NCBI GenBank assembly: GCA_019638395.1
Contig: JAHBTX010000002.1
Span: 558,001-622,000, forward strand
Reading direction: 5' to 3'
Length of the DNA stretch: 64,000 nt
Source: Cyclobacteriaceae bacterium
GTDB lineage: Bacteria > Bacteroidota > Bacteroidia > Cytophagales > Cyclobacteriaceae
Made by a program: the position numbers and the translations under genes
In this document: positions 1-64,000 of the stretch, piece after piece
How positions within the stretch are numbered: position 1 is the stretch's first letter
How the letters are laid out: every line of letters starts with the position of its first letter
The notes under the pieces: model-generated
What the model was told of the DNA's origin: nothing
The model's input: only the letters and a program-made list of their open reading frames with translations
Database searches by the model: none

Positions 1-73
1 GGCGAATTACTTTGTAAATGATACCGCGGTTTTCATTTACAAGTGCTACAAATTCTTTCTCCGACACTGGCAT
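1..73 (-). CDS. RNA polymerase sigma-70 family factor, N-terminal fragment
   Basis: Only the first 24 codons lie in the window; the gene runs off the left edge on the minus strand. The ATG at 73 gives MPVSEKEF followed by VNENRGIIYKV, the usual opening of sigma region 2 in Bacteroidota ECF factors (core RNA polymerase binding). It begins 10 bases after the stop of the TraB/GumN gene, so the two may be co-transcribed. The call rests on this short N-terminus only; nothing can be said about regions 2.4 or 4. Confidence 0.6.
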   Translation of the reverse strand, partial: MPVSEKEFVALVNENRGIIYKVIR

Positions 74-83
74 GCAAGCCGCG

Positions 84-977
84 TTAATTAACGGGTGTAA
101 CCTTATACCCTTGCTTTTGCAACAAGCTGATTAACCCATCCGGTCCTGTTAGGTGCAAAGCCCCCACCGCAATAAACTGCGATTCCTTTGCCATTAAACC
201 GGGTAAGGTTTTCATCCAATTCAGGTTTCTATCTTTCAACAAAAAATCACTATTGTCCATATCTTTCGGCAAGCTTTCGGCATAGTGATACAATTGTTGC
301 AGATCGTGATCTAAATAAATTTCCAAAAGTTTTGATTGCGCTTGTTCGTTGATTTTCTTTTGCTTTACAAAAATAACAAGCTGGCGGGCCTGCTCTTGTA
401 GCGGAAAGTGGTTATACAACAAATCAAGCTGTTGTTCAAGTGTTTCTAAAGCAGTTACTGTTTTATGATTTCTTTTAGCAACAGCAGCAAGGTGTACATC
501 CATGGGCAGGCCTGGATATTTTTTCAAAATCTCAGCATTTAGTTTTTGCGAATAAAGCAGAGTCATTAGCGCAATTACCGAACTGGGCTTAAGCTGATCA
601 ATAGCAGCCAGGTTTACGCCCATTAAGGCTTCTAACTCTGCCGATACAAGGTTGGCTTCTTGTGGAGTAATCATGTCCGAAATTTTTTTGTCCGGCATAA
701 TGGCCATCATGGCCATGTGCTGCAGTTTGGATGAATCTATCACCGCCTCTACCACCACTCCTTTCGCTTTGGCCATCGATTGATTTACTTGCGGTATTTC
801 AGTGAGATAAGAGTTGGTAAGTAAATGATAGGTACCAAACAAGTACGAAGGTTCTTTCAGATCTTTTCCACTTACCTGCCATAACAAACCATTTTTTGAT
901 TGGCCAAAGGCCACTTGGGTTACCAAAAGCCCAACTACAAATAAGAAAGCCTGAAGCAAACGAAACAATTGTGCCAT
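84..977 (-). CDS. TraB/GumN family exported protein
   Basis: This 297-residue protein has an N-terminal hydrophobic signal segment (about 1-25, ending near AFGQS) and family landmarks: an early LFGTYH motif near residue 47 and a late GALHL glycine/histidine motif near residue 272. TraB/GumN proteins are thought to be metal-dependent erythromycin-esterase/protease-like enzymes of the envelope; the substrate here is unknown. Its stop is 10 bases before a sigma factor start on the same strand. The start at 977 is supported by the signal peptide directly after it. Family assignment is good, function open. Confidence 0.8.
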   Translation of the reverse strand: MAQLFRLLQAFLFVVGLLVTQVAFGQSKNGLLWQVSGKDLKEPSYLFGTYHLLTNSYLTEIPQVNQSMAKAKGVVVEAVIDSSKLQHMAMMAIMPDKKISDMITPQEANLVSAELEALMGVNLAAIDQLKPSSVIALMTLLYSQKLNAEILKKYPGLPMDVHLAAVAKRNHKTVTALETLEQQLDLLYNHFPLQEQARQLVIFVKQKKINEQAQSKLLEIYLDHDLQQLYHYAESLPKDMDNSDFLLKDRNLNWMKTLPGLMAKESQFIAVGALHLTGPDGLISLLQKQGYKVTPVN

Positions 978-1132
978 AGAATTATAAGTTAACTGATAAG
1001 TAACATCAGCTCTAAAAATATTACACGCCTCGATAAAATTTTTGGTAGTGCAAATTAACCCGTTACACCTGTTTATAAATGAAAAAGTAAAACTCTAAAC
1101 ATTTGTTAAGGGCTTTGATCTTGAAGGCAGCA

Positions 1133-1140
1133 TAGTTTTG
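1133..1140 (+). promoter_or_regulatory. candidate Bacteroidota -7 element
   Basis: TAGTTTTG matches the Bacteroidota -7 consensus TAnnTTTG and lies 25 bases before the ATG of the SRPBCC gene. A TTTG at 1114-1117 could serve as the -33 part, but its 15-base spacing is short. Confidence 0.35.
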
Positions 1141-1165
1141 CTCTGGTAACAAAATAATTATCCTT

Positions 1166-1705
1166 ATGAAATTAATGGTTTTACTTTCTATTGTTTGCAT
1201 AGCCGGTGTAGCCCAATCACAATCGCTTCAGCAAAATTACCCGGTAAACTGGCCATCTGGCTACGAACCTGGCAAAAGCAAATTTTTTGTTCACAACGAA
1301 ATTGAGATAGCCGCAGCACCTGAAAAAGTTTGGGCTATTTTAGTTGAGGCTGTAGCGTGGCCCAATTGGTACGAGGGAGCACATGATGTTGTTATTTCAG
1401 AAGGCAGCTCAACCGCCTTACAACAGAATTCGGTTTTTACCTGGAAAACAATGGGGCTTCATTTTACATCAACCATTAAAGAATTTGAACCGGCTTCCCG
1501 ATTAAGTTGGGAATCAAAAAAGAAAAGTATTCAAGGGTATCATGCCTGGGTTATTATTCCAACGGCTACAGGTTGCCGGGTTATTACAGACGAATCGCAA
1601 AACGGGTGGCTTACATTTTTTGAAAAAACCTTTCAGGGCAAAAAGTTAAAACGCCTGCATGATGTGTGGCTAACAGCATTAAAGGCAAAGTCGGAGCAGT
1701 CCTGA
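1166..1705 (+). CDS. exported SRPBCC-fold (polyketide cyclase/START-like) protein
   Basis: This 179-residue protein has a short signal peptide (1-18, ending AQS) and then one SRPBCC domain. The usual helix-grip start IEIAAAPEKVWAIL (near 46-59) is followed by WPNWYEG and, later, VITDESQNGWLTFF. SRPBCC domains bind hydrophobic ligands or act as cyclases; here the ligand is unknown and the site of action is probably the periplasm. It stands alone between a divergent TraB/GumN gene and a convergent membrane-protein gene, and ends at a strong shared hairpin. Confidence 0.75.
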   Translation: MKLMVLLSIVCIAGVAQSQSLQQNYPVNWPSGYEPGKSKFFVHNEIEIAAAPEKVWAILVEAVAWPNWYEGAHDVVISEGSSTALQQNSVFTWKTMGLHFTSTIKEFEPASRLSWESKKKSIQGYHAWVIIPTATGCRVITDESQNGWLTFFEKTFQGKKLKRLHDVWLTALKAKSEQS

Positions 1706-1712
1706 AGTTTTA

Positions 1713-1748
1713 ACTGAGTGAACCAGTTTTACCAATGGTTCACTCAGT
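1713..1748. terminator. bidirectional hairpin between convergent genes
   Basis: A 13-base perfect stem (1713-1725 with 1736-1748) encloses a 10-base loop in the 52-base gap between convergent stops. Short A/T-rich stretches flank it, so it could end transcripts from both sides. Confidence 0.65.
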
Positions 1749-1757
1749 ATTTCAGCT

Positions 1758-2192
1758 TCACCCGATTACACGATTATCTTTTGCCACATAGCGCGCAAAA
1801 CCCAGCAGTGCCCCCGTTACCATAATATTTCTGAAAACGTTCACCAATTCCAATTCTTTTTCCCGGGCAACGGCATCAGTCATCATCATTACGCTATCCA
1901 ACTCATGCCCCATTGAACGAGGCAAATGCACCAGCAGTGCCATGAGGATGACGTATAGCGCCATTAATGAATACGCCAGTTTATCATACTTACCCAGCAA
2001 GGCACTAACGATAAAAAGCACAATGCACACCATCGTAAAGTAATTCCAGAAGAGCGGAAACGGCAGGTAGTCAGGTACGAATGCGGCCCCTACTTCGGGC
2101 TTGCCCAAGTGCAGGCCTACATACATTAAAAATGAGAGCGGAAACAAATAGCGTCCAATGTTTAATAGCTTGTCCATAACATTAAATTTCAA
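1758..2192 (-). CDS. DoxX-like four-helix membrane protein
   Basis: This 144-residue protein has about four hydrophobic segments (near 10-25, 45-66, 70-90 and 118-135), the layout of DoxX-type proteins. A methionine at residue 6 (position 2177) is an alternative start; the longer form overlaps the upstream YciI-like gene by 11 bases, the shorter leaves 4 bases. The pair is probably an operon downstream of a Crp/Fnr regulator. DoxX proteins are linked to redox and stress functions in several bacteria; no substrate can be read here. Confidence 0.65.
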   Translation of the reverse strand: MKFNVMDKLLNIGRYLFPLSFLMYVGLHLGKPEVGAAFVPDYLPFPLFWNYFTMVCIVLFIVSALLGKYDKLAYSLMALYVILMALLVHLPRSMGHELDSVMMMTDAVAREKELELVNVFRNIMVTGALLGFARYVAKDNRVIG

Positions 2193-2529
2193 AGGGTGAC
2201 ACTTCGCGTATTTCGGTAAAGCCTGCCGGGTTTTGGAGAATGGGACACGTTTTTGCCCACTCGGTAACCTCGTCTACATTTTTTGCTTTACAAATCAGGT
2301 AGCCTGTAACCATTTGTTTTTCTTTAATGGCAGGCGCGATTGTAATGCCCGTGTTCCCTACGGTAACCCCATCCCAATTAATGGGCTTGGTAGAAATCAG
2401 GTTTCCGTTCATGGCAATGTTCCCGATCCAGGCTTGCCAGGCAGCCATACCGGCTTTCATTTTTTCGGGGTCGATCAGATACTGGCCATCGCCCGATTCA
2501 TTCCAGAATAATAAGAGGTACTCTTTCAT
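2182..2529 (-). CDS. YciI/YCII-related domain protein
   Basis: The start at 2529 (MKEYLLLFW) is preferred over an in-frame start at 2598, because the YCII-type fold begins at this strand and the upstream extension overlaps the promoter side of the Crp gene. The 115-residue product has the YCII/DGPF ferredoxin-like pattern: the opening strand, a central MAAWQAWIG helix, ITIAPAIKEK, and a GYLICKAKNVDEVTEWAK segment. These small proteins are often dimeric and linked to sigma factors or stress. It is likely co-transcribed with the DoxX-like gene. Confidence 0.75.
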   Translation of the reverse strand: MKEYLLLFWNESGDGQYLIDPEKMKAGMAAWQAWIGNIAMNGNLISTKPINWDGVTVGNTGITIAPAIKEKQMVTGYLICKAKNVDEVTEWAKTCPILQNPAGFTEIREVSPFEI

Positions 2530-2602
2530 AAAGTTTTTGTTTTGTTTGATGACGTAAACTTCATGAAGTACCACAGCCCAACTCTTGATAAATGTCAAGA
2601 GT

Positions 2603-3172
2603 TTAAATTTTTGATTTCAGGCGGGTAAGTGTTTCTGCGCTAATGCCAAGGTAAGATGCTATGAGTTTACTGGAAAGCCGGGCCATAATTTTTGGTTTAT
2701 TCTCCATCATCCATTTTATGCGCTCAAGTGCATCCATACTGGTGAGCGTGTTTACCCGGTAAACCGTGTTATTGTAGGAAACTTCCAGAATCTGTTTGTA
2801 AATGGCGGCAAACTGGGGAACAACATTTGCCAACTTCTGAAAGCTCTCGTAATGAATTCGTAAAAGTTTACAAGGTTCAGTACACCGGATGTATTCAGCT
2901 GATGGGATTTGATTTTGAAAGCCGAAAATATCGGTGGCCCATTGATCTTCAATATAAAACTCACGCGTTGATTCGTTTCCGTTTTTATCGGTTACAAAAA
3001 CCTGCAAACAACCTTCCACAATAAAATACACGTGTTTGCAAACCTCTCCAGGCTGCAAAAGAAGATCACCTCTTTTGGTAATAACCGCTTCGAAGTGAGG
3101 TAACACTAAATCTATGTTGTCGGGCAGTTTCCCCAGCCTATTGGTGATATGCTGCGTTAAAGTTTCAAGCAT
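2603..3172 (-). CDS. Crp/Fnr family transcriptional regulator
   Basis: This 189-residue regulator has an N-terminal cyclic-nucleotide-binding beta-roll (about 20-120, with LLQPGEVCKHVYFIVEGCL) and a shortened C-terminal helix-turn-helix (about 150-189, with SSKLIASYLGISAETLTRLK). This is the Bacteroidota version with a compact DNA-binding part. The residues that bind cAMP in E. coli Crp are not clearly kept, so the effector is unknown. It lies just upstream of the YciI-like and DoxX-like genes on the same strand and is the likely local regulator. A second member of the family is at 5405-5977. Confidence 0.85.
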   Translation of the reverse strand: MLETLTQHITNRLGKLPDNIDLVLPHFEAVITKRGDLLLQPGEVCKHVYFIVEGCLQVFVTDKNGNESTREFYIEDQWATDIFGFQNQIPSAEYIRCTEPCKLLRIHYESFQKLANVVPQFAAIYKQILEVSYNNTVYRVNTLTSMDALERIKWMMENKPKIMARLSSKLIASYLGISAETLTRLKSKI

Positions 3173-3223
3173 GTTGTATCGAAGCTATGGATAGGAAAAG
3201 ATGTCTGCAAAAAATTCGTGTTA

Positions 3224-3553
3224 TCATTCCAGGTTTTGTTTTGCCCAAATCTGGATTTGTGTAAATACTGGCTTGAGGGCAAATCCTTTCTCAGTAAGAG
3301 AATACTCAACAGTAGGAGGCATGGACGCAAAAGCATTGCGGGAAATTATGTTCGACTTTTCAAGCGACTTTAATTCTTTCACCAACATGCGGGTACTAAT
3401 GCCGGATATTGACCGCTCAAGTTCTGAGAATCGCATCTTCTTATCCATTAATGTATAGATGATGGCAAATGCCCACTTCCCACCCATCAGATCCAAGGTT
3501 TTTCGTACCGGACAGGTTTGAGTAGAAATTAGTTTCGAATTATTTTTTGTCAT
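3224..3553 (-). CDS. HxlR family winged-helix regulator
   Basis: This 109-residue protein carries the HxlR/DUF24 signature: CPVRKTLDLMGGKWAFAIIYTL with the conserved N-terminal cysteine (near residue 14), then MRFSELERSISGIS for the recognition region and EYSLTEKGFAL for the wing. Such regulators sense redox or electrophile stress, often through that cysteine, and control a neighbouring divergent gene. Here the divergent neighbour is a pirin, and the gap holds a strong palindrome (3594-3610). Confidence 0.9.
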   Translation of the reverse strand: MTKNNSKLISTQTCPVRKTLDLMGGKWAFAIIYTLMDKKMRFSELERSISGISTRMLVKELKSLEKSNIISRNAFASMPPTVEYSLTEKGFALKPVFTQIQIWAKQNLE

Positions 3554-3593
3554 AACATCTTAGTAGCCAGAATTACTTCCCTTTTTGTTACCA

Positions 3594-3610
3594 GGTAACC
3601 TGCAGGTTCC
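3594..3610. promoter_or_regulatory. candidate HxlR operator palindrome
   Basis: The divergent HxlR/pirin gap contains a 12-base perfect palindrome AACCTGCAGGTT (3597-3608), extended by GG/CC with one mismatch. It overlaps an 11-base palindrome TTACCAGGTAA just before it. The location suits a dimeric winged-helix regulator. No footprint or homologue comparison was available. Confidence 0.4.
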
Positions 3611-3694
3611 TTCTTGAATGCTTGTGTTGATATAATGATCTTCACCCATTAAATAGAACAACAGAATTTTTCAAAATGTTTTAAAGATCCAGAA

Positions 3695-4525
3695 ATGAAA
3701 AAGAAAGTAATCAGTCGCACGGTTCTTCAATTTACACCTGATTTTCCTGGGTTGAATGGCGTTAACATTATGGCGCGACAATTTCCTATAGAGCCATTTC
3801 TTGTGTTTACCGAATTTAGAATGGATCGCCCTGTGTTTGGGCCGCATCCGCATGCCGGAATTTCAGTACTAACGTACATGCTGCCCGATAGTAAGGGGAG
3901 TTTCTTTAATCGCGATAGCCAGGGCGATTTTAGTACGATTGAACCCGGTGGTTTACACATTACGCAAGCCGGTAGTGGCATCCACCACGATGAGTTTCCT
4001 ACGGTTACCGGGGTGGAAACTCATGGATTTCAAATCTGGATAAATCATTCAAAAGATAACAGATTAGTAGCTCCACAAGCGATGCACGCTTCCGCTAATC
4101 AAATTCCGGAAGTGATATCGGATTCACATCGCATTCGGATTTTATTGGGTTCTTTTGAGAAGGAAAAAGCCCTGCATTCTTTGGTTACTCCTGTAACGCT
4201 ATTGCATATTTTTCTGAAGCCATCAATAAAAATTGAATTGCCTGCTGAAGCAATGGCTTTTGTGTATGGTTTACAAGGCGCGGGTAAAAGTGATGGTAAT
4301 CACTTCTCGGGGCAGACTTTATTAAACTACGAAGCATCGGGTAATGCAGTGCACATCGAAGCTGGGGAAGAAGGTGCTGAGTTTATTTTTGGAACCGCTG
4401 TTCCTCTTCAGGAGCCAATCGTTTATGGTGGGCCTTTTGTAATGACATCACAAGAACAAATGATGGCCACACAACAACTATATGCTCAAGGATTAATGGG
4501 TTCATTAGCCCCTTTCAGAGTTTAA
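3695..4525 (+). CDS. pirin family cupin protein
   Basis: This 276-residue bicupin has the pirin metal site: HPHAG (H51, H53) followed by GIHHDE (H98, E100). It also has the preceding FRMDRPVFGP segment and a C-terminal cupin from about 180. Pirins bind Fe; some are quercetinases and others regulators or redox sensors. Its divergent position from an HxlR regulator suggests induction by oxidants or electrophiles. The ATG at 3695 fits the usual pirin N-terminus. Confidence 0.9.
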   Translation: MKKKVISRTVLQFTPDFPGLNGVNIMARQFPIEPFLVFTEFRMDRPVFGPHPHAGISVLTYMLPDSKGSFFNRDSQGDFSTIEPGGLHITQAGSGIHHDEFPTVTGVETHGFQIWINHSKDNRLVAPQAMHASANQIPEVISDSHRIRILLGSFEKEKALHSLVTPVTLLHIFLKPSIKIELPAEAMAFVYGLQGAGKSDGNHFSGQTLLNYEASGNAVHIEAGEEGAEFIFGTAVPLQEPIVYGGPFVMTSQEQMMATQQLYAQGLMGSLAPFRV

Positions 4526-4534
4526 AATAAAGTA

Positions 4535-5320
4535 TTACCTGCTGCTCTGCTGGCTGGCCAGTTTCTTTTTGATTTTCATCATAATACCATCAGGTGTAAT
4601 GCGTGGCAGATTGGAAATAAACCAATTGTTAAAGCCAACAATCTTTTTCCCTTTTCCTTTCAATAAAAGTTCAACACCTTGCTTTGCTACTGTGCTGGCA
4701 GGCATTGGTTTGTTAGCTTTATAAGCATTGGTTTTCCACATCGCATCTGTGTTAAAAGCAGTATCAACCGGCCCTGGACACAATGTGGTTACAGTAACAC
4801 CGCTCCCCTCTAGTTCTGCTGCCAGGGTTTCGGAAAAAGCCAGCACAAAAGCCTTGGTGGCAGAATAGACCGAATAGTATGGAAATGGAAGAAAAGAAAG
4901 TAAGGAAGCAACATTCATAATGCGACCACTTTTTCGAACGATCATATCCTGAATAAATAATTTTGTAAGGGTTACCACTGAAGCAATGTTTAGTTCGATC
5001 ATGCGGAGTTCGGCTTGCAAATCGGTATTTATGAAATCTCCATATATGCCCGTTCCGGCATTGTTAACCAACATGGTTACCGCTATTCCGTCTTTTCGCA
5101 CCTCCTCGTATAACTGCATTGCCTGAGTAGGATCAGCAAGATCTTTGGAAAAGACATGAACTTTTATGTTGTGCTCTTGCTCCAGTTTAGTTTTAATTTG
5201 GTGAAGCCTTTCAGGTTGTCTGGCCACCAGCACTAGATCGAATTTTTGAGAGGCTAATAAAACAGCCATTTCATAGCCAATGCCAGCGGTGGCTCCCGTA
5301 ATCAGGATAGTGTCTTTCAT
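4535..5320 (-). CDS. short-chain dehydrogenase/reductase
   Basis: The start at 5320 (MKDTILITG) is chosen because the Rossmann strand begins there; an upstream in-frame start adds 22 residues without family character. The 261-residue protein has the NAD(P)-binding TGATAGIG motif (8-15), an NNAG motif and the YSVYSATK catalytic segment, with the Ser upstream in NVASLLS. It belongs to the classical DltE/YqjQ-like SDRs. Its substrate is unknown. It converges on the pirin gene and follows a Crp/Fnr gene on the same strand. Confidence 0.85.
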   Translation of the reverse strand: MKDTILITGATAGIGYEMAVLLASQKFDLVLVARQPERLHQIKTKLEQEHNIKVHVFSKDLADPTQAMQLYEEVRKDGIAVTMLVNNAGTGIYGDFINTDLQAELRMIELNIASVVTLTKLFIQDMIVRKSGRIMNVASLLSFLPFPYYSVYSATKAFVLAFSETLAAELEGSGVTVTTLCPGPVDTAFNTDAMWKTNAYKANKPMPASTVAKQGVELLLKGKGKKIVGFNNWFISNLPRITPDGIMMKIKKKLASQQSSR

Positions 5321-5404
5321 TTTGCAGCGGGTTAATATTTTCTGGTAACAAATGTGGCTGGCGCAATTTGCCTGGCACGATAACATTTGTTTAGAATAAC
5401 CCGT

Positions 5405-5977
5405 CTATAAAGATTTTTTCAAACGGCTCAAATGCACGGGGCTAACACCTAAATAGGAAGCGATCATGTGCTGAGGCACACGGTTGTGAATGTTGGGAAA
5501 AACCTTGCTTAGGTTTTCGTAACGCTGGGCGGGTGTAAACAGATATTGATTTTTGAGTCGGATGTCGAAGTAGATAAAGTAATATTCCGCAATAAGCCGC
5601 CCCAGTTTATCACCCTGTTGTAAGTTGGCGTAACCCCATTCAATAGCTTTGCGCGGCAGCACCACCACTTCGGTTTCTTCTACGGCCTGCAAACTGTTGG
5701 TTGCCGGAGTCTGCAACATGAAGCTGGTGTAGTCACAAATAAATTGGTTCTCGAGTGAAAAATGGATGGTGTGTTCTTCGCCAGCGGTATCAACTATTAA
5801 ACTCCGGGTAATGCCTTTGATGATAAAAAAAATATCCTGACAAACTTCGCCCTGTCTGCCCAAAAATTCTTTTTGATGAAAAGTCTTGAAATAACAAAAG
5901 GATAGAAACTTTTCGGCTTCTTGATCAAACATAGTGATCATTTGGCGCATAGCCCCTATCAGTGGCTCTTTGTTCAT
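5405..5977 (-). CDS. Crp/Fnr family transcriptional regulator
   Basis: This 190-residue protein has a beta-roll domain (GRQGEVCQDIFFIIKGITRSL, near 39-59) and a compact C-terminal HTH (HMIASYLGVSPVHLSRLKKSL). It is related to, but clearly different from, the regulator at 2603-3172. It sits upstream of the SDR on the same strand and may control it. A hydrophobic effector pocket is likely, but the ligand cannot be read. Confidence 0.85.
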   Translation of the reverse strand: MNKEPLIGAMRQMITMFDQEAEKFLSFCYFKTFHQKEFLGRQGEVCQDIFFIIKGITRSLIVDTAGEEHTIHFSLENQFICDYTSFMLQTPATNSLQAVEETEVVVLPRKAIEWGYANLQQGDKLGRLIAEYYFIYFDIRLKNQYLFTPAQRYENLSKVFPNIHNRVPQHMIASYLGVSPVHLSRLKKSL

Positions 5978-6036
5978 AATCTAACTTGTTAAAGCCTATT
6001 ATAAACGCCTCTATATTCAAGATTGTTTAAAAAATA

Positions 6037-6064
6037 AAATAGCTGCCCGGCAAAGCAGCTATTT
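6037..6064 (-). terminator. intrinsic terminator of the small membrane protein gene
   Basis: A 10-base perfect stem (6037-6046 with 6055-6064) has an 8-base loop. Read on the minus strand it is followed by TATTTTATTTTTT, a classic U-tract, 20 bases after the stop of the gene at 6084-6236. Confidence 0.75.
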
Positions 6065-6083
6065 GTTGAACTCCATTTTTAAC

Positions 6084-6236
6084 CTAGCTCCTCCGGCCCC
6101 GGATAAGTTGCAACAGAATTGAAATTACGGCCAGCACTAATAACAGGTGAATCAGTTGGCCAGCGCTGTAAACAAAGGCTCCTAACAGCCATCCGATAAT
6201 CAGAATTACAGCAAGGATGTATAACAGGTTACTCAT
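6084..6236 (-). CDS. lmo0937-like 50-residue membrane protein
   Basis: The short reading frame from the ATG at 6236 encodes 50 residues: MSNLLYILAVILIIGW, then two hydrophobic helices split by GAFVYSAGQLIH, and a basic end IRGRRS. This is the pattern of the lmo0937 family of tiny two-helix membrane proteins, common in Bacteroidota near stress genes. A U-tract terminator follows. It is divergent from a YtxH-like gene, hinting at a shared stress response (inference). Confidence 0.8.
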   Translation of the reverse strand: MSNLLYILAVILIIGWLLGAFVYSAGQLIHLLLVLAVISILLQLIRGRRS

Positions 6237-6510
6237 ATTTGAAAAGGTTTGATTTACCGATGTAAATGAAAATGATGTGCCATATGGAAATGAACCCTCT
6301 TAAACGTTTAGAAGAGAAAATTTTAGTTAATTGTTGTAGAAAATTGCCTCAAGGTGAGGAATAAACCCCGACCAACACAAATCGAAAAATTCAGTTTTGT
6401 TATAAAAATTCAAGTTTTGGTTGAATTACCGGCATTGGTATCATTATGTGTTTAAGGATTTAGCAAAAGGAAAATCCTGATTGGAAAATGTTAAACTAAA
6501 CACAACAACT

Positions 6511-6774
6511 ATGAACACTACAGTAAAAGTAATTGGCGGTATTTGTTTGGGAGCCATTGCAGGAACCATAGCGGGTATTTTGATTGCGCCCGCTTCAGGC
6601 CGCGATACACGCAGGCAATTGAAAGATAAAACGCAAACCCTGACAAACGAAATCAAGAGTTCAGTAAATGATTATGTCGATCACCTCCTGAAGGGTTACA
6701 ACAAAAAGGTGGACGTTTATGCGGAAAACGGGAAGCATGCTATTGATCAGGTTAAGCAAAGCATAAAAGTGTAA
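6511..6774 (+). CDS. YtxH domain protein
   Basis: The ATG at 6511 (MNTTVKVIGG) is preferred over an in-frame TTG at 6481, since the glycine/alanine-rich YtxH transmembrane segment begins directly after it. The 87-residue protein has one helix with GAIAGTIAGILIAPASGRDTR, the YtxH signature, and an amphipathic tail. YtxH proteins are general-stress membrane proteins in Bacillus. A coiled-coil lipoprotein follows after 31 bases, probably in the same transcript. Confidence 0.8.
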   Translation: MNTTVKVIGGICLGAIAGTIAGILIAPASGRDTRRQLKDKTQTLTNEIKSSVNDYVDHLLKGYNKKVDVYAENGKHAIDQVKQSIKV

Positions 6775-6805
6775 AGAAGATTCTTACAATCTAAACTCAA
6801 TAGCC

Positions 6806-7225
6806 ATGAAAAATTCCATCAGCATATTTTTATTAATGATCATGATGAGTGTGTTACTGGCATTTGCCATATCATGCAATCCACCAAAGGAAGATAAGCT
6901 GGCCCAGGTAAAACGCGACATTCAGACTGAAAGGGAGAATATGCGCAAAGAGTTGAATGACTTGCGTGAAAATATTAATACTCAGATTGAGAAAATCGAT
7001 CAACGTCTGGAAAACGCTTCCGATGAGGTAAAAGAAAAGCTTCAGGACGTTCGTAAAGAGTTGGAAGCGGATCGCAACGAAGTAGATAAAACATTGGATG
7101 AAGTTAAAGATGCAACCGAAGAAACCTGGGACGATATAAAAAAGGGTACTGAGAAAACCTTTGCCAAAGTTAAAAACAAGGTAAAGTCAGCCTCGGAAAG
7201 TATAGCCGCATTATTTGATAAGTAA
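6806..7225 (+). CDS. coiled-coil lipoprotein
   Basis: The 139-residue product has a hydrophobic signal ending FAISC (Cys near residue 24), a relaxed lipobox typical of Bacteroidota. A long charged heptad-like coiled coil (about 30-110) and an apolipoprotein/LEA-like KKGTEKTFAKVKNKVKSA tail follow. It is likely anchored in the periplasm or outer membrane and acts structurally under envelope or osmotic stress (inference from its YtxH neighbour). A terminator follows 24 bases after its stop. Confidence 0.6.
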   Translation: MKNSISIFLLMIMMSVLLAFAISCNPPKEDKLAQVKRDIQTERENMRKELNDLRENINTQIEKIDQRLENASDEVKEKLQDVRKELEADRNEVDKTLDEVKDATEETWDDIKKGTEKTFAKVKNKVKSASESIAALFDK

Positions 7226-7249
7226 ATCCTGATACCGATAATTAAGAGT

Positions 7250-7280
7250 CCGCTTGCAACCCGCAGGCGGCTTTTACTTT
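7250..7280 (+). terminator. intrinsic terminator after the coiled-coil lipoprotein gene
   Basis: An 8-base stem (7250-7257 with 7263-7270, one G-T pair) has a five-base loop and is followed by CTTTTACTTTTT. It ends the YtxH/lipoprotein transcript. It also argues against the upstream in-frame start at 7254 for the next gene. Confidence 0.7.
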
Positions 7281-7340
7281 TTAAAAGTGAAATATTTGTT
7301 AAGACGAAAACTGAAACTGTGGACGTGCGTACCTTGTGGA

Positions 7341-7997
7341 ATGAAGACGTTACTATTAATGAGCATACTCACATGCTCACTTTCCTTATCTGCACAGGAC
7401 ACCTGGAAAGACGTATATAAAGAAAGCGCCTGGGCCGATCGCGACCGGTGGCAAAAAGCAGACGAACTTATTCAAAACCTGAATTTGAGACCTGACAGCC
7501 ATGTAGCTGATGTAGGCTGCCACGAAGGATACATGACTGTGAAACTGGCAGCGCTCGTAAAAACCGGAAGCGTTTATGCGGTGGATGTTGAACAACCCAA
7601 ACTTGATAAACTTAAAACCAATCTTGCCAACCGTAAGGTAACAAACGTGACCGCCATTAAAGGCGACTACGATAATCCGAAACTGCCAATCAACACACTT
7701 GACGCTGTGATTATTGTTGACACCTACCATGAGATGGACGAACACGACAAGATTTTGCAACACCTGAAAGCCACGTTAAAAACAGGTGGGCGATTAGTAT
7801 TATGCGAAGCTATTGCAGACGCGCGCAAGGAAAGCACCCGCGAAGAACAGGAACGCAAACATGAACTAAGCATAAACTTTGCGTTGGCCGACCTGAAAGC
7901 AGCAGGCTTCACCATCATCAAACAACAAGATCCTTTTGTGGATCGCACCAAGGAAAAGGGCGATAAGATGTGGTTGATTGTGGCTGAAAAGCGGTAA
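7341..7997 (+). CDS. exported class I SAM-dependent methyltransferase
   Basis: The ATG at 7341 is chosen: it gives a signal peptide (MKTLLLMSIL..SLSAQ) and avoids a start inside the preceding terminator. The 218-residue protein has motif I VADVGCHEGYMT, an acidic residue after strand 2 (YAVDVEQP), a DAVIIVDTYHEM motif and GGRLVLCE, all typical of a Rossmann methyltransferase. The methyl acceptor is unknown. A predicted export signal on a SAM enzyme is unusual, because SAM is cytosolic. Confidence 0.8.
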   Translation: MKTLLLMSILTCSLSLSAQDTWKDVYKESAWADRDRWQKADELIQNLNLRPDSHVADVGCHEGYMTVKLAALVKTGSVYAVDVEQPKLDKLKTNLANRKVTNVTAIKGDYDNPKLPINTLDAVIIVDTYHEMDEHDKILQHLKATLKTGGRLVLCEAIADARKESTREEQERKHELSINFALADLKAAGFTIIKQQDPFVDRTKEKGDKMWLIVAEKR

Positions 7998-8001
7998 AGT
8001 T

Positions 8002-8052
8002 GCCACAGATTTCACTGATAACCACCGATGTTTCATTCATTAAATCTGTGGC
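8002..8052. repeat. GCCACAGATTT inverted repeat
   Basis: An 11-base perfect inverted repeat (8002-8012 with 8042-8052) with a 29-base spacer fills the gap between convergent stops. The text resembles the widespread dispersed repeat CCACAGATTTCAC found in many bacterial intergenic regions. It may double as a terminator for both genes. Confidence 0.5.
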
Positions 8053-8059
8053 GAACAGT

Positions 8060-8917
8060 TTACTTTCCCTCCTTTAACCTCGCAACATGCGCAATCGCAT
8101 TTTCATTTTTAGGATCAAGCTCTACAGCTCGCTCATAACAAAATAAAGCGTTGTCATTCAAACCAGCTTTCACGTAAGCCTCGCCTAAGCTATCAAAACA
8201 ATTGGACGATTCAGGATACAAATACACATTGGTTCTGAAGACAGCTATTGCTTCTTTTATATTGCCGCGGGCCATCAACACATAACCGCAGGAGTTTAAT
8301 TCCGATTCTGAGTTTATGTTGCTGCGAATCTGATCGGCTAATCCTCTCGGGCTTACATTTTCATCGGCTAATAAGCCTTGCGCAAGCCAGTTATTAATTT
8401 GTGGAAAACCACGATAACTTGGCGTATAAGGCTGGCCACTTACTATTTTTTGAAGATCGCGCTCCAGTGATTCAACCGGATATTCATTGATGCGGCCAAT
8501 TTCTTTGTTATTTTGATATACAATAAAAGTAGGCACGCGGTACACATTCAACTCTTTTTCCTCGCGATTGGGTGCTTGCTTGTAAACTTCTGAGTCGCTG
8601 GATACTCCCAGCAACTGAATATTTTTATCAGTACAGCCAGCGGCATGCAAGGTTTTTATCATACGGGGTACTTCGCGTTTACTATCACCACACCACGAGC
8701 CGAATACAATTTTAATTGCAGTCTTTTCAGGTTTTAATTTTTTAAGTTGATCAATAACTGTGGTATTGGGCTGATAATTTTCGTAGCCAGGTTTATACCA
8801 TTTGGCATACGGTTCTATTTGCAACGCCTCGAGGGAGCAAACCCCTAACAGTGGAGTTTCTTTTTGAGCGGAAGCAGAGAAGGAAATAAAAAGTACAAAT
8901 ACAATCAGGTATTTCAT
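8060..8917 (-). CDS. exported thioredoxin-like protein with C-terminal TPRs
   Basis: The start at 8917 (MKYLIVFVLF) gives a signal peptide ending SASAQ; a GTG at 8959 would only add residues before it. The 285-residue protein has a thioredoxin-like domain (about 50-165) with GSWCGDSKRE. The active site is C76-G-D-S79, so only one cysteine remains. TPR units follow (about 205-285, with YPESSNCFDSLGEAYVKAG). A role in periplasmic redox or protein assembly is plausible; the lone cysteine argues against ordinary disulfide exchange. Confidence 0.75.
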   Translation of the reverse strand: MKYLIVFVLFISFSASAQKETPLLGVCSLEALQIEPYAKWYKPGYENYQPNTTVIDQLKKLKPEKTAIKIVFGSWCGDSKREVPRMIKTLHAAGCTDKNIQLLGVSSDSEVYKQAPNREEKELNVYRVPTFIVYQNNKEIGRINEYPVESLERDLQKIVSGQPYTPSYRGFPQINNWLAQGLLADENVSPRGLADQIRSNINSESELNSCGYVLMARGNIKEAIAVFRTNVYLYPESSNCFDSLGEAYVKAGLNDNALFCYERAVELDPKNENAIAHVARLKEGK

Positions 8918-9016
8918 TTGGGTTTTGGTTTTAGACAAAAGTATCTGTCCGCAATGCACAACGCTGTTAACTTATTCCTAAACGATTGCCAATAAGTTGT
9001 TAAGATATTCAGGGGC

Positions 9017-9062
9017 AAACCTTCCAGGTCTATATGCCAATGCTAAAAGACCTGGAAGGTTT
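9017..9062. repeat. 15-bp inverted repeat, AACCTTCCAGGTC type
   Basis: The arms 9017-9031 and 9048-9062 are perfect reverse complements around a 16-base loop. It lies upstream of the minus-strand thioredoxin gene, so it is not that gene's terminator. The AACCTTCCAGGTC word is of the dispersed repeat type seen between genes in this phylum (recollection, not searched). Confidence 0.6.
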
Positions 9063-9071
9063 TGTTAGCAA

Positions 9072-9284
9072 GGTTGCATTTCAAATTGTCGCCCCAAAAC
9101 CTTACACCCCTCCGGGGTCGTTTTTCATTATTATGATATTCTACCAATGCGACTCCTAAAGGAGTTGTGTTCGCCCTTAAATCCCGATAGGGATTTAATG
9201 TAGGTAGAAAACCCATAACCTAAGATCAAAGCGATCCCGTGGGGATCGAATGTTAAAGTAACCCGCACCAATTTTGAAATGCAC
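9072..9284. mobile_element. MITE-like palindromic element upstream of mutS
   Basis: About 17-base terminal inverted repeats (GGTTGCATTTCAAATTG at 9072-9088; its complement with two one-base indels at about 9268-9284) enclose four short perfect palindromes. These are at 9106-9118 (ACCCC-TCC-GGGGT), 9152-9165 (ACTCCTAAAGGAGT), 9177-9198 (TTAAATCCC-GATA-GGGATTTAA) and 9232-9248 (CGATCCC-GTG-GGGATCG). No coding capacity is seen. The flanks TTAGCAA and ATAAGCAA are similar but not a clean target duplication. Confidence 0.45.
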
Positions 9285-9336
9285 CATAAGCAAACAGTTG
9301 TAATCCTAATGCAGACTTTTCTTTATTTTGCCGCTT

Positions 9337-11940
9337 ATGGCAGGAGCAGGCGCAATGGATACCCCGTTAATGAAACAATACAATGCTATCAAGGCGAAGT
9401 ATCCCGGTGCGTTGTTGCTTTTTCGTGTGGGCGATTTTTACGAAACCTTTGGCGAAGATGCCATCAAAGCGGCTAAGGTGCTGGACATTACACTCACCAA
9501 ACGGGGTAATGGCTCGGCATCTGAAATAGAACTGGCTGGCTTTCCCCATCATGCCTTGGATACTTATTTGCCCAAGCTGGTGCGGGCCGGAAATCGGGTA
9601 GCTATTTGCGATCAGTTGGAAGACCCACGTTTCGTAAAAGGAATTGTGAAGCGCGGGGTAACAGAATTGGTTACACCCGGGGTGTCGTTTAACGATAACG
9701 TACTGGAACGAAAGCAGAATAACTTTCTGGCTTCGCTTCAAGTGGGTAAAACTTTGCTGGGCGTTGCCTTCTTGGATATCAGTACGGGTGAGTTTTATGC
9801 GGCTCAAGGACCAGAAGTTTATATTAATAAGCTCATACAAAGTTTTGCCCCAGCCGAAATCATTTACAGCAAATCCAATCGCGAAAAGTTCGAACCCCAG
9901 TTTGGTGAAGCGCATGCCACCTTTGCACTTGACGATTGGATTTATGCGTTTGATTTCGGAAACGAAAAACTGATTCAGCAATTTAAAACCAGCACGCTAA
10001 AAGGTTTTGGTATTGATGGCATGAACGAAGCTATCATTGCGGCCGGGGCAATCTTACATTACCTCGAAGCAACTGAACACAAAGACACGCAACACATTGC
10101 CGCCATCGCGCGCATTGATGAAGATAAATATGTTTGGCTCGATAAGTTTACCATTCGCAACTTAGAGTTAGTAAGTTCTTCCAACGAAGGCGGAGTATCG
10201 CTGCTTGAAGTGCTGGATAGAACGGTAACACCGATGGGTTCGCGCAATCTGCGCAAGTGGCTTATACTTCCATTGAAAGAAAAGGAAGTAATTGAAGAAC
10301 GGCTCCACGTTGTAGAACAATTTTATAATGATCGTGATTTAGCAGAACAAATATTGGAACAACTTAGTCAGATTACTGATCTGGAAAGATTGATTTCAAA
10401 AGTGGCCGTAGGCCGGATTAATCCGCGCGAGTTGTTGCAACTGAAGCGTTCGCTTAAAGCGATTGTGCCAATCAAAGAGCAACTGGAAAAATCTACTTCT
10501 GTTGAATTAAAGAAGCTGGGCGATCAACTTAATAATTGTGAATTTCTGCTGGATAAAATTGAGCGCGAACTGAAAGAAGATGCTCCCATGCTTATTCACC
10601 AGGGCGGTATAATTAAAGAAGGTGTAGATGCCGAGTTAGATGAACTGCGGGCTATTGCCTTTTCGGGAAAGGATTACCTGCTGCAGATACAGAAACGCGA
10701 GGTAGAACGTACCGGAATTAACTCACTTAAGATTTCGTATAACAAAGTGTTTGGCTATTATTTAGAAGTAAGCAATGCCAATAAAGATAAAGTTCCCACC
10801 GATTGGATTCGGAAGCAAACGCTGGTAAATGCCGAACGCTACATTACCGAAGAACTGAAAGTATATGAAGAAAAAATTCTTCATGCCGAAGAAAAGCTGC
10901 AGGTTATTGAGCAGCGACTATTTACCGGGTTGGTTCGGCATGCGGCCGACTTTATTGCACAGATACAACAGAATGCACGTGTAATTGCCGCGTTGGATTG
11001 TTTGGTGGCCTTTGCCGAAATAGCACGCGCCAATCAATACCGCAAACCTGAAATCAGCGATAGCAAACGGTTGGCAATAAAAGCCGGCCGCCATCCGGTA
11101 ATTGAAAAGCAATTGCCGGTAGGCGAAAATTATGTGCCGAATGATATTTATCTCGATAACGAAACACAACAGATTTTAGTAATCACCGGCCCCAACATGG
11201 CAGGTAAGTCGGCCTTGTTGCGACAAACAGCATTGATCGTATTGATGGCTCAGATGGGTTGTTACATTCCGGCCGAAGCCGCCACTATTGGTATTATCGA
11301 TAAAGTATTTACACGTGTAGGCGCAAGTGATAATTTATCGCGAGGTGAATCTACCTTTATGGTGGAGATGACCGAGACCGCCAGTATTTTGAACAACCTG
11401 AGCGATCGTAGTTTGATTTTGATGGATGAGATTGGCCGCGGAACTTCTACGTACGATGGCGTTTCCATTGCGTGGTCGATAGTTGAATACTTACACAATC
11501 ACAAAGATTTTAAAGCGAAGACTTTATTTGCCACACACTACCACGAATTGAATCAGCTTACCGAAGATTTACCCCGCGTTAAAAACTTTAACGTGAGTGT
11601 AAAAGAAGTAGGCGATAAAATCATTTTCATGCGCAAGCTGAAAGAAGGCGGCAGTGAACATAGCTTTGGTATTCACGTAGCACAGTTGGCGGGTATGCCC
11701 AACAGAGTAGTGCTACGCGCCAACGAGATTTTGCATTTTCTGGAAAAGGACAAACATAAAAATGAATCGAGGAAAAAGTTTGAGACTTTACCTAAGCCCA
11801 CAGCTCAAATGAGTTTGTTCGAACTGGATCCCAAATCAAAAGCCGTTCATGAAATGCTGGAGAAGATTGATATTAATACGATCAGTCCGGTGGAGGCACT
11901 GCTGAAGCTAAATGAGATTTTGGGAGTACTGAAGAAGTAA
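9337..11940 (+). CDS. mutS: DNA mismatch repair protein MutS
   Basis: The protein has 867 residues from the ATG at 9337; a TTG at 9328 and an ATG at 9355 are alternatives. The N-terminal mismatch-recognition motif G-D-F34-Y-E36 is intact, with Phe and Glu contacting the mismatch. Connector, lever and clamp regions follow, then the ABC-type ATPase with Walker A GPNMAGKS (618-625), Walker B LILMDEIGRG (DE at 697-698) and FATHYHEL. The C-terminal tail with MSLFELDP is also normal. It binds mismatches and starts repair with MutL. No mutL is in the window. Confidence 0.97.
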   Translation: MAGAGAMDTPLMKQYNAIKAKYPGALLLFRVGDFYETFGEDAIKAAKVLDITLTKRGNGSASEIELAGFPHHALDTYLPKLVRAGNRVAICDQLEDPRFVKGIVKRGVTELVTPGVSFNDNVLERKQNNFLASLQVGKTLLGVAFLDISTGEFYAAQGPEVYINKLIQSFAPAEIIYSKSNREKFEPQFGEAHATFALDDWIYAFDFGNEKLIQQFKTSTLKGFGIDGMNEAIIAAGAILHYLEATEHKDTQHIAAIARIDEDKYVWLDKFTIRNLELVSSSNEGGVSLLEVLDRTVTPMGSRNLRKWLILPLKEKEVIEERLHVVEQFYNDRDLAEQILEQLSQITDLERLISKVAVGRINPRELLQLKRSLKAIVPIKEQLEKSTSVELKKLGDQLNNCEFLLDKIERELKEDAPMLIHQGGIIKEGVDAELDELRAIAFSGKDYLLQIQKREVERTGINSLKISYNKVFGYYLEVSNANKDKVPTDWIRKQTLVNAERYITEELKVYEEKILHAEEKLQVIEQRLFTGLVRHAADFIAQIQQNARVIAALDCLVAFAEIARANQYRKPEISDSKRLAIKAGRHPVIEKQLPVGENYVPNDIYLDNETQQILVITGPNMAGKSALLRQTALIVLMAQMGCYIPAEAATIGIIDKVFTRVGASDNLSRGESTFMVEMTETASILNNLSDRSLILMDEIGRGTSTYDGVSIAWSIVEYLHNHKDFKAKTLFATHYHELNQLTEDLPRVKNFNVSVKEVGDKIIFMRKLKEGGSEHSFGIHVAQLAGMPNRVVLRANEILHFLEKDKHKNESRKKFETLPKPTAQMSLFELDPKSKAVHEMLEKIDINTISPVEALLKLNEILGVLKK

Positions 11941-12026
11941 AATGCCTGATTTTTGCCTGAAAATGTACATCGAGGTAACACCTTTGTAAGTTACATTTAT
12001 GTAACTCGCAATTGTTATATCCTAAC

Positions 12027-12731
12027 TTACCGCCTCAGTAAACTTCCACCAGTAATTTTTTCGATTACATGTTGGCGTAAATTACGACTTACAGGAACAT
12101 CCATTTTACCAACTTTCAAAACACTCCCTTCAACACCCGTTACCTTATCCAACGCTACAATAAACGATTTATGTACTTTCATAAACCGAGCAGAAGGAAG
12201 TTTTTCCACCATTGCGGTAAGGGTAACATAACAAATCAGCTTGCGCGAGGCCGTGTGAATGATGCAATAGTTTTGCATGGCCTCTACAAACAACACTTCG
12301 TTAAAAAGAATTTTCTCTAACTGCTGATTACACTTAATGAAAAAGTAATCGGGCAGCATTTGTGGATGTTTTAATAAAAAATAGTCAAACGCTTTTTGTG
12401 CAGCCTTTTTAAATCGCTCTGACGAAATGGGTTTAACCAAATAATCAATTACGTTTAATTCGTAACTCTCTAAGGCGTGTTGCGGAAACGCAGTAGTAAA
12501 AATTACCAATGGTGGATTTTTTAGCTCTTTTAAAAATTCAATACCCGATTGCCTCGGCATGCGAATGTCCAACAAAATTAAATCTACCGTATTATTCACA
12601 AGATAAGCTTTCGCATCGGCAGCACTTTCAAAACTACCTGCATGATTCAGGTACGCAACATCGGCCACATATTCTTCCATACCTTTGCGGGCCATGGGCT
12701 CATCATCTACTACTATACACTGTAACTTCAT
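12027..12731 (-). CDS. LytTR family response regulator
   Basis: This 234-residue protein has a receiver domain (1-120) with the acidic pocket VVDDEP (D9, D10), phosphoacceptor D55 in LLDIRMP and a C-terminal K in DYLVKPI. A LytTR DNA-binding domain (about 135-230) follows, with FVEAMQNYCIIHT, FMKVHKSFIVAL and PVSRNLRQ. It is activated by the adjacent LytS-type kinase, whose gene overlaps its start by four bases (translational coupling). The target genes cannot be read; LytTR sites were not identified. Confidence 0.92.
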   Translation of the reverse strand: MKLQCIVVDDEPMARKGMEEYVADVAYLNHAGSFESAADAKAYLVNNTVDLILLDIRMPRQSGIEFLKELKNPPLVIFTTAFPQHALESYELNVIDYLVKPISSERFKKAAQKAFDYFLLKHPQMLPDYFFIKCNQQLEKILFNEVLFVEAMQNYCIIHTASRKLICYVTLTAMVEKLPSARFMKVHKSFIVALDKVTGVEGSVLKVGKMDVPVSRNLRQHVIEKITGGSLLRR

Positions 12732-13747
12732 AGAAACGGAATTTGTAGTGTAACACGAAACCGTTCGTCTTCAGATTTTATTTCCAGCTTATAGTGCTCC
12801 CCATACAACAAATCCAGCCTGCGGATTACGTTCTTCAAACCAATACCACCGGATTCATTTTTAATAGAACTATCGGTTGTGTTTTCTGTAATTAAAAGCA
12901 GTCCGTTTTCTTCCTTTTTTAAGGCAATGCTGATTGTATTGGGTTTATCTGTAAAATGCGATACGTGCTTAAACATGTTTTCAATAAATGGAATGAGCAT
13001 CAACGGTGGAATAAATAGTCCTTTCAATGCAACGTCTGTCGCTAGTTCTACCACATACCGATCGCTCAGTCGTAACTTCTGAAGCGCGATGTAGTTGTGC
13101 AGATACAGAACTTCCTTTTCTATAGCGATCGTTTCGTTTGTGCATTCATACAACTGGTAGCGCAGCATTTCCGAAAATTTTTCCAAGGTTTCGCGGGCTG
13201 TGGTATTTTGCTTATCAATTTGAAAGTAAATTGTGTTGATGGAGTTAAAAAGAAAATGCGGATTAACCTGCGCACGCAGGTATTCCAGCTCTGTGCTTAA
13301 TTTTTCCATTTCAATCAGTCGCATTTTTTCGCGCTGCAAATACCATTGTTTGCTTAGATAAAGCGTGCAGGCAAAACTCAGATAAAAAAGCACAATGGAT
13401 AAATTGTAGTAAGTGCTGTGGAAAAAACTTACACGCGAAGCATCACCAATTATATAACCGTAGAAGTAAACATCGTGTGCGTTCTTGCCAACCACATAAA
13501 TTAGTAGTGCCAGCAGCAACCAAAGCAACCCAATCAATCTTTCTTTGCCCTGGGTTAAGCGCGGAAGCGATAGCCCGATTGTTATATAAATCGCGCAAGC
13601 CAGCAACCCGTTTCGCACAACCAACTCAATAATAAATTGATTTAATCCGGCTTTGTTTATCCACGGCAAACGGGTATAACCATGAAACAACACCGTAAGT
13701 ATCCAGAAAATAATATGATCTAATCGGTATGAAAAGAAACGCGACAT
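12728..13747 (-). CDS. LytS/YehU-type sensor histidine kinase
   Basis: The 339-residue protein has about four N-terminal membrane helices (near 12-22, 45-62, 72-87 and 115-132), a short coiled-coil linker and the His_kinase domain. The phosphorylated histidine is H164 in VNPHFLFNSIN. The ATPase part has PPLMLIPFIENMFKHV and GGIGLKNVIRRL. It phosphorylates the LytTR regulator encoded directly downstream. The signal is unknown; no periplasmic sensor domain is evident. Confidence 0.92.
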   Translation of the reverse strand: MSRFFSYRLDHIIFWILTVLFHGYTRLPWINKAGLNQFIIELVVRNGLLACAIYITIGLSLPRLTQGKERLIGLLWLLLALLIYVVGKNAHDVYFYGYIIGDASRVSFFHSTYYNLSIVLFYLSFACTLYLSKQWYLQREKMRLIEMEKLSTELEYLRAQVNPHFLFNSINTIYFQIDKQNTTARETLEKFSEMLRYQLYECTNETIAIEKEVLYLHNYIALQKLRLSDRYVVELATDVALKGLFIPPLMLIPFIENMFKHVSHFTDKPNTISIALKKEENGLLLITENTTDSSIKNESGGIGLKNVIRRLDLLYGEHYKLEIKSEDERFRVTLQIPFL

Positions 13748-13879
13748 GTTTCAAAAGTACAGGTTTTCGGAGTTTCACAGTGCGCGGATTGTGCTGTTCG
13801 TCAAGAATACACTACCAAAGATCAGGTTCTTAGAAACTGAGAGCATGCAGGCTCGTACATTTCAATAAAAAATATCGCA

Positions 13880-14494
13880 ATGAAACTTCTTTATGTCTTT
13901 TTCGGATTGATAATCGCGTTAAGCAATTGCGCCCAAACCTACACCAAAAAACAGATTGGCGGCCCGTGTGAAGATTGTCAGATGATGTTTGAAGGAATGC
14001 CCGCACGTATCGAAGCAAAAACAAATCTTGTTGCGGATACAGAACCCGGTGAGCCTTTGGTAATTCGGGGAGTTATTTATAAACCGGACGGTAAAACACC
14101 TGCCCCCGGAGTGATTTTATACGTGTATCAAACAGACTCAAAGGGTTTGTACTCCAGAGGCAACAATCAAACGCAGGCCGTACGGCATGGGCACATACGG
14201 GGGTGGGTTAAAACAAATGCAACAGGCGAGTATGAATTTAAAACTATTCGCCCGGCATCGTACCCAAACAGCAACAGTCCACAACACATTCATCCAATTG
14301 TATGCGAACCGGATAAGGGATACTACTGGATTGATGAATATCAGTTTGAGGACGACCCATTCTTAACCGTTCATGAAAAATCCAAAGTGGTTAATCGCGG
14401 AGGCTCCGGAATAATCAGTCTCACAAAAAATGCAGCAGGGGTTTGGCATGGCAGGCGCGATATTATTCTGGGGTTAAACGTTCGTAACTATTAA
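13880..14494 (+). CDS. exported intradiol-dioxygenase-like protein
   Basis: The 204-residue product has an N-terminal signal (1-18) followed by CAQ, a possible lipoprotein site although the lipobox is weak, and a GGPCEDCQMMFEGMP segment. The core (about 60-170) is the intradiol ring-cleavage dioxygenase fold: Y in GLYSRG, RGWVKTNATGEYEFKTIRP, SYP, and the HIHP motif with the two metal histidines. Family members in this phylum are exported and substrates are unknown. It begins a tight run with YceI and a propeller protein (gaps of 3-10 bases). Confidence 0.75.
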   Translation: MKLLYVFFGLIIALSNCAQTYTKKQIGGPCEDCQMMFEGMPARIEAKTNLVADTEPGEPLVIRGVIYKPDGKTPAPGVILYVYQTDSKGLYSRGNNQTQAVRHGHIRGWVKTNATGEYEFKTIRPASYPNSNSPQHIHPIVCEPDKGYYWIDEYQFEDDPFLTVHEKSKVVNRGGSGIISLTKNAAGVWHGRRDIILGLNVRNY

Positions 14495-14504
14495 AACCAT
14501 GTAT

Positions 14505-15077
14505 ATGAAAAACATCTTACCTATTATCCTAATGTTAGCAGTTAGCCGCGTTTGTGCTCAAACAGAATTGAGCGTACTAACTTCCGAATCAAAAGTAATG
14601 TGGACGGGCACCAAAGTGGTGGGTTTACATCAGGGTACTGTAAAAATCAAAGAAGGAAAAGTAAAATTGAAAGATCAGAAACTGGCAGGAGGTTATTTTA
14701 TTATTGACATGACTACCATTACCTGTACCGATATTCCGGATACAGACCCGATTCCTAAAAAGAAACTGGAAGCTCATTTAAAGGGAGAGGATTTTTTTGA
14801 TGTAGTAAAATACCCTACGGCCAAGTTTGAAATTAGCGAAGTAAGAACCCATCCGGATAACCCGGCCCGTAACCTTGTGCTGGGTAACTTAACCATTAAA
14901 GGAGTTACCAAACAATGGAAAGTTGAAGTAGAGCCCACGACACAAACCGATAAACTCTTTATCGCACAAGCCGATCTCCGGTTCGACCGGCAGCAGTTTG
15001 GCGTAGCCTATAAAGGGTTAAAAGATGAATTAGTACATGATATCGTTCGCATGAATATTGTAATTAAAGCAAAATAA
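14505..15077 (+). CDS. YceI family lipid-binding periplasmic protein
   Basis: From the ATG at 14505 (MKNILPIILML; an ATG six bases upstream is also possible) the 190-residue protein has a signal peptide ending VCAQ and one YceI lipocalin-like barrel: VMWTGTKVVGLHQGTVKIKEG, IIDMTTITCTDIP, LVLGNLTIKGVTKQW and a final MNIVIKAK strand. YceI proteins bind isoprenoids or other lipids. Its stop is 3 bases from the next start, so the genes are co-transcribed. Confidence 0.9.
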   Translation: MKNILPIILMLAVSRVCAQTELSVLTSESKVMWTGTKVVGLHQGTVKIKEGKVKLKDQKLAGGYFIIDMTTITCTDIPDTDPIPKKKLEAHLKGEDFFDVVKYPTAKFEISEVRTHPDNPARNLVLGNLTIKGVTKQWKVEVEPTTQTDKLFIAQADLRFDRQQFGVAYKGLKDELVHDIVRMNIVIKAK

Positions 15078-15080
15078 ATT

Positions 15081-15923
15081 ATGAGGATTCTTGCAACAAT
15101 CTTATTCAGTTGCTACACGGCATCGCTGGTGGCGCATCCGGGTGTGGGTATTGTTATGGACAAAAAAGGAAATGTATTTTACACCGATACAGAGCGAGTT
15201 CTTAAAATCGATGCCAGTGGCCGACAATCAGTTGTTATTCCCAATGTACACACACATGAATTATTTCTGGATGCCAACGATAACCTGTATGGTGAACATT
15301 TATGGTATGAAGGTTCAATGGATTCCTGGGGCCATTATGTGTGGCGGTTTTCAGCAACCGGCCAGTTCGAAAAAATTAAACCCGATACAAAAGGCTTTTT
15401 GGAAGACTACAGTTTTGCACGCGACCTTGTTGGAAATATGTTTCGGGCAAATCGCAATAAGGAATGTCAGCAAATTGTTAAAATGGACAATCGTAGAAAG
15501 AAGACACCTGTAACCGATGCCTGTTTTGAGAGCATCCGGTGGATTTATGCAAATGCTAAAGGCGAATTATTATTTGCCGATTTTCAGGATATAGTAAAGA
15601 TTGATAAACAAGGTAACGTAAAGAAAGTAGCAAAACAGATTGCAAATAAACGCTGGACTAAATCAACAGTTGAAAATCAAAACTCTGTGTTTGGTGTGTG
15701 GGATGATGCCCAAGGCAACATTTATACAGCTGTAGCCAGTAACAGGGTGGTGAAAAAGTTCGATACATCGGGCCAGGAAGAAATTATATGGCGTACCCCC
15801 GCCCCCTGGACTCCCACTGGTGGTTTGGTTTCACCTGCAGGCGAACTATGGATACTGGAATGTTCCGATACAAATGCCGTTCGCGTAGAGCGGATAAATG
15901 GCAAAAAGGTTATTACTTACTAA
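15081..15923 (+). CDS. exported NHL/SMP-30-like beta-propeller protein
   Basis: The 280-residue protein starts with a signal peptide (1-18, SLVAHPG) and has repeated blades of about 40 residues, such as GIVMDKKGNVFYTDTERVLKIDASG, ELFLDANDNLYGEHLWY, DIVKIDKQGNVKKVA and GVWDDAQGNIYTAVASNRVVKKFD. The pattern fits NHL or SMP-30/gluconolactonase propellers. No catalytic residues can be pinned down. It lies 3 bases after the YceI gene. Confidence 0.65.
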   Translation: MRILATILFSCYTASLVAHPGVGIVMDKKGNVFYTDTERVLKIDASGRQSVVIPNVHTHELFLDANDNLYGEHLWYEGSMDSWGHYVWRFSATGQFEKIKPDTKGFLEDYSFARDLVGNMFRANRNKECQQIVKMDNRRKKTPVTDACFESIRWIYANAKGELLFADFQDIVKIDKQGNVKKVAKQIANKRWTKSTVENQNSVFGVWDDAQGNIYTAVASNRVVKKFDTSGQEEIIWRTPAPWTPTGGLVSPAGELWILECSDTNAVRVERINGKKVITY

Positions 15924-15979
15924 CCCGTCTGCAACCTTCTGTTTGGGGTGTGCGTCTTATGGCTGGTAAACCCATCCGT

Positions 15980-16843
15980 ATGAAAAACCTGCCCATCCTT
16001 CTGTTAATTGTTGCGGTAACGATAGCCAGCGCCCAATCCGAAAAGTTTGGTAATTATCACCTCGATCAGGAATACAAAATAAATGCTACGGGCACGCTTC
16101 GGCTAAAAGCAACCGATGCGAAAGTTACCATAACCGGTTCGGCCCGCACCACGGCCCACATAAAAATTAATCGCGAAGTAAACGTAAAAGGACTAACCTT
16201 TGGCGAACAGGAGTTTCGGGTAGATATTAGTGAAGAGAGTGGCAACCTTTCCATACGCGAGTATAAGCGTGGTTCTGTTTCTGGAATTGTGGGCTACCAT
16301 AGCGAAAAGTACACTATTACAATAGAAGTACCCGAAGGCATAAGCCTGAATATTACTGGCGATGATGGCGACTATATCATTAAGTCGGTTAACGGTGCAA
16401 TTGAGTTAGATGCTGACGATGCCGATATAGAGTTGCTTGGTTGCAAAGGAAACTTCTTCCATATAAAATTAGACGATGGCGATTTACGAATGGATATGGG
16501 CCAGGGCGAACTTAAAGTAGATGCCGATGATGCCGACATTCATATAAAAAACGCAAGCTTCGAAAAGATTGCTGTTGAAATTGATGACGGAGATTTTATT
16601 GTTGAAACCACACTGGTGGAGAATGGAAATTATTTTATCTCCGCTCAAGATGGATTGGTAGCCATGAAAGTGTTAGGCGGTGGTGGTAAATTCGAAATCC
16701 GCCATGACGATTCAAGCATTCATGCCGGTACCGGCTTTGAGTTTGTAGAGCGATCGGAAAACAGAACCCGGGTTGCAACCTCCACCGGTAGTGCCCGTGT
16801 GGAAATACGAGCCGATGATGCGCGGGTGCGATTGACCCGCTGA
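15980..16843 (+). CDS. exported DUF4097-like beta-helix protein with 37-residue repeats
   Basis: The start at 15980 (MKNLPILLLI) gives a signal peptide ending ASAQ; a longer reading frame overlaps the previous gene and lacks family character. The 287-residue product has a DUF4097-like beta-rich body. It contains an exact 37-residue periodicity: DDGD at 128, 165 and 202, and DADDADI at 144 and 181. The acidic turns resemble metal-binding loops, but that is inference. It may be a surface or periplasmic adhesin-like protein. Confidence 0.6.
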   Translation: MKNLPILLLIVAVTIASAQSEKFGNYHLDQEYKINATGTLRLKATDAKVTITGSARTTAHIKINREVNVKGLTFGEQEFRVDISEESGNLSIREYKRGSVSGIVGYHSEKYTITIEVPEGISLNITGDDGDYIIKSVNGAIELDADDADIELLGCKGNFFHIKLDDGDLRMDMGQGELKVDADDADIHIKNASFEKIAVEIDDGDFIVETTLVENGNYFISAQDGLVAMKVLGGGGKFEIRHDDSSIHAGTGFEFVERSENRTRVATSTGSARVEIRADDARVRLTR

Positions 16844-17036
16844 CAGGTTTACGCAACCTGTTAATTTTAAAGTACCCCTCAAAACATTTTGAGATTTCCA
16901 TCGCCTTTGCCCAAGGCATAAATTCAATTTCAAGTCCTGTTAAATAGTAGATATTCGAATCAATCATCCTCTTGTAATTCCTTCGCAAATCAATCTTTGG
17001 TTCCTATTTCCTACCTTAGGCATTCATTATATCAAT

Positions 17037-19520
17037 ATGAAACGCATTTTACTTTTTCTCGTTTTGCTTCCGGTGTTTGCCAACAGCCAGCATCAATCAA
17101 AAATAACCCGCATCGATTCGGTGCTTACTTACCTGCATCAATACCATTTGTTCAATGGCACGGTATTGATTGGCGAGAAAGGAAAAGTACTTTATAAAAA
17201 AGCGTTTGGCATTACTCATCCGCAAACGCAGCAACCGCTTACTACCGCTTCGGCTTTTAACCTGGCCTCGGTAAGCAAGCAGTTTTATACCATGATGACG
17301 ATGCAGTTGAAAGAACAAGGCAAACTGAATTATGACGATGCTGTGCAAAAGCACCTGCCCGCTTTTCCATATAGTAACATCACCATTCGCCAGTTGATGA
17401 ATCAAACCTCTGGTCTGGCTGAATATTTCGACATCGCACAAGGCGATATGAATCCGTTGGATACCCTCACCAATCAATCCATGCTGGAGTTGTTGACGCT
17501 TAAAAAACCCCCGCTTGTGTTTGAACCCGGTACGCAGTGGCAATACAGCAATACCAACTATACCACACTCGCTTCCATCATCGAAAAAGTTTCGGGGCTT
17601 TCAGCCGATCAGTTTTTTGCCAAACACATTGCAAGTCCGCTTAAATTGAAAAACACGTATGTGTATCATTTGAAAATAAAAACATCTCCATCTTCGCGCG
17701 TATTTGGATTGGACTATGACGGAGCTAACTACAACCTGAACGATCTGGTTCGCTTCGATGGCATTGTGGGCGATGGTAACGTGTATGCATCTGTAGAAGA
17801 TTTATATGTGTGGGATCAAGCCCTTTACACCGATAAACTGGTGAAGAAAACTACGTTTGCCGAAGCCATTACCCCAGGCAAACTTAACAATGGTAAAAAC
17901 ACGGAATATGGTTTCGGGTGGTTTATTCGTGAGTCCGGAAAAATTGTTTCGCACACCGGTGGCTGGGTTGGTTTTGGTACAGAGATAACACGCTACATCG
18001 ATAAAAATCAAACCATCGTTGTGATGGATAACTCATCCAACTTTCGTGCACACACCCTGGTAAAAAATATTTGGGAAGGTAAACCTGTTACGCTTCCCAA
18101 AACCCACCTGATTACTAACGTAAAAATTATTGATGGCACCGGGCTGCCGGCTGTTGCCGGAAGTGTGCGGATATTAAACAACCGCATCTGGCACGTAGGC
18201 AAGCTTACACCTTTTGCAGGCGAAACCGTTACCGAGGGCAACGGAAATGTATTGGCCCCCGGTTTCATTGATAATCATAGTCACCACGATGGTGGACTGG
18301 AAAAAAATCCATCGGCTGTAGCCGTCACCAGCCAGGGTATAACCACTATTGTGGTCGGACAAGATGGTAGTTCGGATGCGATGGACTCAATTCAGCAAGC
18401 CATTAAAAAAACTCCGGTAAGTGTAAACGTGGCTTCGTTTACCGGACATGCTTCGTTGCGCGAAAAAGTGATGGGCAAAAATTTATTGCGCAAAGCAACT
18501 CCTGCGGAGATTGATTCGATGAAAGTATTGCTGAAACTTGAAATGGAAAAAGGTTCGTTGGGATTAAGTACCGGACTTGAATATGAAGCAGGATTTTACA
18601 GCAGCCGCGATGAAGTAGTAGCATTGGCCAAAGTTGCGGCTGAGAAAGGTGGCCGATACATCAGCCACATTCGTAGTGAAGATGTGAACCTGGAAGATGC
18701 CATAGATGAAATTATTCACATTGCGTACGAAGCTAAAATACCCGTACAGATTACACACATTAAAATTGCCATGCGCAGCAAGTGGGGTAACTCAACCAAA
18801 ATTCTACGTCAACTGGAAATGGCGCGACAGCAAGGCGTAAATATTACTGCCGATATTTATCCCTACACCATGTGGAACTCCACACCGCGCGTACTCTTTC
18901 CTAAAAAAGATTTTGAAAGTTTAGCAAGTGCTGAATTTGCTACGCGCGAGTTGTTCGATCCGGCAGCTTCGGTAATGGTTCGCTATTCGCCACAGCCTGC
19001 CTGGCAAGGAAAAACGGTTAGTGAGATTGCCGCTATCAATAAAGAAACTTCAGCACAAACTTTATTACGCATCATCCGCGAAAGCGCGGCACCGGAGCAG
19101 GGTGCTACTATTGTAGCGAAGAGTATGAGTGAAACGGACATCAGCAATTTTATGAAGTGGCCGTACACCAGCATTTGTTCGGATGGTACCATGCGCGGGC
19201 ATCCGCGCGGACATGGATCGTTTACGCGTGTGCTGGGTAAATATGTACGCGAAGAAAAACTGATGCCATTGGAAACGGCCATTCAAAAGATGACCAGCCT
19301 TGCCGCAGAGAATGCAGGAATCAAAAACCGAGGCTTAATTGCACCTGGCTATTTTGCTGATCTTGTTTTATTCAATCCAGACACGGTGATTGACAGTGCC
19401 ACCATCGAAAACCCAACTGCTTTATCTACCGGAATTGAATCGGTTTGGGTAAATGGTAAACTGGTATATGCTGATCAGAAACCAGTAACGAATTATCCAG
19501 GGGTGTTAGTGAAGCGATAG
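17037..19520 (+). CDS. fused class C serine hydrolase and D-aminoacylase-type amidohydrolase
   Basis: This 827-residue exported protein (signal 1-18) joins two enzymes. Residues about 22-345 are a beta-lactamase-family serine hydrolase with S78-V-S-K81, Y170-S-N172 and H306-T-G308, all catalytic motifs intact. Residues about 357-827 are an N-acyl-D-amino-acid deacylase-like amidohydrolase with GFIDNHSHH (metal H414, H416), SHIRSE, ITHIK and SDG motifs. Together they suggest hydrolysis of D-amino-acid peptides followed by deacylation, for example of peptidoglycan-derived peptides (inference). No frameshift is needed to join them. Confidence 0.88.
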   Translation: MKRILLFLVLLPVFANSQHQSKITRIDSVLTYLHQYHLFNGTVLIGEKGKVLYKKAFGITHPQTQQPLTTASAFNLASVSKQFYTMMTMQLKEQGKLNYDDAVQKHLPAFPYSNITIRQLMNQTSGLAEYFDIAQGDMNPLDTLTNQSMLELLTLKKPPLVFEPGTQWQYSNTNYTTLASIIEKVSGLSADQFFAKHIASPLKLKNTYVYHLKIKTSPSSRVFGLDYDGANYNLNDLVRFDGIVGDGNVYASVEDLYVWDQALYTDKLVKKTTFAEAITPGKLNNGKNTEYGFGWFIRESGKIVSHTGGWVGFGTEITRYIDKNQTIVVMDNSSNFRAHTLVKNIWEGKPVTLPKTHLITNVKIIDGTGLPAVAGSVRILNNRIWHVGKLTPFAGETVTEGNGNVLAPGFIDNHSHHDGGLEKNPSAVAVTSQGITTIVVGQDGSSDAMDSIQQAIKKTPVSVNVASFTGHASLREKVMGKNLLRKATPAEIDSMKVLLKLEMEKGSLGLSTGLEYEAGFYSSRDEVVALAKVAAEKGGRYISHIRSEDVNLEDAIDEIIHIAYEAKIPVQITHIKIAMRSKWGNSTKILRQLEMARQQGVNITADIYPYTMWNSTPRVLFPKKDFESLASAEFATRELFDPAASVMVRYSPQPAWQGKTVSEIAAINKETSAQTLLRIIRESAAPEQGATIVAKSMSETDISNFMKWPYTSICSDGTMRGHPRGHGSFTRVLGKYVREEKLMPLETAIQKMTSLAAENAGIKNRGLIAPGYFADLVLFNPDTVIDSATIENPTALSTGIESVWVNGKLVYADQKPVTNYPGVLVKR

Positions 19521-19593
19521 TTGTTAGTCTTTAGTATAGTTGTCGAAGATTGCAACTACCAAATACGCAAGACTAAGGACTCTGAACTAATGA

Positions 19594-19803
19594 CTACTTA
19601 GCTGTAACCTGAAAAGCCCGCTCGCCATTCTTTTCTACTTCGCGTAGGGTGCGCAGTTGTTTCATTTCTTCCAGCATGGGCAGTAGTGCGCCCTCATCTG
19701 TTACTTTAAGATGGGCCATTAATTCCGAAAGCGATTTAATTTCGTTAGGAGCTTTCCGGAAATCAGTAATGAAGTTGAGGATGTCTATTTTCTTAATGAA
19801 CAT
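19594..19803 (-). CDS. hypothetical small winged-helix-like protein
   Basis: The start at 19803 (MFIKKIDILNFITDF) is preferred to an upstream one at 19854. The 69-residue protein ends with KNGERAFQVTAK. The pattern LSELMAHLKVTDEGALLPMLEEMKQLRTLREVEKNGERAF fits a small wHTH (helix, turn-helix, wing), but no family was recognised. It stands alone between convergent and parallel genes. Confidence 0.45.
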   Translation of the reverse strand: MFIKKIDILNFITDFRKAPNEIKSLSELMAHLKVTDEGALLPMLEEMKQLRTLREVEKNGERAFQVTAK

Positions 19804-19941
19804 GAGAACTGTTTTGGGATTGTAACGGGAAAGGGTATGATTGGGATACATCAAAAAAATATAGCCGAAGATGCGGCAAAGAACGTTGACCCTTAAACTG
19901 TTGGGGATTTAAAATTCTGAGTGACTGGCGAGCAGTAAAGT

Positions 19942-20316
19942 TTATAGATTGGCTTTAGCTTTCGTAAGCTTAAGCAGGGCCTCTGCTGTGGAAGATACAA
20001 AGTTGATGTGCCCCGCACGGTTACTCTCAAGCATAAACTGCATCAGACTAGTGCTTTTGTGCGCAGAAAAATTGCCAACAATAGCCAAGCACACCCGGTA
20101 GTTGCTGAACTTTTGTAGCAGTTCGCCTGCCATACCGTTAGCCAGATGAAAGAATCCTGGTGTGATGTTTTTCTCGTGCAGCACAATGCAATCAAACCCC
20201 TGATAATAAAGTTCGCCCAACAGGTTTAAACCATCACTAGCATTGTTTATTAAAATATGGTCAGAAATAATTTCTGCAATTTGGGTTTGGTTACTGGTGT
20301 GCGCTTCTATTTTCAT
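19942..20316 (-). CDS. DUF4180 domain protein
   Basis: The start at 20316 (MKIEAHTSN) lies one base after the stop of the preceding membrane protein gene. The 124-residue protein matches the DUF4180 pattern: LLGELYYQGFDCIVLHEKNI, GFFHLANGMAGELLQKFSNY, LAIVGNF and a final GHINFVSSTAEALLKL. Function of the family is not known. Its place as third gene after an ECF sigma factor and membrane partner ties it to that regulon. Confidence 0.75.
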   Translation of the reverse strand: MKIEAHTSNQTQIAEIISDHILINNASDGLNLLGELYYQGFDCIVLHEKNITPGFFHLANGMAGELLQKFSNYRVCLAIVGNFSAHKSTSLMQFMLESNRAGHINFVSSTAEALLKLTKAKANL

Positions 20317-20317
20317 T

Positions 20318-20950
20318 TTAGGCTTTATTCTGCAAGTCTGTTGGGTTATCAAAATCAGCCAGCATTATCTTTAAACGATGGATATGCTCTCCATACAATT
20401 TATGCAGCACCCGGTCAACAAAAAAAACAGGACCAATAATAGCAGCTGTATACAACACCACAAGCAACGCTCCCTGCGCGGTAGTAATATATTCCAATAC
20501 ACGATCAGTTCCGTGTTCCAGGTAAGCTGCCGTTAGGCCCAGCAGGTAGAACACCACAAGCCCCCATTGGTTGCCGCGCTTATAAATTTTCAAAAACAAT
20601 TCGAGCTTATTGATCAATACGGCCAGATTGTTTTTCAGGTTGTTCGTTGAAAAATCGAACGTTGTAACCAAGCGTATTTTCAGGTAGAAGTAAATGGCCA
20701 CACTGGCCGAGAATACCAATAAACCAATCATTAACCACCAGATGGGGCCAGGTTCCACCATGATAATCTGCGAGACAAGAATGGCAAATGCAATGCCACC
20801 CGTGGTAATTTCAATTTGTATGCTGCGCTTAATGCGGCTTAGTATCGATTTGCTTTTTCCTTGAAGGGCTTCAAGCAGTTCGGTTGCACTCCACACTGTT
20901 TCGGTTGCAGATGGATGTTTCCAGATTTCCTTTAATTCGTCAAGCTCCAT
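20318..20950 (-). CDS. membrane protein, probable partner of the ECF sigma factor
   Basis: The 210-residue protein has a soluble N-terminus (MELDELKEIWKHPS..) and about four membrane segments (near 50-70, 73-95, 130-148 and 155-180). It overlaps the sigma gene by 11 bases. The position is that of an anti-sigma factor, but no zinc-binding ZAS motif is visible, so the anti-sigma role is inferred from context only. A DUF4180 gene follows immediately. Confidence 0.6.
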   Translation of the reverse strand: MELDELKEIWKHPSATETVWSATELLEALQGKSKSILSRIKRSIQIEITTGGIAFAILVSQIIMVEPGPIWWLMIGLLVFSASVAIYFYLKIRLVTTFDFSTNNLKNNLAVLINKLELFLKIYKRGNQWGLVVFYLLGLTAAYLEHGTDRVLEYITTAQGALLVVLYTAAIIGPVFFVDRVLHKLYGEHIHRLKIMLADFDNPTDLQNKA

Positions 20951-21437
20951 GTGTTAATGCTTTTTTTAGTTTTTCGCGTATCCGCAACATGCGCACGCGT
21001 ACATTATTTTGTGTTAAGCCAACGGTAGCGGCAATCTCTTCATAGGGTATATCTTCCAGCGCCAGCATGATAAGTGCGCGGTCAACTTCGGGCAATTGCC
21101 TGATGGCTTTGTATAAATTCTGGATCTGCTCTTCTTTATCCGGCTCAACGGGGCTGCCCAGATTATAGTGGCCATCGTTCATCTTTTCAAAATAGGGTTG
21201 CCGCGAAGATTTGCGCCAACCTCCAATGGCGGTGTTAAGAGCAATGCGATACATCCACGTAGAAAATTTTGCTTCACCCCGAAACGTATGGTATGAGCGC
21301 CAGAGTTGTAACACAATTTCTTGAAAAAGGTCTTTGCGTTCGTCTGCCGTTTCGGCATAGAGGTTACATACCTTATGCACAAGCCGCTGATGTGCATTGA
21401 TAAGCTCTACAAATGTTTTTTCGGTTTCGGTGGCCAA
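20940..21437 (-). CDS. ECF RNA polymerase sigma factor
   Basis: The 165-residue protein has region 2 (about 10-80, with DLFQEIVLQLWRSYHTFRGEAKFSTWMYRIALNTA) and region 4 (about 110-160, with LPEVDRALIMLALEDIPYEEIAATVGLTQNNVRVRMLRIREKL split by the usual helix-turn-helix). It directs transcription of a small regulon, likely including its own operon. The downstream gene overlaps it by 11 bases. No promoter site for it was identified. Confidence 0.92.
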   Translation of the reverse strand: MATETEKTFVELINAHQRLVHKVCNLYAETADERKDLFQEIVLQLWRSYHTFRGEAKFSTWMYRIALNTAIGGWRKSSRQPYFEKMNDGHYNLGSPVEPDKEEQIQNLYKAIRQLPEVDRALIMLALEDIPYEEIAATVGLTQNNVRVRMLRIREKLKKALTHGA

Positions 21438-21608
21438 ACTGTTGTTTACGTTTTGCCTGTATGTTGACAGGATATAACCAGAATTACAAAATGACAGGAG
21501 ATTTTTTAACGGAGGTACCCGCTAACCTAAATCTTCCATTTAATACCGCTGGTAAAATCGGATGTAAACCTCCGCTCGGACTACTGTTTTTTTTAACGAC
21601 TCCGATCC

Positions 21609-21632
21609 CAGGTCTGTGTCCACACAGACCTG
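21609..21632. repeat. dispersed hairpin CAGGTCTGTG-TCCA-CACAGACCTG
   Basis: A 10-base perfect stem (21609-21618 with 21623-21632) has a TCCA loop. It sits one base from the stop codon of the amidase gene. Related hairpins lie at 30606-30627 and 46195-46218. Confidence 0.7.
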
Positions 21633-21633
21633 T

Positions 21634-23205
21634 TTACTTACTCAAAATGAAAGTTGGAGCCTTGCGATGTTTGGTGGCTTGTTCATAGCCATAGGCAATT
21701 TCAATCAATGTAGGCTCTTGCCAGGCGGTACTGAAGAATGAAACCCCAACCGGTAATACATCTGCAAAACCCATGGGCACCGTGATGGCAGGATAACCTG
21801 AAATCGCGGCAAGTGAAGAGCTGCCCCCCAGAAAATGATCACCATCAATCAAATCAGTCTTCCAGGCCGGTGCGCCTGTTGGTGCCATCAATGCATGCAG
21901 ATTATTTTCTTTTAACAATTTATCAATACCGTTTTCGCGGGTAGCTTTCTGCATGTTGGCCAAAGCGTCTAAATATGCTTTGTCTTGTAGCGTGCCTTTC
22001 TCGTGTGCTAGTTTTAATAACTGTTGATCGAAGTATTTTAACTCAATAGTATCTTTCTTATTGAACTCCATCAACTCAGCCAAGTCGTGCACACGGGCTT
22101 TATCGCCCAGACTGGCAAAATATTTAGTAAGGCCGTCTTTAAACTCATACAACAACACCGTAAACGAAGAACCTCCGGCACTGCGGTCCATATTAAAATC
22201 GATTTCAATCACCTCTGCACCTTGTGCGCGGATATCAGCCACAGCTTTTTTCATTAATGTATCTACTGCAGCATGGTAGCCTCCAATATTTTTTAATAAT
22301 CCAATGCGTTTGCCTTTTAAGCCATCGGCTTTCAAATGCGAAGTGTAATCAGTCTTATATTTACCAGTTGACGCTAATGTCTTTTCATCAGTTGAATCAA
22401 CGCCCACTAAAGCCCCCAATGTAATGGCAACATCGGTAACCGTGCGCCCCATCGGTCCGGCTGTATCTTGCGTAAACGAAATGGGTATAATACCACTACG
22501 GCTCAACAACCCAACCGTAGGTTTTAATCCTACCAACCCATTGGCGTTGGAAGGGCATACAATCGAACCATTAGTCTCTGTGCCAATAGCAATGGCACAT
22601 AAGTTTGCCGAGGCCGCCACACCCGAACCCGAACTGGAACCACACGGATTGCGATCGAGTACATACGGATTTTTGGTTTGCCCCAACATACCACTCCAAC
22701 CACTGCTGCTCATATCGGCCCGAAAGTTGGCCCACTCGCTTAAGTTTGCTTTCGCGATGATAACAGCACCAGCAGCTCGTAGTTTTTTAACAAGAAAGCT
22801 ATCATCAGGTGGGTAAGAATCGCGTAACACGGTTGCCCCGGCCGTAGTAGGCATATCGGCTGTGTTCATGTTATCTTTAATGATAACCGGAATGCCATGC
22901 AGCAACCCACGACTTTTACCCGCTTGCAATTCCGCATCCAACGTTCGGGCAATTTCTAGTGCCTGGGGATTTACGTAAATAATGGAGTTGAGGGTGGGCC
23001 CGTTCTTGTCCAGGTCTTCAATACGCTGCAGGTAATCTTTTACCACTTGCTCAATCGTAAACGTGCTTTTCTGATAACCCACTTGTAACTGGGGGATGGT
23101 CATCTCCTCCAGGTATTGATGTGCCGGTGTGGATTCTTTTTCTTTAGGTTGTTCACAGGCCAGCACAATGATGGCAGCCAGAAACAAAATACGGGTTGAT
23201 TTCAT
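21634..23205 (-). CDS. amidase-signature family lipoprotein
   Basis: The 523-residue enzyme has a lipobox VLAC (C17), so it is probably membrane-anchored outside the cytoplasm. The catalytic triad is present: K110 in VIIKDN, the cis-Ser in GSSSGSG (190-191) and the nucleophile S214 in TETNGS. Amidase-signature enzymes hydrolyse amide bonds; this one is far from the GatA of tRNA amidation, given its export. It is divergent from the ATP-grasp pair. Confidence 0.85.
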   Translation of the reverse strand: MKSTRILFLAAIIVLACEQPKEKESTPAHQYLEEMTIPQLQVGYQKSTFTIEQVVKDYLQRIEDLDKNGPTLNSIIYVNPQALEIARTLDAELQAGKSRGLLHGIPVIIKDNMNTADMPTTAGATVLRDSYPPDDSFLVKKLRAAGAVIIAKANLSEWANFRADMSSSGWSGMLGQTKNPYVLDRNPCGSSSGSGVAASANLCAIAIGTETNGSIVCPSNANGLVGLKPTVGLLSRSGIIPISFTQDTAGPMGRTVTDVAITLGALVGVDSTDEKTLASTGKYKTDYTSHLKADGLKGKRIGLLKNIGGYHAAVDTLMKKAVADIRAQGAEVIEIDFNMDRSAGGSSFTVLLYEFKDGLTKYFASLGDKARVHDLAELMEFNKKDTIELKYFDQQLLKLAHEKGTLQDKAYLDALANMQKATRENGIDKLLKENNLHALMAPTGAPAWKTDLIDGDHFLGGSSSLAAISGYPAITVPMGFADVLPVGVSFFSTAWQEPTLIEIAYGYEQATKHRKAPTFILSK

Positions 23206-23520
23206 AGAGGATTTTATGGATGATAAAGTTACTGTGTGCCTAACATCATACCTAACCGCTTAACAAATTACAGCCTTGCGTGCTTTCGATCAAACCTATT
23301 GATAACCGTTAAGCTTATCGCTTATGAGGTAACTACGTCCCTGCAGTTTAACCGGTATAACTGCTAAGAAGTAAGCCATAATGCCTGCTTGGTGTTAGGG
23401 CTAACCAAAGCTTTTAAGAATAAATATTGACAAGTACTTTACTTTAATAATAATATTTATTGAAATTGCATAAACTATGGCAAATAGTACTTTACTGCAC
23501 CCTCTGCGGTTGTTGGGTTT
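23206..23520. other. divergent region before the ATP-grasp genes
   Basis: These 315 bases separate divergent genes. They contain a TTGAC (23427) and A/T-rich TAATATTTATTG (23451-23462) as a possible promoter, an 11-base direct repeat AGTACTTTACT at 23433-23443 and 23486-23496, and a 15-codon reading frame (23477-23524) that overlaps the next start. Nothing else was seen. Confidence 0.5.
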
Positions 23521-23524
23521 ATGA
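23477..23524 (+). CDS. possible 15-residue leader peptide
   Basis: The ATG at 23477 opens 15 codons (MANSTLLHPLRLLGL) whose TGA overlaps the ATG of the ATP-grasp gene as ATGA, the classic layout for translational coupling. It could be a regulatory leader, a peptide substrate or chance. It is too short for any family call. Confidence 0.3.
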   Translation: MANSTLLHPLRLLGL

Positions 23525-24612
23525 CATTACTCAACGATATAACCGCCTATAAAATCTGGATATTTGCTCCTTACCTGGAGACGGAAGACCCTACTCTAAA
23601 ATTTTATTACGACTATACCCAAAGCATTGAAGAATACACGCGGGTATTCGCAGAGATCAATTGCGAATGGGAGTGGGTAAACGTTACGGTACATAACATT
23701 GCTGAGTGCATAGAGCGGGTAAAGAACTACTCAGCGAAACAAAGCATAGTATTAAACCTGTGCGATGGCGATGAAATTAACAACGTTCCCGGAGTATCGG
23801 TTATCCATGCCCTGGACGAAAGCGGTATTACCTATACCGGTTCCGATTCTTACTTCTATAATGTAACCACTTCTAAAATCACCATGAAAGAAGCTTTTGG
23901 TAAAGCCGGGGTAGCAATGCCAGGCTGGCAAAAGCTAAACGGACACATCGATCCGGATCTTTTCAAGAAGGTGGGCAAACCCATTATTGTTAAGCCTGCC
24001 GTATCGGCTGGTAGCATGGGTATAAGCGTAAAGAATGTGGTGAATGGAAAGCGTGAATTAAAAAATGTGCTCACCGATCTGCACAATGGCTTTAAAGGTT
24101 GGGATCTGGATACCGCTGGCTTGTTGGCCGAGCAGTTTATTATCGGGCGCGAGTTTACTACACTATTGGTAGGGTCGCACCATAAACCCGAACAGATTAA
24201 ATTCTATCAACCTATAGAACGTGTGTTTCATAAAGGCTTACCCGAAAAAGAACAGTTCCTTTCGTTTGAACGCCTGTGGGAAGCATACGATGAAGAAGCA
24301 CCACCACCGGACAATGGATTTCTGTATGAATACGCCCCGGTTATGGATTTTTGTCTGGCACAAGAACTAAAAGAACTAAGCATTGATGCCTTTAAAGCCG
24401 TGAAGGGTGTGGGTTATGCGCGGCTAGATTTCAGGCTGGACAAGAAAACCGGAAAACTATTTGTATTGGAGATTAATGCCCAATGTGGCTTGAGCGAAGA
24501 CGAGAACTATACCTCCATAGGCGCTATTCTGCGCGTAAGTAATAAGACCTTCACCAACCTGATTGTAGAAGTACTGGAAGATGCCCTGCTTCGCAATACA
24601 GCCAACAGCTAA
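23521..24612 (+). CDS. ATP-grasp ligase (D-Ala-D-Ala ligase-like)
   Basis: The 363-residue protein has a pre-ATP-grasp domain (about 1-110, with IVLNLCDGDE and YTGSDS) and an ATP-grasp fold: K158 in VKPAVSAGSMG, LAEQFIIGREFT, GYARLDFR (R301) and metal ligands in E317-I-N319. These enzymes join a carboxylate to an amine via an acyl phosphate. The substrate is unknown; the ddlA/ddlB fold is clear but the neighbourhood is not a cell-wall cluster. The paralogue starts 35 bases later. Confidence 0.82.
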   Translation: MTLLNDITAYKIWIFAPYLETEDPTLKFYYDYTQSIEEYTRVFAEINCEWEWVNVTVHNIAECIERVKNYSAKQSIVLNLCDGDEINNVPGVSVIHALDESGITYTGSDSYFYNVTTSKITMKEAFGKAGVAMPGWQKLNGHIDPDLFKKVGKPIIVKPAVSAGSMGISVKNVVNGKRELKNVLTDLHNGFKGWDLDTAGLLAEQFIIGREFTTLLVGSHHKPEQIKFYQPIERVFHKGLPEKEQFLSFERLWEAYDEEAPPPDNGFLYEYAPVMDFCLAQELKELSIDAFKAVKGVGYARLDFRLDKKTGKLFVLEINAQCGLSEDENYTSIGAILRVSNKTFTNLIVEVLEDALLRNTANS

Positions 24613-24647
24613 CAAACAAAATCCCTGCACGTAAAAGAAATCCGGAT

Positions 24648-26093
24648 ATGAAGGTTTGTGTGTTGCAGCCCGATTACAGTACAACCGAAGTTGATTACAA
24701 AAACTACGATCCACCCCGTAACCTCGCTCCGCTGTTACCAAACGATCAGGTTGATCATGTATTTCTAAATAAGCTTACTACCTACAAGCAACTGAAAGAA
24801 CTGCGCAAGCAGAAGTACGATATTTATGTAAACCTATGCGAAGGTTATCTGGATTGGTCGGTACCGTCTATCGATGTAATTAATTCAATGGATGCATTGA
24901 ACCTACCTTACACCGGGCCCAATGCAGTTTTATACGATCCGCCTAAATCACTGATGAAGTATGTGGCCTATTGTGCCGGTGTTGCCACTCCGCTTTATGC
25001 AGAAGTTACAGGCAGCCACAACCTGGAAGCTAAAGTAAGCCACTTAAAGTTTCCATTGTTTGTAAAGCCCGCCAAAGCAGGCGATAGCCTGGGTGTGGAC
25101 GATGAATCGCTTGCCCAGGATATTCCACATCTACAACACAAAGTTGAAAGTCTGCTGGCCGAAGGCTATGACGAAATTCTGATTGAAGAATACATTGCCG
25201 GGCAGGAGTTTACCGTATTGGTAGCGGCCAACGTTCAACCAAAGTATGGAGCAATTGCCTTTAAGCCGATTGAATACAAATTCCCGAAAGGCTATGCCTT
25301 TAAAACCTATGCGCTCAAAACATCGGAGTTGCATACCGATGTAAATAAACCCTGTACGGATGCTGACCTCGAAGTGCGCCTGAAGCTGGCTGCCGAAAAA
25401 ATCTTTACCGGATTTTCAGGCGTAGGCTATGCGCGGTTGGATTTCCGGGTAAACGAAAAACAGGAAATCTATTTTCTGGAAATCAATTTTACCTGCTCCG
25501 TCTTTTATGAAGATGGCTACGAAGGATCTGCCGATTACATTCTGCAATTTGATCCGATTGGTAAGGCTGGATTTTTAAAACATATTATTGAAGAAGGCAA
25601 AGCCCGCTACGCGGCCAAACAAAAAAAGTATCGGGTTAAAGGTAACTCCATAAACGGGTATGGTATTGTAGCACAAAAATCCATCCGCAAAGGCGAAACC
25701 ATTTTTAAGTTTGAAGAAGCCGCCCAACGCCTCGTTACCAAACGGTACGTAGAACAAAACTGGACACAGCAGCAGCGCGAAGAGTTTAAGCATTATGCCT
25801 ACCCCATTTCCGATGAGGTTTATATTTTGTGGGATCATAAACCTGAAAACTGGGCGCCACAGAATCATTGTTGTGCACCCAACACCATTTACAATGGCCT
25901 TAACTTAATTGCCCTACGCGATATTGAGGCCGAAGAAGAACTTACGTTGGATTATGCCGACTTGTTGGACGACACCATACCATCTTTTGTATGTACGTGT
26001 GGCCACCCCAATTGCCGGAAAGTTGTTTCAGGCCGAGCCGATAACTCAATAACGAAGCGGGAGAAAATTAACGTGAATCCACCACAAGTTTAA
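24648..26093 (+). CDS. ATP-grasp ligase fused to a SET-domain methyltransferase
   Basis: The 481-residue protein has an ATP-grasp ligase (about 1-318: K140 in FVKPAKAGDS, IEEYIAGQEFT, GYARLDFR, E278-I-N280). A C-terminal SET domain (about 328-470) follows. The SET hallmarks are intact: GYG (337-339), N406-H-C-C-A-P-N412, ELTLDY with the catalytic Y436, and post-SET cysteines C449, C451 and C456. SET domains methylate lysine. The ligase half is related to the preceding gene, so the two probably act together on one substrate, perhaps a peptide or protein (inference). Confidence 0.85.
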   Translation: MKVCVLQPDYSTTEVDYKNYDPPRNLAPLLPNDQVDHVFLNKLTTYKQLKELRKQKYDIYVNLCEGYLDWSVPSIDVINSMDALNLPYTGPNAVLYDPPKSLMKYVAYCAGVATPLYAEVTGSHNLEAKVSHLKFPLFVKPAKAGDSLGVDDESLAQDIPHLQHKVESLLAEGYDEILIEEYIAGQEFTVLVAANVQPKYGAIAFKPIEYKFPKGYAFKTYALKTSELHTDVNKPCTDADLEVRLKLAAEKIFTGFSGVGYARLDFRVNEKQEIYFLEINFTCSVFYEDGYEGSADYILQFDPIGKAGFLKHIIEEGKARYAAKQKKYRVKGNSINGYGIVAQKSIRKGETIFKFEEAAQRLVTKRYVEQNWTQQQREEFKHYAYPISDEVYILWDHKPENWAPQNHCCAPNTIYNGLNLIALRDIEAEEELTLDYADLLDDTIPSFVCTCGHPNCRKVVSGRADNSITKREKINVNPPQV

Positions 26094-26115
26094 TAGTTAC
26101 AAGTGAACTTCGCTC

Positions 26116-27630
26116 TTACTTTTGACTTAGAAGTTTTTGGATTAGCTCGAAAGTCTCAGGTGAACTTGGCCGGGGCGCATCTCTAAACTTCAGGTCTCCA
26201 TTCCGATTATAAATTAAATAACGAGGTATTGATTGTACATCTAACTCATTCCACTGAGTGGATGTGACCTTATCAACAACAACATAAGAATTGTTATCGG
26301 GTAAACTATTCTTAACACTAGAGGTTTGCCACTTTACTTTATCATCATCAATCGATAAATAAACAAACACCACATTCTGGCCTTTTAATTTGCTTCTTAA
26401 ATCTTTCGAGGCTGGGAACTCCTGAATACAAGGACCACACCAACTAGCCCAAATATCCACATAAATAATTTTTCCAAAATTCATTTGTAACACCTGATTT
26501 AATGAAGTGCGCTCACTAGTTAAAGAAATCAATTGAATTTCATTGGTTGATGGTGCCTCAAGCTGATACTTAATTAGCAAATGATTTATTAATGTAGAAT
26601 CCCTTATTTCGTCCTTCATTCTCTGGGCGTAAAGTTTATTCTCCTTCAGCTTGCCTCTTTCAAACAATAAATCTAAAGTCTCGAACAGGAACACATCTCT
26701 GAGCTTACCACTAAAATTCTTGTTCGCGACTATCGAGTCGTAAACTATCCGGTAATCAGGAAAATTAGAATTTTTGGTAGAAATTCTATTGACCTTATTG
26801 TCATACAATGTTGCCCGTAATTGAGAAAGCCAAAGTCGGTAAGAATGTCGCCCCAAAAGAGAGTCTGAACCATTTAAGTATTCAGAAACCTGCTTCAAGT
26901 CAGTCGCATTCAGATGTGCATCTTTTATAAATGCGTTTAATTGCAACCGTTGCTTAAGCCAATCAAATGATTTGTTTGATATTAATCCTGCTGAAAACAG
27001 AGAATCAATAAATTCATGTTCTTTTTCTTGTTCGCCAGTAAAGCGAATGGATGCCATTGCTTTTATTTTATCTGTTTGGCCAGCTATTCCAGGCCTTTCT
27101 CCCTCAAGCCCAAAATAATCCGCATTGAACGTTACAAATAACAAAGGATTAAGAAGCTTACACAGCGCGGGGTAACCATTCTGGCAAACCTTTTCCCGAT
27201 ATTTCAAATCGTAGTTTACTTCATATTCCGATACTTCTCGATTTATAACACGTGCCTGTGGGACTTTGTCCGAATACTTAAACAATACTGTATCGCCTCT
27301 TTGAAAAACGTATTCATAATTATCGATTGTCTTTACTCTATGTTGCACTTCAATCGTTTCACGATCGGAGGTTATAATGATTGTATCATTTGGTTCACTT
27401 TTAGGCTTCAGGGTTCTTTGAATTCCATTATCATCATAATACTTAAGTTCATATCTGGCTATTGTATATGCGCTTTTCTGTGTGTCGTTTAGGAATACTT
27501 TATGATCGATTGGAAAATTCTCAAATATCAAAACAATATGCCTTGACTTTAATTTTCCAGAATAGCTTGGGTCATCTTTCACAACGCACGAAGCAAGTAG
27601 CAATGCAACAACTATTAATCTGGCATTCAT
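26116..27630 (-). CDS. TlpA-like thioredoxin lipoprotein
   Basis: The 504-residue protein has a lipobox LLASC (C15) and a long N-terminal part of unknown fold. A C-terminal thioredoxin domain (about 370-500) has WASWCGPC (C398, C401) and an ending VQSIPRYLIYNRNGDL with the cis-proline. It probably reduces or isomerises disulfides, or helps cytochrome c maturation, on the periplasmic side. It converges on the SET-fusion gene, with 22 bases between stops. Confidence 0.85.
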   Translation of the reverse strand: MNARLIVVALLLASCVVKDDPSYSGKLKSRHIVLIFENFPIDHKVFLNDTQKSAYTIARYELKYYDDNGIQRTLKPKSEPNDTIIITSDRETIEVQHRVKTIDNYEYVFQRGDTVLFKYSDKVPQARVINREVSEYEVNYDLKYREKVCQNGYPALCKLLNPLLFVTFNADYFGLEGERPGIAGQTDKIKAMASIRFTGEQEKEHEFIDSLFSAGLISNKSFDWLKQRLQLNAFIKDAHLNATDLKQVSEYLNGSDSLLGRHSYRLWLSQLRATLYDNKVNRISTKNSNFPDYRIVYDSIVANKNFSGKLRDVFLFETLDLLFERGKLKENKLYAQRMKDEIRDSTLINHLLIKYQLEAPSTNEIQLISLTSERTSLNQVLQMNFGKIIYVDIWASWCGPCIQEFPASKDLRSKLKGQNVVFVYLSIDDDKVKWQTSSVKNSLPDNNSYVVVDKVTSTQWNELDVQSIPRYLIYNRNGDLKFRDAPRPSSPETFELIQKLLSQK

Positions 27631-27789
27631 GAATGTAAGTTATAACTAATCCAAATAATGTTACCATACTAAGCCTCATTAAGGCTTTGGATTCCAGAAA
27701 GATTTCGACCGTCTTTTCCGCAATCGGTACCTTGTATAACAACCAAATCCTGTAACTTTCCTTTATAAGTTCTCACTTCACTTACCAAC

Positions 27790-30474
27790 ATGCGGAAAAT
27801 TTATTACCTGATACTACTCATTTTCGTTTCGGTGGCCGTAGTGTGGTATTTTTTTCCCGAATCAAAAATCGACTACAACACGCAGGTAAAACCGATCCTC
27901 AACAAAAAATGCATTGCCTGCCATGGTGGTGTAAAGCGCGAAGCTGAATTCAGTTTGTTGTTCCGGCAGGAAGCATTGGCTAAAGCCGAATCGGGTAAAT
28001 ATGCCATTATACCCGGTGATGCCGCACATAGCGAATTAGTGAAACGCATCACGGCAACTGATCCGCAAGAGCGAATGCCTTATAAAAAAGATCCGCTTAC
28101 GCAGGACGAAATAAACATTCTCACCCAATGGATTGAAGAAGGCGCGGAGTGGGGCGATCATTGGGCTTACGTGGCTGTGAAAGAACAAACCGTTCCTCTT
28201 AAAAACGATTGGGCGTTAACTGAGGTGGATGCATTCGTCTACCAAAAACTTGAAGAGAACAATTTAAAACCTTCCGCTGCAGTTGATAAAGCCACCTTGC
28301 TGCGAAGAGTAAGTTTGGATTTGATTGGCATTCCTGCTCCGGAAGCTATCAGCAAAAAATATTTAACCAATTCAAATGCCGATGCCTATCAAATTTTAGT
28401 GGATGATCTACTTGCCTCCCAACATTATGGCGAGCGCTGGACCAGCATGTGGTTAGACCTTGCCCGCTATGCCGATACCAAAGGCTATGAACGCGATGAT
28501 AGCCGCGCCATCTGGCGTTACCGCGATTGGGTGATCAACGCATTTAATGCCGATATGCCTTACAACCAGTTTATCACCGAGCAATTGGCGGGCGATTTAC
28601 TCGATAATCCTACCGATGATCAATACATCGCCACGGCCTTTCACCGCAACACCATGACCAACGATGAAGGTGGAACTGATAACGAAGAGTTTCGCACTGC
28701 GGCTGTGTTGGATCGGGTAAATACTACGTGGGAAGCACTGATGGGGACCACGTTTGCCTGCGTGCAATGCCATAGTCACCCGTACGATCCATTTACGCAC
28801 GATGAGTATTACAAGTTCATGGCTTTCTTTAACAACTCACGCGATGAAGATACCGAAGCTGAATATCCATTACTTCGCCACTTCGAAAAAGAAGATACTG
28901 AAAAACTAAACACACTTACCGCGTGGATCAATCAAAATATCTCAGCCGAAAAAGCTCAAGAAGTTTATCGCTTTGCTAAAACCTGGCAGCCAAGTATAAA
29001 CTCCATTCAGGCCGATCAGTTTATAAACAGCGAACTCACCGATACTAAGTGGCTCATCTTTCGTAATAACGCGCAATGTCGTTTGCCCAATGTAAATCTT
29101 ACCGGCAGCAACCGGCTTATCTATCGTAATTCCAGTTGGGTAAATGGTGGTGTGTGGAATATTCACTTAGATAGTGTTACGGGGCCGCTTCTTAAATCTG
29201 TTGCGATAAAAAATACATCCAACAAATGGCAGATTGTGGATTTCGAATTTATTCCAGTTGATGGCACACACGATTTATATTTTACGTATAGCAGTCCCAA
29301 CTTAAAAAATGCAGATGGCAGCGGCATGATCTTCGACTGGTTTTACTTTACAGATGATTGGGATAATAATCATCCTGACAAGCGTAAAACATTCTGGGAG
29401 TTGGTGCGCAAAGAACCACCCACCACGCCCATCATGTTAGATAATCCGGATAAGATGAAACGCGCTACTCATATTTTTGAACGCGGCAATTGGTTGGTAA
29501 AAGGCGATGTGGTAGAAGCTGCGGTTCCGCATACGCTCAATGCGTTTCCAAACGATGCGCCCGCAAACAGGTTAGGACTCGCACAATGGATGACAGATCC
29601 CAACCATCCCTTAACAGCACGCACGATTGTTAATCGCGTGTGGGAACAATTGTTTGGAATTGGTTTAGCCGAAACCGTGGAAGATCTCGGCACGCAAGTC
29701 ATCCCCCCCACGCATCCGGAATTATTAGATCACCTGGCGTGGAAATTAGTACACGAATACAACTGGAGTTTAAAAAAACTGATGCGTGAAATTGTATTGT
29801 CTGCCACGTATCAACAAAGCTCAGATGTAAATGAAGAATTATTAGAGAAAGACCCGCTCAATAAATTATACGCACGTGCACCACGCGTACGCTTATCAGC
29901 CGAACAAATACGCGATCAGGCGTTGGCGGTAAGCGGATTGTTGAGTAATAAAATGTATGGCCCGAGTGTAATGCCCTATCAACCGGCTGGCATTTGGAAA
30001 TCGCCCTGGAACGGACAAGATTGGAAGATGAGTGAAGGTGAGGATAAGCATCGGAGATCACTATATACTTATCTAAAGCGCACCGCTCCGTACCCTTCTA
30101 TGCTCACGTTTGATGGTGCTTCGCGTGAAGTGTGTACCGCAAGGCGCATTCGTACCAACACGCCTTTGCAGGCATTGGTAACGTTGAATGATTCAGTATA
30201 TGTAGAAGCGGCACATCACCTCGCATTGAAAATGCAAACCCAATCATCCGTGAAGGAACAGATAGGTGCTGCATACGAATTAGCGACCGGCCAGAAAATT
30301 ACCGAACGAAAATTGGCAGCGTTTGAAAAACTATATGCCGAAGGAATAAAGGAATATCAGGGCGGAACGATGGTAAAGGTTCGCAACAAGAAAGAAGAAC
30401 AACCACAACTGAAGGCACTGAGTTTAGTGGCGACTGCAATATTAAATTTAGACGAAGTTGTAACGAAGAATTAA
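27790..30474 (+). CDS. PSD1/DUF1549-DUF1553 planctomycete-type cytochrome protein
   Basis: The 894-residue exported protein begins with a membrane/signal segment (3-21) and a heme-binding C41-I-A-C44-H45 in the planctomycete cytochrome domain, with MPYKKDPLTQDEI. DUF1549 (about 205-365) follows and carries a second CxxCH at C324-C327-H328, before SHPYDPF. DUF1553 (about 595-850) ends it, with LARTPRVRLSAEQIRDQAL-like text and CTARRIRTNTPLQAL. Function is unknown; such genes pair with DUF1501 genes, as here. It leads a nine-gene cluster. Confidence 0.9.
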   Translation: MRKIYYLILLIFVSVAVVWYFFPESKIDYNTQVKPILNKKCIACHGGVKREAEFSLLFRQEALAKAESGKYAIIPGDAAHSELVKRITATDPQERMPYKKDPLTQDEINILTQWIEEGAEWGDHWAYVAVKEQTVPLKNDWALTEVDAFVYQKLEENNLKPSAAVDKATLLRRVSLDLIGIPAPEAISKKYLTNSNADAYQILVDDLLASQHYGERWTSMWLDLARYADTKGYERDDSRAIWRYRDWVINAFNADMPYNQFITEQLAGDLLDNPTDDQYIATAFHRNTMTNDEGGTDNEEFRTAAVLDRVNTTWEALMGTTFACVQCHSHPYDPFTHDEYYKFMAFFNNSRDEDTEAEYPLLRHFEKEDTEKLNTLTAWINQNISAEKAQEVYRFAKTWQPSINSIQADQFINSELTDTKWLIFRNNAQCRLPNVNLTGSNRLIYRNSSWVNGGVWNIHLDSVTGPLLKSVAIKNTSNKWQIVDFEFIPVDGTHDLYFTYSSPNLKNADGSGMIFDWFYFTDDWDNNHPDKRKTFWELVRKEPPTTPIMLDNPDKMKRATHIFERGNWLVKGDVVEAAVPHTLNAFPNDAPANRLGLAQWMTDPNHPLTARTIVNRVWEQLFGIGLAETVEDLGTQVIPPTHPELLDHLAWKLVHEYNWSLKKLMREIVLSATYQQSSDVNEELLEKDPLNKLYARAPRVRLSAEQIRDQALAVSGLLSNKMYGPSVMPYQPAGIWKSPWNGQDWKMSEGEDKHRRSLYTYLKRTAPYPSMLTFDGASREVCTARRIRTNTPLQALVTLNDSVYVEAAHHLALKMQTQSSVKEQIGAAYELATGQKITERKLAAFEKLYAEGIKEYQGGTMVKVRNKKEEQPQLKALSLVATAILNLDEVVTKN

Positions 30475-30563
30475 ATTTTAAACCGCAGAGGGCACAGAGA
30501 AGCGCAAAGTGGTTTTGAAAAAATTGGATTAACCGTAACTAAATAACTTACACCACACTCAAG

Positions 30564-30583
30564 CCCCTCTCCAAGGAGAGGGG
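30564..30583. repeat. dispersed hairpin CCCCTCTCC-AA-GGAGAGGGG
   Basis: A 9-base perfect stem (30564-30572 with 30575-30583) has a two-base loop. It is flanked by GGTTGGGGTGAGG, the reverse complement of the text beside the big palindrome at 60117-60158, so both belong to one dispersed family. It lies between the cytochrome gene and the DUF1501 gene. The preceding ACCGCAGAGGGCACAGAG (30482-30499) also looks like a dispersed repeat word. Confidence 0.6.
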
Positions 30584-30605
30584 TTGGGGTGAGGCAAACT
30601 AACAC

Positions 30606-30627
30606 AAGGTCTGTGTCCGCACAGACC
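30606..30627. repeat. dispersed hairpin AGGTCTGTG-TCCG-CACAGACCT
   Basis: A 9-base perfect stem with a TCCG loop ends seven bases before the ATG of the DUF1501 gene. If transcribed, it would sit in the initiation region and could affect translation. It is the second of three related hairpins. Confidence 0.7.
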
Positions 30628-30634
30628 TACAACC

Positions 30635-32125
30635 ATGAACGAAAAAATTATCCACGAACTTCAGCGTAAACAACTCGAAGAAACTACCAGGCGACATTTT
30701 CTGCGCGAATGTATTGCCGGCATGGGCGGACTTGCGCTTGCGTCTGTATTTGGAAGTTGTAATCCGTTCGAGAAGCAAGACAAATACGCGGCCCTGTTTT
30801 CATCAAACCCACTTGCACCCAAAGCACCCCAGTTTATTCCCAAAGCCAAGTCGGTAATTTATTTGCACATGGCGGGTGCGCCTTCGCAGTTAGAGTTGTT
30901 CGATTATAAACCGGCCTTGCACAAACTCGATGGCCAGGATTGCCCGCAGTCGTTGCTGGAAGGAAAAAAATTTGCTTTCATTCGTGGTGTACCAAAAATG
31001 TTGGGGCCACAGGCAAGCTTTAAACAATACGGGCAAAGTGGAGCGTGGGTATCCGAAAACCTGCCCCACTTTTCTTCTATAGTAGATGAAGTTACTTTTC
31101 TGAAGGCCATGCAAACCGATCAATTCAATCATGGCCCCGCACAATTATTAATGCACACCGGCAGCGCACGTTTAGGCCGACCCAGTATGGGCTCTTGGGT
31201 GACGTACGGGTTGGGAAGTGAGAATCAAAACTTACCGGGCTTTGTGGTGCTTACTTCGGGTGGAACAAATCCCGATGCGGGTAAGAGTGTATGGGGCAGT
31301 GGATTTCTTCCGTCTGTCTATCAAGGTGTGCAATGCCGCAGCGAAGGCGATCCGGTGTTATTCATCAAAGATCCTGAACACGTTACCCGTGATCTGCGCA
31401 AAGCATCCATCGATGCTATTAACGAAGTGAATAAAATTCATTACGAAGAAAAAGGTGATCCGGAAATTCTATCGCGCATTGCACAATATGAAATGGCATA
31501 TCGCATGCAGATCTCTGTGCCCGAAGTAATGAACATCAATGACGAACCAAAATATATTCACGAAATGTATGGCACCAAACCGGGCGAAGTAAGTCTGGCC
31601 AATAACATTCTGCTTGCGCGAAAGCTGGTAGAGAAAGGTGTGCGCTTCGTGCAGATTTTTGATTGGGGTTGGGATAGTCATGGAACTGATTCCAATCTTG
31701 CTATTGATGTGGGCTTCGTAAACAAATGTCGCACCGTTGATAAAGCCATGACGGCATTGGTACTTGATCTGAAACAACGTGGCTTGTTAGATGAAACATT
31801 AGTAGTGTGGGGTGGTGAGTTTGGTCGCACACCCATGGCGGAAAATCGCGAGGGCAAAAAGAATCCGTTTAAAGGTCGTGATCATCACACCGAAGCCTTT
31901 ACAATCTGGATGGCGGGTGGTGGAATGAAAAAAGGATTTACCTATGGCGAAACAGATGAGATTGGTTACTCGGCCATCAACGGCAAAACAACTCCGTTCG
32001 ACTTACAGGCAACCATTTTGCATCAGTTAGGTTTCGATCATGAAAAACTTACCTACGAATTTCAAGGCCGGCCATTCCGGTTAACTGATGTACACGGAAA
32101 AGTTATTCACGAAATACTTGGGTGA
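30635..32125 (+). CDS. DUF1501 family exported protein (sulfatase-like fold)
   Basis: The 496-residue protein has a Tat-type signal (TTRRHFLRECIAGMGG, near 17-32). DUF1501 features follow: VIYLHMAGAPSQLELFDYKP, MHTGSARLGRPSMGSWVTYG, DWGWDSHG, GGEFGRTP and GRDHH. DUF1501 proteins have an alkaline-phosphatase/sulfatase-like fold and occur beside DUF1549/DUF1553 genes, as here. The substrate is not known. The stop overlaps the next start as TGATG. Confidence 0.9.
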   Translation: MNEKIIHELQRKQLEETTRRHFLRECIAGMGGLALASVFGSCNPFEKQDKYAALFSSNPLAPKAPQFIPKAKSVIYLHMAGAPSQLELFDYKPALHKLDGQDCPQSLLEGKKFAFIRGVPKMLGPQASFKQYGQSGAWVSENLPHFSSIVDEVTFLKAMQTDQFNHGPAQLLMHTGSARLGRPSMGSWVTYGLGSENQNLPGFVVLTSGGTNPDAGKSVWGSGFLPSVYQGVQCRSEGDPVLFIKDPEHVTRDLRKASIDAINEVNKIHYEEKGDPEILSRIAQYEMAYRMQISVPEVMNINDEPKYIHEMYGTKPGEVSLANNILLARKLVEKGVRFVQIFDWGWDSHGTDSNLAIDVGFVNKCRTVDKAMTALVLDLKQRGLLDETLVVWGGEFGRTPMAENREGKKNPFKGRDHHTEAFTIWMAGGGMKKGFTYGETDEIGYSAINGKTTPFDLQATILHQLGFDHEKLTYEFQGRPFRLTDVHGKVIHEILG

Positions 32126-33042
32126 TGAAAATTAATAGAAGAAACTTTATGAGAACAACAGCATTGGCCAGTACCGGATTAATGATGAATACGTTGGAGA
32201 GTTTTGCCAAGCCACTTACACATACAACACAAGCGGGATACTCACTGCTGGTCTTTGCAACCAACTGGGGCTTCAACGGTTCGTACGATGAATTTTGTGC
32301 GAAAGCAAAAGCGGCAGGTTACGATGGTTGCGAAATCTGGTGGCCGGGCGATGCAACGGATCGCAAAAAATTATTGGATGCACTTGCCAGGCACAATCTT
32401 AAAATCGGGTTTCTGTATGGCAATGGCGAAAAAGATTTTGCCAGGCATGAAGCACAGTTCAATCAATTCTTATCAGATGCAGTTGCAGCCAAACCCGTTT
32501 TTATAAACTGCCATAGCGGTAAAGATTATTTTACGGCCGATCAGAAAGAAAAACTCATCAAACATTCCATTACCGTTTCTTCGCAGAGCGGAATTCCCAT
32601 CTATCACGAAACCCATCGCGGAAGAGGTTTATACGCTGCCCCCGTTACGGAAGAATTAATCAAACGTGTACCCGGCTTGCGGTTAACGCTCGATATTTCG
32701 CATTGGTGCAATGTGCATGAATCATATCTGGAAGATCAGGCCGAAACCATTGCTCTCGCACTTAATCGTACCGATCATATTCATGCGCGCATTGGCCATC
32801 CGGAAGGACCACAAGTAAACGATCCACGCGCACCCGAGTGGGACTATGCTGTTAAAACTCATTTTGCATGGTGGGATAAAGTGGTTGAAGAAAAAAAGAA
32901 AGCGGGCAAACAAATGACATTCCTAACGGAGTTTGGTCCGGTAGATTACATGCCGGCTTTGCCCTACACGCGTCAACCGGTTGCTGATCAATGGGCAATT
33001 AATGTGTACATGATGGAAGTTTTGCGAAAGCGCTATTCTTAA
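32125..33042 (+). CDS. exported sugar-phosphate isomerase/epimerase-like TIM-barrel protein
   Basis: The ATG at 32125 overlaps the DUF1501 stop by one base (TGATG); a GTG three bases earlier is less likely. The 305-residue protein has a Tat signal (NRRNFMRTTALASTG). A xylose-isomerase-like TIM barrel follows, with YDGCEIWWPGD, FINCHSGKDYF, IYHETHRGR, LDISHWC, DHIHARIGHPEGPQ and a late FLTEFGP; the glutamates and histidines are in metal-binding places. Periplasmic location is implied. It likely modifies the sugar handled by this cluster (inference). Confidence 0.85.
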   Translation: MKINRRNFMRTTALASTGLMMNTLESFAKPLTHTTQAGYSLLVFATNWGFNGSYDEFCAKAKAAGYDGCEIWWPGDATDRKKLLDALARHNLKIGFLYGNGEKDFARHEAQFNQFLSDAVAAKPVFINCHSGKDYFTADQKEKLIKHSITVSSQSGIPIYHETHRGRGLYAAPVTEELIKRVPGLRLTLDISHWCNVHESYLEDQAETIALALNRTDHIHARIGHPEGPQVNDPRAPEWDYAVKTHFAWWDKVVEEKKKAGKQMTFLTEFGPVDYMPALPYTRQPVADQWAINVYMMEVLRKRYS

Positions 33043-33049
33043 TATAATA

Positions 33050-34390
33050 ATGGAGTTCATCGGCCGCTTACATCCGTTACTCGTTCACTTGCCCATCGGG
33101 ATTTTGCTGCTGGTTGTATTATTTGAATGGCTTCCATTTCGCAAACCGTACAAATCACTCAGAAGATCCATTCGGTTTATTTTATGGTTGGGATTTCTGG
33201 CGGCATTGTTTTCAGTAATTACTGGTCTGCTACTTAAAGAAAATGGCGAATACGACCCACAGAGTATAAAGCTGCACCAGTTTTCGGGAATTGCTCTTGC
33301 CGTGATTACGTTGGTATATGCATGGGCTCGAGGGCAGAAGAAATTAAAGGCCATCTATAAATTTTTATCAATACTCATGCTTGCGCTGATTATTGCAACC
33401 GGACATTTAGGTGGCACACTTACACATGGAGAGAATTTTTTGTTCGTTTCCTCTTCCGAAAATTCTGAGCTATCTCAAGTTGATTTACAACAAGCTCACT
33501 TTTATAATGATTTGGTAAAACCGATTCTAGATTCGAAGTGCTACTCGTGTCATGGTTCAGGCAAACAGAAAGGTAAACTCAGATTAGATGCTCCCGAGCA
33601 TATTTTAAAAGGTGGAAAGGGTGGCGTTGTGTTGGTGGCTGGCAAGGTTGATGAAAGCGAATTGATCAACAGAACCTTATTACCCCTTGATGATGATGAC
33701 CACATGCCGCCCAAAGAGAAAGCGCAACTTACACCAATTGAAATTGAAATCTTGAAACTTTGGATTTCATCCGGTGCTGATTTTGATAAGTCAGTGGTTG
33801 AAAGCAATCAGGTGAATGCGCTGCAAAAAATCATTGCGACTAAAACAATTTCTTTAGCAGAAGTTCCGGAAGGCAATGCAGGTGCTGCCGATCAAAAAAT
33901 TATTCAGTCGTTAAGTCGGTTGGGTGCTGTTGTGTTGCCCGTTGCAGCTGGTAGCAACTACCTTTCGGTAAACCTTGTGAATGTGACGGAAGTTGATTCT
34001 GCTCTTAGAATTTTAGTGAAAGTAAAACAACAACTTGTTTGGCTGAAGGCAGGCGACCTTCCTGTTGCTGATTCCCATCTGAATCAAGTCTCGCAATTAA
34101 CACAACTCACCAAGCTTAGTCTGGAGCGAACTGCCATTACTGATATTGCGCTCACCAAACTTAATTCCTTAAAACAACTTCAGTATCTAAACCTCAACCA
34201 AACAAAAGTTACCGCTACCGGAATAAAATCCTTGCGTGAATTAAAAGACCTGCATTCACTCTATATTTATGGAACCGAAGTAAAAGCAACTGACTTGGCA
34301 GATTTACAGCAAGTATTTCCCAACACAAAAGTTGAATTCGGAAATTATATAGTACCAACCCTTGAAACAGATACCACTATCTTAAAGTAA
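33050..34390 (+). CDS. membrane protein with DUF2231, planctomycete cytochrome c and LRR parts
   Basis: The 446-residue protein has four N-terminal membrane helices (DUF2231-like, LHPLLVHLPIGILLL) and then a cytochrome c domain with C164-Y-S-C167-H168 and HMPPKEKAQLTPIE. The C-terminal part (about 330-430) has leucine-rich repeats such as LTQLTKLSLERTAIT and LKQLQYLNLNQTKVT. It probably passes electrons or docks the exported enzymes of the cluster at the membrane (inference). It starts 7 bases after the previous gene. Confidence 0.85.
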   Translation: MEFIGRLHPLLVHLPIGILLLVVLFEWLPFRKPYKSLRRSIRFILWLGFLAALFSVITGLLLKENGEYDPQSIKLHQFSGIALAVITLVYAWARGQKKLKAIYKFLSILMLALIIATGHLGGTLTHGENFLFVSSSENSELSQVDLQQAHFYNDLVKPILDSKCYSCHGSGKQKGKLRLDAPEHILKGGKGGVVLVAGKVDESELINRTLLPLDDDDHMPPKEKAQLTPIEIEILKLWISSGADFDKSVVESNQVNALQKIIATKTISLAEVPEGNAGAADQKIIQSLSRLGAVVLPVAAGSNYLSVNLVNVTEVDSALRILVKVKQQLVWLKAGDLPVADSHLNQVSQLTQLTKLSLERTAITDIALTKLNSLKQLQYLNLNQTKVTATGIKSLRELKDLHSLYIYGTEVKATDLADLQQVFPNTKVEFGNYIVPTLETDTTILK

Positions 34391-34429
34391 ACTTGAATTT
34401 TCTATCTTTCGAGTCTTGTACGAAACAAA

Positions 34430-35209
34430 ATGCTTGAAAATAAATCCATCGTAATTATTGGCGGAACAACCGGCCTCGGCTTGACCGCAGCAAAAGCATT
34501 TGCGCGCGAAGGTGCCAATGTAGTTGTGGTTGGTCGCAGTGCCGATAGTGTAAACGAAGCACAACAGCAGCTTGGAAAAAATTCGGTTGCCCTTGCGGGG
34601 GATGCTACTCAACCCGGAGTTGCTCAACAAGCTATCGAAACATGTTTAGAAAAATTTAAAAGCTTTGATGGCCTGTATCACGTAGCAGGTGGCAGCGGGC
34701 GCAAGTTTGGCGATGGCCCCTTGCACGAATTATCGTTGGAAGGCTGGAACAAAACATTTGAATTGAATCTTACTTCACTCATGCTTTCAAATCAGGCCGC
34801 AGTACAAACTTTCTTGAAACAAAAAACCAGTGGCACTATTCTCAACATGGGTTCGGTGCTGGGCTTTTCACCTTCGCCTCAACATTTTGTAACGCATGCG
34901 TATGCAGCCACTAAAGCCGCAGTGATTGGTTTTACCAAATCAACAGCTGCCTATTATGCAAAAGATAATATTCGCATTAACGTATTGGCACCAGCGCTGG
35001 TAGAAACACCGATGGCCCAACGGGCTGCGAATGACGAAGCTATTTTATCGTTCATCAAAACAAAACAACCATTAGACGGTGGCCGCATCGGCAAACCGGA
35101 AGACTTAGATGGTGCTGCGGTTTATTTTATGTCCGATCAATCACGATTTACAACCGGACAAGTTTTGGCTATTGATGGTGGTTGGGATTTAAGTGAAGGA
35201 CAATATTAG
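34430..35209 (+). CDS. short-chain dehydrogenase/reductase
   Basis: The 259-residue classical SDR has an NAD(P)-binding GGTTGLG motif, VAGGSG, catalytic Ser in MGSVLG and YAATK with the active Tyr and Lys, plus a late GQVLAIDGGW. It probably oxidises or reduces a hydroxyl of a sugar or other metabolite of this cluster. The 39-base gap from the previous gene and the 1-base gap to the ROK gene place it in the operon. Confidence 0.88.
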   Translation: MLENKSIVIIGGTTGLGLTAAKAFAREGANVVVVGRSADSVNEAQQQLGKNSVALAGDATQPGVAQQAIETCLEKFKSFDGLYHVAGGSGRKFGDGPLHELSLEGWNKTFELNLTSLMLSNQAAVQTFLKQKTSGTILNMGSVLGFSPSPQHFVTHAYAATKAAVIGFTKSTAAYYAKDNIRINVLAPALVETPMAQRAANDEAILSFIKTKQPLDGGRIGKPEDLDGAAVYFMSDQSRFTTGQVLAIDGGWDLSEGQY

Positions 35210-35210
35210 T

Positions 35211-36098
35211 ATGGAACACGCGATAGGAATTGATTTAGGTTGCACGCACATCAAAGCCATACTGGTAAAGGCCGATGGCTCAATCGTAAAAGAAATCCGG
35301 CAGGATACGGATGAGCAAAATGATACACACTGGAAAGAATCCGTAAAGCAGATCATTAGGCAATTCAAAAAAGAAACCGCACAGATTAAGGCAATCGGAC
35401 TTTCAGCTCCCGGTCTTGCCAATGCAAGCAATACATGCATTGAATTTATGCCGGGTCGGTTACCGGGGTTAGAAAATTTTAACTGGAGTGATTTTACAGG
35501 TGAGCGCATTTACGTGTTGAATGATGCGCATGCAGCCTTGATGGCCGAAGCGCAATTTGGTGCGGCTAAGCATAAGAGATATGCATTCATCCTTACATTG
35601 GGTACCGGAGTGGGTGGTGGAATTTTAATTGATGGAAAACTATATCAGGGTGTTGGACAAATGGCTGGTCACCTGGGCCACACTACCGTAGATGCCATGG
35701 ATGATAATAAAGACGTTACCAACATGCCGGGTAGCCTGGAAGATGCTATCGGTAATCTTTCTATCGAAGCGAGAACCAAAGGCAAATTTAAAACTACGTG
35801 GGATCTGGTGCAGGCTTATCAAAAGGGAGATGATTTTGCCACAGAAGTCTGGCTTACTTCGGTGCGCAAGCTGGCGGCAAGCATTGCTTCGTTCATTAAT
35901 ATTCTCTCACCCGAAGTGGTAATTATTGGTGGCGGTATTTCAAAAGCGGAAGAGACCTTAATGAAACCATTGCAGCAGTTTGTGAATGAATTTGAATGGC
36001 AACCCGGTGGTAAAAAAACAGAGATTCAACTCGCACACTTTTCCGATCTTGCCGGAGCGTTAGGCGCAGCAGGGTTTGCGCTTTCAAAAATTAATTAG
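35211..36098 (+). CDS. ROK family sugar kinase-like protein without the zinc motif
   Basis: The ATG at 35211 (MEHAIGIDLG) lies one base after the SDR stop; an upstream in-frame start at 35193 would overlap the SDR. The 295-residue protein has the ATPase motif IGIDLGCTHIKA, catalytic DAHAA, LGTGVGGGIL and a late VVIIGGGIS. The usual ROK zinc motif CxCGxxGC after GHxTVD is absent, replaced by a segment with NMPGSLEDAIG. It may phosphorylate a sugar; a non-enzymatic role cannot be excluded. Confidence 0.82.
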   Translation: MEHAIGIDLGCTHIKAILVKADGSIVKEIRQDTDEQNDTHWKESVKQIIRQFKKETAQIKAIGLSAPGLANASNTCIEFMPGRLPGLENFNWSDFTGERIYVLNDAHAALMAEAQFGAAKHKRYAFILTLGTGVGGGILIDGKLYQGVGQMAGHLGHTTVDAMDDNKDVTNMPGSLEDAIGNLSIEARTKGKFKTTWDLVQAYQKGDDFATEVWLTSVRKLAASIASFINILSPEVVIIGGGISKAEETLMKPLQQFVNEFEWQPGGKKTEIQLAHFSDLAGALGAAGFALSKIN

Positions 36099-36102
36099 GT
36101 TT

Positions 36103-36888
36103 ATGAGCGTCATTCAGGAATACATTTCTCTCAGTAAAAAAATGGCCGATAGCGTTGCGGCACAAGAGGCCAACATTCAAAAGGCTGCACAGTGGTTTGC
36201 AGAAACCATTCTGCATGGTCGCATGGTGCATGTGTTTGGTTCTGGCCACAGTCGCATTATGGTAGAAGAAATGTGGCCCCGCTATGGTTCCTTTCCAGGA
36301 TTCAATCCGATTGTAGAACTATCACTTACGTTTCATAACCTGGTGGTGGGTGCCAACGGGCAGCGGCAGGCTATGTTTCTCGAAAATGTTTCTGGCTTGG
36401 CCGATCGCATCTTGCGCAACTTTGATATTTCTTCAATTGATTCTGCCCTTATCATTTCCTCCAGCGGTACCAACATCGTACCGGTTGAAATAGCTGAGTT
36501 GTTTCAGCAGAAAAAAATAAAAGTGGTTTCCATCATCACGCAACAACACTCAGCCAAAAGCGAAAGCAAACGCAGCGATGGAAAAAAACTAAGCGACTTT
36601 TCTGATCTGGTTTTGGATACCGGTGCGCCTGTTGGTGATTCGATGATTTATATCAAAGGACTTGAAACCCCGGTGGCTCCAGGATCAACTGTGGGTGGGG
36701 CCATGATTATCAATTGCATCAAAGCTGAGGTAGCCCGATTGCTTACCGAAGCAGGGCAGCCACCAAAAGTATTAACCGCTACCAACATTGCAGGAAAAGA
36801 AAAAGCTACCGCACTTTTTGAAAGTGCGTACGATGAACACGCACACCGGTTAGCAAAATTGTATGAACACGTAGGCACTAAAAAATAA
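36103..36888 (+). CDS. SIS-domain sugar isomerase-like protein
   Basis: The ATG at 36103 (MSVIQEYISLSKKMADS) follows the ROK stop by four bases; a start at 36076 would overlap the kinase. The 261-residue protein has a SIS fold: VHVFGSGHSRIMVEEM, LIISSSGTNIVPVEIAEL and a late PGSTVGGAMIINCIKAE. It matches the UPF0309-type SIS proteins that bind phosphosugars. Next to a ROK kinase, it suggests use of an amino sugar or similar (inference). Confidence 0.85.
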   Translation: MSVIQEYISLSKKMADSVAAQEANIQKAAQWFAETILHGRMVHVFGSGHSRIMVEEMWPRYGSFPGFNPIVELSLTFHNLVVGANGQRQAMFLENVSGLADRILRNFDISSIDSALIISSSGTNIVPVEIAELFQQKKIKVVSIITQQHSAKSESKRSDGKKLSDFSDLVLDTGAPVGDSMIYIKGLETPVAPGSTVGGAMIINCIKAEVARLLTEAGQPPKVLTATNIAGKEKATALFESAYDEHAHRLAKLYEHVGTKK

Positions 36889-36891
36889 ACT

Positions 36892-37923
36892 ATGCAACCT
36901 CTACCTATTCGCACCACGGTTGTGGGCAGCTATCCGTTTCCGGGATGGCTTGAGTTTTCTGTTAAACATCTCAACGAGTTTGGCAATGCCGATAAAGAAG
37001 AACTGATTGAAGATGCTGTAATTGCTGCCATTCACGATCAGGTTACTGCCGGTTTAGATGTGATTACCGATGGCGAACAAACACGATTGGATTTTAATCT
37101 TTCGTTTTATGGATTCATTAAAGGCATAAAAGAAAACACCGATGAGTTGCGCAAGTTCGGTCCGCCTGCGCACGACCAACGCGGAAAAAATTCTATTATA
37201 GATACCCTCACCGCTCCGAATGGATTAGGTGCTGTAAAAGAATTTAAACGCTTACAGAAACTTGCACCTAAAGGTCCGGTGTTAAAAACCAGTGTGCCTG
37301 GCCCTTATACCTTAAGTGGCAGATTGTTGCCGAATGAAAAGTACAAAGATCGATTTGCCATTACCGAAGCATTACTTCCTTTCATTAAAAAAGAACTGGA
37401 AGATTTGGTTGCAGCTGGTTGCACCGAGATTACCGTAGATGAACCGTCCATGAGTTGTTATGCCTACAAAGAAGACACACAACGTTTTGTGGATATTTTT
37501 AATCGCACAGTTACCGGAATAGTAGGCAAGTGTCGTTTATCTACGCATTTATGTTTTGGAAATTTTAAAGGTCGTCCGGTGGGATATAGAAGCCTTAAGC
37601 CGATGCTGCCCGACTTTTTAAACCTTACGGTGAATGAAGTACACATTGAAATGGCAAACCGCGAGTTTGCTGAAATAGAATTGCTGACCACGTTTGCCGA
37701 GAAGATGGATGTAGCCGTAGGCATTATTGATGTCAAAAACTATTACATCGAAACAGAGGAAGATGTAGTGCAGCGCATTAAAAAATGTTTGCAGTACGTG
37801 CCAGCAGAAAAATTAGCCGTAGCTCCTGATTGCGGACTAAGTCAAACCGCGCGCTGGGCTTCGCGACAGAAGTTAGTGAATATGGTGAAGGGAGCGAGGA
37901 AGGTTAGAGAGAATTTAAAATAG
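36892..37923 (+). CDS. core-MetE type cobalamin-independent methionine synthase-like protein
   Basis: The 343-residue protein matches only the C-terminal catalytic half of MetE. It has VGSYPFP, GLDVITDGEQTR, VPGPYTL, VDEPSMS and zinc ligands in STHLC (H219, C221), E253 and PDC (C314). MetE's N-terminal half is absent, as in the core-MetE proteins that use other methyl donors such as methylcobalamin (family knowledge). Its donor and acceptor here are unknown. It starts three bases after the SIS gene. Confidence 0.85.
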   Translation: MQPLPIRTTVVGSYPFPGWLEFSVKHLNEFGNADKEELIEDAVIAAIHDQVTAGLDVITDGEQTRLDFNLSFYGFIKGIKENTDELRKFGPPAHDQRGKNSIIDTLTAPNGLGAVKEFKRLQKLAPKGPVLKTSVPGPYTLSGRLLPNEKYKDRFAITEALLPFIKKELEDLVAAGCTEITVDEPSMSCYAYKEDTQRFVDIFNRTVTGIVGKCRLSTHLCFGNFKGRPVGYRSLKPMLPDFLNLTVNEVHIEMANREFAEIELLTTFAEKMDVAVGIIDVKNYYIETEEDVVQRIKKCLQYVPAEKLAVAPDCGLSQTARWASRQKLVNMVKGARKVRENLK

Positions 37924-37926
37924 TTA

Positions 37927-37951
37927 CCGGTTTCCTGTTCCCGGAAACCGG
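37927..37951. promoter_or_regulatory. intercistronic hairpin
   Basis: A 9-base perfect stem (37927-37935 with 37943-37951) with a seven-base loop extends past one mismatch to GTT/AAC. It lies in the 42 bases between the core-MetE and metallo-beta-lactamase genes. No T-tract follows, so it may be an attenuator or mRNA processing/stability structure. Confidence 0.5.
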
Positions 37952-37965
37952 CAACACTAAAAAAT

Positions 37966-38835
37966 ATGATCATACCTCACAACTCCGGCCCCGCTCTCGC
38001 AGCAGAAATCCGCAACGCAAAAAGTGCGGGCAGTGTTGATTCATTTGATATCTGGTGGCTGGGGCAAAGTGGTTTTCTGATTCAGTGGAATAAAAAGTGT
38101 TTGCTGTTCGATCCGTACTTGTCGGATTCGCTAACCAAAAAATATGCAAACACAAATAAACCCCACGAGCGCATCAGCGAGTTGGTGATTGAACCACAAC
38201 TGCTGGATTGTATTGATGTGGTTACGTCCAGTCATAATCATACCGATCATCTGGATGCGAAAACATTAATACCTTTGTTTCAGGTTAACCCTAATATTCA
38301 GTTTATTATTCCTGAAGCGAACAGAAGTTTTGTAGTTGATCGCGTAACGTGTGTTCCGGATTTTCCGATTGGTATGAACGATGGTGAAGTAAAGACCGTA
38401 AATGATTTTATCTTTCATGGCGTGCCTGCTGCACACAACGAGATGGAACGCGATGCACAAGGCCGGTGTAAGTTTATGGGTTTTGTGGTGCAGTTCGGAA
38501 TGTTTACCGTTTACCACAGTGGCGATACACTTTGGTATGATGATATGGTGAAGATTTTAAAACCGTTTAAGGTGGACGTAGCCTTTCTGCCCATCAATGG
38601 TAACGACCCGAGCCGCGGTGTAGCCGGAAATCTGAATTGCAAAGAAGCCGCACAATTAGGAAAAGAAATTGGCGCACGAATGGTGATTCCGCATCACTAT
38701 GATTTATTTAAATTTAATACGGCAGATGTGAGGGAGTTTGAGCGAGAGGCGGATAATCTTGAGCAACCTTATGAGGTATTGAGATTGGGGGGAGGAATTA
38801 AAATTTTCAGCGAGAACATAAAATCGCGTGATTAG
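37966..38835 (+). CDS. UlaG-like metallo-beta-lactamase fold hydrolase
   Basis: The 289-residue protein has the metal-binding H90-N-H92-T-D94-H95 motif, a YHSGDTLWYDDM segment and a late VIPHHYDLF histidine pair. It resembles L-ascorbate-6-phosphate lactonase (UlaG)-type enzymes, which hydrolyse sugar lactones or phosphodiesters. It closes the nine-gene cluster; a lactonase would fit a sugar acid pathway with the SDR (inference). The large tandem repeat follows 36 bases after its stop. Confidence 0.85.
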   Translation: MIIPHNSGPALAAEIRNAKSAGSVDSFDIWWLGQSGFLIQWNKKCLLFDPYLSDSLTKKYANTNKPHERISELVIEPQLLDCIDVVTSSHNHTDHLDAKTLIPLFQVNPNIQFIIPEANRSFVVDRVTCVPDFPIGMNDGEVKTVNDFIFHGVPAAHNEMERDAQGRCKFMGFVVQFGMFTVYHSGDTLWYDDMVKILKPFKVDVAFLPINGNDPSRGVAGNLNCKEAAQLGKEIGARMVIPHHYDLFKFNTADVREFEREADNLEQPYEVLRLGGGIKIFSENIKSRD

Positions 38836-38871
38836 ACCAATACCAGTTCCTTCGATTAAAATTCTACATTG

Positions 38872-39956
38872 TGTCGCTGAATCTCTCGCATTTCAACCCA
38901 CACCCGCAGTCGACATGCTTTATTCTTCACATTCTATTCTACAAACAGGATGCTCCGCTGGAGCATTAGCCGAGCCCATTGATGTAATGATAACAATTAA
39001 ACCAAATGCTCCGTAGGCGCGACCTGTTTGTAGAATGAAGAATTTAATCAGATCAGGTGTCGCCTACACAAGGTGATTAAGGCAGGCCTGTTTTTTCGAC
39101 ACCATGCGCATTGATTTGTTTTCGTAATTTGTTTATTCATTGCTTTTATTGGATGAGCTAATCATGTCGCTGAATAACCCGCATTTCAACCTACGCCCGC
39201 AGGCGACATGCTTTTATTCTTCACATTCTATTCTACAAACAGGATGCTCCGCTGGAGCATGAGGAAGACCTAACTTGGGTATACGTAAGCGCTCCGTAGG
39301 CGCGACCTGTTTGTAGAATGAAGAATTTAATCAGATCAGGTGTCGCCTACAAAAGGTGATTAAGGCAGGCCTGTTTTTTCGACACCATGCGCATTGATTT
39401 ACTTTCATAATTTGATTATTGCTTTTATTGGACGAGCTAATTATGTCGCTGAATAACCCGCATTTCAACCTACACCCGCAGGCGACACGCTTTTATTCTT
39501 CACATTCTATTCTACAAACAGGATGCTCCGCTGGAGCATTAGCCGAGCCCATTGATGTAATGATAACAATTAAACCAAATGCTCCGTAGGAGCAACCTGT
39601 TTGTAGAATGAAGAATTTAATCAGATCAGGTGCCGCCCACACAAGGTGATTAAGGCAGGCCTGTTTTTTCGACACCATGCGCATTGATTTGCTTTCATAA
39701 TTTGATTATTGCTTTTATTGGATGAGCTAATCATGTCGCTGAATAACTCGTATTTCAACCTACGCCCGCAGGCGACATGCTTTTATTCTTCACATTATGT
39801 TCTACAAACAGGATGCTCCGCTGGAGCATAAGGAAGACCTAACTTGGGTATGCGTAAGCGCTCCGTAGGAGCGACCTGTTTGTAGAATGAAGAATTTAAT
39901 CAGATCAGGTGTCGCCTACAAAAGGTGTTTGAAATGGAATAGATTTTCCGACACCA
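38872..39956. repeat. four-unit tandem hairpin repeat with alternating centres
   Basis: Four units begin TGTCGCTGAA at 38872, 39165, 39444 and 39734 (steps of 293, 279 and 290 bases), and the last ends CGACACCA at 39956. Each unit carries GCATTTCAACC, an arm ACAAACAGG, a central GCTCCGCTGGAGC palindrome, a second GCTCCGTAGG hairpin and the complementary CCTGTTTGT arm, so it could fold into one long stem. The central spacers of units 1 and 3 match each other (GCCGAGCCCATTGATG), as do those of units 2 and 4 (GAAGACCTAACTTGGG). No gene is seen here; short reading frames inside it are not credible. Confidence 0.85.
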
Positions 39957-39999
39957 TACACCTTGCGCAATCATTGAAAAAAAGGGTACCCGAGAAACA

Positions 40000-40030
40000 A
40001 AACTGCCAGATCGTTTTGATCTGGCAGTTT
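40000..40030 (-). terminator. hairpin terminator after the BNR propeller gene
   Basis: A 13-base perfect stem (40000-40012 with 40018-40030) with a five-base loop lies 25 bases after the minus-strand stop at 40055. On that strand it is followed by TGTTTCTC, a modest U-tract. Confidence 0.7.
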
Positions 40031-40054
40031 CAACGAAATTATTTTAAACCTTAA

Positions 40055-43000
40055 TCAATTATTAAGTTCTGTCCTTTTTGTATTGGTGTTTACTGCTGGT
40101 AAATTCTTTTCCTTAAACGTTTTATTAAACGTGGCAATCTCTTTCTGAATCAATTCATTCATCTGTTGTTTATACTTTGCCCAGTCGGCCTGTACATCGC
40201 GGGCACGATCTTTCACTCCTTTTGTTAAACGTGGATCGTGTGTATCGGCTACGCTGCGTAATTGTAAAAATTCTGAATTTAGTTTATTTGGGAAGTTAAT
40301 TACATCCTGAAAATTCTTCGACCGGGGCTCAACAAGATTAGATTCCCACGCATCAATTTTCTTAATCACTTCTTTACCCATCTGCACTACATCTTTTGCA
40401 TCGGGGTTGTTCTTTAACGATTCGTTGATGGTTTCAATCTGCTTCTTTACCTGCCGCATCTCGTTTACCGATTTATGAAGCTCTTCAAACTGTTCACCCG
40501 CTTGTTTCAAAAATTCCTGTTGCGCATTCCAATCGGCAGTAGTTGCTGTTACGCGCGGATCGGGAATAATTTCAAGTTCGGTTTCGGAAGTTTGATCTTT
40601 GTAACTGATGCGGGCCTTGTATTTACCCAGTGCAACACGATGCCCGCCATGATCGCCATACACAAACACCCCCGGTACTCCGGTTAATCCCTCTGTTCGG
40701 AAATCCCACGCAAAGCGATTGATGCCGGCTTCTGCAGGTATTGTTTCTTTTGGTGATGGGCCACCCGGCCATGGTTTAAAACTTTCATCGGCTTTGTTGG
40801 AATAACTGCGAATTATTTTTCCGGATGCATCTAATATGTCCAACATAACTTTTGCGGTATCGGCTTTATCCTTCAGGTAATAATCGAGAATAACACCATT
40901 CATCGGGTTGCGACCCAAGCCTGGTATATCACCAAAGTAAGCCGGGATAGAAACCGATGATAAGCGGTACGTAGGCTTAGGTGAATAAATTTTTACTGTT
41001 GAGTTAAACTGACCTTTCGATTGTTGAATCGCACCCAGATCATCCAGAATCCAGAACGAGCGACCGGCTGTGGCGGCTACCAGATCGTTATCTTTAATCA
41101 TCAGATCGGTAACCGGAACGATGGGCAGATTTAATTGAAACTTACTAAACGTAGCACCACCATTGGTGGATAAATAGAAACCCCGTTCCGAACCTGCATA
41201 CACCAAGTCTTTCACCTTTTTGTCTTCGCGAATCACTTTTATAAAATCATCAGCCTCTACACCGCTTCCAATTTTTGTCCATGTCTTTCCATAATCTAAA
41301 GACCTGTAAGTGTAGTTGCCATAATCGTTAAACTTATAGCGCGACATTGAAATATAAACGGTGCCTTTATCATGTGGCGATACTTCAATGGAATGCACCA
41401 TGCCTTCGGGCATACCTGCAGGAGTTACATCGTTCCATGTTTTTCCACCATCGCGCGTAAGCTTCACCAAACCACAATCGCTGCCGGTATAAATTACACC
41501 ACGTTCGTGTGGCGATTCCACCACATAATAAATGGTATTATAATTTTCGCCACCGGCACCTTCATTGGTAATCGGGCCACCGCTGGTATTCTGTTTGGTA
41601 GTATCGTTGCGTGTTAAATCGGGGCTGATTACTTCCCAACTTAAACCACCATCGGTGGTTTTGAACAACACATTGCCGGCATGATAAATTGTTTTGGGAT
41701 CGTGTGGTGAATTAATTAATGGTGCATTCCAATTGAAACGATACTTCATCTGGCGTGGTTTAAACCCGAGATTGGTGGCCGGATATTCCTGTATATCTTT
41801 TACTTCGCCCGTGCGTACATCTTTCACATCGATAATACCCTGGTAGCAACCACCATACAATAACTGTGGATTGTTGGGATCGTTAAATGCTACCCAAGCA
41901 CTTTCGCAACCGGGGCCATCAAACCAATCTTTATCGGTAATACCATAACTGTTGTTACGGCTGGGTATGGCTACCGAACTATTATCTTGCTGACCACCGT
42001 AAATCCAATATGGAAATTGATTGTCGATATTAACACGATAAAATTGTGAAGTTGCCTGATTGTTGAGTGGCGACCACGAGCGTCCGGTATTAAAACTTAT
42101 TTCGCCACCACCATCATCGGCCAGTGCTACGTTGGCCGGATTTTTTGGATTGATCCACAAATCGTGCGTATCGCCATGACCCACACGAATGTTTGAAAAT
42201 GTATTGCCGCCATCTATGGAGCGCATCATAGGTGCGTTAAGCACATACACTACATCGGCATTAACCGGATCGGCATACACTTCCATATAATACCACGAAC
42301 GGGCCGTGATTGCATGATCGCTTGACAGGTGGTTCCATTTTTTACCACCATCATCTGAACGATACAAACCAGCTTTTGATTTTTCTGCTTCGATAATTGC
42401 ATACACGCGATTGGGGTTAGCCCGCGAAACACTCAAACCAATTTTACCCATCTCTTTCGGGAGGCCCTCCATAATTTTATTCCAGGTATCACCACCATCT
42501 ACCGATTTCCAGATGGCACATCCCACACCACCACTTTCAACCTTCCAAGGGAAACGTCTGTGTTGCCAGGTGGCAGCATATACCATACGCGGGTTGGTCA
42601 TATCCATACTTAAAGAAGAAACACCCGTGTTCTCATCTACATACAGCGTCTTCTTCCAGGTTAATCCACCATCTATTGATTTAAATACCCCGCGATCAGC
42701 ATTTGGCCCATGCACGGTACCTTGCGCACCTACTAACACCACATCCGGATTAGTGGGATGAACCGCTACATCGGATATGTGACGTGTTTTTTCGAGGCCA
42801 ATATTCTTCCAGGTTTTTCCACCATCGGTTGACTTATAAACACCATCGCCATACGAGGTCATCACACCTCGCACGGCATGTTCGCCTGTGCCAACATAAA
42901 TTACATTGGGGTCGCTTTCGCTGATGGCGATATCACCAATGGATCCCACTTTAAAAAATCCGTCTGAGATGTTATTCCAGGTAATGCCGGCATCTTCCGT

Positions 43001-43237
43001 TTTGGCAATGCCACCACCGGTATAGCCTACATAATATATGTTGTCATTGTGCGGAACGCCTGAAATAGCATTGGCTCGTCCGCCACGAAAGGGGCCAATG
43101 TTGCGCCACTTTAAGCCTTTAAAGTTATCGGCATTAAGTGCAGCAGTTGTTTGTGCCTCAGGTTTAGCTTTTTGCTTTTGGGCGATTGCGGGAACCAGGC
43201 AACAGAGCCCGGCCAACAGCATAAAAATTCGGATCAT
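40055..43237 (-). CDS. large exported BNR/sortilin-like beta-propeller protein
   Basis: The 1060-residue protein has a signal peptide (1-19) and a long run of BNR/VPS10-like repeats (about 40-720), each with an S/T-x-D-x-G-x-T-W Asp-box such as KTEDAGITWNN, KSTDGGKTWKN and RSDDGGKKWNH. A C-terminal helical region (about 920-1050) is rich in charged residues. Family members were annotated as glycosyl hydrolase or photosystem-II-stability-like, but no enzyme function is established. It probably binds or hydrolyses exported substrates. A terminator follows. Confidence 0.82.
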   Translation of the reverse strand: MIRIFMLLAGLCCLVPAIAQKQKAKPEAQTTAALNADNFKGLKWRNIGPFRGGRANAISGVPHNDNIYYVGYTGGGIAKTEDAGITWNNISDGFFKVGSIGDIAISESDPNVIYVGTGEHAVRGVMTSYGDGVYKSTDGGKTWKNIGLEKTRHISDVAVHPTNPDVVLVGAQGTVHGPNADRGVFKSIDGGLTWKKTLYVDENTGVSSLSMDMTNPRMVYAATWQHRRFPWKVESGGVGCAIWKSVDGGDTWNKIMEGLPKEMGKIGLSVSRANPNRVYAIIEAEKSKAGLYRSDDGGKKWNHLSSDHAITARSWYYMEVYADPVNADVVYVLNAPMMRSIDGGNTFSNIRVGHGDTHDLWINPKNPANVALADDGGGEISFNTGRSWSPLNNQATSQFYRVNIDNQFPYWIYGGQQDNSSVAIPSRNNSYGITDKDWFDGPGCESAWVAFNDPNNPQLLYGGCYQGIIDVKDVRTGEVKDIQEYPATNLGFKPRQMKYRFNWNAPLINSPHDPKTIYHAGNVLFKTTDGGLSWEVISPDLTRNDTTKQNTSGGPITNEGAGGENYNTIYYVVESPHERGVIYTGSDCGLVKLTRDGGKTWNDVTPAGMPEGMVHSIEVSPHDKGTVYISMSRYKFNDYGNYTYRSLDYGKTWTKIGSGVEADDFIKVIREDKKVKDLVYAGSERGFYLSTNGGATFSKFQLNLPIVPVTDLMIKDNDLVAATAGRSFWILDDLGAIQQSKGQFNSTVKIYSPKPTYRLSSVSIPAYFGDIPGLGRNPMNGVILDYYLKDKADTAKVMLDILDASGKIIRSYSNKADESFKPWPGGPSPKETIPAEAGINRFAWDFRTEGLTGVPGVFVYGDHGGHRVALGKYKARISYKDQTSETELEIIPDPRVTATTADWNAQQEFLKQAGEQFEELHKSVNEMRQVKKQIETINESLKNNPDAKDVVQMGKEVIKKIDAWESNLVEPRSKNFQDVINFPNKLNSEFLQLRSVADTHDPRLTKGVKDRARDVQADWAKYKQQMNELIQKEIATFNKTFKEKNLPAVNTNTKRTELNN

Positions 43238-43317
43238 AGGATTTAGGTTTAAACCTCTATGTAACCAAAAAATCTGATCAGTAAAAGTTTCAGCTATGCA
43301 AGTGGCTTTCTGCGGGA

Positions 43318-43994
43318 TTATCTGGCCAAAGAATTATTGGTGCCGTTCAGAATGTCGCGGGCAATTGTCTTTAGATGCGACTCCATTGCAACGTAGTCTG
43401 GCTCGATAATCCATTTGACCTTTTTTAACTTCTCAACCTGAAAAAATGCAGAAATCTAGAAGCGTTCACTTCATCAATCCAGGAATCTTTACCTTTTGCC
43501 TCATCAATAATCTCACGCCACTTAAAGCTATAGTTTTGGCACATCAGAATTATGTCAGCAGCATCTTTACCTTCCTCGCGCGATAGGGCTGTAATTTTGT
43601 TGGAAAGTATATTTCTCCAATTATCAGTTCGTTCAAATATGGCACTTTCTGTAATCTCTCCTACCCTAGATCCAACATCATTCACATAATCGATTTTTAG
43701 CAAAACATCTTTTTCTTTTATGAATGCACGACCATACGATTCTTCTTTTACTTGCAAATCAACTTCGAAGGACTTTTTTAAGTGTTGGGTTAACCGATCA
43801 ATTTCTTTCTCAAAGTTTGGATGTTGGTTTGAAAATAAATCAAGATCATCGGAATATCGATGATTAAGATAAACGCGACTAACTACTGTTTCTCCTGTCA
43901 GGTAAAGAAAGGTGCCAGATTTTTCAATCTCTTTAAGAACTCTATCTTGTAGTGGGTAAAGCCTTTCCGTATAGTACTTGTCGGACATACGCAT
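43318..43994 (-). pseudogene. AbiEii/AbiGii-type nucleotidyltransferase toxin, frameshifted
   Basis: The open part (43425-43994, 189 residues) has the nucleotidyltransferase core LTGETVVSRVYLNHRYSDDLDLF and later LSNKITALSREEGKDAADI. It ends early at HFFRLRS. In the next frame the text continues ISAFFQVEKLKK, VKWIIEPDYVAM and a natural stop at 43318. One base appears to be missing near 43453-43460 (TCTAGATTTC). The family's usual C-terminus is therefore present but out of frame, so the toxin is probably inactive unless this is a sequencing error or a programmed shift. Confidence 0.75.
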
Positions 43995-44232
43995 ATTTTT
44001 CCTTCAATGATGTTACATGAAGATTATTAATGACCTCGGGCGAAAGCATTTCTTCAAGCTCTGTTTCTGTAAGAACATCTTTTAGATCATACCATCGAAA
44101 TGATTTTAACAACTTAATATAGAATGATTTTTTTTTCTGATGATCTGTTCCTTTTAAGATAGCATCAATTTCTTCTACCGTGTAGGTGTATTCCCAGTTA
44201 ATCATACTCAATACATCTTCTCGCGTTTTCAT
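43942..44232 (-). CDS. partner protein of the AbiEii-type toxin
   Basis: The 96-residue protein (MKTREDVLSMINWEYTYT..) overlaps the toxin start by 53 bases, the layout of Bacteroidota AbiEii pairs in which a small partner precedes the nucleotidyltransferase. It is helical and has no clear DNA-binding motif. The antitoxin role is inferred from position. If the toxin is broken, this gene may be a relic or a free antitoxin. Confidence 0.6.
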   Translation of the reverse strand: MKTREDVLSMINWEYTYTVEEIDAILKGTDHQKKKSFYIKLLKSFRWYDLKDVLTETELEEMLSPEVINNLHVTSLKEKYAYVRQVLYGKALPTTR

Positions 44233-44263
44233 TATACAAATATAGAAATTCCTATTCTTTGGG

Positions 44264-45637
44264 TCACCGATTTTTTATCTCCCGCATTGCTTTCGCGAAA
44301 GCAGGCTTAATGGCATGACCATTTTGATGATGTTGATCCTTTACAACCCACTTACCGTTAATGATAGTGCCTGCAATGCGACTGGTATCGCCTGTATAAA
44401 CCAACGTGGCTAACCTGTTTTTTGCTGAGGTATTAGCTACCAAATGCGCACCAGATTGATACACCACCGCATCCAACGGTTGGCCGATTTCAAAATGATC
44501 GGTAGCAGCAATTCCCATCGCCTTGCGCCCCGATGCTGTTGCTTCGTTTACCAGATAAGCAGCTGCATCGCCTTCAAATGTATTGCGATGGTTGGTCATT
44601 AATCGCTGGCGGTAGTCGATCATTCGAAATTCTTCTAATGGATTTAAACCAATATGACTATCGGTACCAATGCACCACTTGCCTCCAAGTTTTACGTATT
44701 CTTTCATTCGAAAAATACCATCGCCCAGGTTGCCTTCTGTAGAAGGACATAACACTACGTTTGCACCCGACTTTGCCAACCGGACTAACTCACCATCATC
44801 TATATGTGTGGAATGAACCAGGTTAAATCTTTCGTTCACATTCAGATTATCCAGCAACCATTGCATTGGTCGTTTATTGCAATGCGCCAGGCAATCGGCT
44901 ACTTCTTTCTTTTGTTCGGCTACGTGAATGTGAAAAGGCAAAGTTTTCGGGCCTTGTTCAAATGTTGTTTTAACATCGTTTAAATCAACTGCCCGTAACG
45001 AATGCACACTAAAGCCAAGTTGTGCGTTAACATAACTTTTAATCGCTTGTGCAGATGAATCCAGCAATTTGAAATATTCATCATCTGTTTGACAAATAAA
45101 TCTTCTTTGTCGCGGTTGTGGTTCTAATCCAAACCCTCCCTTTTGATAGAAGACCGGAATCAAAGTGATTTTTATGCCCGCTTGTTTTGCAGCTTCCACC
45201 ATGCGCAACCCCATTTCAGCGAGTTGCGCATAAGGCTTTCCATCTTTATCGTGATGCAAGTAATGAAACTCTGCCACATGGGTATATCCAACACGAACCA
45301 TTTCAGCATATAACATCGCGGCAATGGCTTGTGCCTGGTCCGGATCAACCACCAATGCACATTGGTACATAGCTTCGCGCCATGTCCAGAAATCATCGTC
45401 CACACCGGCAGGATGATTTTCTGCAAGACCGGCCATGGCATATTGAAATGCGTGTGAATGTGCATTTTGAAATCCCGGCAAGGTCAATCCTTGAACCGAC
45501 TCAACTGCAATTGCAGAGTTGGGAGGTGTTGTATTTAGATATTGGATAATACCTTTTGCATCTACACCCACATAAGCTGATTCAAGCCAACCTTGTTTTT
45601 GAAGAAGGGCAGTGAAGTGAAAGCATTTTAACATCAT
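44264..45637 (-). CDS. hutF: formimidoylglutamate deiminase
   Basis: The start at 45637 (MMLKCFHF) is preferred; one at 45670 adds 11 residues that lack family character. The 457-residue amidohydrolase has GFQNAHSHAFQYAMAG with metal histidines, FHIHVAEQ, LVHSTHID, CPSTEGNLGDGIF and GTDSHIGLNPLEEFR. These are the HutF pattern. HutF converts N-formimidoyl-glutamate to N-formyl-glutamate in histidine breakdown. The N-formylglutamate amidohydrolase nearby (46223-47020) would complete the last step. No hutH, hutU or hutI is in the window. Confidence 0.92.
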   Translation of the reverse strand: MMLKCFHFTALLQKQGWLESAYVGVDAKGIIQYLNTTPPNSAIAVESVQGLTLPGFQNAHSHAFQYAMAGLAENHPAGVDDDFWTWREAMYQCALVVDPDQAQAIAAMLYAEMVRVGYTHVAEFHYLHHDKDGKPYAQLAEMGLRMVEAAKQAGIKITLIPVFYQKGGFGLEPQPRQRRFICQTDDEYFKLLDSSAQAIKSYVNAQLGFSVHSLRAVDLNDVKTTFEQGPKTLPFHIHVAEQKKEVADCLAHCNKRPMQWLLDNLNVNERFNLVHSTHIDDGELVRLAKSGANVVLCPSTEGNLGDGIFRMKEYVKLGGKWCIGTDSHIGLNPLEEFRMIDYRQRLMTNHRNTFEGDAAAYLVNEATASGRKAMGIAATDHFEIGQPLDAVVYQSGAHLVANTSAKNRLATLVYTGDTSRIAGTIINGKWVVKDQHHQNGHAIKPAFAKAMREIKNR

Positions 45638-45687
45638 CCGGTCGGGTATAAGATGGTTTGTGGGACACAAACCATGGGGTTGAAAAT

Positions 45688-46161
45688 CTAAGCTGATAAT
45701 ATTTTGACTAAATCATAATCATTAATTTGTTTGGCAAAGTCAAGTGGCGACTTGTTATTCTTGTTTTTATGATAAGGGTTTGCATTTCTTTGGATAAAAA
45801 GAGAGACAATATCATATTTTCCTCTTGCCTCGAAGGTTGCGGTCCACAAAGGTGTATTACCGTATTTATCTTCAATACCTAAATCTCCTCCATGATCTAA
45901 AATCACTTTGGCCATTTCAAGCTTATTGGGTTCGGCTGAATAGTGTAAAGCTGTTTTACCAATATTATTCTGGTTATTTAAATTGATACCCCCTTTAATC
46001 AACTCAAATGCAATTTCTAGCCTTTCGTACTTTAAAGCAACTTGCAGCAAGTTGTTCTCTTCCTTGTTAAGAGTATTAATATTTTCAAGCTCTTCAAGCA
46101 AGGGCATTAAAGTACTCTTATTATCAAGTATTACAAGTTCAAATAAACTTAGACTATTCAT
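45688..46161 (-). CDS. ankyrin-repeat protein
   Basis: The 157-residue protein is made of about four ankyrin repeats, with NNIGKTALHYSAEPNKLEMAKVILDHGGDLG and EDKYGNTPLWTA typical. There is no signal peptide. It probably serves as a protein-binding scaffold. It lies between hutF and the N-formylglutamate amidohydrolase gene, but no functional link is visible. Confidence 0.85.
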   Translation of the reverse strand: MNSLSLFELVILDNKSTLMPLLEELENINTLNKEENNLLQVALKYERLEIAFELIKGGINLNNQNNIGKTALHYSAEPNKLEMAKVILDHGGDLGIEDKYGNTPLWTATFEARGKYDIVSLFIQRNANPYHKNKNNKSPLDFAKQINDYDLVKILSA

Positions 46162-46194
46162 TTTATCTCTGTGTTAAAGACTATCCTCAAAACC

Positions 46195-46218
46195 AAGGCC
46201 TGTGTCCCCACAGGCCTT
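46195..46218. repeat. dispersed hairpin AAGGCCTGTG-TCCC-CACAGGCCTT
   Basis: A 10-base perfect stem (46195-46204 with 46209-46218) has a TCCC loop. It lies four bases from the stop of the N-formylglutamate amidohydrolase gene. It is the third copy of the family; both arms carry matching T-to-C and A-to-G changes. Confidence 0.7.
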
Positions 46219-46222
46219 AAGG

Positions 46223-47020
46223 CTACTTCACCACTTCAATCAATTTTTCAAAAACCTGTTTCAATACGGCTCTGATTTTTTCCGCGCGCATTTTATCGTA
46301 TTTTTTTTCAGCATCATCCATGTAATTGATCTTCGTCATTTCCAATTGCAAGGCATGCCGGTTCTTCAAAGGTTTACCATAATGGCGGGTAATATAACCA
46401 CCTTTGAAGGGTTGATTATGCGCTACGATGTAGCCACTGTTGTTGAGTACCGACAACGCAGTATCAATAAAATTTTGGGAAGCCGAAACGCCATCAGCAT
46501 CGCCTAAAATCAAATCTGGAAATTTTTCTTTATGGATGGTAGGTACCAGGTGTCGGATTGAGTGGCAATCCCACAACAACACTTTGCCAAACTTACGCCT
46601 GCGTTGAGTAAGCAATTCTTTTACTTTGGCATGATACGGTTGATAGTACAATTCTTTTCTCCGTTTTACTTCAGGTAGTTCCACCTCTTGCCGTTCATCT
46701 TTATAAATGTTCTCACCTAAAAATGTAGTAGCGGGACAAAGCGGAGTTACGATTCTCCCATCTTTATATAACGGCTTACTATATGGATCGCGATTCAAAT
46801 CAATTACCCATCTGCTATAATGAGCCGTAATCATAGTTATGCCCATTGCCGGAGCAAAGTCGTATAGAATTTGTACAAACCAATCGGTATCGTCCGGAGC
46901 TTTGATCATGGCGGGTTTATACTGGCTTTTCAATTCATCCGGAAAAGCAGTGCCACAGTGCGGCACACTAATAATTATGGGTACTTCGGGTGCGGTGGCC
47001 GGGTAAATTGTATAAACCAT
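46223..47020 (-). CDS. N-formylglutamate amidohydrolase
   Basis: The 265-residue protein has the family motifs IISVPHCGTAFP, DDTDWFVQIL, SRWVIDLNRDP, LLWDCHSI and a late QLEMTKINYMDD. It hydrolyses N-formyl-glutamate to formate and glutamate. It would follow HutF in histidine degradation. The start overlaps the stop of a small coiled-coil gene as TAATG, so the two are translated together. Confidence 0.88.
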   Translation of the reverse strand: MVYTIYPATAPEVPIIISVPHCGTAFPDELKSQYKPAMIKAPDDTDWFVQILYDFAPAMGITMITAHYSRWVIDLNRDPYSKPLYKDGRIVTPLCPATTFLGENIYKDERQEVELPEVKRRKELYYQPYHAKVKELLTQRRRKFGKVLLWDCHSIRHLVPTIHKEKFPDLILGDADGVSASQNFIDTALSVLNNSGYIVAHNQPFKGGYITRHYGKPLKNRHALQLEMTKINYMDDAEKKYDKMRAEKIRAVLKQVFEKLIEVVK

Positions 47021-47283
47021 TACTTTTTGTTTTTGGATTTTGATGCTGCTTGCTCTTCCAGCAATTGAGTTTTCTGCGCTATTGCGTCTAAAGCTTGCTG
47101 TAATTGTTGGTTAGCTTCAACAGCTCTTCTTTCACATTCTATTACCCTCATTTTATTTTCAATTGCTATTGAGGCTTGCCGTTCTGCTTCTTTCTTTTGC
47201 ATAAAAGCATACACAAGCAACGTAAGTGAGGCGAATGCAAACCCACCTAAAATAAGTGCAAACCAAAATGGTTTTAATTTCAT
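47020..47283 (-). CDS. small membrane-anchored coiled-coil protein
   Basis: The 87-residue protein has one N-terminal transmembrane helix (about 5-27), then a charged coiled coil with QKKEAERQ and QQALDAIAQKTQLLEEQA and a basic tail KSKNKK. It resembles the next small protein in layout. Function is unknown. Stop and start overlap with the amidohydrolase gene, and a seven-base gap separates the two small genes. Confidence 0.65.
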   Translation of the reverse strand: MKLKPFWFALILGGFAFASLTLLVYAFMQKKEAERQASIAIENKMRVIECERRAVEANQQLQQALDAIAQKTQLLEEQAASKSKNKK

Positions 47284-47290
47284 AGTATCG

Positions 47291-47527
47291 CTATTTACAA
47301 TTCTTCAATTGTTTTTCGCAAATAGTACGTTGCACCAAGGCTTCTTGCTGTGCCAACTCTGCCATCTTTTGAAACTCCTCTGCACGTACACGTTGTTCAG
47401 AAGCTAACTTCTCCAACTCTTCTTTTTGTTGAGTTGCGTCTGACGCAATCTTTCGTTGCTGAAATCCATACCCAACACTTACAACAGCCAGCAGTGCAAG
47501 TCCTATCACCAACACATTTTTGTTCAC
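47291..47527 (-). CDS. small membrane-anchored coiled-coil protein
   Basis: The 78-residue protein has an N-terminal hydrophobic helix (4-22, LVIGLALLAVVSVGYGF), a coiled coil (KEELEKLASEQRVRAEEFQK) and two C-terminal cysteines in TICEKQLKNC. Its design echoes the 87-residue neighbour, so an old duplication is possible (inference). It overlaps the end of the GH3 gene by four bases. Confidence 0.65.
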   Translation of the reverse strand: MNKNVLVIGLALLAVVSVGYGFQQRKIASDATQQKEELEKLASEQRVRAEEFQKMAELAQQEALVQRTICEKQLKNCK

Positions 47528-48759
47528 GAGGTTTTGCGTTTAGATTTTTTCTTTGATTTTTTTTCAGTGTCAGGCGTTAGCTGTTTAAATTCTTCTTGTT
47601 CCTGTATAGGAGCAGACTCTGCTTGTACCTTTAGCGCATTTTGTAGTTTCGTAATCTCTGCTTTGTAGGCGGCCACATCACGGTTGCCCATGCGAGCCTT
47701 TAGCTGAAGGATGCGTTGAAACGATTCATCGATGCGCGCTGGCGAAACCTGGCCGCTTTGAACTAATTTTTTGATGATGGTGTGTACTCTATCTACCGTT
47801 CGCTCATCGCTTCCGGCAATGTTATTCGAAAAACACATTACATCCACACCGGCATTAATGGCTAACCGAATTGATTCTTCTAATCCGAAATTTTTTGAGA
47901 TTGCATGCATTTGCATATCATCCGAAAACACCACGCCATTAAATCCCAATCGCTTGCGCAGAATGCCATCCAGTATATCGCTGGAGAGTGTTCCGGGCAA
48001 TCCTTTTGCGTCTAAGTTTTTGTTTACGATGTGCGAAGTCATCACGGCATCTACATATCCGGAATCAAGCATTAGCTGATATGGTTTTAATTCGCGTTCG
48101 CTCCACGTAGTAGTAACATCGGCCACACCAAAGTGTGTATCTTCCTTAGAGCTACCGTGGCCGGGAAAATGTTTTAGTGAAGTAAGTACACCATATTTAC
48201 GATGCATTTTTACCACTTCTTTCGCCATCATAGCAACAGTATCTTCATTTGCTGAATATGCACGTTCGGGTTTATAAATCACTGTATTTTGAGTAATAGC
48301 CAGGTCCACGCATGGGGCAAAGTTTACATTGAAACCAAGGCCTGCCAATGTTGCTGCTGTAGCATCGGCATAAAAGCGCACCGAATCCAGCGATTTTGAT
48401 TTACCCAATGCTGCTGCTGTTATGGACTTGGTAAATCCATATTTTTCTTTCAGACGATTTACCTTACCACCTTCCTGATCGATGCAAATAAACAAAGGGA
48501 TAGGTGCCGCTTTCTGATATGTCCACGTCATGCTTTTTACCGAAGCAAATGCATTGGGTTTATTAGGAATATTTTTTTCAAAGAAAATTAATGCGCCCAC
48601 TTTTCCTCGCTTCACTTCATCCAGTACCAGGGGATCTAACTCGGCTTTTGGCATGCCAATCAAAATCATCTGCCCGATTTTTACATCCAGTAAATCCGGG
48701 GCTTGTGCCCGCGCTGACATAAAACCAACACATAGAATGCCTAACAACACTCGCTTCAT
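47524..48759 (-). CDS. GH3 beta-N-acetylglucosaminidase-like protein (NagZ type)
   Basis: The 411-residue protein has a signal peptide (1-19). A single GH3 N-terminal barrel follows, with FICIDQEGGKVNRLKEKYG, TSLKHFPGHGSSKEDTH (catalytic His region) and VVFSDDMQMHAI holding the nucleophile Asp. A coiled, lysine-rich tail ends it. NagZ-type enzymes release GlcNAc from peptidoglycan fragments. With the adjacent PBP4-type carboxypeptidase it suggests cell-wall turnover. Confidence 0.88.
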   Translation of the reverse strand: MKRVLLGILCVGFMSARAQAPDLLDVKIGQMILIGMPKAELDPLVLDEVKRGKVGALIFFEKNIPNKPNAFASVKSMTWTYQKAAPIPLFICIDQEGGKVNRLKEKYGFTKSITAAALGKSKSLDSVRFYADATAATLAGLGFNVNFAPCVDLAITQNTVIYKPERAYSANEDTVAMMAKEVVKMHRKYGVLTSLKHFPGHGSSKEDTHFGVADVTTTWSERELKPYQLMLDSGYVDAVMTSHIVNKNLDAKGLPGTLSSDILDGILRKRLGFNGVVFSDDMQMHAISKNFGLEESIRLAINAGVDVMCFSNNIAGSDERTVDRVHTIIKKLVQSGQVSPARIDESFQRILQLKARMGNRDVAAYKAEITKLQNALKVQAESAPIQEQEEFKQLTPDTEKKSKKKSKRKTS

Positions 48760-48774
48760 TTCTAAAAAATAAGA

Positions 48775-50055
48775 TTAGTATCGGGTATAAATCGAAAACA
48801 AAATTTTTTCCATGCGTTTTCGCACTTCGTTTGTGGGGGCAAGGTAGTTATTATTCATTAAGCTGAAGATAAGAACTTTGCCATTGGCAGTACGCAAGTA
48901 TCCACTCAAAATGTGGTTATTACTCAAAGTACCGGTTTTGCCGAAAACATAAGGAATATCGTTTTTATACCAGTTTTTAATCGTGCCGCTCTTTCCGCCC
49001 ACAGCCAGCAAACTAAAAAGCCGGTCGTGTGGTACCGTTGCATAAATTTTATCCCAAAGCATTGTAACCGATCGTGGTGTAAATAAATTATAGCGCGATA
49101 GGCCCGATCCGTCCACCCACCGGGGTTTATCGGGCAAATCGGTTAGCCATTTTTCTGTTACATACTTAATAGCTATTTCGGGTTTTAGCGAATCGCTTAT
49201 TACACCTGCACACTGCAGCAACAATTGTTCTGCAATAAAGTTATCGCTCTCCTGCATCATTACTTTAAACAAACTATCAACCGGAACACTCTTTAATGTC
49301 TTAGCTTCCGCAGAAAGTAAAAGCCCAGCTTCCGTTACTTCACGTTTAAGGGTATCGCTTAAAAGATCAATTACCACATCGGTTGTGCTTCGGAACGGAA
49401 TGGTCCATTCACCACCAGACTTTGCTCCCGTAAAATAGGTAAGCTGATTATCGTCTAAGCCGCGTGTAACTATTTCGTGCTCGCGTTGCTGGTTGGCAAT
49501 TGTAAAGTGTTGTAAGAAATAATCAGGTATAGTTGAAAAATTATCGCCCAACTTTTTTACTTCCATCAGGTTGCCATAAATAGGAAGGGCAGAGCGCTCG
49601 GCAGAATAGTACGAATCGTAATCGCTCCAGGCCCAACCGGGGCCCAGGGGCTCGGTATAAAAATTTGTTGCTGAGAAATAAAGTCTTCCCGGGAATTGTT
49701 GCAGAAACTGAAATGCTTTTGGTGATTGATGAACTTCTCTATATAAAAAAGAAGGATCACCCATACCCCAAAATATCAACGAATCGCCAACAGGCAAATA
49801 CTTAAAGGCAGCAATTGAATCGCCCAGCAATTTAAGGCTTGCATAAAATGTAAAAATTTTTGTGTTGGATGCCGGAGTAAAATATTTGTCGGACTGATGT
49901 TCGATCAGGAATTTTTTTGTTTGCGGATCGTACAACGCAAACCCAATATGGTTTTGTAGTTCATTTTCTGATTGTGCTACCTGCTTTTGAATATAACTGC
50001 GTGGAGAGCAGGCCAACAGCGAAGCCAGTGCTAAAAAGATAAAAAACCGCATCAC
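48775..50055 (-). CDS. dacB: D-alanyl-D-alanine carboxypeptidase/endopeptidase, PBP4 type
   Basis: The 426-residue lipoprotein (lipobox LLAC, C16) has the three penicillin-binding motifs of family S13: S63-N-T-K66, SDN in MQESDNFIAEQL and KTG in VFGKTGTLSNNH. It trims or cleaves D-Ala-containing peptides in peptidoglycan. The NagZ-like gene is 15 bases downstream and a DinB gene starts upstream at no distance. The start overlaps none. Gene symbol by family only. Confidence 0.9.
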   Translation of the reverse strand: MMRFFIFLALASLLACSPRSYIQKQVAQSENELQNHIGFALYDPQTKKFLIEHQSDKYFTPASNTKIFTFYASLKLLGDSIAAFKYLPVGDSLIFWGMGDPSFLYREVHQSPKAFQFLQQFPGRLYFSATNFYTEPLGPGWAWSDYDSYYSAERSALPIYGNLMEVKKLGDNFSTIPDYFLQHFTIANQQREHEIVTRGLDDNQLTYFTGAKSGGEWTIPFRSTTDVVIDLLSDTLKREVTEAGLLLSAEAKTLKSVPVDSLFKVMMQESDNFIAEQLLLQCAGVISDSLKPEIAIKYVTEKWLTDLPDKPRWVDGSGLSRYNLFTPRSVTMLWDKIYATVPHDRLFSLLAVGGKSGTIKNWYKNDIPYVFGKTGTLSNNHILSGYLRTANGKVLIFSLMNNNYLAPTNEVRKRMEKILFSIYTRY

Positions 50056-50565
50056 TTAAGCCAGGTACCGTTCCTTTAAAATATGACAATGGTGTGTTTC
50101 ATGCCCGGCAATTATAAAGCCCAGTGCTACTACGGAAAGTTCGTTGTTGTTGGCTACTCCTTTGCGGGCTAACATATCGGGTGTAAAGCCTTCAAACAAA
50201 TCGATTGTGGTTGAACGCAGGTGAGCCATCTCGGCAGCAATTTTTTGAAGCGATCGGTTCGAGGCATTAGCGTGTGGAGCATAGTCATTTTCGTCCCAAC
50301 CCGCTAAGGGTGTTTTGTCGTTTCGGGCAAAGCGCAAAGCCCGGTATGCAAAAATTCGTTCGGCATCTATCATGTGGCAAAGCAATTCGCGAATAGTCCA
50401 CTTACCTTCGGCATAGCGAAAATCTTTTTTCTCATCCGGTATCGTGTGCAGTAACTCCAATGCACGGTGCCCCGAAATACGAAGAGCCTGAATCAAATCC
50501 GTTTCTTCAACTTGCTTTACATAATTTTTATAGAAATGCGGAACGGTATCTAAATTCAATAGCAT
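50056..50565 (-). CDS. DinB family protein
   Basis: The 169-residue four-helix DinB/YfiT protein has metal-binding histidines in LLCHMIDAERIFAYR and GHETHHCHIL. DinB proteins are metal-dependent, and some act as thiol transferases; the role here is unknown. Its stop abuts the start of the dacB gene. Confidence 0.85.
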   Translation of the reverse strand: MLLNLDTVPHFYKNYVKQVEETDLIQALRISGHRALELLHTIPDEKKDFRYAEGKWTIRELLCHMIDAERIFAYRALRFARNDKTPLAGWDENDYAPHANASNRSLQKIAAEMAHLRSTTIDLFEGFTPDMLARKGVANNNELSVVALGFIIAGHETHHCHILKERYLA

Positions 50566-50570
50566 ATCAA

Positions 50571-51305
50571 TCAGAATTCGGTAAATAATTTTTCAGAAAG
50601 GTCGGTTTCAACTTTTACTTCTTTAGGCCCGCTGCCATTGCTGCGGTTACCTGAAAATAAAACTTCATTTTGTCTCTGATAGTTATCGAACGGCAATACG
50701 AACGCGGCCGTATTACTGGCTGCCGGATAAAACGACCAATACCGAACCAGCTTTGCACTTTTATCTACAAATAATTTATAACGCCCTGTGGTGGAATCTT
50801 TTGGTATAACTACCAGTGAATTATAGCGCTGCCTGGCCAGGGTATCTTCGCCCATGTATTGCAAAGTAAAATCTTTACTCTTGGTAAGAAAGGGCAGTGC
50901 CAATTCGTACAAGGCTCGTGTGAAGGCCGCATTTATATTCATTGCCTTGGCGGGATCATCATTATTATTTACCTGTGCTTTTGCTTCGCCTGTTGCTAAA
51001 TTAAGGAGTGCAACGGAGGCATCGCTTTGGTCTTCTACCCGGGCACGTTTTGAATGTTTATCCCAGTAGTAAGTCTGCTGGCCGTCCGCTGATTTCCACG
51101 TTATGAAGTGAACTTTATCCCAATTGCTGCGGCCACCCAACGCGTGCATTACGCTATCGGCAAGTTGTATGGCGGCTGGGTCTGAAGCAGCCAGGTTGAA
51201 GCCAGCTTCGGGTGGGTTTTGATTTGATCCGGACAAATCTTTTGCTTTTTCGGTGGAGCAACTAATTGCGCAGGCAACAATAAACATCAATAGCCACGCT
51301 TTCAT
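50571..51305 (-). CDS. lipoprotein of unknown function
   Basis: The 244-residue protein has a signal ending ACAISC (C16) and a beta-rich body with HALGGRSNWDKVHFITWKS and YLFVDKSAKLVRYWSF-like segments. It may have a LolA/outer-membrane-lipoprotein-like fold, but no family was firmly recognised. It is five bases upstream of the DinB gene on the same strand. Confidence 0.55.
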   Translation of the reverse strand: MKAWLLMFIVACAISCSTEKAKDLSGSNQNPPEAGFNLAASDPAAIQLADSVMHALGGRSNWDKVHFITWKSADGQQTYYWDKHSKRARVEDQSDASVALLNLATGEAKAQVNNNDDPAKAMNINAAFTRALYELALPFLTKSKDFTLQYMGEDTLARQRYNSLVVIPKDSTTGRYKLFVDKSAKLVRYWSFYPAASNTAAFVLPFDNYQRQNEVLFSGNRSNGSGPKEVKVETDLSEKLFTEF

Positions 51306-51376
51306 AGGGTTGTTTTGTTTTGGTAGTGGAGTGAAGGTACTAAAAATCCCCGAAAGGAAATGGACTGAAACGTTTC

Positions 51377-53866
51377 TTACTTTTCTCTATCCCAAATATG
51401 CCGGATCCGGTATTTGCCCTCCACATACTTCATCATGGCATCGCGTGCAAAAATTTCCACCGGGAAGATAGCCAGCGCCACAAAAACCTGAATAATAAAA
51501 TCGATAACGGGCGAGGTTTTAATACCAATTAATGAGCTGATAGCGGTTTGCAGAAACTGCACCAGCATAACAATGGTTAGCAGCGATAAAATCTGGCTCA
51601 CAAACCGATAGCGGGTATTGGCGCGCCCCAGGCGTAGCGATACCATTACAAGTAAACTAAATACTGCAAACTCGAGTGCATAAAACCACCACCGCTGCCA
51701 ATAAGGCGGCAACACTCTAAATGATAGTTGTTCCACTTTCGATTCATTACCCAGTAAATCGCGCGATTGAACCAGCAACTGGTATTTGCCCGGAGGCAAA
51801 TAGGAAAAGAGAATTTCGTTGTTGGAAGCTGACCAGGCTGACCATTGTGCTTTTAGGCCTTTTACCTGGTAACGATATTGCGTTAAGTTTAAACCCAAGT
51901 AAGCAGGTTGTATAAATTCGAAGGTAATGGAACCTTCATGTTCATCCACTTCAATCTGTTCTGCAAGACTTATTTCCTGGCCTCTTATTTCACGCAGATA
52001 AAGTGGGTAGTTGGTGGCAGCTCCGGCCACAGTTCCTGAAAAGCGATACAATTCATTAGCGGCTGTAATCACCCACAAATTATTTGCAGCCTGATCGGGC
52101 GCGAGGTAACGCAAGTTTGGAAACATACCCAACCACTCCAACTTTAGTGATTGTACCCTGCTATCCACCGTACGCCACCGGGTGCCATCGTGAAACCAAA
52201 AATATCCACCCGATGCAAAGTACTTACGTGGGCCCGGCAGCGAATCGAATTTTACAAATGCCGACTTATGATCGTAAAGGCTAAACTGGCCCGAAGCTGC
52301 CACATAAACCTCATTACCATAAGCAAGGCCAACTGTTTCGTCTTGCGATGGATTGTGGATAGGTATGGGTTCTATCTCAGTAATTTCTTTATCTATTGTT
52401 TCAACTTTGTAGATATGCGATTTACCACATAACCACACATTCTCAAGCCGATCTTCAAATGCGTGGCTGATGGGTTCGTGAATAGAATCTAACAGAAACG
52501 TCTCCTGCCAGTTTGTACCAACCGGTTGCAGTGTTTTGATCTGTTGTGTAGTACCAACAATTAATTGTTGTAAGGATGGCGAATAGAAAACAGTACGCAC
52601 CGCTCCCGCTACTACCAATCTGGATGTAAGCCCCTCCACTTCAAATAATCCGCTTACACCAGCGGCTATCAGTTTATTATTTACAATAGCAAGTTGCGTA
52701 ACCTTACCTTCAATTCCTGTAATGCGTTTATACACATAACTGGTTTCGGTGGGCAACTTGGTATCTGGTAATGGTTGTGTATTTCTGCGGCCTCGACTTG
52801 TAGCTGTTTCCGTGGGGGTAGCCGTACTTTCAATTGCCTTTACCAATTCAAACAGCCCCAGTGTTGTGCCCACAAAAACATTTCCGTTAAAAGTTTGAGC
52901 ACAAAGCAAATTGCCGGTTAAACCGGGATAATGATCGAATGAACGAAAAGGTACCTGAGGGGCAATTCGGGTAAAGCCATATTCGTGCGATACCCAAACG
53001 CCTTCATTACCATCGGCTAATAGCGCATACACTTCGTTATCGGGTAACCCGTTTAAATAATCCATTACTTGTTCGGTTTCGCCAGTGGTTGTATTTACAA
53101 ATATTACTCCACCCTTTAAGGTGCCAAGCGCAATCAGGTTATCGTTTACCCAGGCACCAGTAGTTAGTATATGCTTTGCGAGGTAGCTATTGTCCTTTAA
53201 ATCAAGTTCACGCAGTTGATTATTCTGCAAAACAAACACGCGGTTGTCACCGGTACCTAACAAAGTAGCATTCCGTGAATCGGCAAAAACAACATTAGCA
53301 AGAGCATACGGGGCGGGTACCAGTTTTTGATCCTGAACTTTTTGCAAACCGCTGTTGGATGAGCGCACATAGAGTTCATTATTAATAGTAAAGAGTTCGA
53401 GAAAAGCCCCGTGCGAATTATCCTTTATTGTCCAGCTTATTTGATTAGTTCGCGGATCAAATGCGATTAACTGGTCTGCCGCAAGAAAGTGAACAAGATC
53501 GCCCGCAATACCAACTCCGATAAAGTTTCCTTCAAGAAGTGAAATGTAAGCACGGTGTGCCTCAAATTTTTTGTTGAGTTTACCTCCACCGGCAACCCCG
53601 GCCACATAAACATCGGTGCCCTTGGCCGCTACGGCATGCACCGCACCGGGTACTTCTACTTCGCTCCAGTTTTTTCCATCAAACTCCAAAATGCCCTGGC
53701 GGTTGGTAAAGTAAAGTTCACCCTGTTCGTCTTGCAGCATAAAGCGACTGCGAAAATCAATGCGATCATCGGGTGGTGTAAAATGCGATAAATAATAAGC
53801 CCCGGTTTGGGCTTGCAAAAAACAGGATGTTAACGATAACGCAAACAGGAAAAAAAATTGGCGCAT
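51377..53866 (-). CDS. exported propeller/Y_Y_Y sensor-like membrane protein without output domain
   Basis: The 829-residue protein has a signal peptide (1-19), about twelve two-component-regulator-propeller repeats (30-620) and a Y_Y_Y domain (about 640-715, with YRYQVKGLKAQWSAWS and LPPGKYQLLVQSRD). About three membrane helices end it (near 725-745, 760-780 and 785-805). Hybrid two-component sensors have this N-terminal part plus a kinase, but none is present here. It may be a receptor for another kinase or a decoy form. Confidence 0.8.
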   Translation of the reverse strand: MRQFFFLFALSLTSCFLQAQTGAYYLSHFTPPDDRIDFRSRFMLQDEQGELYFTNRQGILEFDGKNWSEVEVPGAVHAVAAKGTDVYVAGVAGGGKLNKKFEAHRAYISLLEGNFIGVGIAGDLVHFLAADQLIAFDPRTNQISWTIKDNSHGAFLELFTINNELYVRSSNSGLQKVQDQKLVPAPYALANVVFADSRNATLLGTGDNRVFVLQNNQLRELDLKDNSYLAKHILTTGAWVNDNLIALGTLKGGVIFVNTTTGETEQVMDYLNGLPDNEVYALLADGNEGVWVSHEYGFTRIAPQVPFRSFDHYPGLTGNLLCAQTFNGNVFVGTTLGLFELVKAIESTATPTETATSRGRRNTQPLPDTKLPTETSYVYKRITGIEGKVTQLAIVNNKLIAAGVSGLFEVEGLTSRLVVAGAVRTVFYSPSLQQLIVGTTQQIKTLQPVGTNWQETFLLDSIHEPISHAFEDRLENVWLCGKSHIYKVETIDKEITEIEPIPIHNPSQDETVGLAYGNEVYVAASGQFSLYDHKSAFVKFDSLPGPRKYFASGGYFWFHDGTRWRTVDSRVQSLKLEWLGMFPNLRYLAPDQAANNLWVITAANELYRFSGTVAGAATNYPLYLREIRGQEISLAEQIEVDEHEGSITFEFIQPAYLGLNLTQYRYQVKGLKAQWSAWSASNNEILFSYLPPGKYQLLVQSRDLLGNESKVEQLSFRVLPPYWQRWWFYALEFAVFSLLVMVSLRLGRANTRYRFVSQILSLLTIVMLVQFLQTAISSLIGIKTSPVIDFIIQVFVALAIFPVEIFARDAMMKYVEGKYRIRHIWDREK

Positions 53867-53919
53867 AGATTATTCCAAGCCTTTAAATTAGAAGTATTGT
53901 GTGGCAAATAAAAGGGTTA

Positions 53920-56025
53920 TTAGCTAATGCGGCTCCAATTAACCACCGTTCGTTTTAATGAATCTACTTGTTGCCGTACCACCATGTGTTCAGGTCTAGA
54001 TAAAGTTGGGTCTGCATTTAAAATTTCGGTTGCTGCTTCGCGGGCTGTTTTAAGTATCTCGCCATCTTTTCCCAAATCAGCTATCAGTAAATCGAGTGCA
54101 CCGCTTTGTTGTGTGCCCATTAAATCGCCCGGGCCGCGTAACTTCAAATCGGTTTCAGAAATTTCAAAACCATTATTGGTCTTCACCATCGTATCGATGC
54201 GTACGCGCGAGTCGGCACTGAGTTTATTTCCCGTCATTAAAATACAATACGATTGCTCGGCTCCACGCCCCACCCTGCCGCGTAATTGATGTAACTGCGA
54301 TAATCCAAAACGCTCAGCACTTTCAATTATCATAGCGGATGCGTTGGGTACATCTACACCCACTTCAATTACAGTAGTGGCAACCATAATTTTGGTTTCG
54401 TTTTTTACAAAGCGCGCCATTTCAAAATCTTTAGCTTCGGGTTTCATTTGCCCGTGTACAATACTGATGGGTACATTCGGAAATGCACGGCTAATGCTTT
54501 CGTAGCCATCCATGAGATGCTTTAGATCCAGTTTTTCAGATTCATCAATTAACGGATACACTATATAAATTTGTCGGCCTTCATTTAATTGTGATTGAAT
54601 AAAACCATTTACCTGCAACCGATGCGAATCGTACCGATGCATGGTCTTAATTGGCTTGCGCCCTTTCGGCAATTCATCAATAACGGAAATTTCAAGATCA
54701 CCATAGAGTGTCATGGCCAATGTGCGCGGAATGGGTGTTGCTGTCATTACCAATACATGCGGAAATACAGTGGCATTCTTTTGCCAGAGTTTAGATCGTT
54801 GTGCTACACCAAACCGATGTTGCTCATCAATAATCGCAAGACCCAGTTTATTAAACTTTACACCTTCTTCCAACAAAGCATGTGTGCCCACTAAAATTTT
54901 CAGAGTACCATTTTCCAACCCTTCGTGTATAAGCTTGCGCTGACTTTTTTTTACTGATCCCGTAAGGAGTGCAATGGCAATGCCCATTTTATCGGCATAC
55001 TTTTTCAGGTTGGCGTAATGTTGTTGCGCCAGAATTTCGGTAGGGGCCATTAATGTAGCCTGTGCTCCGCTGCCCACTACCAGCAACATGCAAATAAATG
55101 CTACAATAGTTTTGCCACTTCCTACATCGCCCTGTAATAATCTATTCATTTGCTTGCCGCTTTTCATATCGGTATAGATTTCGCGGATCACTCGCTTTTG
55201 GGCCTCGGTTAAATCGAAGGGTAAATGTTCTTTATAAAATTGAGTAAGGATAGCCGTATCGGTAAAAACCATGCCTTTAAACTTATCCTGCCGCACCAGC
55301 TTCATTTTAATCAGGCGCAGTTGAATGTAGAATAGCTCTTCAAATTTTAACCGATATCTTGCTTGGTTTAACAGAGATTCACTTTGTGGAAGGTGAATGT
55401 TTTGCAAAGCCGTGCGCTTATCAACCAGGTTATGTTGTTGAAGCAATGTTGCAGGCAATGTTTCGCGAATATGATGTTGCGCCAACGGTAACAATGTCGT
55501 CATCAATTTTGAGATGACTTTGCTATCTACATGGCGCGCTTTTAGTTTTTCAGTTACCGGATAAACAGGATGTAAGTAGCCGCGATTTTCATTAGTAGCA
55601 CTTATAGGTTCAATCTCTGGATGTGCAATGGAAATTTTGTTGCCGAACAAATTGGGCTTGCCAAAAACAACGTAAGGTGTATTTAGTTTTACTTTATCCA
55701 GTATCCAATTGATTCGCTGAAACCAAACCAGCTCCATACTTCCGGTTTCATCTTTAAAGGTTGCCACCAAACGTTTTTTAAAACCAGTTCCAACGGTTTG
55801 AAATCCCGTAAGGGTACCTTTTAATTGAATTCCGGTTGAGATTTCATCAATTGCTTGTGCTACTTCTTTTACTGTGTAGAATTTAGTGCGGTCTTCATGC
55901 CGGAAGGGGTAATACTGAATCAGGTCGCCAAAGGTGTAAAGCCTGAGTTCTTTTTGCAGCAAAGCCGCGCGCTGTGGGCCAACGCCTTTTAAGAATTCGA
56001 TTGATGTTTGGAAGAAGGTTGACAC
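53920..56025 (-). CDS. recG: ATP-dependent DNA helicase RecG
   Basis: The 701-residue protein has an N-terminal wedge/OB domain (GVGPQRAALL, about 14-23, and YYPFRHEDRT). SF2 helicase motifs follow: LLQGDVGSGKT (Walker A), DEQHRFG in place of DEAH, TATPIPRT and QLRGRVGR. It drives branch migration and replication-fork regression. It is usual length. Confidence 0.96.
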   Translation of the reverse strand: MSTFFQTSIEFLKGVGPQRAALLQKELRLYTFGDLIQYYPFRHEDRTKFYTVKEVAQAIDEISTGIQLKGTLTGFQTVGTGFKKRLVATFKDETGSMELVWFQRINWILDKVKLNTPYVVFGKPNLFGNKISIAHPEIEPISATNENRGYLHPVYPVTEKLKARHVDSKVISKLMTTLLPLAQHHIRETLPATLLQQHNLVDKRTALQNIHLPQSESLLNQARYRLKFEELFYIQLRLIKMKLVRQDKFKGMVFTDTAILTQFYKEHLPFDLTEAQKRVIREIYTDMKSGKQMNRLLQGDVGSGKTIVAFICMLLVVGSGAQATLMAPTEILAQQHYANLKKYADKMGIAIALLTGSVKKSQRKLIHEGLENGTLKILVGTHALLEEGVKFNKLGLAIIDEQHRFGVAQRSKLWQKNATVFPHVLVMTATPIPRTLAMTLYGDLEISVIDELPKGRKPIKTMHRYDSHRLQVNGFIQSQLNEGRQIYIVYPLIDESEKLDLKHLMDGYESISRAFPNVPISIVHGQMKPEAKDFEMARFVKNETKIMVATTVIEVGVDVPNASAMIIESAERFGLSQLHQLRGRVGRGAEQSYCILMTGNKLSADSRVRIDTMVKTNNGFEISETDLKLRGPGDLMGTQQSGALDLLIADLGKDGEILKTAREAATEILNADPTLSRPEHMVVRQQVDSLKRTVVNWSRIS

Positions 56026-56078
56026 AGGTTTGATTGCAATTTAATCAAGCTTTATCAACACTTTTTATTTTACTTTTT

Positions 56079-56276
56079 TTATCCGACTGCTCTTAATAAT
56101 TCTGACACTCCAGGAGGGATCATCCCAAAATCTTTCAACACCCCAAGTACAATAAAAAGAAGAAAGAAAAAAGCAAACCAATAAAATTCAGCACCTTGTG
56201 TACTATCATATGGAGTAGAAAATCTGGATTTACCCGGATTAAGAGTGCCCTGAAATAAAACTACTGCTTCCTCCAC
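56079..56276 (-). CDS. small single-helix membrane protein
   Basis: The 65-residue protein has an acidic start, a hydrophobic helix (about 31-48, [17 protein letters not shown]) and a short tail. It overlaps the gldD end by 16 bases, so it is likely in the same transcript. No family is recognised and coding status is moderately supported by position and the clean helix. Confidence 0.45.
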
Positions 56277-56866
56277 GCTAACGTGTTAATAAAGTGCAAC
56301 GTTTCCTTCTTCATAAATTCTATGGCCGGGGCCAATGAATCATTCTGCACAGCCGTGTTAAAATACAGTGCACCGCGTAAAAAATTTTGCGTGGAGTCTG
56401 TCATGGTAAATTGAAATTGGCTTGGTACATCACCGGCTATTTCGGCTATTACTGCTGTTTTACCGGAGGGTGTAACCACACTCACCTCATCAATTGCGTA
56501 TGCTTTTATCTGTTGCTTGGAAGTAAGCCGATACGCATCGTTCAGCAACGTCTTTAATAAATCTTCTTTGCTGTTTAACTTTTTATAGGTGATGTGGATG
56601 TTGGCTTTTAGTTCAGGATAATAAATTTCAATCCAATGGCGCTCGCTAATCCACGAAGTGTCATCGAGTAAGCGCGCATGTTTGGAATACTCAAAACGAT
56701 AGGGCAATGTATCGGGCGAAAGTTGATACTCTGCTGGCGGAAGAACCAAACGATTATATCCTTTCGGTTTCGGTTTATAATCAGGCTTGCAACTTGCCAG
56801 CACAAGGCTACTAAAAAACAGGCCCCATGATAAGAAAATCACGGGGCTTTGGTTTAGTTTTTTCAT
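56261..56866 (-). CDS. gldD: gliding motility lipoprotein GldD
   Basis: The 201-residue lipoprotein has a signal ending LASC (C26) and GldD features: [46 protein letters not shown] and LRGALYFNT. GldD is required for gliding in Flavobacterium and is found across the phylum, including non-gliders. In Flavobacterium a gldE gene sits between ssb and gldD; here gldD directly follows ssb with no base between. Confidence 0.9.
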
Positions 56867-57301
56867 TTAGAAGGGGAGATCGTCCGTAGCGTTGTCATTC
56901 GATTTAAAATCATCGCCACCCGACTGTTGACTGTATGCAGGTGTTGATCCGCCTACGTTTCCACCACCTTGGCGCGAACCGAGCAACGTCATGTTATCGC
57001 CAATAATCTCAGTTGTGTAACGGGTTACGCCATCCTTCTCCCAACTGCGGGTTCGTATCTTTCCTTCAATGTAAACCTGGTCGCCTTTGTGCAGGTACTT
57101 GGCCGCTATGTCTGCCAATCCGCGCCATAAAACAATGTTGTGCCAATCGGTTATTTCTTTTTTCTCACCTGTGTTGCGATCCTTATATGTTTCGCTCGTG
57201 GCCATCGTAAAATTTACAACGGTTACTCCGTTCTCAAAATTTCTTACTTCCGGGTCTTTGCCCAGCCTGCCTACTAAAATTGCTTTGTTTACACCTGACA
57301 T
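56867..57301 (-). CDS. ssb: single-stranded DNA-binding protein
   Basis: The start at 57301 ([14 protein letters not shown]) is the family N-terminus; a start at 57370 adds 23 unrelated residues. The 144-residue protein has the OB fold (about 1-105, with [13 protein letters not shown] and [14 protein letters not shown]), a flexible Gly/Gln tail and the acidic end DDLPF, which recruits repair proteins. It binds ssDNA in replication and repair. It lies between mutY and gldD. Confidence 0.95.
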
Positions 57302-57391
57302 ATATTTATTTGTTTTGTTTTCTGGTAAGATCGTGGCCATACCAACGCACAACCCGCGTGTAAATTTCAAAAGTAACCATTATTTACACCA

Positions 57392-58441
57392 CTATAAATA
57401 ACCCACATCTTGCAAGTACCGCGAAATTAAAACAGGTTTGGGCAATTGCTCAACCTGTTTTTTAGTGTATGAATTCAACCCGGCTGTATCCATTTGTTTT
57501 TTCAACTTTGTATTTACTTCTGTTATCTCAATAAACCGAACCACTAACTTTTGGTGCGATAAAATATGTTTGTATTCTTTGCTTACGCGATCGATGTTGG
57601 TGAGCCCATACTTTTCAGAAAGTTGTCGGGTGTTGAGCGATTTGTTTTCTTCCTGCAAAGGGAAATCATACAGCCCACTCCAGATGTCGCCACTGGCGCG
57701 CTTGCGCAACAACAATTGCTGGCCGTTTCGCACTACCCAGTAATAAAAATAACGGGTTCTTACTTTGGTTCGATTGAGCTTAACCGGTAACTGTGTTTGC
57801 AGGTTCTGTTGGTTTGCCACACACATCCGGGCAAGTGTACAGTTTTTGCACATCGGATTTAGCGGTGTGCATTGCAATGCACCAAACTCCATTATAGCCT
57901 GATTATAAACTCCAGGTTTTTCTTTGTGAATTAACTCATTTGCTTTTTCAAAGAAAAATTTCTTACCTGCAGGCGATGCTATGTCTAGTTCGATTCCAAA
58001 CACACGCGCCAAAACCCTGAACACATTGCCATCTACCACAGCTACCGGTGTATTGAATGCAAACGAGGCGATAGCTGCCGCAGTATAACTGCCTATCCCC
58101 GGAAGTTCTAAAAGTTCTTCATAGGTTTCCGGAAATTTTCCGTTGTGTTCATCAACCACCTTTTTAGCACATGCATGCAGGTTGCGGGCACGCGAGTAAT
58201 AACCCAGCCCTTGCCAAAGACGCAACACTTCATCTTGCGGAGCAACAGCCAGTTTTTTTACCGTTGAATAGCGTTTGGCAAATGCGAGGTAGTAAGGCAA
58301 CCCTTGCGCAACCCGTGTTTGTTGCAGAATAATTTCCGAAAGCCAGATTTTGTAAGGATCGCGGGTATGGCGCCAGGGCAGATCGCGTTTGTTTCGATCG
58401 TACCAGTCGATTAGCCGGTTTGCAAAAGCAGATTTACTCAT
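57392..58441 (-). CDS. mutY: A/G-specific adenine DNA glycosylase MutY
   Basis: The start at 58441 (MSKSAFANRLIDWYDRN) is chosen over one 17 codons upstream that precedes the fold. The 349-residue protein has the catalytic region ILQQTRV, the HhH-GPD motif LPGIGSYTAAAIASFAF with the Asp in VVDGN, and the 4Fe-4S ligands (four Cys in a C-x6-C-x2-C-x5-C array). A C-terminal NUDIX-like domain recognises 8-oxoG. It removes adenine opposite 8-oxoG. It is divergent from an HU gene. Confidence 0.95.
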   Translation of the reverse strand: MSKSAFANRLIDWYDRNKRDLPWRHTRDPYKIWLSEIILQQTRVAQGLPYYLAFAKRYSTVKKLAVAPQDEVLRLWQGLGYYSRARNLHACAKKVVDEHNGKFPETYEELLELPGIGSYTAAAIASFAFNTPVAVVDGNVFRVLARVFGIELDIASPAGKKFFFEKANELIHKEKPGVYNQAIMEFGALQCTPLNPMCKNCTLARMCVANQQNLQTQLPVKLNRTKVRTRYFYYWVVRNGQQLLLRKRASGDIWSGLYDFPLQEENKSLNTRQLSEKYGLTNIDRVSKEYKHILSHQKLVVRFIEITEVNTKLKKQMDTAGLNSYTKKQVEQLPKPVLISRYLQDVGYL

Positions 58442-58793
58442 TACAAAGTCAGAGAAGCATTTAAAGTATGTGCGATCAATTGTTTCGAACAAACTTTTTT
58501 TGAGTGCCCAATTTCCGTTTAAAATTGCGAAAGTGTGAAAAACAATCGTTTCGCGTGCTAATCTTAGAATTTTTATGGGTGCACGGAATTACATCGTACA
58601 AACCAAAACCGGAGTGATGCATTTAAATTGCTATTTCACAGCGAATGTTTCGACAGTTAGTCGTATTTGTTCTGTCCATGTGGGTGATAATCAATAATTT
58701 CATTTTGCGATTGCGGAAACTCGGTTAAATTTGCAGCCCTGATTTTTTAGTAGCATCGTAACACCCTTTATTCATATAAAACATTTTTAAGCC
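58442..58793. other. divergent spacer between mutY and the HU gene
   Basis: These 352 bases hold a strong promoter for the HU gene (58704-58733). A 40-codon reading frame (58575-58697, starting MGARNYIVQTK) has no supporting feature and was not called as a gene. Nothing else was seen. Confidence 0.5.
58704..58733 (+). promoter_or_regulatory. Bacteroidota-type promoter TTTG-N18-TAAATTTG
   Basis: TTTG at 58704-58707 and TAAATTTG at 58726-58733 match the phylum's -33/-7 consensus (TTTG and TAnnTTTG) at an 18-base spacing. It drives the HU gene and would give a leader of about 50 bases. It is the best match to that consensus seen in the window. Confidence 0.7.
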
Positions 58794-59102
58794 GTGACCA
58801 AAGCTGACATTATCAACCAAATCGCTGAAAAAACCGGAATTGACAAGGCAGATGTATCTGCTACCGTAGAAGCATTTTTTAACATTGTTAAATCCAACAT
58901 GGCAAGCGGCCACAATATATATGTGCGCGGCTTTGGCAGTTTTATTAATAAGAAGCGAAAGAAAAAAATTGCCCGTAATATTTCCCGTAACACAGCCATT
59001 GTAATTGATGAGCATTACATTCCCAGCTTTAAGCCGGCTAAAATTTTCATCAACAAGATTAAGAACAGCGAAAAGGTAAAACAGCTCGCTGAAAAAAATT
59101 AA
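58794..59102 (+). CDS. HU/IHF family DNA-binding protein
   Basis: A GTG start at 58794 gives the usual N-terminus MTKADIINQIAEKTG; no ATG is nearby. The 102-residue protein has the HU fold with VEAFFNIVKSNMASGHNIYVRGFGSF and a basic arm KKRKKKIARNISRNTAI. It bends and compacts DNA. A clear phylum-type promoter lies upstream. It is followed after 61 bases by a TPR protein gene. Confidence 0.93.
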   Translation: MTKADIINQIAEKTGIDKADVSATVEAFFNIVKSNMASGHNIYVRGFGSFINKKRKKKIARNISRNTAIVIDEHYIPSFKPAKIFINKIKNSEKVKQLAEKN

Positions 59103-59163
59103 CCAATTGTTCAATCTACAGATTAGCCAATTGTTCATAGGCTAATTGACCAATTGATAATTA
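59103..59163. repeat. CCAATTG-rich spacer
   Basis: Three CCAATTG words occur in 61 bases (about 59102, 59128 and 59150), along with TAGCCAATTG and CTAATTGACC in opposite orientation. The spacer separates the HU and TPR genes. It may be a degenerate dispersed repeat. Confidence 0.35.
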
Positions 59164-59970
59164 ATGCTAAAGACACGCATCATTTTAGTTAGTGTGGCTG
59201 CCCTGTTGGTGGTACTCATTTTTATGCTGCCCAAATCGGTAGTTGAAAACGATAGCCAGTTAAAAGAAGCAGCTCCGCAAGAAGGTGGCCAGGGTGCTGG
59301 CCATGCTACCGTACCTGCCACCCTTTCGGCCACCATTAAGAGTGTGCGCACCCAGTTTCAATCGAATTCGTCAAATCAAAAAAATGCTATCTTTGCCGAC
59401 TCTTTGAGAACCCTTTATACGCAGGCAGGTCAGTTTGATAGTGCCGCGTGGTTCGCAGAGCAGGCAGCAACGTTCTTTAACACAACTGAGAGTTTTTTGA
59501 ATGCCGGCAACAGCTATTACGAAGCTTATACCTTCGCTATGGAGCCAGCACGGCAAGAGCAACTAGCCGAAAAAACGCGCACCTGGTTAAGTAAGGTAAC
59601 AGCAGCAGATTCTAAAAACCTGGAAGCTAAAACAAAAATTGCCATGACTTATTTTACATCCAACCCACCGCAGGGAGTTGGCTTGTTGCGCGAGGTTCTG
59701 GCCGAAGATCCAAAAAACGAATTCGCACTTTATAATATGGGTATGCTGGCAATACAATCGGCACAGTACGATCGGGCTATCGAGCGGCTGGAGCAATTAA
59801 AGGCTGTTAACCCCAACCATATACAAGGTGCGCTTATGCTGGGAGTAGCGTATGCTAACAAGGGCAATAAAGATAAAGCCCGCCAGCAGTTTGAATTAGT
59901 AAAGACATTGGATAAAGATCCGGCTGTACAATCTACAGCAGATTCGTATCTGAAAGATTTAAATAAATAA
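59164..59970 (+). CDS. membrane-anchored tetratricopeptide repeat protein
   Basis: The 268-residue protein has an N-terminal membrane helix (about 7-23, VSVAALLVVLIFMLP), a variable linker and TPR repeats (about 80-265, with YNMGMLAIQSAQYDRAIERLEQL and GVAYANKGNKDKARQQFELV). TPRs bind proteins. It stands between HU and the mS38-like gene in a set of housekeeping genes. Confidence 0.82.
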   Translation: MLKTRIILVSVAALLVVLIFMLPKSVVENDSQLKEAAPQEGGQGAGHATVPATLSATIKSVRTQFQSNSSNQKNAIFADSLRTLYTQAGQFDSAAWFAEQAATFFNTTESFLNAGNSYYEAYTFAMEPARQEQLAEKTRTWLSKVTAADSKNLEAKTKIAMTYFTSNPPQGVGLLREVLAEDPKNEFALYNMGMLAIQSAQYDRAIERLEQLKAVNPNHIQGALMLGVAYANKGNKDKARQQFELVKTLDKDPAVQSTADSYLKDLNK

Positions 59971-60015
59971 TTGTTCAACCCCGTTCTGCAACTGCAGGAT
60001 AAAAACCAAAGCATT

Positions 60016-60105
60016 ATGCCAAGTGGTAAGAAAAGAAAAAAACACAAGATGGCTACTCACAAGCGCAAGAAGCGTTTGAGAAAGAACAGACATAAGAAGA
60101 AGTAA
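60016..60105 (+). CDS. AURKAIP1/COX24-type small ribosomal protein (mS38-like)
   Basis: The 29-residue product MPSGKKRKKHKMATHKRKKR(...) is almost all Lys/Arg/His. The HKMxTHKRKKRLRKNRHKKK pattern matches the AURKAIP1/COX24 domain family, the bacterial relative of mitochondrial small-subunit protein mS38. In Bacteroidota it is conserved and 28-30 residues long, which is why it is easily missed. It lies 45 bases after a TPR gene, with a 42-bp palindrome and rng just after. Confidence 0.88.
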   Translation: MPSGKKRKKHKMATHKRKKRLRKNRHKKK

Positions 60106-60116
60106 AACCTCACCCT

Positions 60117-60158
60117 AAGCCCCTCTTCCCGAGAGCTAGCTCTCGGGAAGAGGGGCTT
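60117..60158. repeat. 42-bp perfect palindrome between the ribosomal protein gene and rng
   Basis: Two 21-base arms (60117-60137 and 60138-60158) are exact reverse complements with no loop. The surrounding text ACCTCACCCTAAGCCCC matches the complement of the copy at 30564-30594. It ends 21 bases before the TTG start of RNase G, so in RNA it would form a strong hairpin in that leader. It may end or regulate transcripts. Confidence 0.75.
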
Positions 60159-60179
60159 GGGGTCTAAATTTTTAAAGTT

Positions 60180-61769
60180 TTGAGTAACGAACTTATTATC
60201 AGTGCTACTCAGAACGGATGTCGCATAGCCCTTCTTAAAGACAAACAGCTTGTTGAATTTCATGAAGATGAAGGCGGAGGCAAGTTTGTAGTTGGTGATA
60301 TTTACCTGGGTACTGTTAAAAAGGTAGTACAGGGACTTAATGCAGCGTTTATTGATATCGGGTACGAGAAGGATGCATTTCTGCATTATCTGGACTTGGG
60401 CCCCAAATTCAATTCGCTACAGAAATTCACCAAACTGGTAAAATCTAAAAAGATTACCGGGGGGCGGCTGGATAAATTTCAAATTGAGAAAGACATTGAC
60501 AAGCATGGCAAAATAGGCCAGCAACTTTCCAAAGGCCAGCTCATTCCGGTACAGGTAGTAAAAGAACCCATTTCTACCAAAGGCCCGCGACTTTCGTGCG
60601 AGTTATCAATTGCCGGACGCTACCTTGTGTTGGTACCCTTCGGCCATGGTGTAAATGTTTCCAAGCGCATTTCCAGTAGTGAAGAGCGCAAACGCCTGCA
60701 GCGCCTCATTCAATCTATCAAACCCGAAAACTTTGGGGTGATTATTCGCACCGTTGCCGAAGGCAAAGAGGTTGCCGAATTGGATAAAGACTTGCGTAAC
60801 CTGGTTAAAACCTGGGAAGATGGCGTAGCCCGCCTGGTGGACGGCAACCCGCGCGATAAAATGATCGGGGAGCTTAGCAAAACCTCATCGGTATTGCGCG
60901 ATGTCCTTAATGAGTCGTTTGACAATGTGCATGTAGATGACAAAAAAATATTTGAAGAAGTAAAGGGCTACATTCACAACATTGCGCCCGAAAAAGAAAA
61001 AATAGTAAAACTCTATTCCGGCAAGGCCAAAATTTTTGAGCACTACGGAATTGAAAAACAAATCAAATCTGCCTTTGGACAAACCGTGAGTTTACGCGGT
61101 GGCGGTTATCTTATTATTGAACACACCGAAGCGTTGCATGTTATTGATGTAAACAGCGGTAATAAATCCAATCGCGAAGAAAACCAGGAAACAACTGCCG
61201 TATCGGTAAACATCGAAGCCGCCAAAGAAGTGGCTCGTCAATTACGCTTACGCGATATGGGTGGCATCATTGTGGTGGATTTTATAGATATGCGCAGTGC
61301 CGATAACAAGCGCGTAATCTTTAATGCGATGAAGGAGGCGATGGAACTGGATCGTGCTAAACACACCGTACTTCCACTTTCCAAGTTTGGATTAATGCAA
61401 ATTACCCGCGAGCGCGTGCGCCCGCAGATGAACATTGTTACCAAAGAAGTTTGCCCTACCTGCAACGGCACCGGAAGTATTGTGGCCAGCATTTTAATTA
61501 CCGATCAGATTGAACAACATTTAGATCATCTGCTGATTAAACAAAACGAAAGCAACCTGGTGTTGGCATTACATCCCTTCTTGTATGCTTACTACACCAA
61601 AGGAATTATTTCCAAGCGTGTGAAATTTTTCTTTAAATACAAGAAGTGGTTAACGCTGGTTAAAGACAGTTCGCTGGGCATTACCGAGTTTCACTTTTTA
61701 AATAAAGATGGGGAGGAGATTGAAGTGGGGAATAAGAGCACCCCAACAGTAATTATTGAAGAGGAGTAG
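60180..61769 (+). CDS. rng: RNase E/G family endoribonuclease
   Basis: A TTG start at 60180 gives the family opening MSNELIISATQNGCRIALL; no ATG fits. The 529-residue protein has the S1 domain (VGDIYLGTVKKVVQGLNAAFIDIG, about 38-62), catalytic Asp in IDVNSG and VVDFIDM, and the zinc-link CPTCNGTG (about 424-431). It cleaves single-stranded RNA at 5'-monophosphate ends and matures rRNA. A long palindrome lies in its leader. Confidence 0.95.
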   Translation: MSNELIISATQNGCRIALLKDKQLVEFHEDEGGGKFVVGDIYLGTVKKVVQGLNAAFIDIGYEKDAFLHYLDLGPKFNSLQKFTKLVKSKKITGGRLDKFQIEKDIDKHGKIGQQLSKGQLIPVQVVKEPISTKGPRLSCELSIAGRYLVLVPFGHGVNVSKRISSSEERKRLQRLIQSIKPENFGVIIRTVAEGKEVAELDKDLRNLVKTWEDGVARLVDGNPRDKMIGELSKTSSVLRDVLNESFDNVHVDDKKIFEEVKGYIHNIAPEKEKIVKLYSGKAKIFEHYGIEKQIKSAFGQTVSLRGGGYLIIEHTEALHVIDVNSGNKSNREENQETTAVSVNIEAAKEVARQLRLRDMGGIIVVDFIDMRSADNKRVIFNAMKEAMELDRAKHTVLPLSKFGLMQITRERVRPQMNIVTKEVCPTCNGTGSIVASILITDQIEQHLDHLLIKQNESNLVLALHPFLYAYYTKGIISKRVKFFFKYKKWLTLVKDSSLGITEFHFLNKDGEEIEVGNKSTPTVIIEEE

Positions 61770-61837
61770 TTTTAAAAAACATTTATCCGATTGGGATTGT
61801 TTAAATTTCATCGCCCAAGATAAGAAATTCATGAGCT

Positions 61838-61869
61838 TGAGCCCTCAATAGAAGAGGGCTCACTTTTTA
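61838..61869 (+). terminator. intrinsic terminator after rng
   Basis: A 9-base perfect stem (61838-61846 with 61854-61862) has a seven-base loop and is followed by CTTTTTAC. It lies 69 bases after the RNase G stop, in the gap before the next gene. Confidence 0.7.
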
Positions 61870-61882
61870 CTGGCCAAGTAAT

Positions 61883-61914
61883 TTTGTTATAATCAAATAT
61901 TTATAAAATGTTTG
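61883..61914 (+). promoter_or_regulatory. candidate promoter TTTG-N20-AATGTTTG
   Basis: TTTG at 61883-61886 and AATGTTTG at 61907-61914 resemble the phylum consensus, with one mismatch in the -7 part. It follows the rng terminator and precedes the two exported proteins, which suits a separate transcript. Confidence 0.35.
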
Positions 61915-61987
61915 ATAATAATAGCTCAAATCTTACATAGATTGAAATACAAGGTAACCACTTAATTTTATGTTCTCGTAACCCGAA

Positions 61988-62698
61988 ATGCGATATTTCA
62001 ATCTATTTCCTCTGCTTTTTTTAGTAGCCTTTGATTCTAATGGTCAAAAGTTATCGCTCGGTGTTTTTGCAGAGTATAATCTTTTGCATGTTTATACAAG
62101 AACACAAATCAGTACAAAGTATTTAATTTTTAATTCGCAGAGTAGCTTTGATGGATTTCGGATTGGGGCTAATGGACAATGGAATTTGAGTAAAGGATAT
62201 TGGAGTTTTGAAGCCGGATATTTTCAAAATCAATCTTCTTTTACATTTGTTAATCTTGCTCCCGATGAAGATCCTCAATTAGCTCCTGTTTGGTTTAGTT
62301 TGGAAAACATCTATTCTAACAGACGAATTGATATAAACTTCAATCGCGGAATAACATTATATCGTAAAAAAATTTATGCTGAGTTAGGAATACTTGGTTG
62401 CTATTGGATGAAGGATGAATTGGCTGGTGAACCAGATGCTTACTTCGAAGCGTCTGAGTCTCTTAGACGAACCAAAATCTTATTTAGATTCGCTGATAGC
62501 TATAAAGACCTTTCTGCGAGTCTTAGAGTAAAACTTAGCTATACATTTGGGCCGCTTATCATTTACGTACACTCCGAAAAGAGTATTACCCCTATCTCTG
62601 AACAATTAGAGTATAACGGAGTTAACTACCTTTCAAATCAAAAGTACATGACCTATTCGATTGGTGTTAAATATTTAGTTCTTAATCGTGCCCAATGA
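61988..62698 (+). CDS. exported hypothetical protein, probably outer-membrane beta-barrel
   Basis: The 236-residue protein has a signal (about 1-19, ending SNGQ) and alternating aromatic strands (YWSFEAGYFQNQSSFTF, MTYSIGVKYLVLN). The C-terminal YLVLN pattern fits an outer-membrane barrel end only loosely. No family was recognised. It is followed after 3 bases by another exported protein; the two may act together. Confidence 0.55.
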   Translation: MRYFNLFPLLFLVAFDSNGQKLSLGVFAEYNLLHVYTRTQISTKYLIFNSQSSFDGFRIGANGQWNLSKGYWSFEAGYFQNQSSFTFVNLAPDEDPQLAPVWFSLENIYSNRRIDINFNRGITLYRKKIYAELGILGCYWMKDELAGEPDAYFEASESLRRTKILFRFADSYKDLSASLRVKLSYTFGPLIIYVHSEKSITPISEQLEYNGVNYLSNQKYMTYSIGVKYLVLNRAQ

Positions 62699-62701
62699 TT
62701 T

Positions 62702-63292
62702 ATGAAAAGTTTACTCATGCTCTTTACCGTAATTATCTACGTAAATTTTGGATATACTCAAGAAAGTAAATTTCAAAAAAAATGGGATTTTTCTGGCCGA
62801 ATTTCGTTTGGTAGTGAGAACAACTATGGCAACCCCGGCTTGCTATTTCAAACAAATTTAAATTATCAGTTTCACAAGACTATTTCAACAACCGGTGCTC
62901 TTGGATTTTTTCATTCTTTGCCAGAATTAAATAAAGAGCCCGGTGCTGAACTCTCAACATTTAGTGCTGCATTCATCGGATTTAACCTAATGCACACGGC
63001 CGTATTCAATCAAAACAAGAACTACGTAAAAATACAAGGCGGAGCTTTACTAATTAATACGTCCTCTATATATCGAAATCTAACTCTAACCGCATTTGAT
63101 GAATTTGGGAACCCATTTCAATATGTTGTTCCAAAGCAGGAAGTATTAACTAAAGTTGGTTACCATGTGGGTATGCTTGGCGGGGCCAACTTGTCTGAAA
63201 AAGTTTCTTTTGGTCTTAGCCTTGATATTTATAGTTATCAAATCTTTGGTGATATAGTTACAATCGGAATAGATTTAGGGTATAAATTCTAA
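62702..63292 (+). CDS. exported hypothetical outer-membrane-like protein
   Basis: The 196-residue protein has a signal (1-19, ending GYTQ) and glycine- and aromatic-rich strands with the ending VTIGIDLGYKF, which has the terminal aromatic typical of outer-membrane barrels. It starts three bases after the preceding gene, so they are co-transcribed. Its composition is A/T-rich compared with flanking housekeeping genes, a possible sign of later acquisition (weak). Confidence 0.55.
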   Translation: MKSLLMLFTVIIYVNFGYTQESKFQKKWDFSGRISFGSENNYGNPGLLFQTNLNYQFHKTISTTGALGFFHSLPELNKEPGAELSTFSAAFIGFNLMHTAVFNQNKNYVKIQGGALLINTSSIYRNLTLTAFDEFGNPFQYVVPKQEVLTKVGYHVGMLGGANLSEKVSFGLSLDIYSYQIFGDIVTIGIDLGYKF

Positions 63293-63303
63293 GCTACCCA
63301 CTT

Positions 63304-63317
63304 CTGCCAACCTGTCA
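63304..63317 (+). promoter_or_regulatory. direct repeat CTGCCA-AC-CTGTCA before htpG
   Basis: Two CTGYCA words (63304-63309 and 63312-63317) lie 72 bases before the htpG start, with TTTG (63340) and TATTTTTC (63360) downstream as a weak promoter. They could be a heat-shock regulator site, but this is inference only. Confidence 0.25.
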
Positions 63318-63388
63318 TTTTTTCTATTCTGGAATACCATTTGACTTGCTCGGGTTTATTATTTTTCAATTCTAAACGCTGACATTTT

Positions 63389-64000
63389 ATGACCACAACT
63401 GCCGAAAAAGGTACCATCTCTATCCATACCGAGAACATCTTCCCCATCATTAAGAAATTCCTGTATTCCGATCATGAAATCTTTTTGCGCGAGTTGGTGA
63501 GCAACGCGGTTGATGCTACTCAAAAGCTAAAAAAGCTTGCCGCGCTAGGCGATTTTAATGGCGAACTGGGCGATCTTAAAATTGAAGTGAGCTTCGATAA
63601 AAAGAACAAGACCATTACCGTTAGCGACAAGGGCTTAGGGATGACAGGCGATGAAATTAAAAAGTACATCAACCAGATTGCCTTCTCCGGAGCTACTGAG
63701 TTCGTAGAAAAATTTAAAGACAAAACCGATGCGAAAGACATCATCGGTAAGTTTGGTCTGGGCTTCTACTCCGCTTTTATGGTGGCCGATAAAGTAGAGG
63801 TGATTTCAAAATCGTTTAAAGAAAATACCGAGGCCGCACGCTGGGAGTGCGATGGTTCTACCGAGTTTGAACTAACTGCAGCCAATAAAGAAACCCGTGG
63901 TACCGATGTAGTGTTACACATCAATGCCGACTCAGAAGAATTTTTAGATGAGTATCGCTTAAAAGGTATTCTTGAAAAATATTGCAAATTCCTTCCGGTA
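63389..64000 (+). CDS. htpG: molecular chaperone HtpG (Hsp90), N-terminal part
   Basis: The ATG at 63389 opens 204 codons that run off the right edge. The N-terminal GHKL ATPase is clear: FLRELVSNAVDA (catalytic Glu and Asn), VSDKGLGMT and GKFGLGFYSAFMVAD. HtpG is a cytosolic ATP-driven chaperone induced by heat. The middle and C-terminal dimerisation domains are outside the window. Confidence 0.95.
   Translation, partial: MTTTAEKGTISIHTENIFPIIKKFLYSDHEIFLRELVSNAVDATQKLKKLAALGDFNGELGDLKIEVSFDKKNKTITVSDKGLGMTGDEIKKYINQIAFSGATEFVEKFKDKTDAKDIIGKFGLGFYSAFMVADKVEVISKSFKENTEAARWECDGSTEFELTAANKETRGTDVVLHINADSEEFLDEYRLKGILEKYCKFLPV

What the first reader, a model, noticed from the sequence alone, without database searches (positions are those of the whole stretch)
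23477..26093. Paired ATP-grasp ligases, one fused to an intact SET methyltransferase, behind a 15-codon leader
Seen: two adjacent ligase-fold proteins of related design (K158, E317-I-N319; K140, E278-I-N280). The second carries a complete SET domain (NHCCAPN 406-412, Y436, three post-SET cysteines). The first gene starts in the ATGA overlap with a 15-codon reading frame. Known: ATP-grasp enzymes form amide bonds and SET domains methylate lysine. Inference: one pathway ligates and methylates the same peptide or small molecule; the leader could be substrate or regulator. No cell-wall or known RiPP gene is nearby.
Basis: partly seen in the sequence, partly recalled or inferred. Interest (0 to 1): 0.78.

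Follow-up and report, generated by a model that had tools for sequence, protein, structure and literature searches.

The report
Ligase pair with fused methyltransferase
Two neighbouring bacterial genes encode a pair of amide-bond-making enzymes, one of them fused to a SET methyltransferase, and they travel through related bacteria together with a second SET enzyme, which suggests an undescribed pathway making a methylated small molecule; the short "leader peptide" in front of them is more likely part of a DNA control site.

Summary
In detail: an ATP-grasp protein (363 aa, 23521-24612) is followed 35 bp later by an ATP-grasp protein with an intact SET domain (481 aa, 24648-26093). Catalytic residues are kept in 34 of 34 and 44-45 of 45 aligned relatives. 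The pairing is real: 34 of 46 loci have both, 32 of those within 100 bp, and in 395 genomes of the phylum the partner orthologue occurs in exactly the 6 that hold a close homologue of the fusion. All 15 genomes with a strong match to it hold a fusion homologue. In the window's genome it lies elsewhere. In two lineages ABC-transporter genes stand beside the fusion. Most likely reading: ligases and SET enzymes build a methylated peptide-like metabolite, perhaps exported in some lineages; the substrate is unknown. The 15-codon leader is not a conserved peptide. It contains a 13-base element, CTATGGCAAATAG, that in the genus also stands before pcm. The enzymes are not Ddl and not proven lysine methyltransferases.

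The parts
23521..24612 (+). P0001: stand-alone ATP-grasp ligase of D-Ala-D-Ala-ligase fold, 363 aa
   Evidence: K158, R301, D303, E317, N319 in 34 of 34 aligned homologues
24648..26093 (+). P0002: ATP-grasp ligase fused to a C-terminal SET methyltransferase, 481 aa
   Evidence: K140, R263, D265, N280 in 45 of 45, E278 in 44 of 45
25656..25955 (+). SET domain of P0002 (residues 337-436), NHCCAPN and Y436
   Evidence: Pfam SET 2.2e-11; N406, H407, C409, D435, Y436 in 45 of 45
25992..26015 (+). post-SET cysteines C449, C451, C456
   Evidence: 45 of 45 aligned homologues
23475..23487 (+). 13-base conserved element CTATGGCAAATAG, shared with the upstream region of pcm in the genus; contains the leader ATG
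   Evidence: 12 of 12 aligned loci; 31 matches in 58 genus genomes against 4 for the reversed pattern; contexts
23477..23524 (+). 15-codon 'leader' frame, TGA overlapping the P0001 start; not conserved as a peptide

Best explanation
The pair is the core of an undescribed small-molecule pathway. P0001 and the ATP-grasp half of P0002 each activate a carboxylate by phosphorylation with ATP and join it to an amine, making a short peptide or amino-acid amide. The SET half of P0002, and a partner SET enzyme encoded elsewhere in this genome (G000:C1:257494-257973), methylate a building block or the product with SAM. In some relatives the product may be exported by an ABC-type transporter encoded next door. 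Shown: the genes, the ligase folds, the conserved catalytic residues, the linkage and the co-occurrence. Inferred: amide formation, methylation of a small molecule rather than a protein lysine, the order of steps, and export. Not known: the substrate. An amino acid such as methionine (as for BurB) or an amine are the leading guesses.
Against: No substrate evidence. P0002 and C1 keep the NHxC asparagine typical of lysine methyltransferases (recalled), which BurB lacks (alignment). In the window genome no transporter lies beside the pair and PF13748 is absent; PF13748 is found in only 3 of the 6 core genomes and in 17 of the other 389. P0001 is not needed in the g59 genomes, G211 or G340, which have only the fusion. 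The 46 loci are mostly near relatives found with the window's own peptides, so they are not independent.
Confidence: 0.6

Rival explanations
1. Protein modification: the ATP-grasp enzymes add amino acids to a protein, as tubulin-tyrosine-ligase-like enzymes do, and the SET domains methylate lysines of the same protein.
For: SET domains are best known as lysine methyltransferases (PMC12542666); TTLL12 of eukaryotes joins a SET-like and a TTL (ATP-grasp-like) domain (PMC3520985, passages). One distant homologue (G211) lies upstream of N-formylglutamate amidohydrolase, MATCAP-type carboxypeptidase and glutathione-synthetase-like genes.
Against: No recurrent target-protein gene was seen beside the pair in the gene clusters. 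The closest solved SET for both SET proteins is a small-molecule enzyme. Neighbouring transporters in two lineages fit a diffusible product better.
Confidence: 0.2
2. The ligases act on a peptide precursor (RiPP-like tailoring), with SET methylating the peptide.
For: ATP-grasp enzymes modify ribosomal peptides in graspetides (recalled, no call).
Against: The only candidate precursor, the leader, is not conserved as a peptide. No systematic search for other short conserved ORFs was made.
Confidence: 0.12
3. They are variant cell-wall D-Ala-D-Ala-type ligases.
For: Ddl fold and Dala_Dala_lig_C domain.
Against: The genome has its own Ddl with the GGRSVEHGVS motif (L003), scoring 403 against a cut-off of 262; P0001 and P0002 score 70 and 74 against 246 for TIGR01205 and lack the N-terminal motif.
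Confidence: 0.05

Closest known systems
BurB (SET-domain methionine S-methyltransferase, DMSP/malleicyprol pathway)
   Same: Best SET hit among solved structures for P0002 and for the C1 protein of L034; SET plus post-SET cysteines; small bacterial SET protein of a biosynthetic pathway (PMC12542666).
   Different: BurB is a 172-residue single-domain enzyme without a ligase; it has LHSC where P0002 and C1 have NHxC; the substrate of P0002/C1 is untested.
[quoted passage not shown]
   Same: Fold, and the aligned Lys, Arg/Asp and Glu-x-Asn positions.
   Different: Scores far below the family cut-offs; no N-terminal GGxSxEH motif; both families carry an invariant NxxC where the genome's Ddl has NTIPG; one is fused to SET.
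TTLL12 (eukaryotic SET-like + TTL protein)
   Same: Combines a SET-like with an ATP-grasp-like ligase domain (PMC3520985, passages).
   Different: Opposite domain order; according to the paper its SET-like part lacks a critical asparagine and shows no histone methyltransferase activity in vitro; P0002 keeps the SET asparagine N406 in 45 of 45.

Membership tests
D-alanine--D-alanine ligase (TIGR01205) | score above curated cut-off | tested here: not met
   P0001 70.2 and P0002 73.7 against 245.65 bits; the genome's own Ddl (L003) passes with 322.4
D-alanine--D-alanine ligase (TIGR01205) | N-terminal GGxSxEH substrate motif (recalled) | tested here: not met
   absent in P0001 and P0002, present in L003
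ATP-grasp carboxylate-amine ligase superfamily | ATP-grasp fold with conserved Lys, Arg/Asp and Glu-x-Asn | tested here: met
ATP-grasp carboxylate-amine ligase superfamily | ATP-dependent amide bond formation | not testable with these tools
   no assay
SET-domain methyltransferase | SET domain with NHxC, catalytic Tyr and post-SET Cys | tested here: met
   Pfam 2.2e-11; 45 of 45 for N406, H407, C409, Y436, C449, C451, C456
SET-domain methyltransferase | SET fold by structure comparison | tested here: inconclusive
   fold lists for the P0002 model show Ddl chains only; the SET half was not searched alone
BurB-type methionine S-methyltransferase | sequence relation to BurB closer than to lysine methyltransferases | tested here: inconclusive
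   BurB is the best SET hit for both, but pairwise scores among bacterial SETs are close and the tree has long branches
BurB-type methionine S-methyltransferase | methylates free methionine | not testable with these tools
   no assay
Protein-lysine methyltransferase | protein lysine substrate | not testable with these tools
   no assay
RiPP (graspetide-like) cluster | conserved precursor peptide gene beside the ligase | tested here: inconclusive
   the 15-codon leader is not conserved as a peptide; other short ORFs were not searched systematically

The most novel reading that the evidence does not exclude
A biosynthetic pathway, not seen in the literature searches made here, in which one polypeptide both ligates and SET-methylates a small amino-acid-derived molecule, with a second BurB-like SET enzyme and a partner ligase, producing an exported methylated (sulfonium or N-methyl) peptide in several Bacteroidota lineages and in one that looks like Chlorobia.
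Probability: 0.4. Interest if true: 0.75.

Novelty: new variant of a known kind. Interest (0 to 1): 0.62.

Why it matters
Bacterial SET proteins are annotated as protein-lysine methyltransferases (so in the three annotated plasmid records opened here). A conserved ligase-SET enzyme that co-occurs with a BurB-like SET and in some lineages sits beside transporters argues that a class of them works in small-molecule chemistry, and it gives a defined, testable enzyme set for finding a new metabolite. The shared element before pcm offers a handle on when the pathway is switched on.

Tried and rejected
Leader as substrate or regulatory peptide: rejected after alignment of 12 loci and the finding of the same block before pcm. 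Leader as a known RNA: Rfam found nothing at gathering thresholds in the window, and near the leader only two weak matches on the other strand, E 0.46 and 1.2, far below their gathering scores. Consensus RNA folding of the 12 leaders gave -4.41 kcal/mol with a covariation term of +0.13; 3 of 16 pairs have a change on both sides, so little support for a structure. A sequence model of the element was built but never used in a search. A first alignment of the element had one copy on the wrong strand and was replaced.

Phage defence: no PADLOC match for P0001, P0002 or C1. Plasmid relatives of P0002: 149 records, none covering 80% of it; the 30 rows listed are mostly Van ligases and match only the ATP-grasp part. 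Viral contigs: 9 loci match the ATP-grasp part; I read two, L141 and L143, which carry a stand-alone ATP-grasp without SET. Fold search of P0002 listed only Ddl chains, so the SET fold rests on Pfam, motifs and model confidence. Tree of SET domains: C1 of the Bacteroidota loci and g59 form one clade (96/97), but rooting and the place of the plasmid SETs are unsure because of long branches. Three distant P0001-like proteins (G087, G125, G338; E about 1e-31) stand in neighbourhoods without SET genes by eye.

Papers, all ten searches: 'SET domain' with 'ATP-grasp' gave 2 papers, neither on a bacterial fusion; two searches gave none; in the others I judged by title and start of abstract, and two lists were cut (10 of 17 shown, 3 of 4). 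So 'not described' means not seen there. TTLL12 paper PMC3520985: listing and passages. BurB paper PMC12542666: parts 1-2 of 4. PMC3980110 and PMC1282579: passages.

The cuts for 'strong' orthologues (4.6e-149 for P0001, 5.8e-38 for C1) were set after seeing the gaps in the lists. Below them lie P0001 matches at 1.7e-37 and weaker (P0002 homologues, and the three just named) and C1 matches at 1.2e-29 (G259) and weaker (small SETs of g59, G203, G211, G039). Of the 16 other genomes with a P0002 homologue 12 were taken for neighbourhoods; four g59 genomes (G024, G225, G260, G342) were not. The P0001 row of L051 looks broken near its start; it was kept as it stands and counted.

Full report
What is there. 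The window lies in a 4.78 Mb genome (G000:C12:558001-622000); the nearest relatives of P0002 in a public genome set are MAGs labelled Cyclobacteriaceae, Cytophagales, Flammeovirgaceae or Bacteroidetes. Two ORFs on the + strand, P0001 (23521-24612, 363 aa) and P0002 (24648-26093, 481 aa), are separated by 35 bp. Both carry a D-Ala-D-Ala-ligase-type ATP-grasp domain, and P0002 adds a SET domain with three post-SET cysteines. AlphaFold2 models have mean pLDDT 89.1 (P0001) and 87.3 (P0002) and match Ddl structures. The SET half did not appear in the fold lists, which were filled by Ddl chains, so the SET assignment rests on Pfam and conserved motifs.

They are not the cell-wall enzyme. The genome has its own Ddl (L003), which passes curated cut-offs (403 against 262 bits for PRK01966.1-4) and has the GGRSVEHGVS motif. 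P0001 and P0002 score 70 and 74 against 246 for TIGR01205 and lack that motif. Both families share an invariant NxxC where the genome's Ddl has NTIPG.

Conservation. In the 34 aligned P0001 homologues K158, R301, D303, E317, N319 and C322 are invariant. In the 45 aligned P0002 homologues K140, R263, D265, N280, C283, N406, H407, C409, D435, Y436, C449, C451 and C456 are invariant and E278 is kept in 44.

Pairing. I compared 46 loci: the window, 33 from a scan of GTDB species genomes with the window's own peptides, and 12 of the 16 other genomes that matched in the phylum sample. P0001 is present in 34 of 46, within 100 bp of P0002 in 32, and with a 4-base overlap in 8. Among the 12 without it, L028 and L043 are cut by contig ends (L043 holds a partial copy), L047/L057 have the partner on another contig, and L048 and the seven distant loci L058-L064 lack it. 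In 395 genomes of the phylum, the window's included, P0002 homologues occur in 17. The P0001 orthologue occurs in 6, exactly the 6 with a P0002 homologue at 58-100% identity. The pair is patchy: the sampled congener G146 has neither.

A third component. In 22 of the 46 loci a family of stand-alone SET proteins (C1, about 160 aa) is linked. Where P0001 is also present, C1 lies within 63 bp upstream of it in 13 of 17 loci, 1.7-2.0 kb upstream in 3, and downstream in 1. In the window's genome the C1 gene is present but unlinked, at G000:C1:257494-257973. That genome has four SET hits in all: this one, P0002, and two neighbouring genes on another contig. In the 395-genome sample strong C1 matches are found in 15 genomes, all of them among the 17 with a P0002 homologue; the two without are G211 and G340. 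In G212 C1 and P0001 sit together on one contig and P0002 on another. So three genes keep company even when unlinked. The probabilities ignore shared ancestry.

What the SET enzymes may act on. The closest solved relative of the C1 protein of L034 is BurB (4.2e-11), ahead of KMT2A (1.3e-8); for P0002 the best SET hit is also BurB (9.7e-9 against 1.2e-5 for NSD2). BurB converts free methionine to S-methylmethionine (PMC12542666, parts 1-2 of 4 read). Seven plasmid records hold C1-like SETs; I opened four. One lies beside a polyketide synthase, a dioxygenase, an aminotransferase and an aldehyde dehydrogenase in Eleftheria, one beside a GHMP kinase, a PLP enzyme, a transporter and an alanine racemase in Tabrizicola; in one Streptomyces plasmid the context is unclear, and the fourth has no annotation there. 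In genome G203 two neighbouring genes join SET with AdoMet decarboxylase plus spermidine synthase, and SET with a C-terminal part that Pfam does not recognise and that I read by eye as ATP-grasp-like. Against this, P0002 and C1 keep the NHxC asparagine that BurB has lost, so a lysine-like amine substrate is equally possible. The data do not decide it.

Export. An ABC-type membrane protein without its ATPase (PF13748) lies beside P0002 in 8 of 46 loci (in L048 on the opposite strand). In a second lineage (g59, which looks like Chlorobia because a gene that I read by eye as a magnesium-chelatase subunit is near by in L060; recalled, not tested) a complete ABC exporter follows the fusion in 4 of 5 loci, the fifth being cut there. 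PF13748 occurs in 20 of 395 genomes, 3 of them among the 6 core ones, and those three are among the four strongest matches. The window's genome has none. Export is thus a hint from two lineages, not a property of this locus.

The leader. The 15-codon frame exists. Its stop falls near the P0001 start in 11 of 12 loci, but shuffling the leader body gives the same in 11-83% of trials depending on the locus (82% for the window), so this is weak evidence of coupling at best. Indels change the frame, and in L025 it continues into the gene. What is conserved is the DNA: CTATGGCAAATAG is identical in 12 of 12 loci. In 58 genomes of the genus CTATGGCAAATAGNNNT has 31 matches, in 22 genomes, against 4 for the reversed pattern. 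Of the 30 fetched, 12 precede P0001, 1 looks like a P0001 site cut by a contig end, 16 precede pcm (PF01135), and 1 is unrelated. One of the pcm sites is in G146, which has no P0002, so the site does not depend on this pathway. In 15 aligned pcm copies the left arm CACAG is invariant, while the facing CTGTG varies in some. A protein-binding site is the simplest reading; an RNA element is not excluded. The element links the pathway's control to that of a protein-repair gene.

Judgement. Best explanation, 0.6: a ligase-methyltransferase pathway making a methylated peptide-like small molecule. Rivals are protein modification (0.2), RiPP tailoring (0.12) and cell-wall variants (0.05). In ten searches of the held library I saw no listing of a bacterial ATP-grasp-SET fusion; TTLL12 is the only SET-plus-ATP-grasp-like protein seen, with opposite order and a defective SET part.

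Noticed in passing
window 23475-23487; G000:C1:314004-314016 (L105:1505-1517): The 13-base block CTATGGCAAATAG precedes both P0001 and pcm (protein-L-isoaspartate O-methyltransferase) across the genus, 12 and 16 of 30 fetched sites: a candidate shared regulatory element.
   Followed up: partly
L157:6465-8318 and 4989-6440 (- strand; genome G203): A SET domain fused to AdoMet decarboxylase and spermidine synthase, next to another SET protein with an unrecognised C-terminal part that looks ATP-grasp-like by eye: SET enzymes possibly acting on polyamines.
   Followed up: partly
L158:2041-7792 (genome G211): A distant P0002 homologue lies upstream of N-formylglutamate amidohydrolase, MATCAP-type carboxypeptidase and glutathione-synthetase-like genes.
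   Followed up: no
L150:1124-6128 (Tabrizicola plasmid): C1-like SET gene in a same-strand run with GHMP kinase, PLP enzyme, DMT transporter and alanine racemase: an unassigned small-molecule cluster.
   Followed up: no
L141:513-1469 and L143:6001-6957: Viral contigs with a stand-alone ATP-grasp protein about 30% identical to the ligase half of P0002, without SET.
   Followed up: no
window 21634-23205: Divergent amidase gene (PF01425) next to P0001; its family occurs in 11 of 46 loci, on the opposite strand upstream, so perhaps only synteny.
   Followed up: no
L060:6815-7174, L062:12756-13109, L063:6929-7282, L064:6839-7198: In the g59 lineage a second small SET gene (118-120 aa) follows the ABC exporter.
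   Followed up: no
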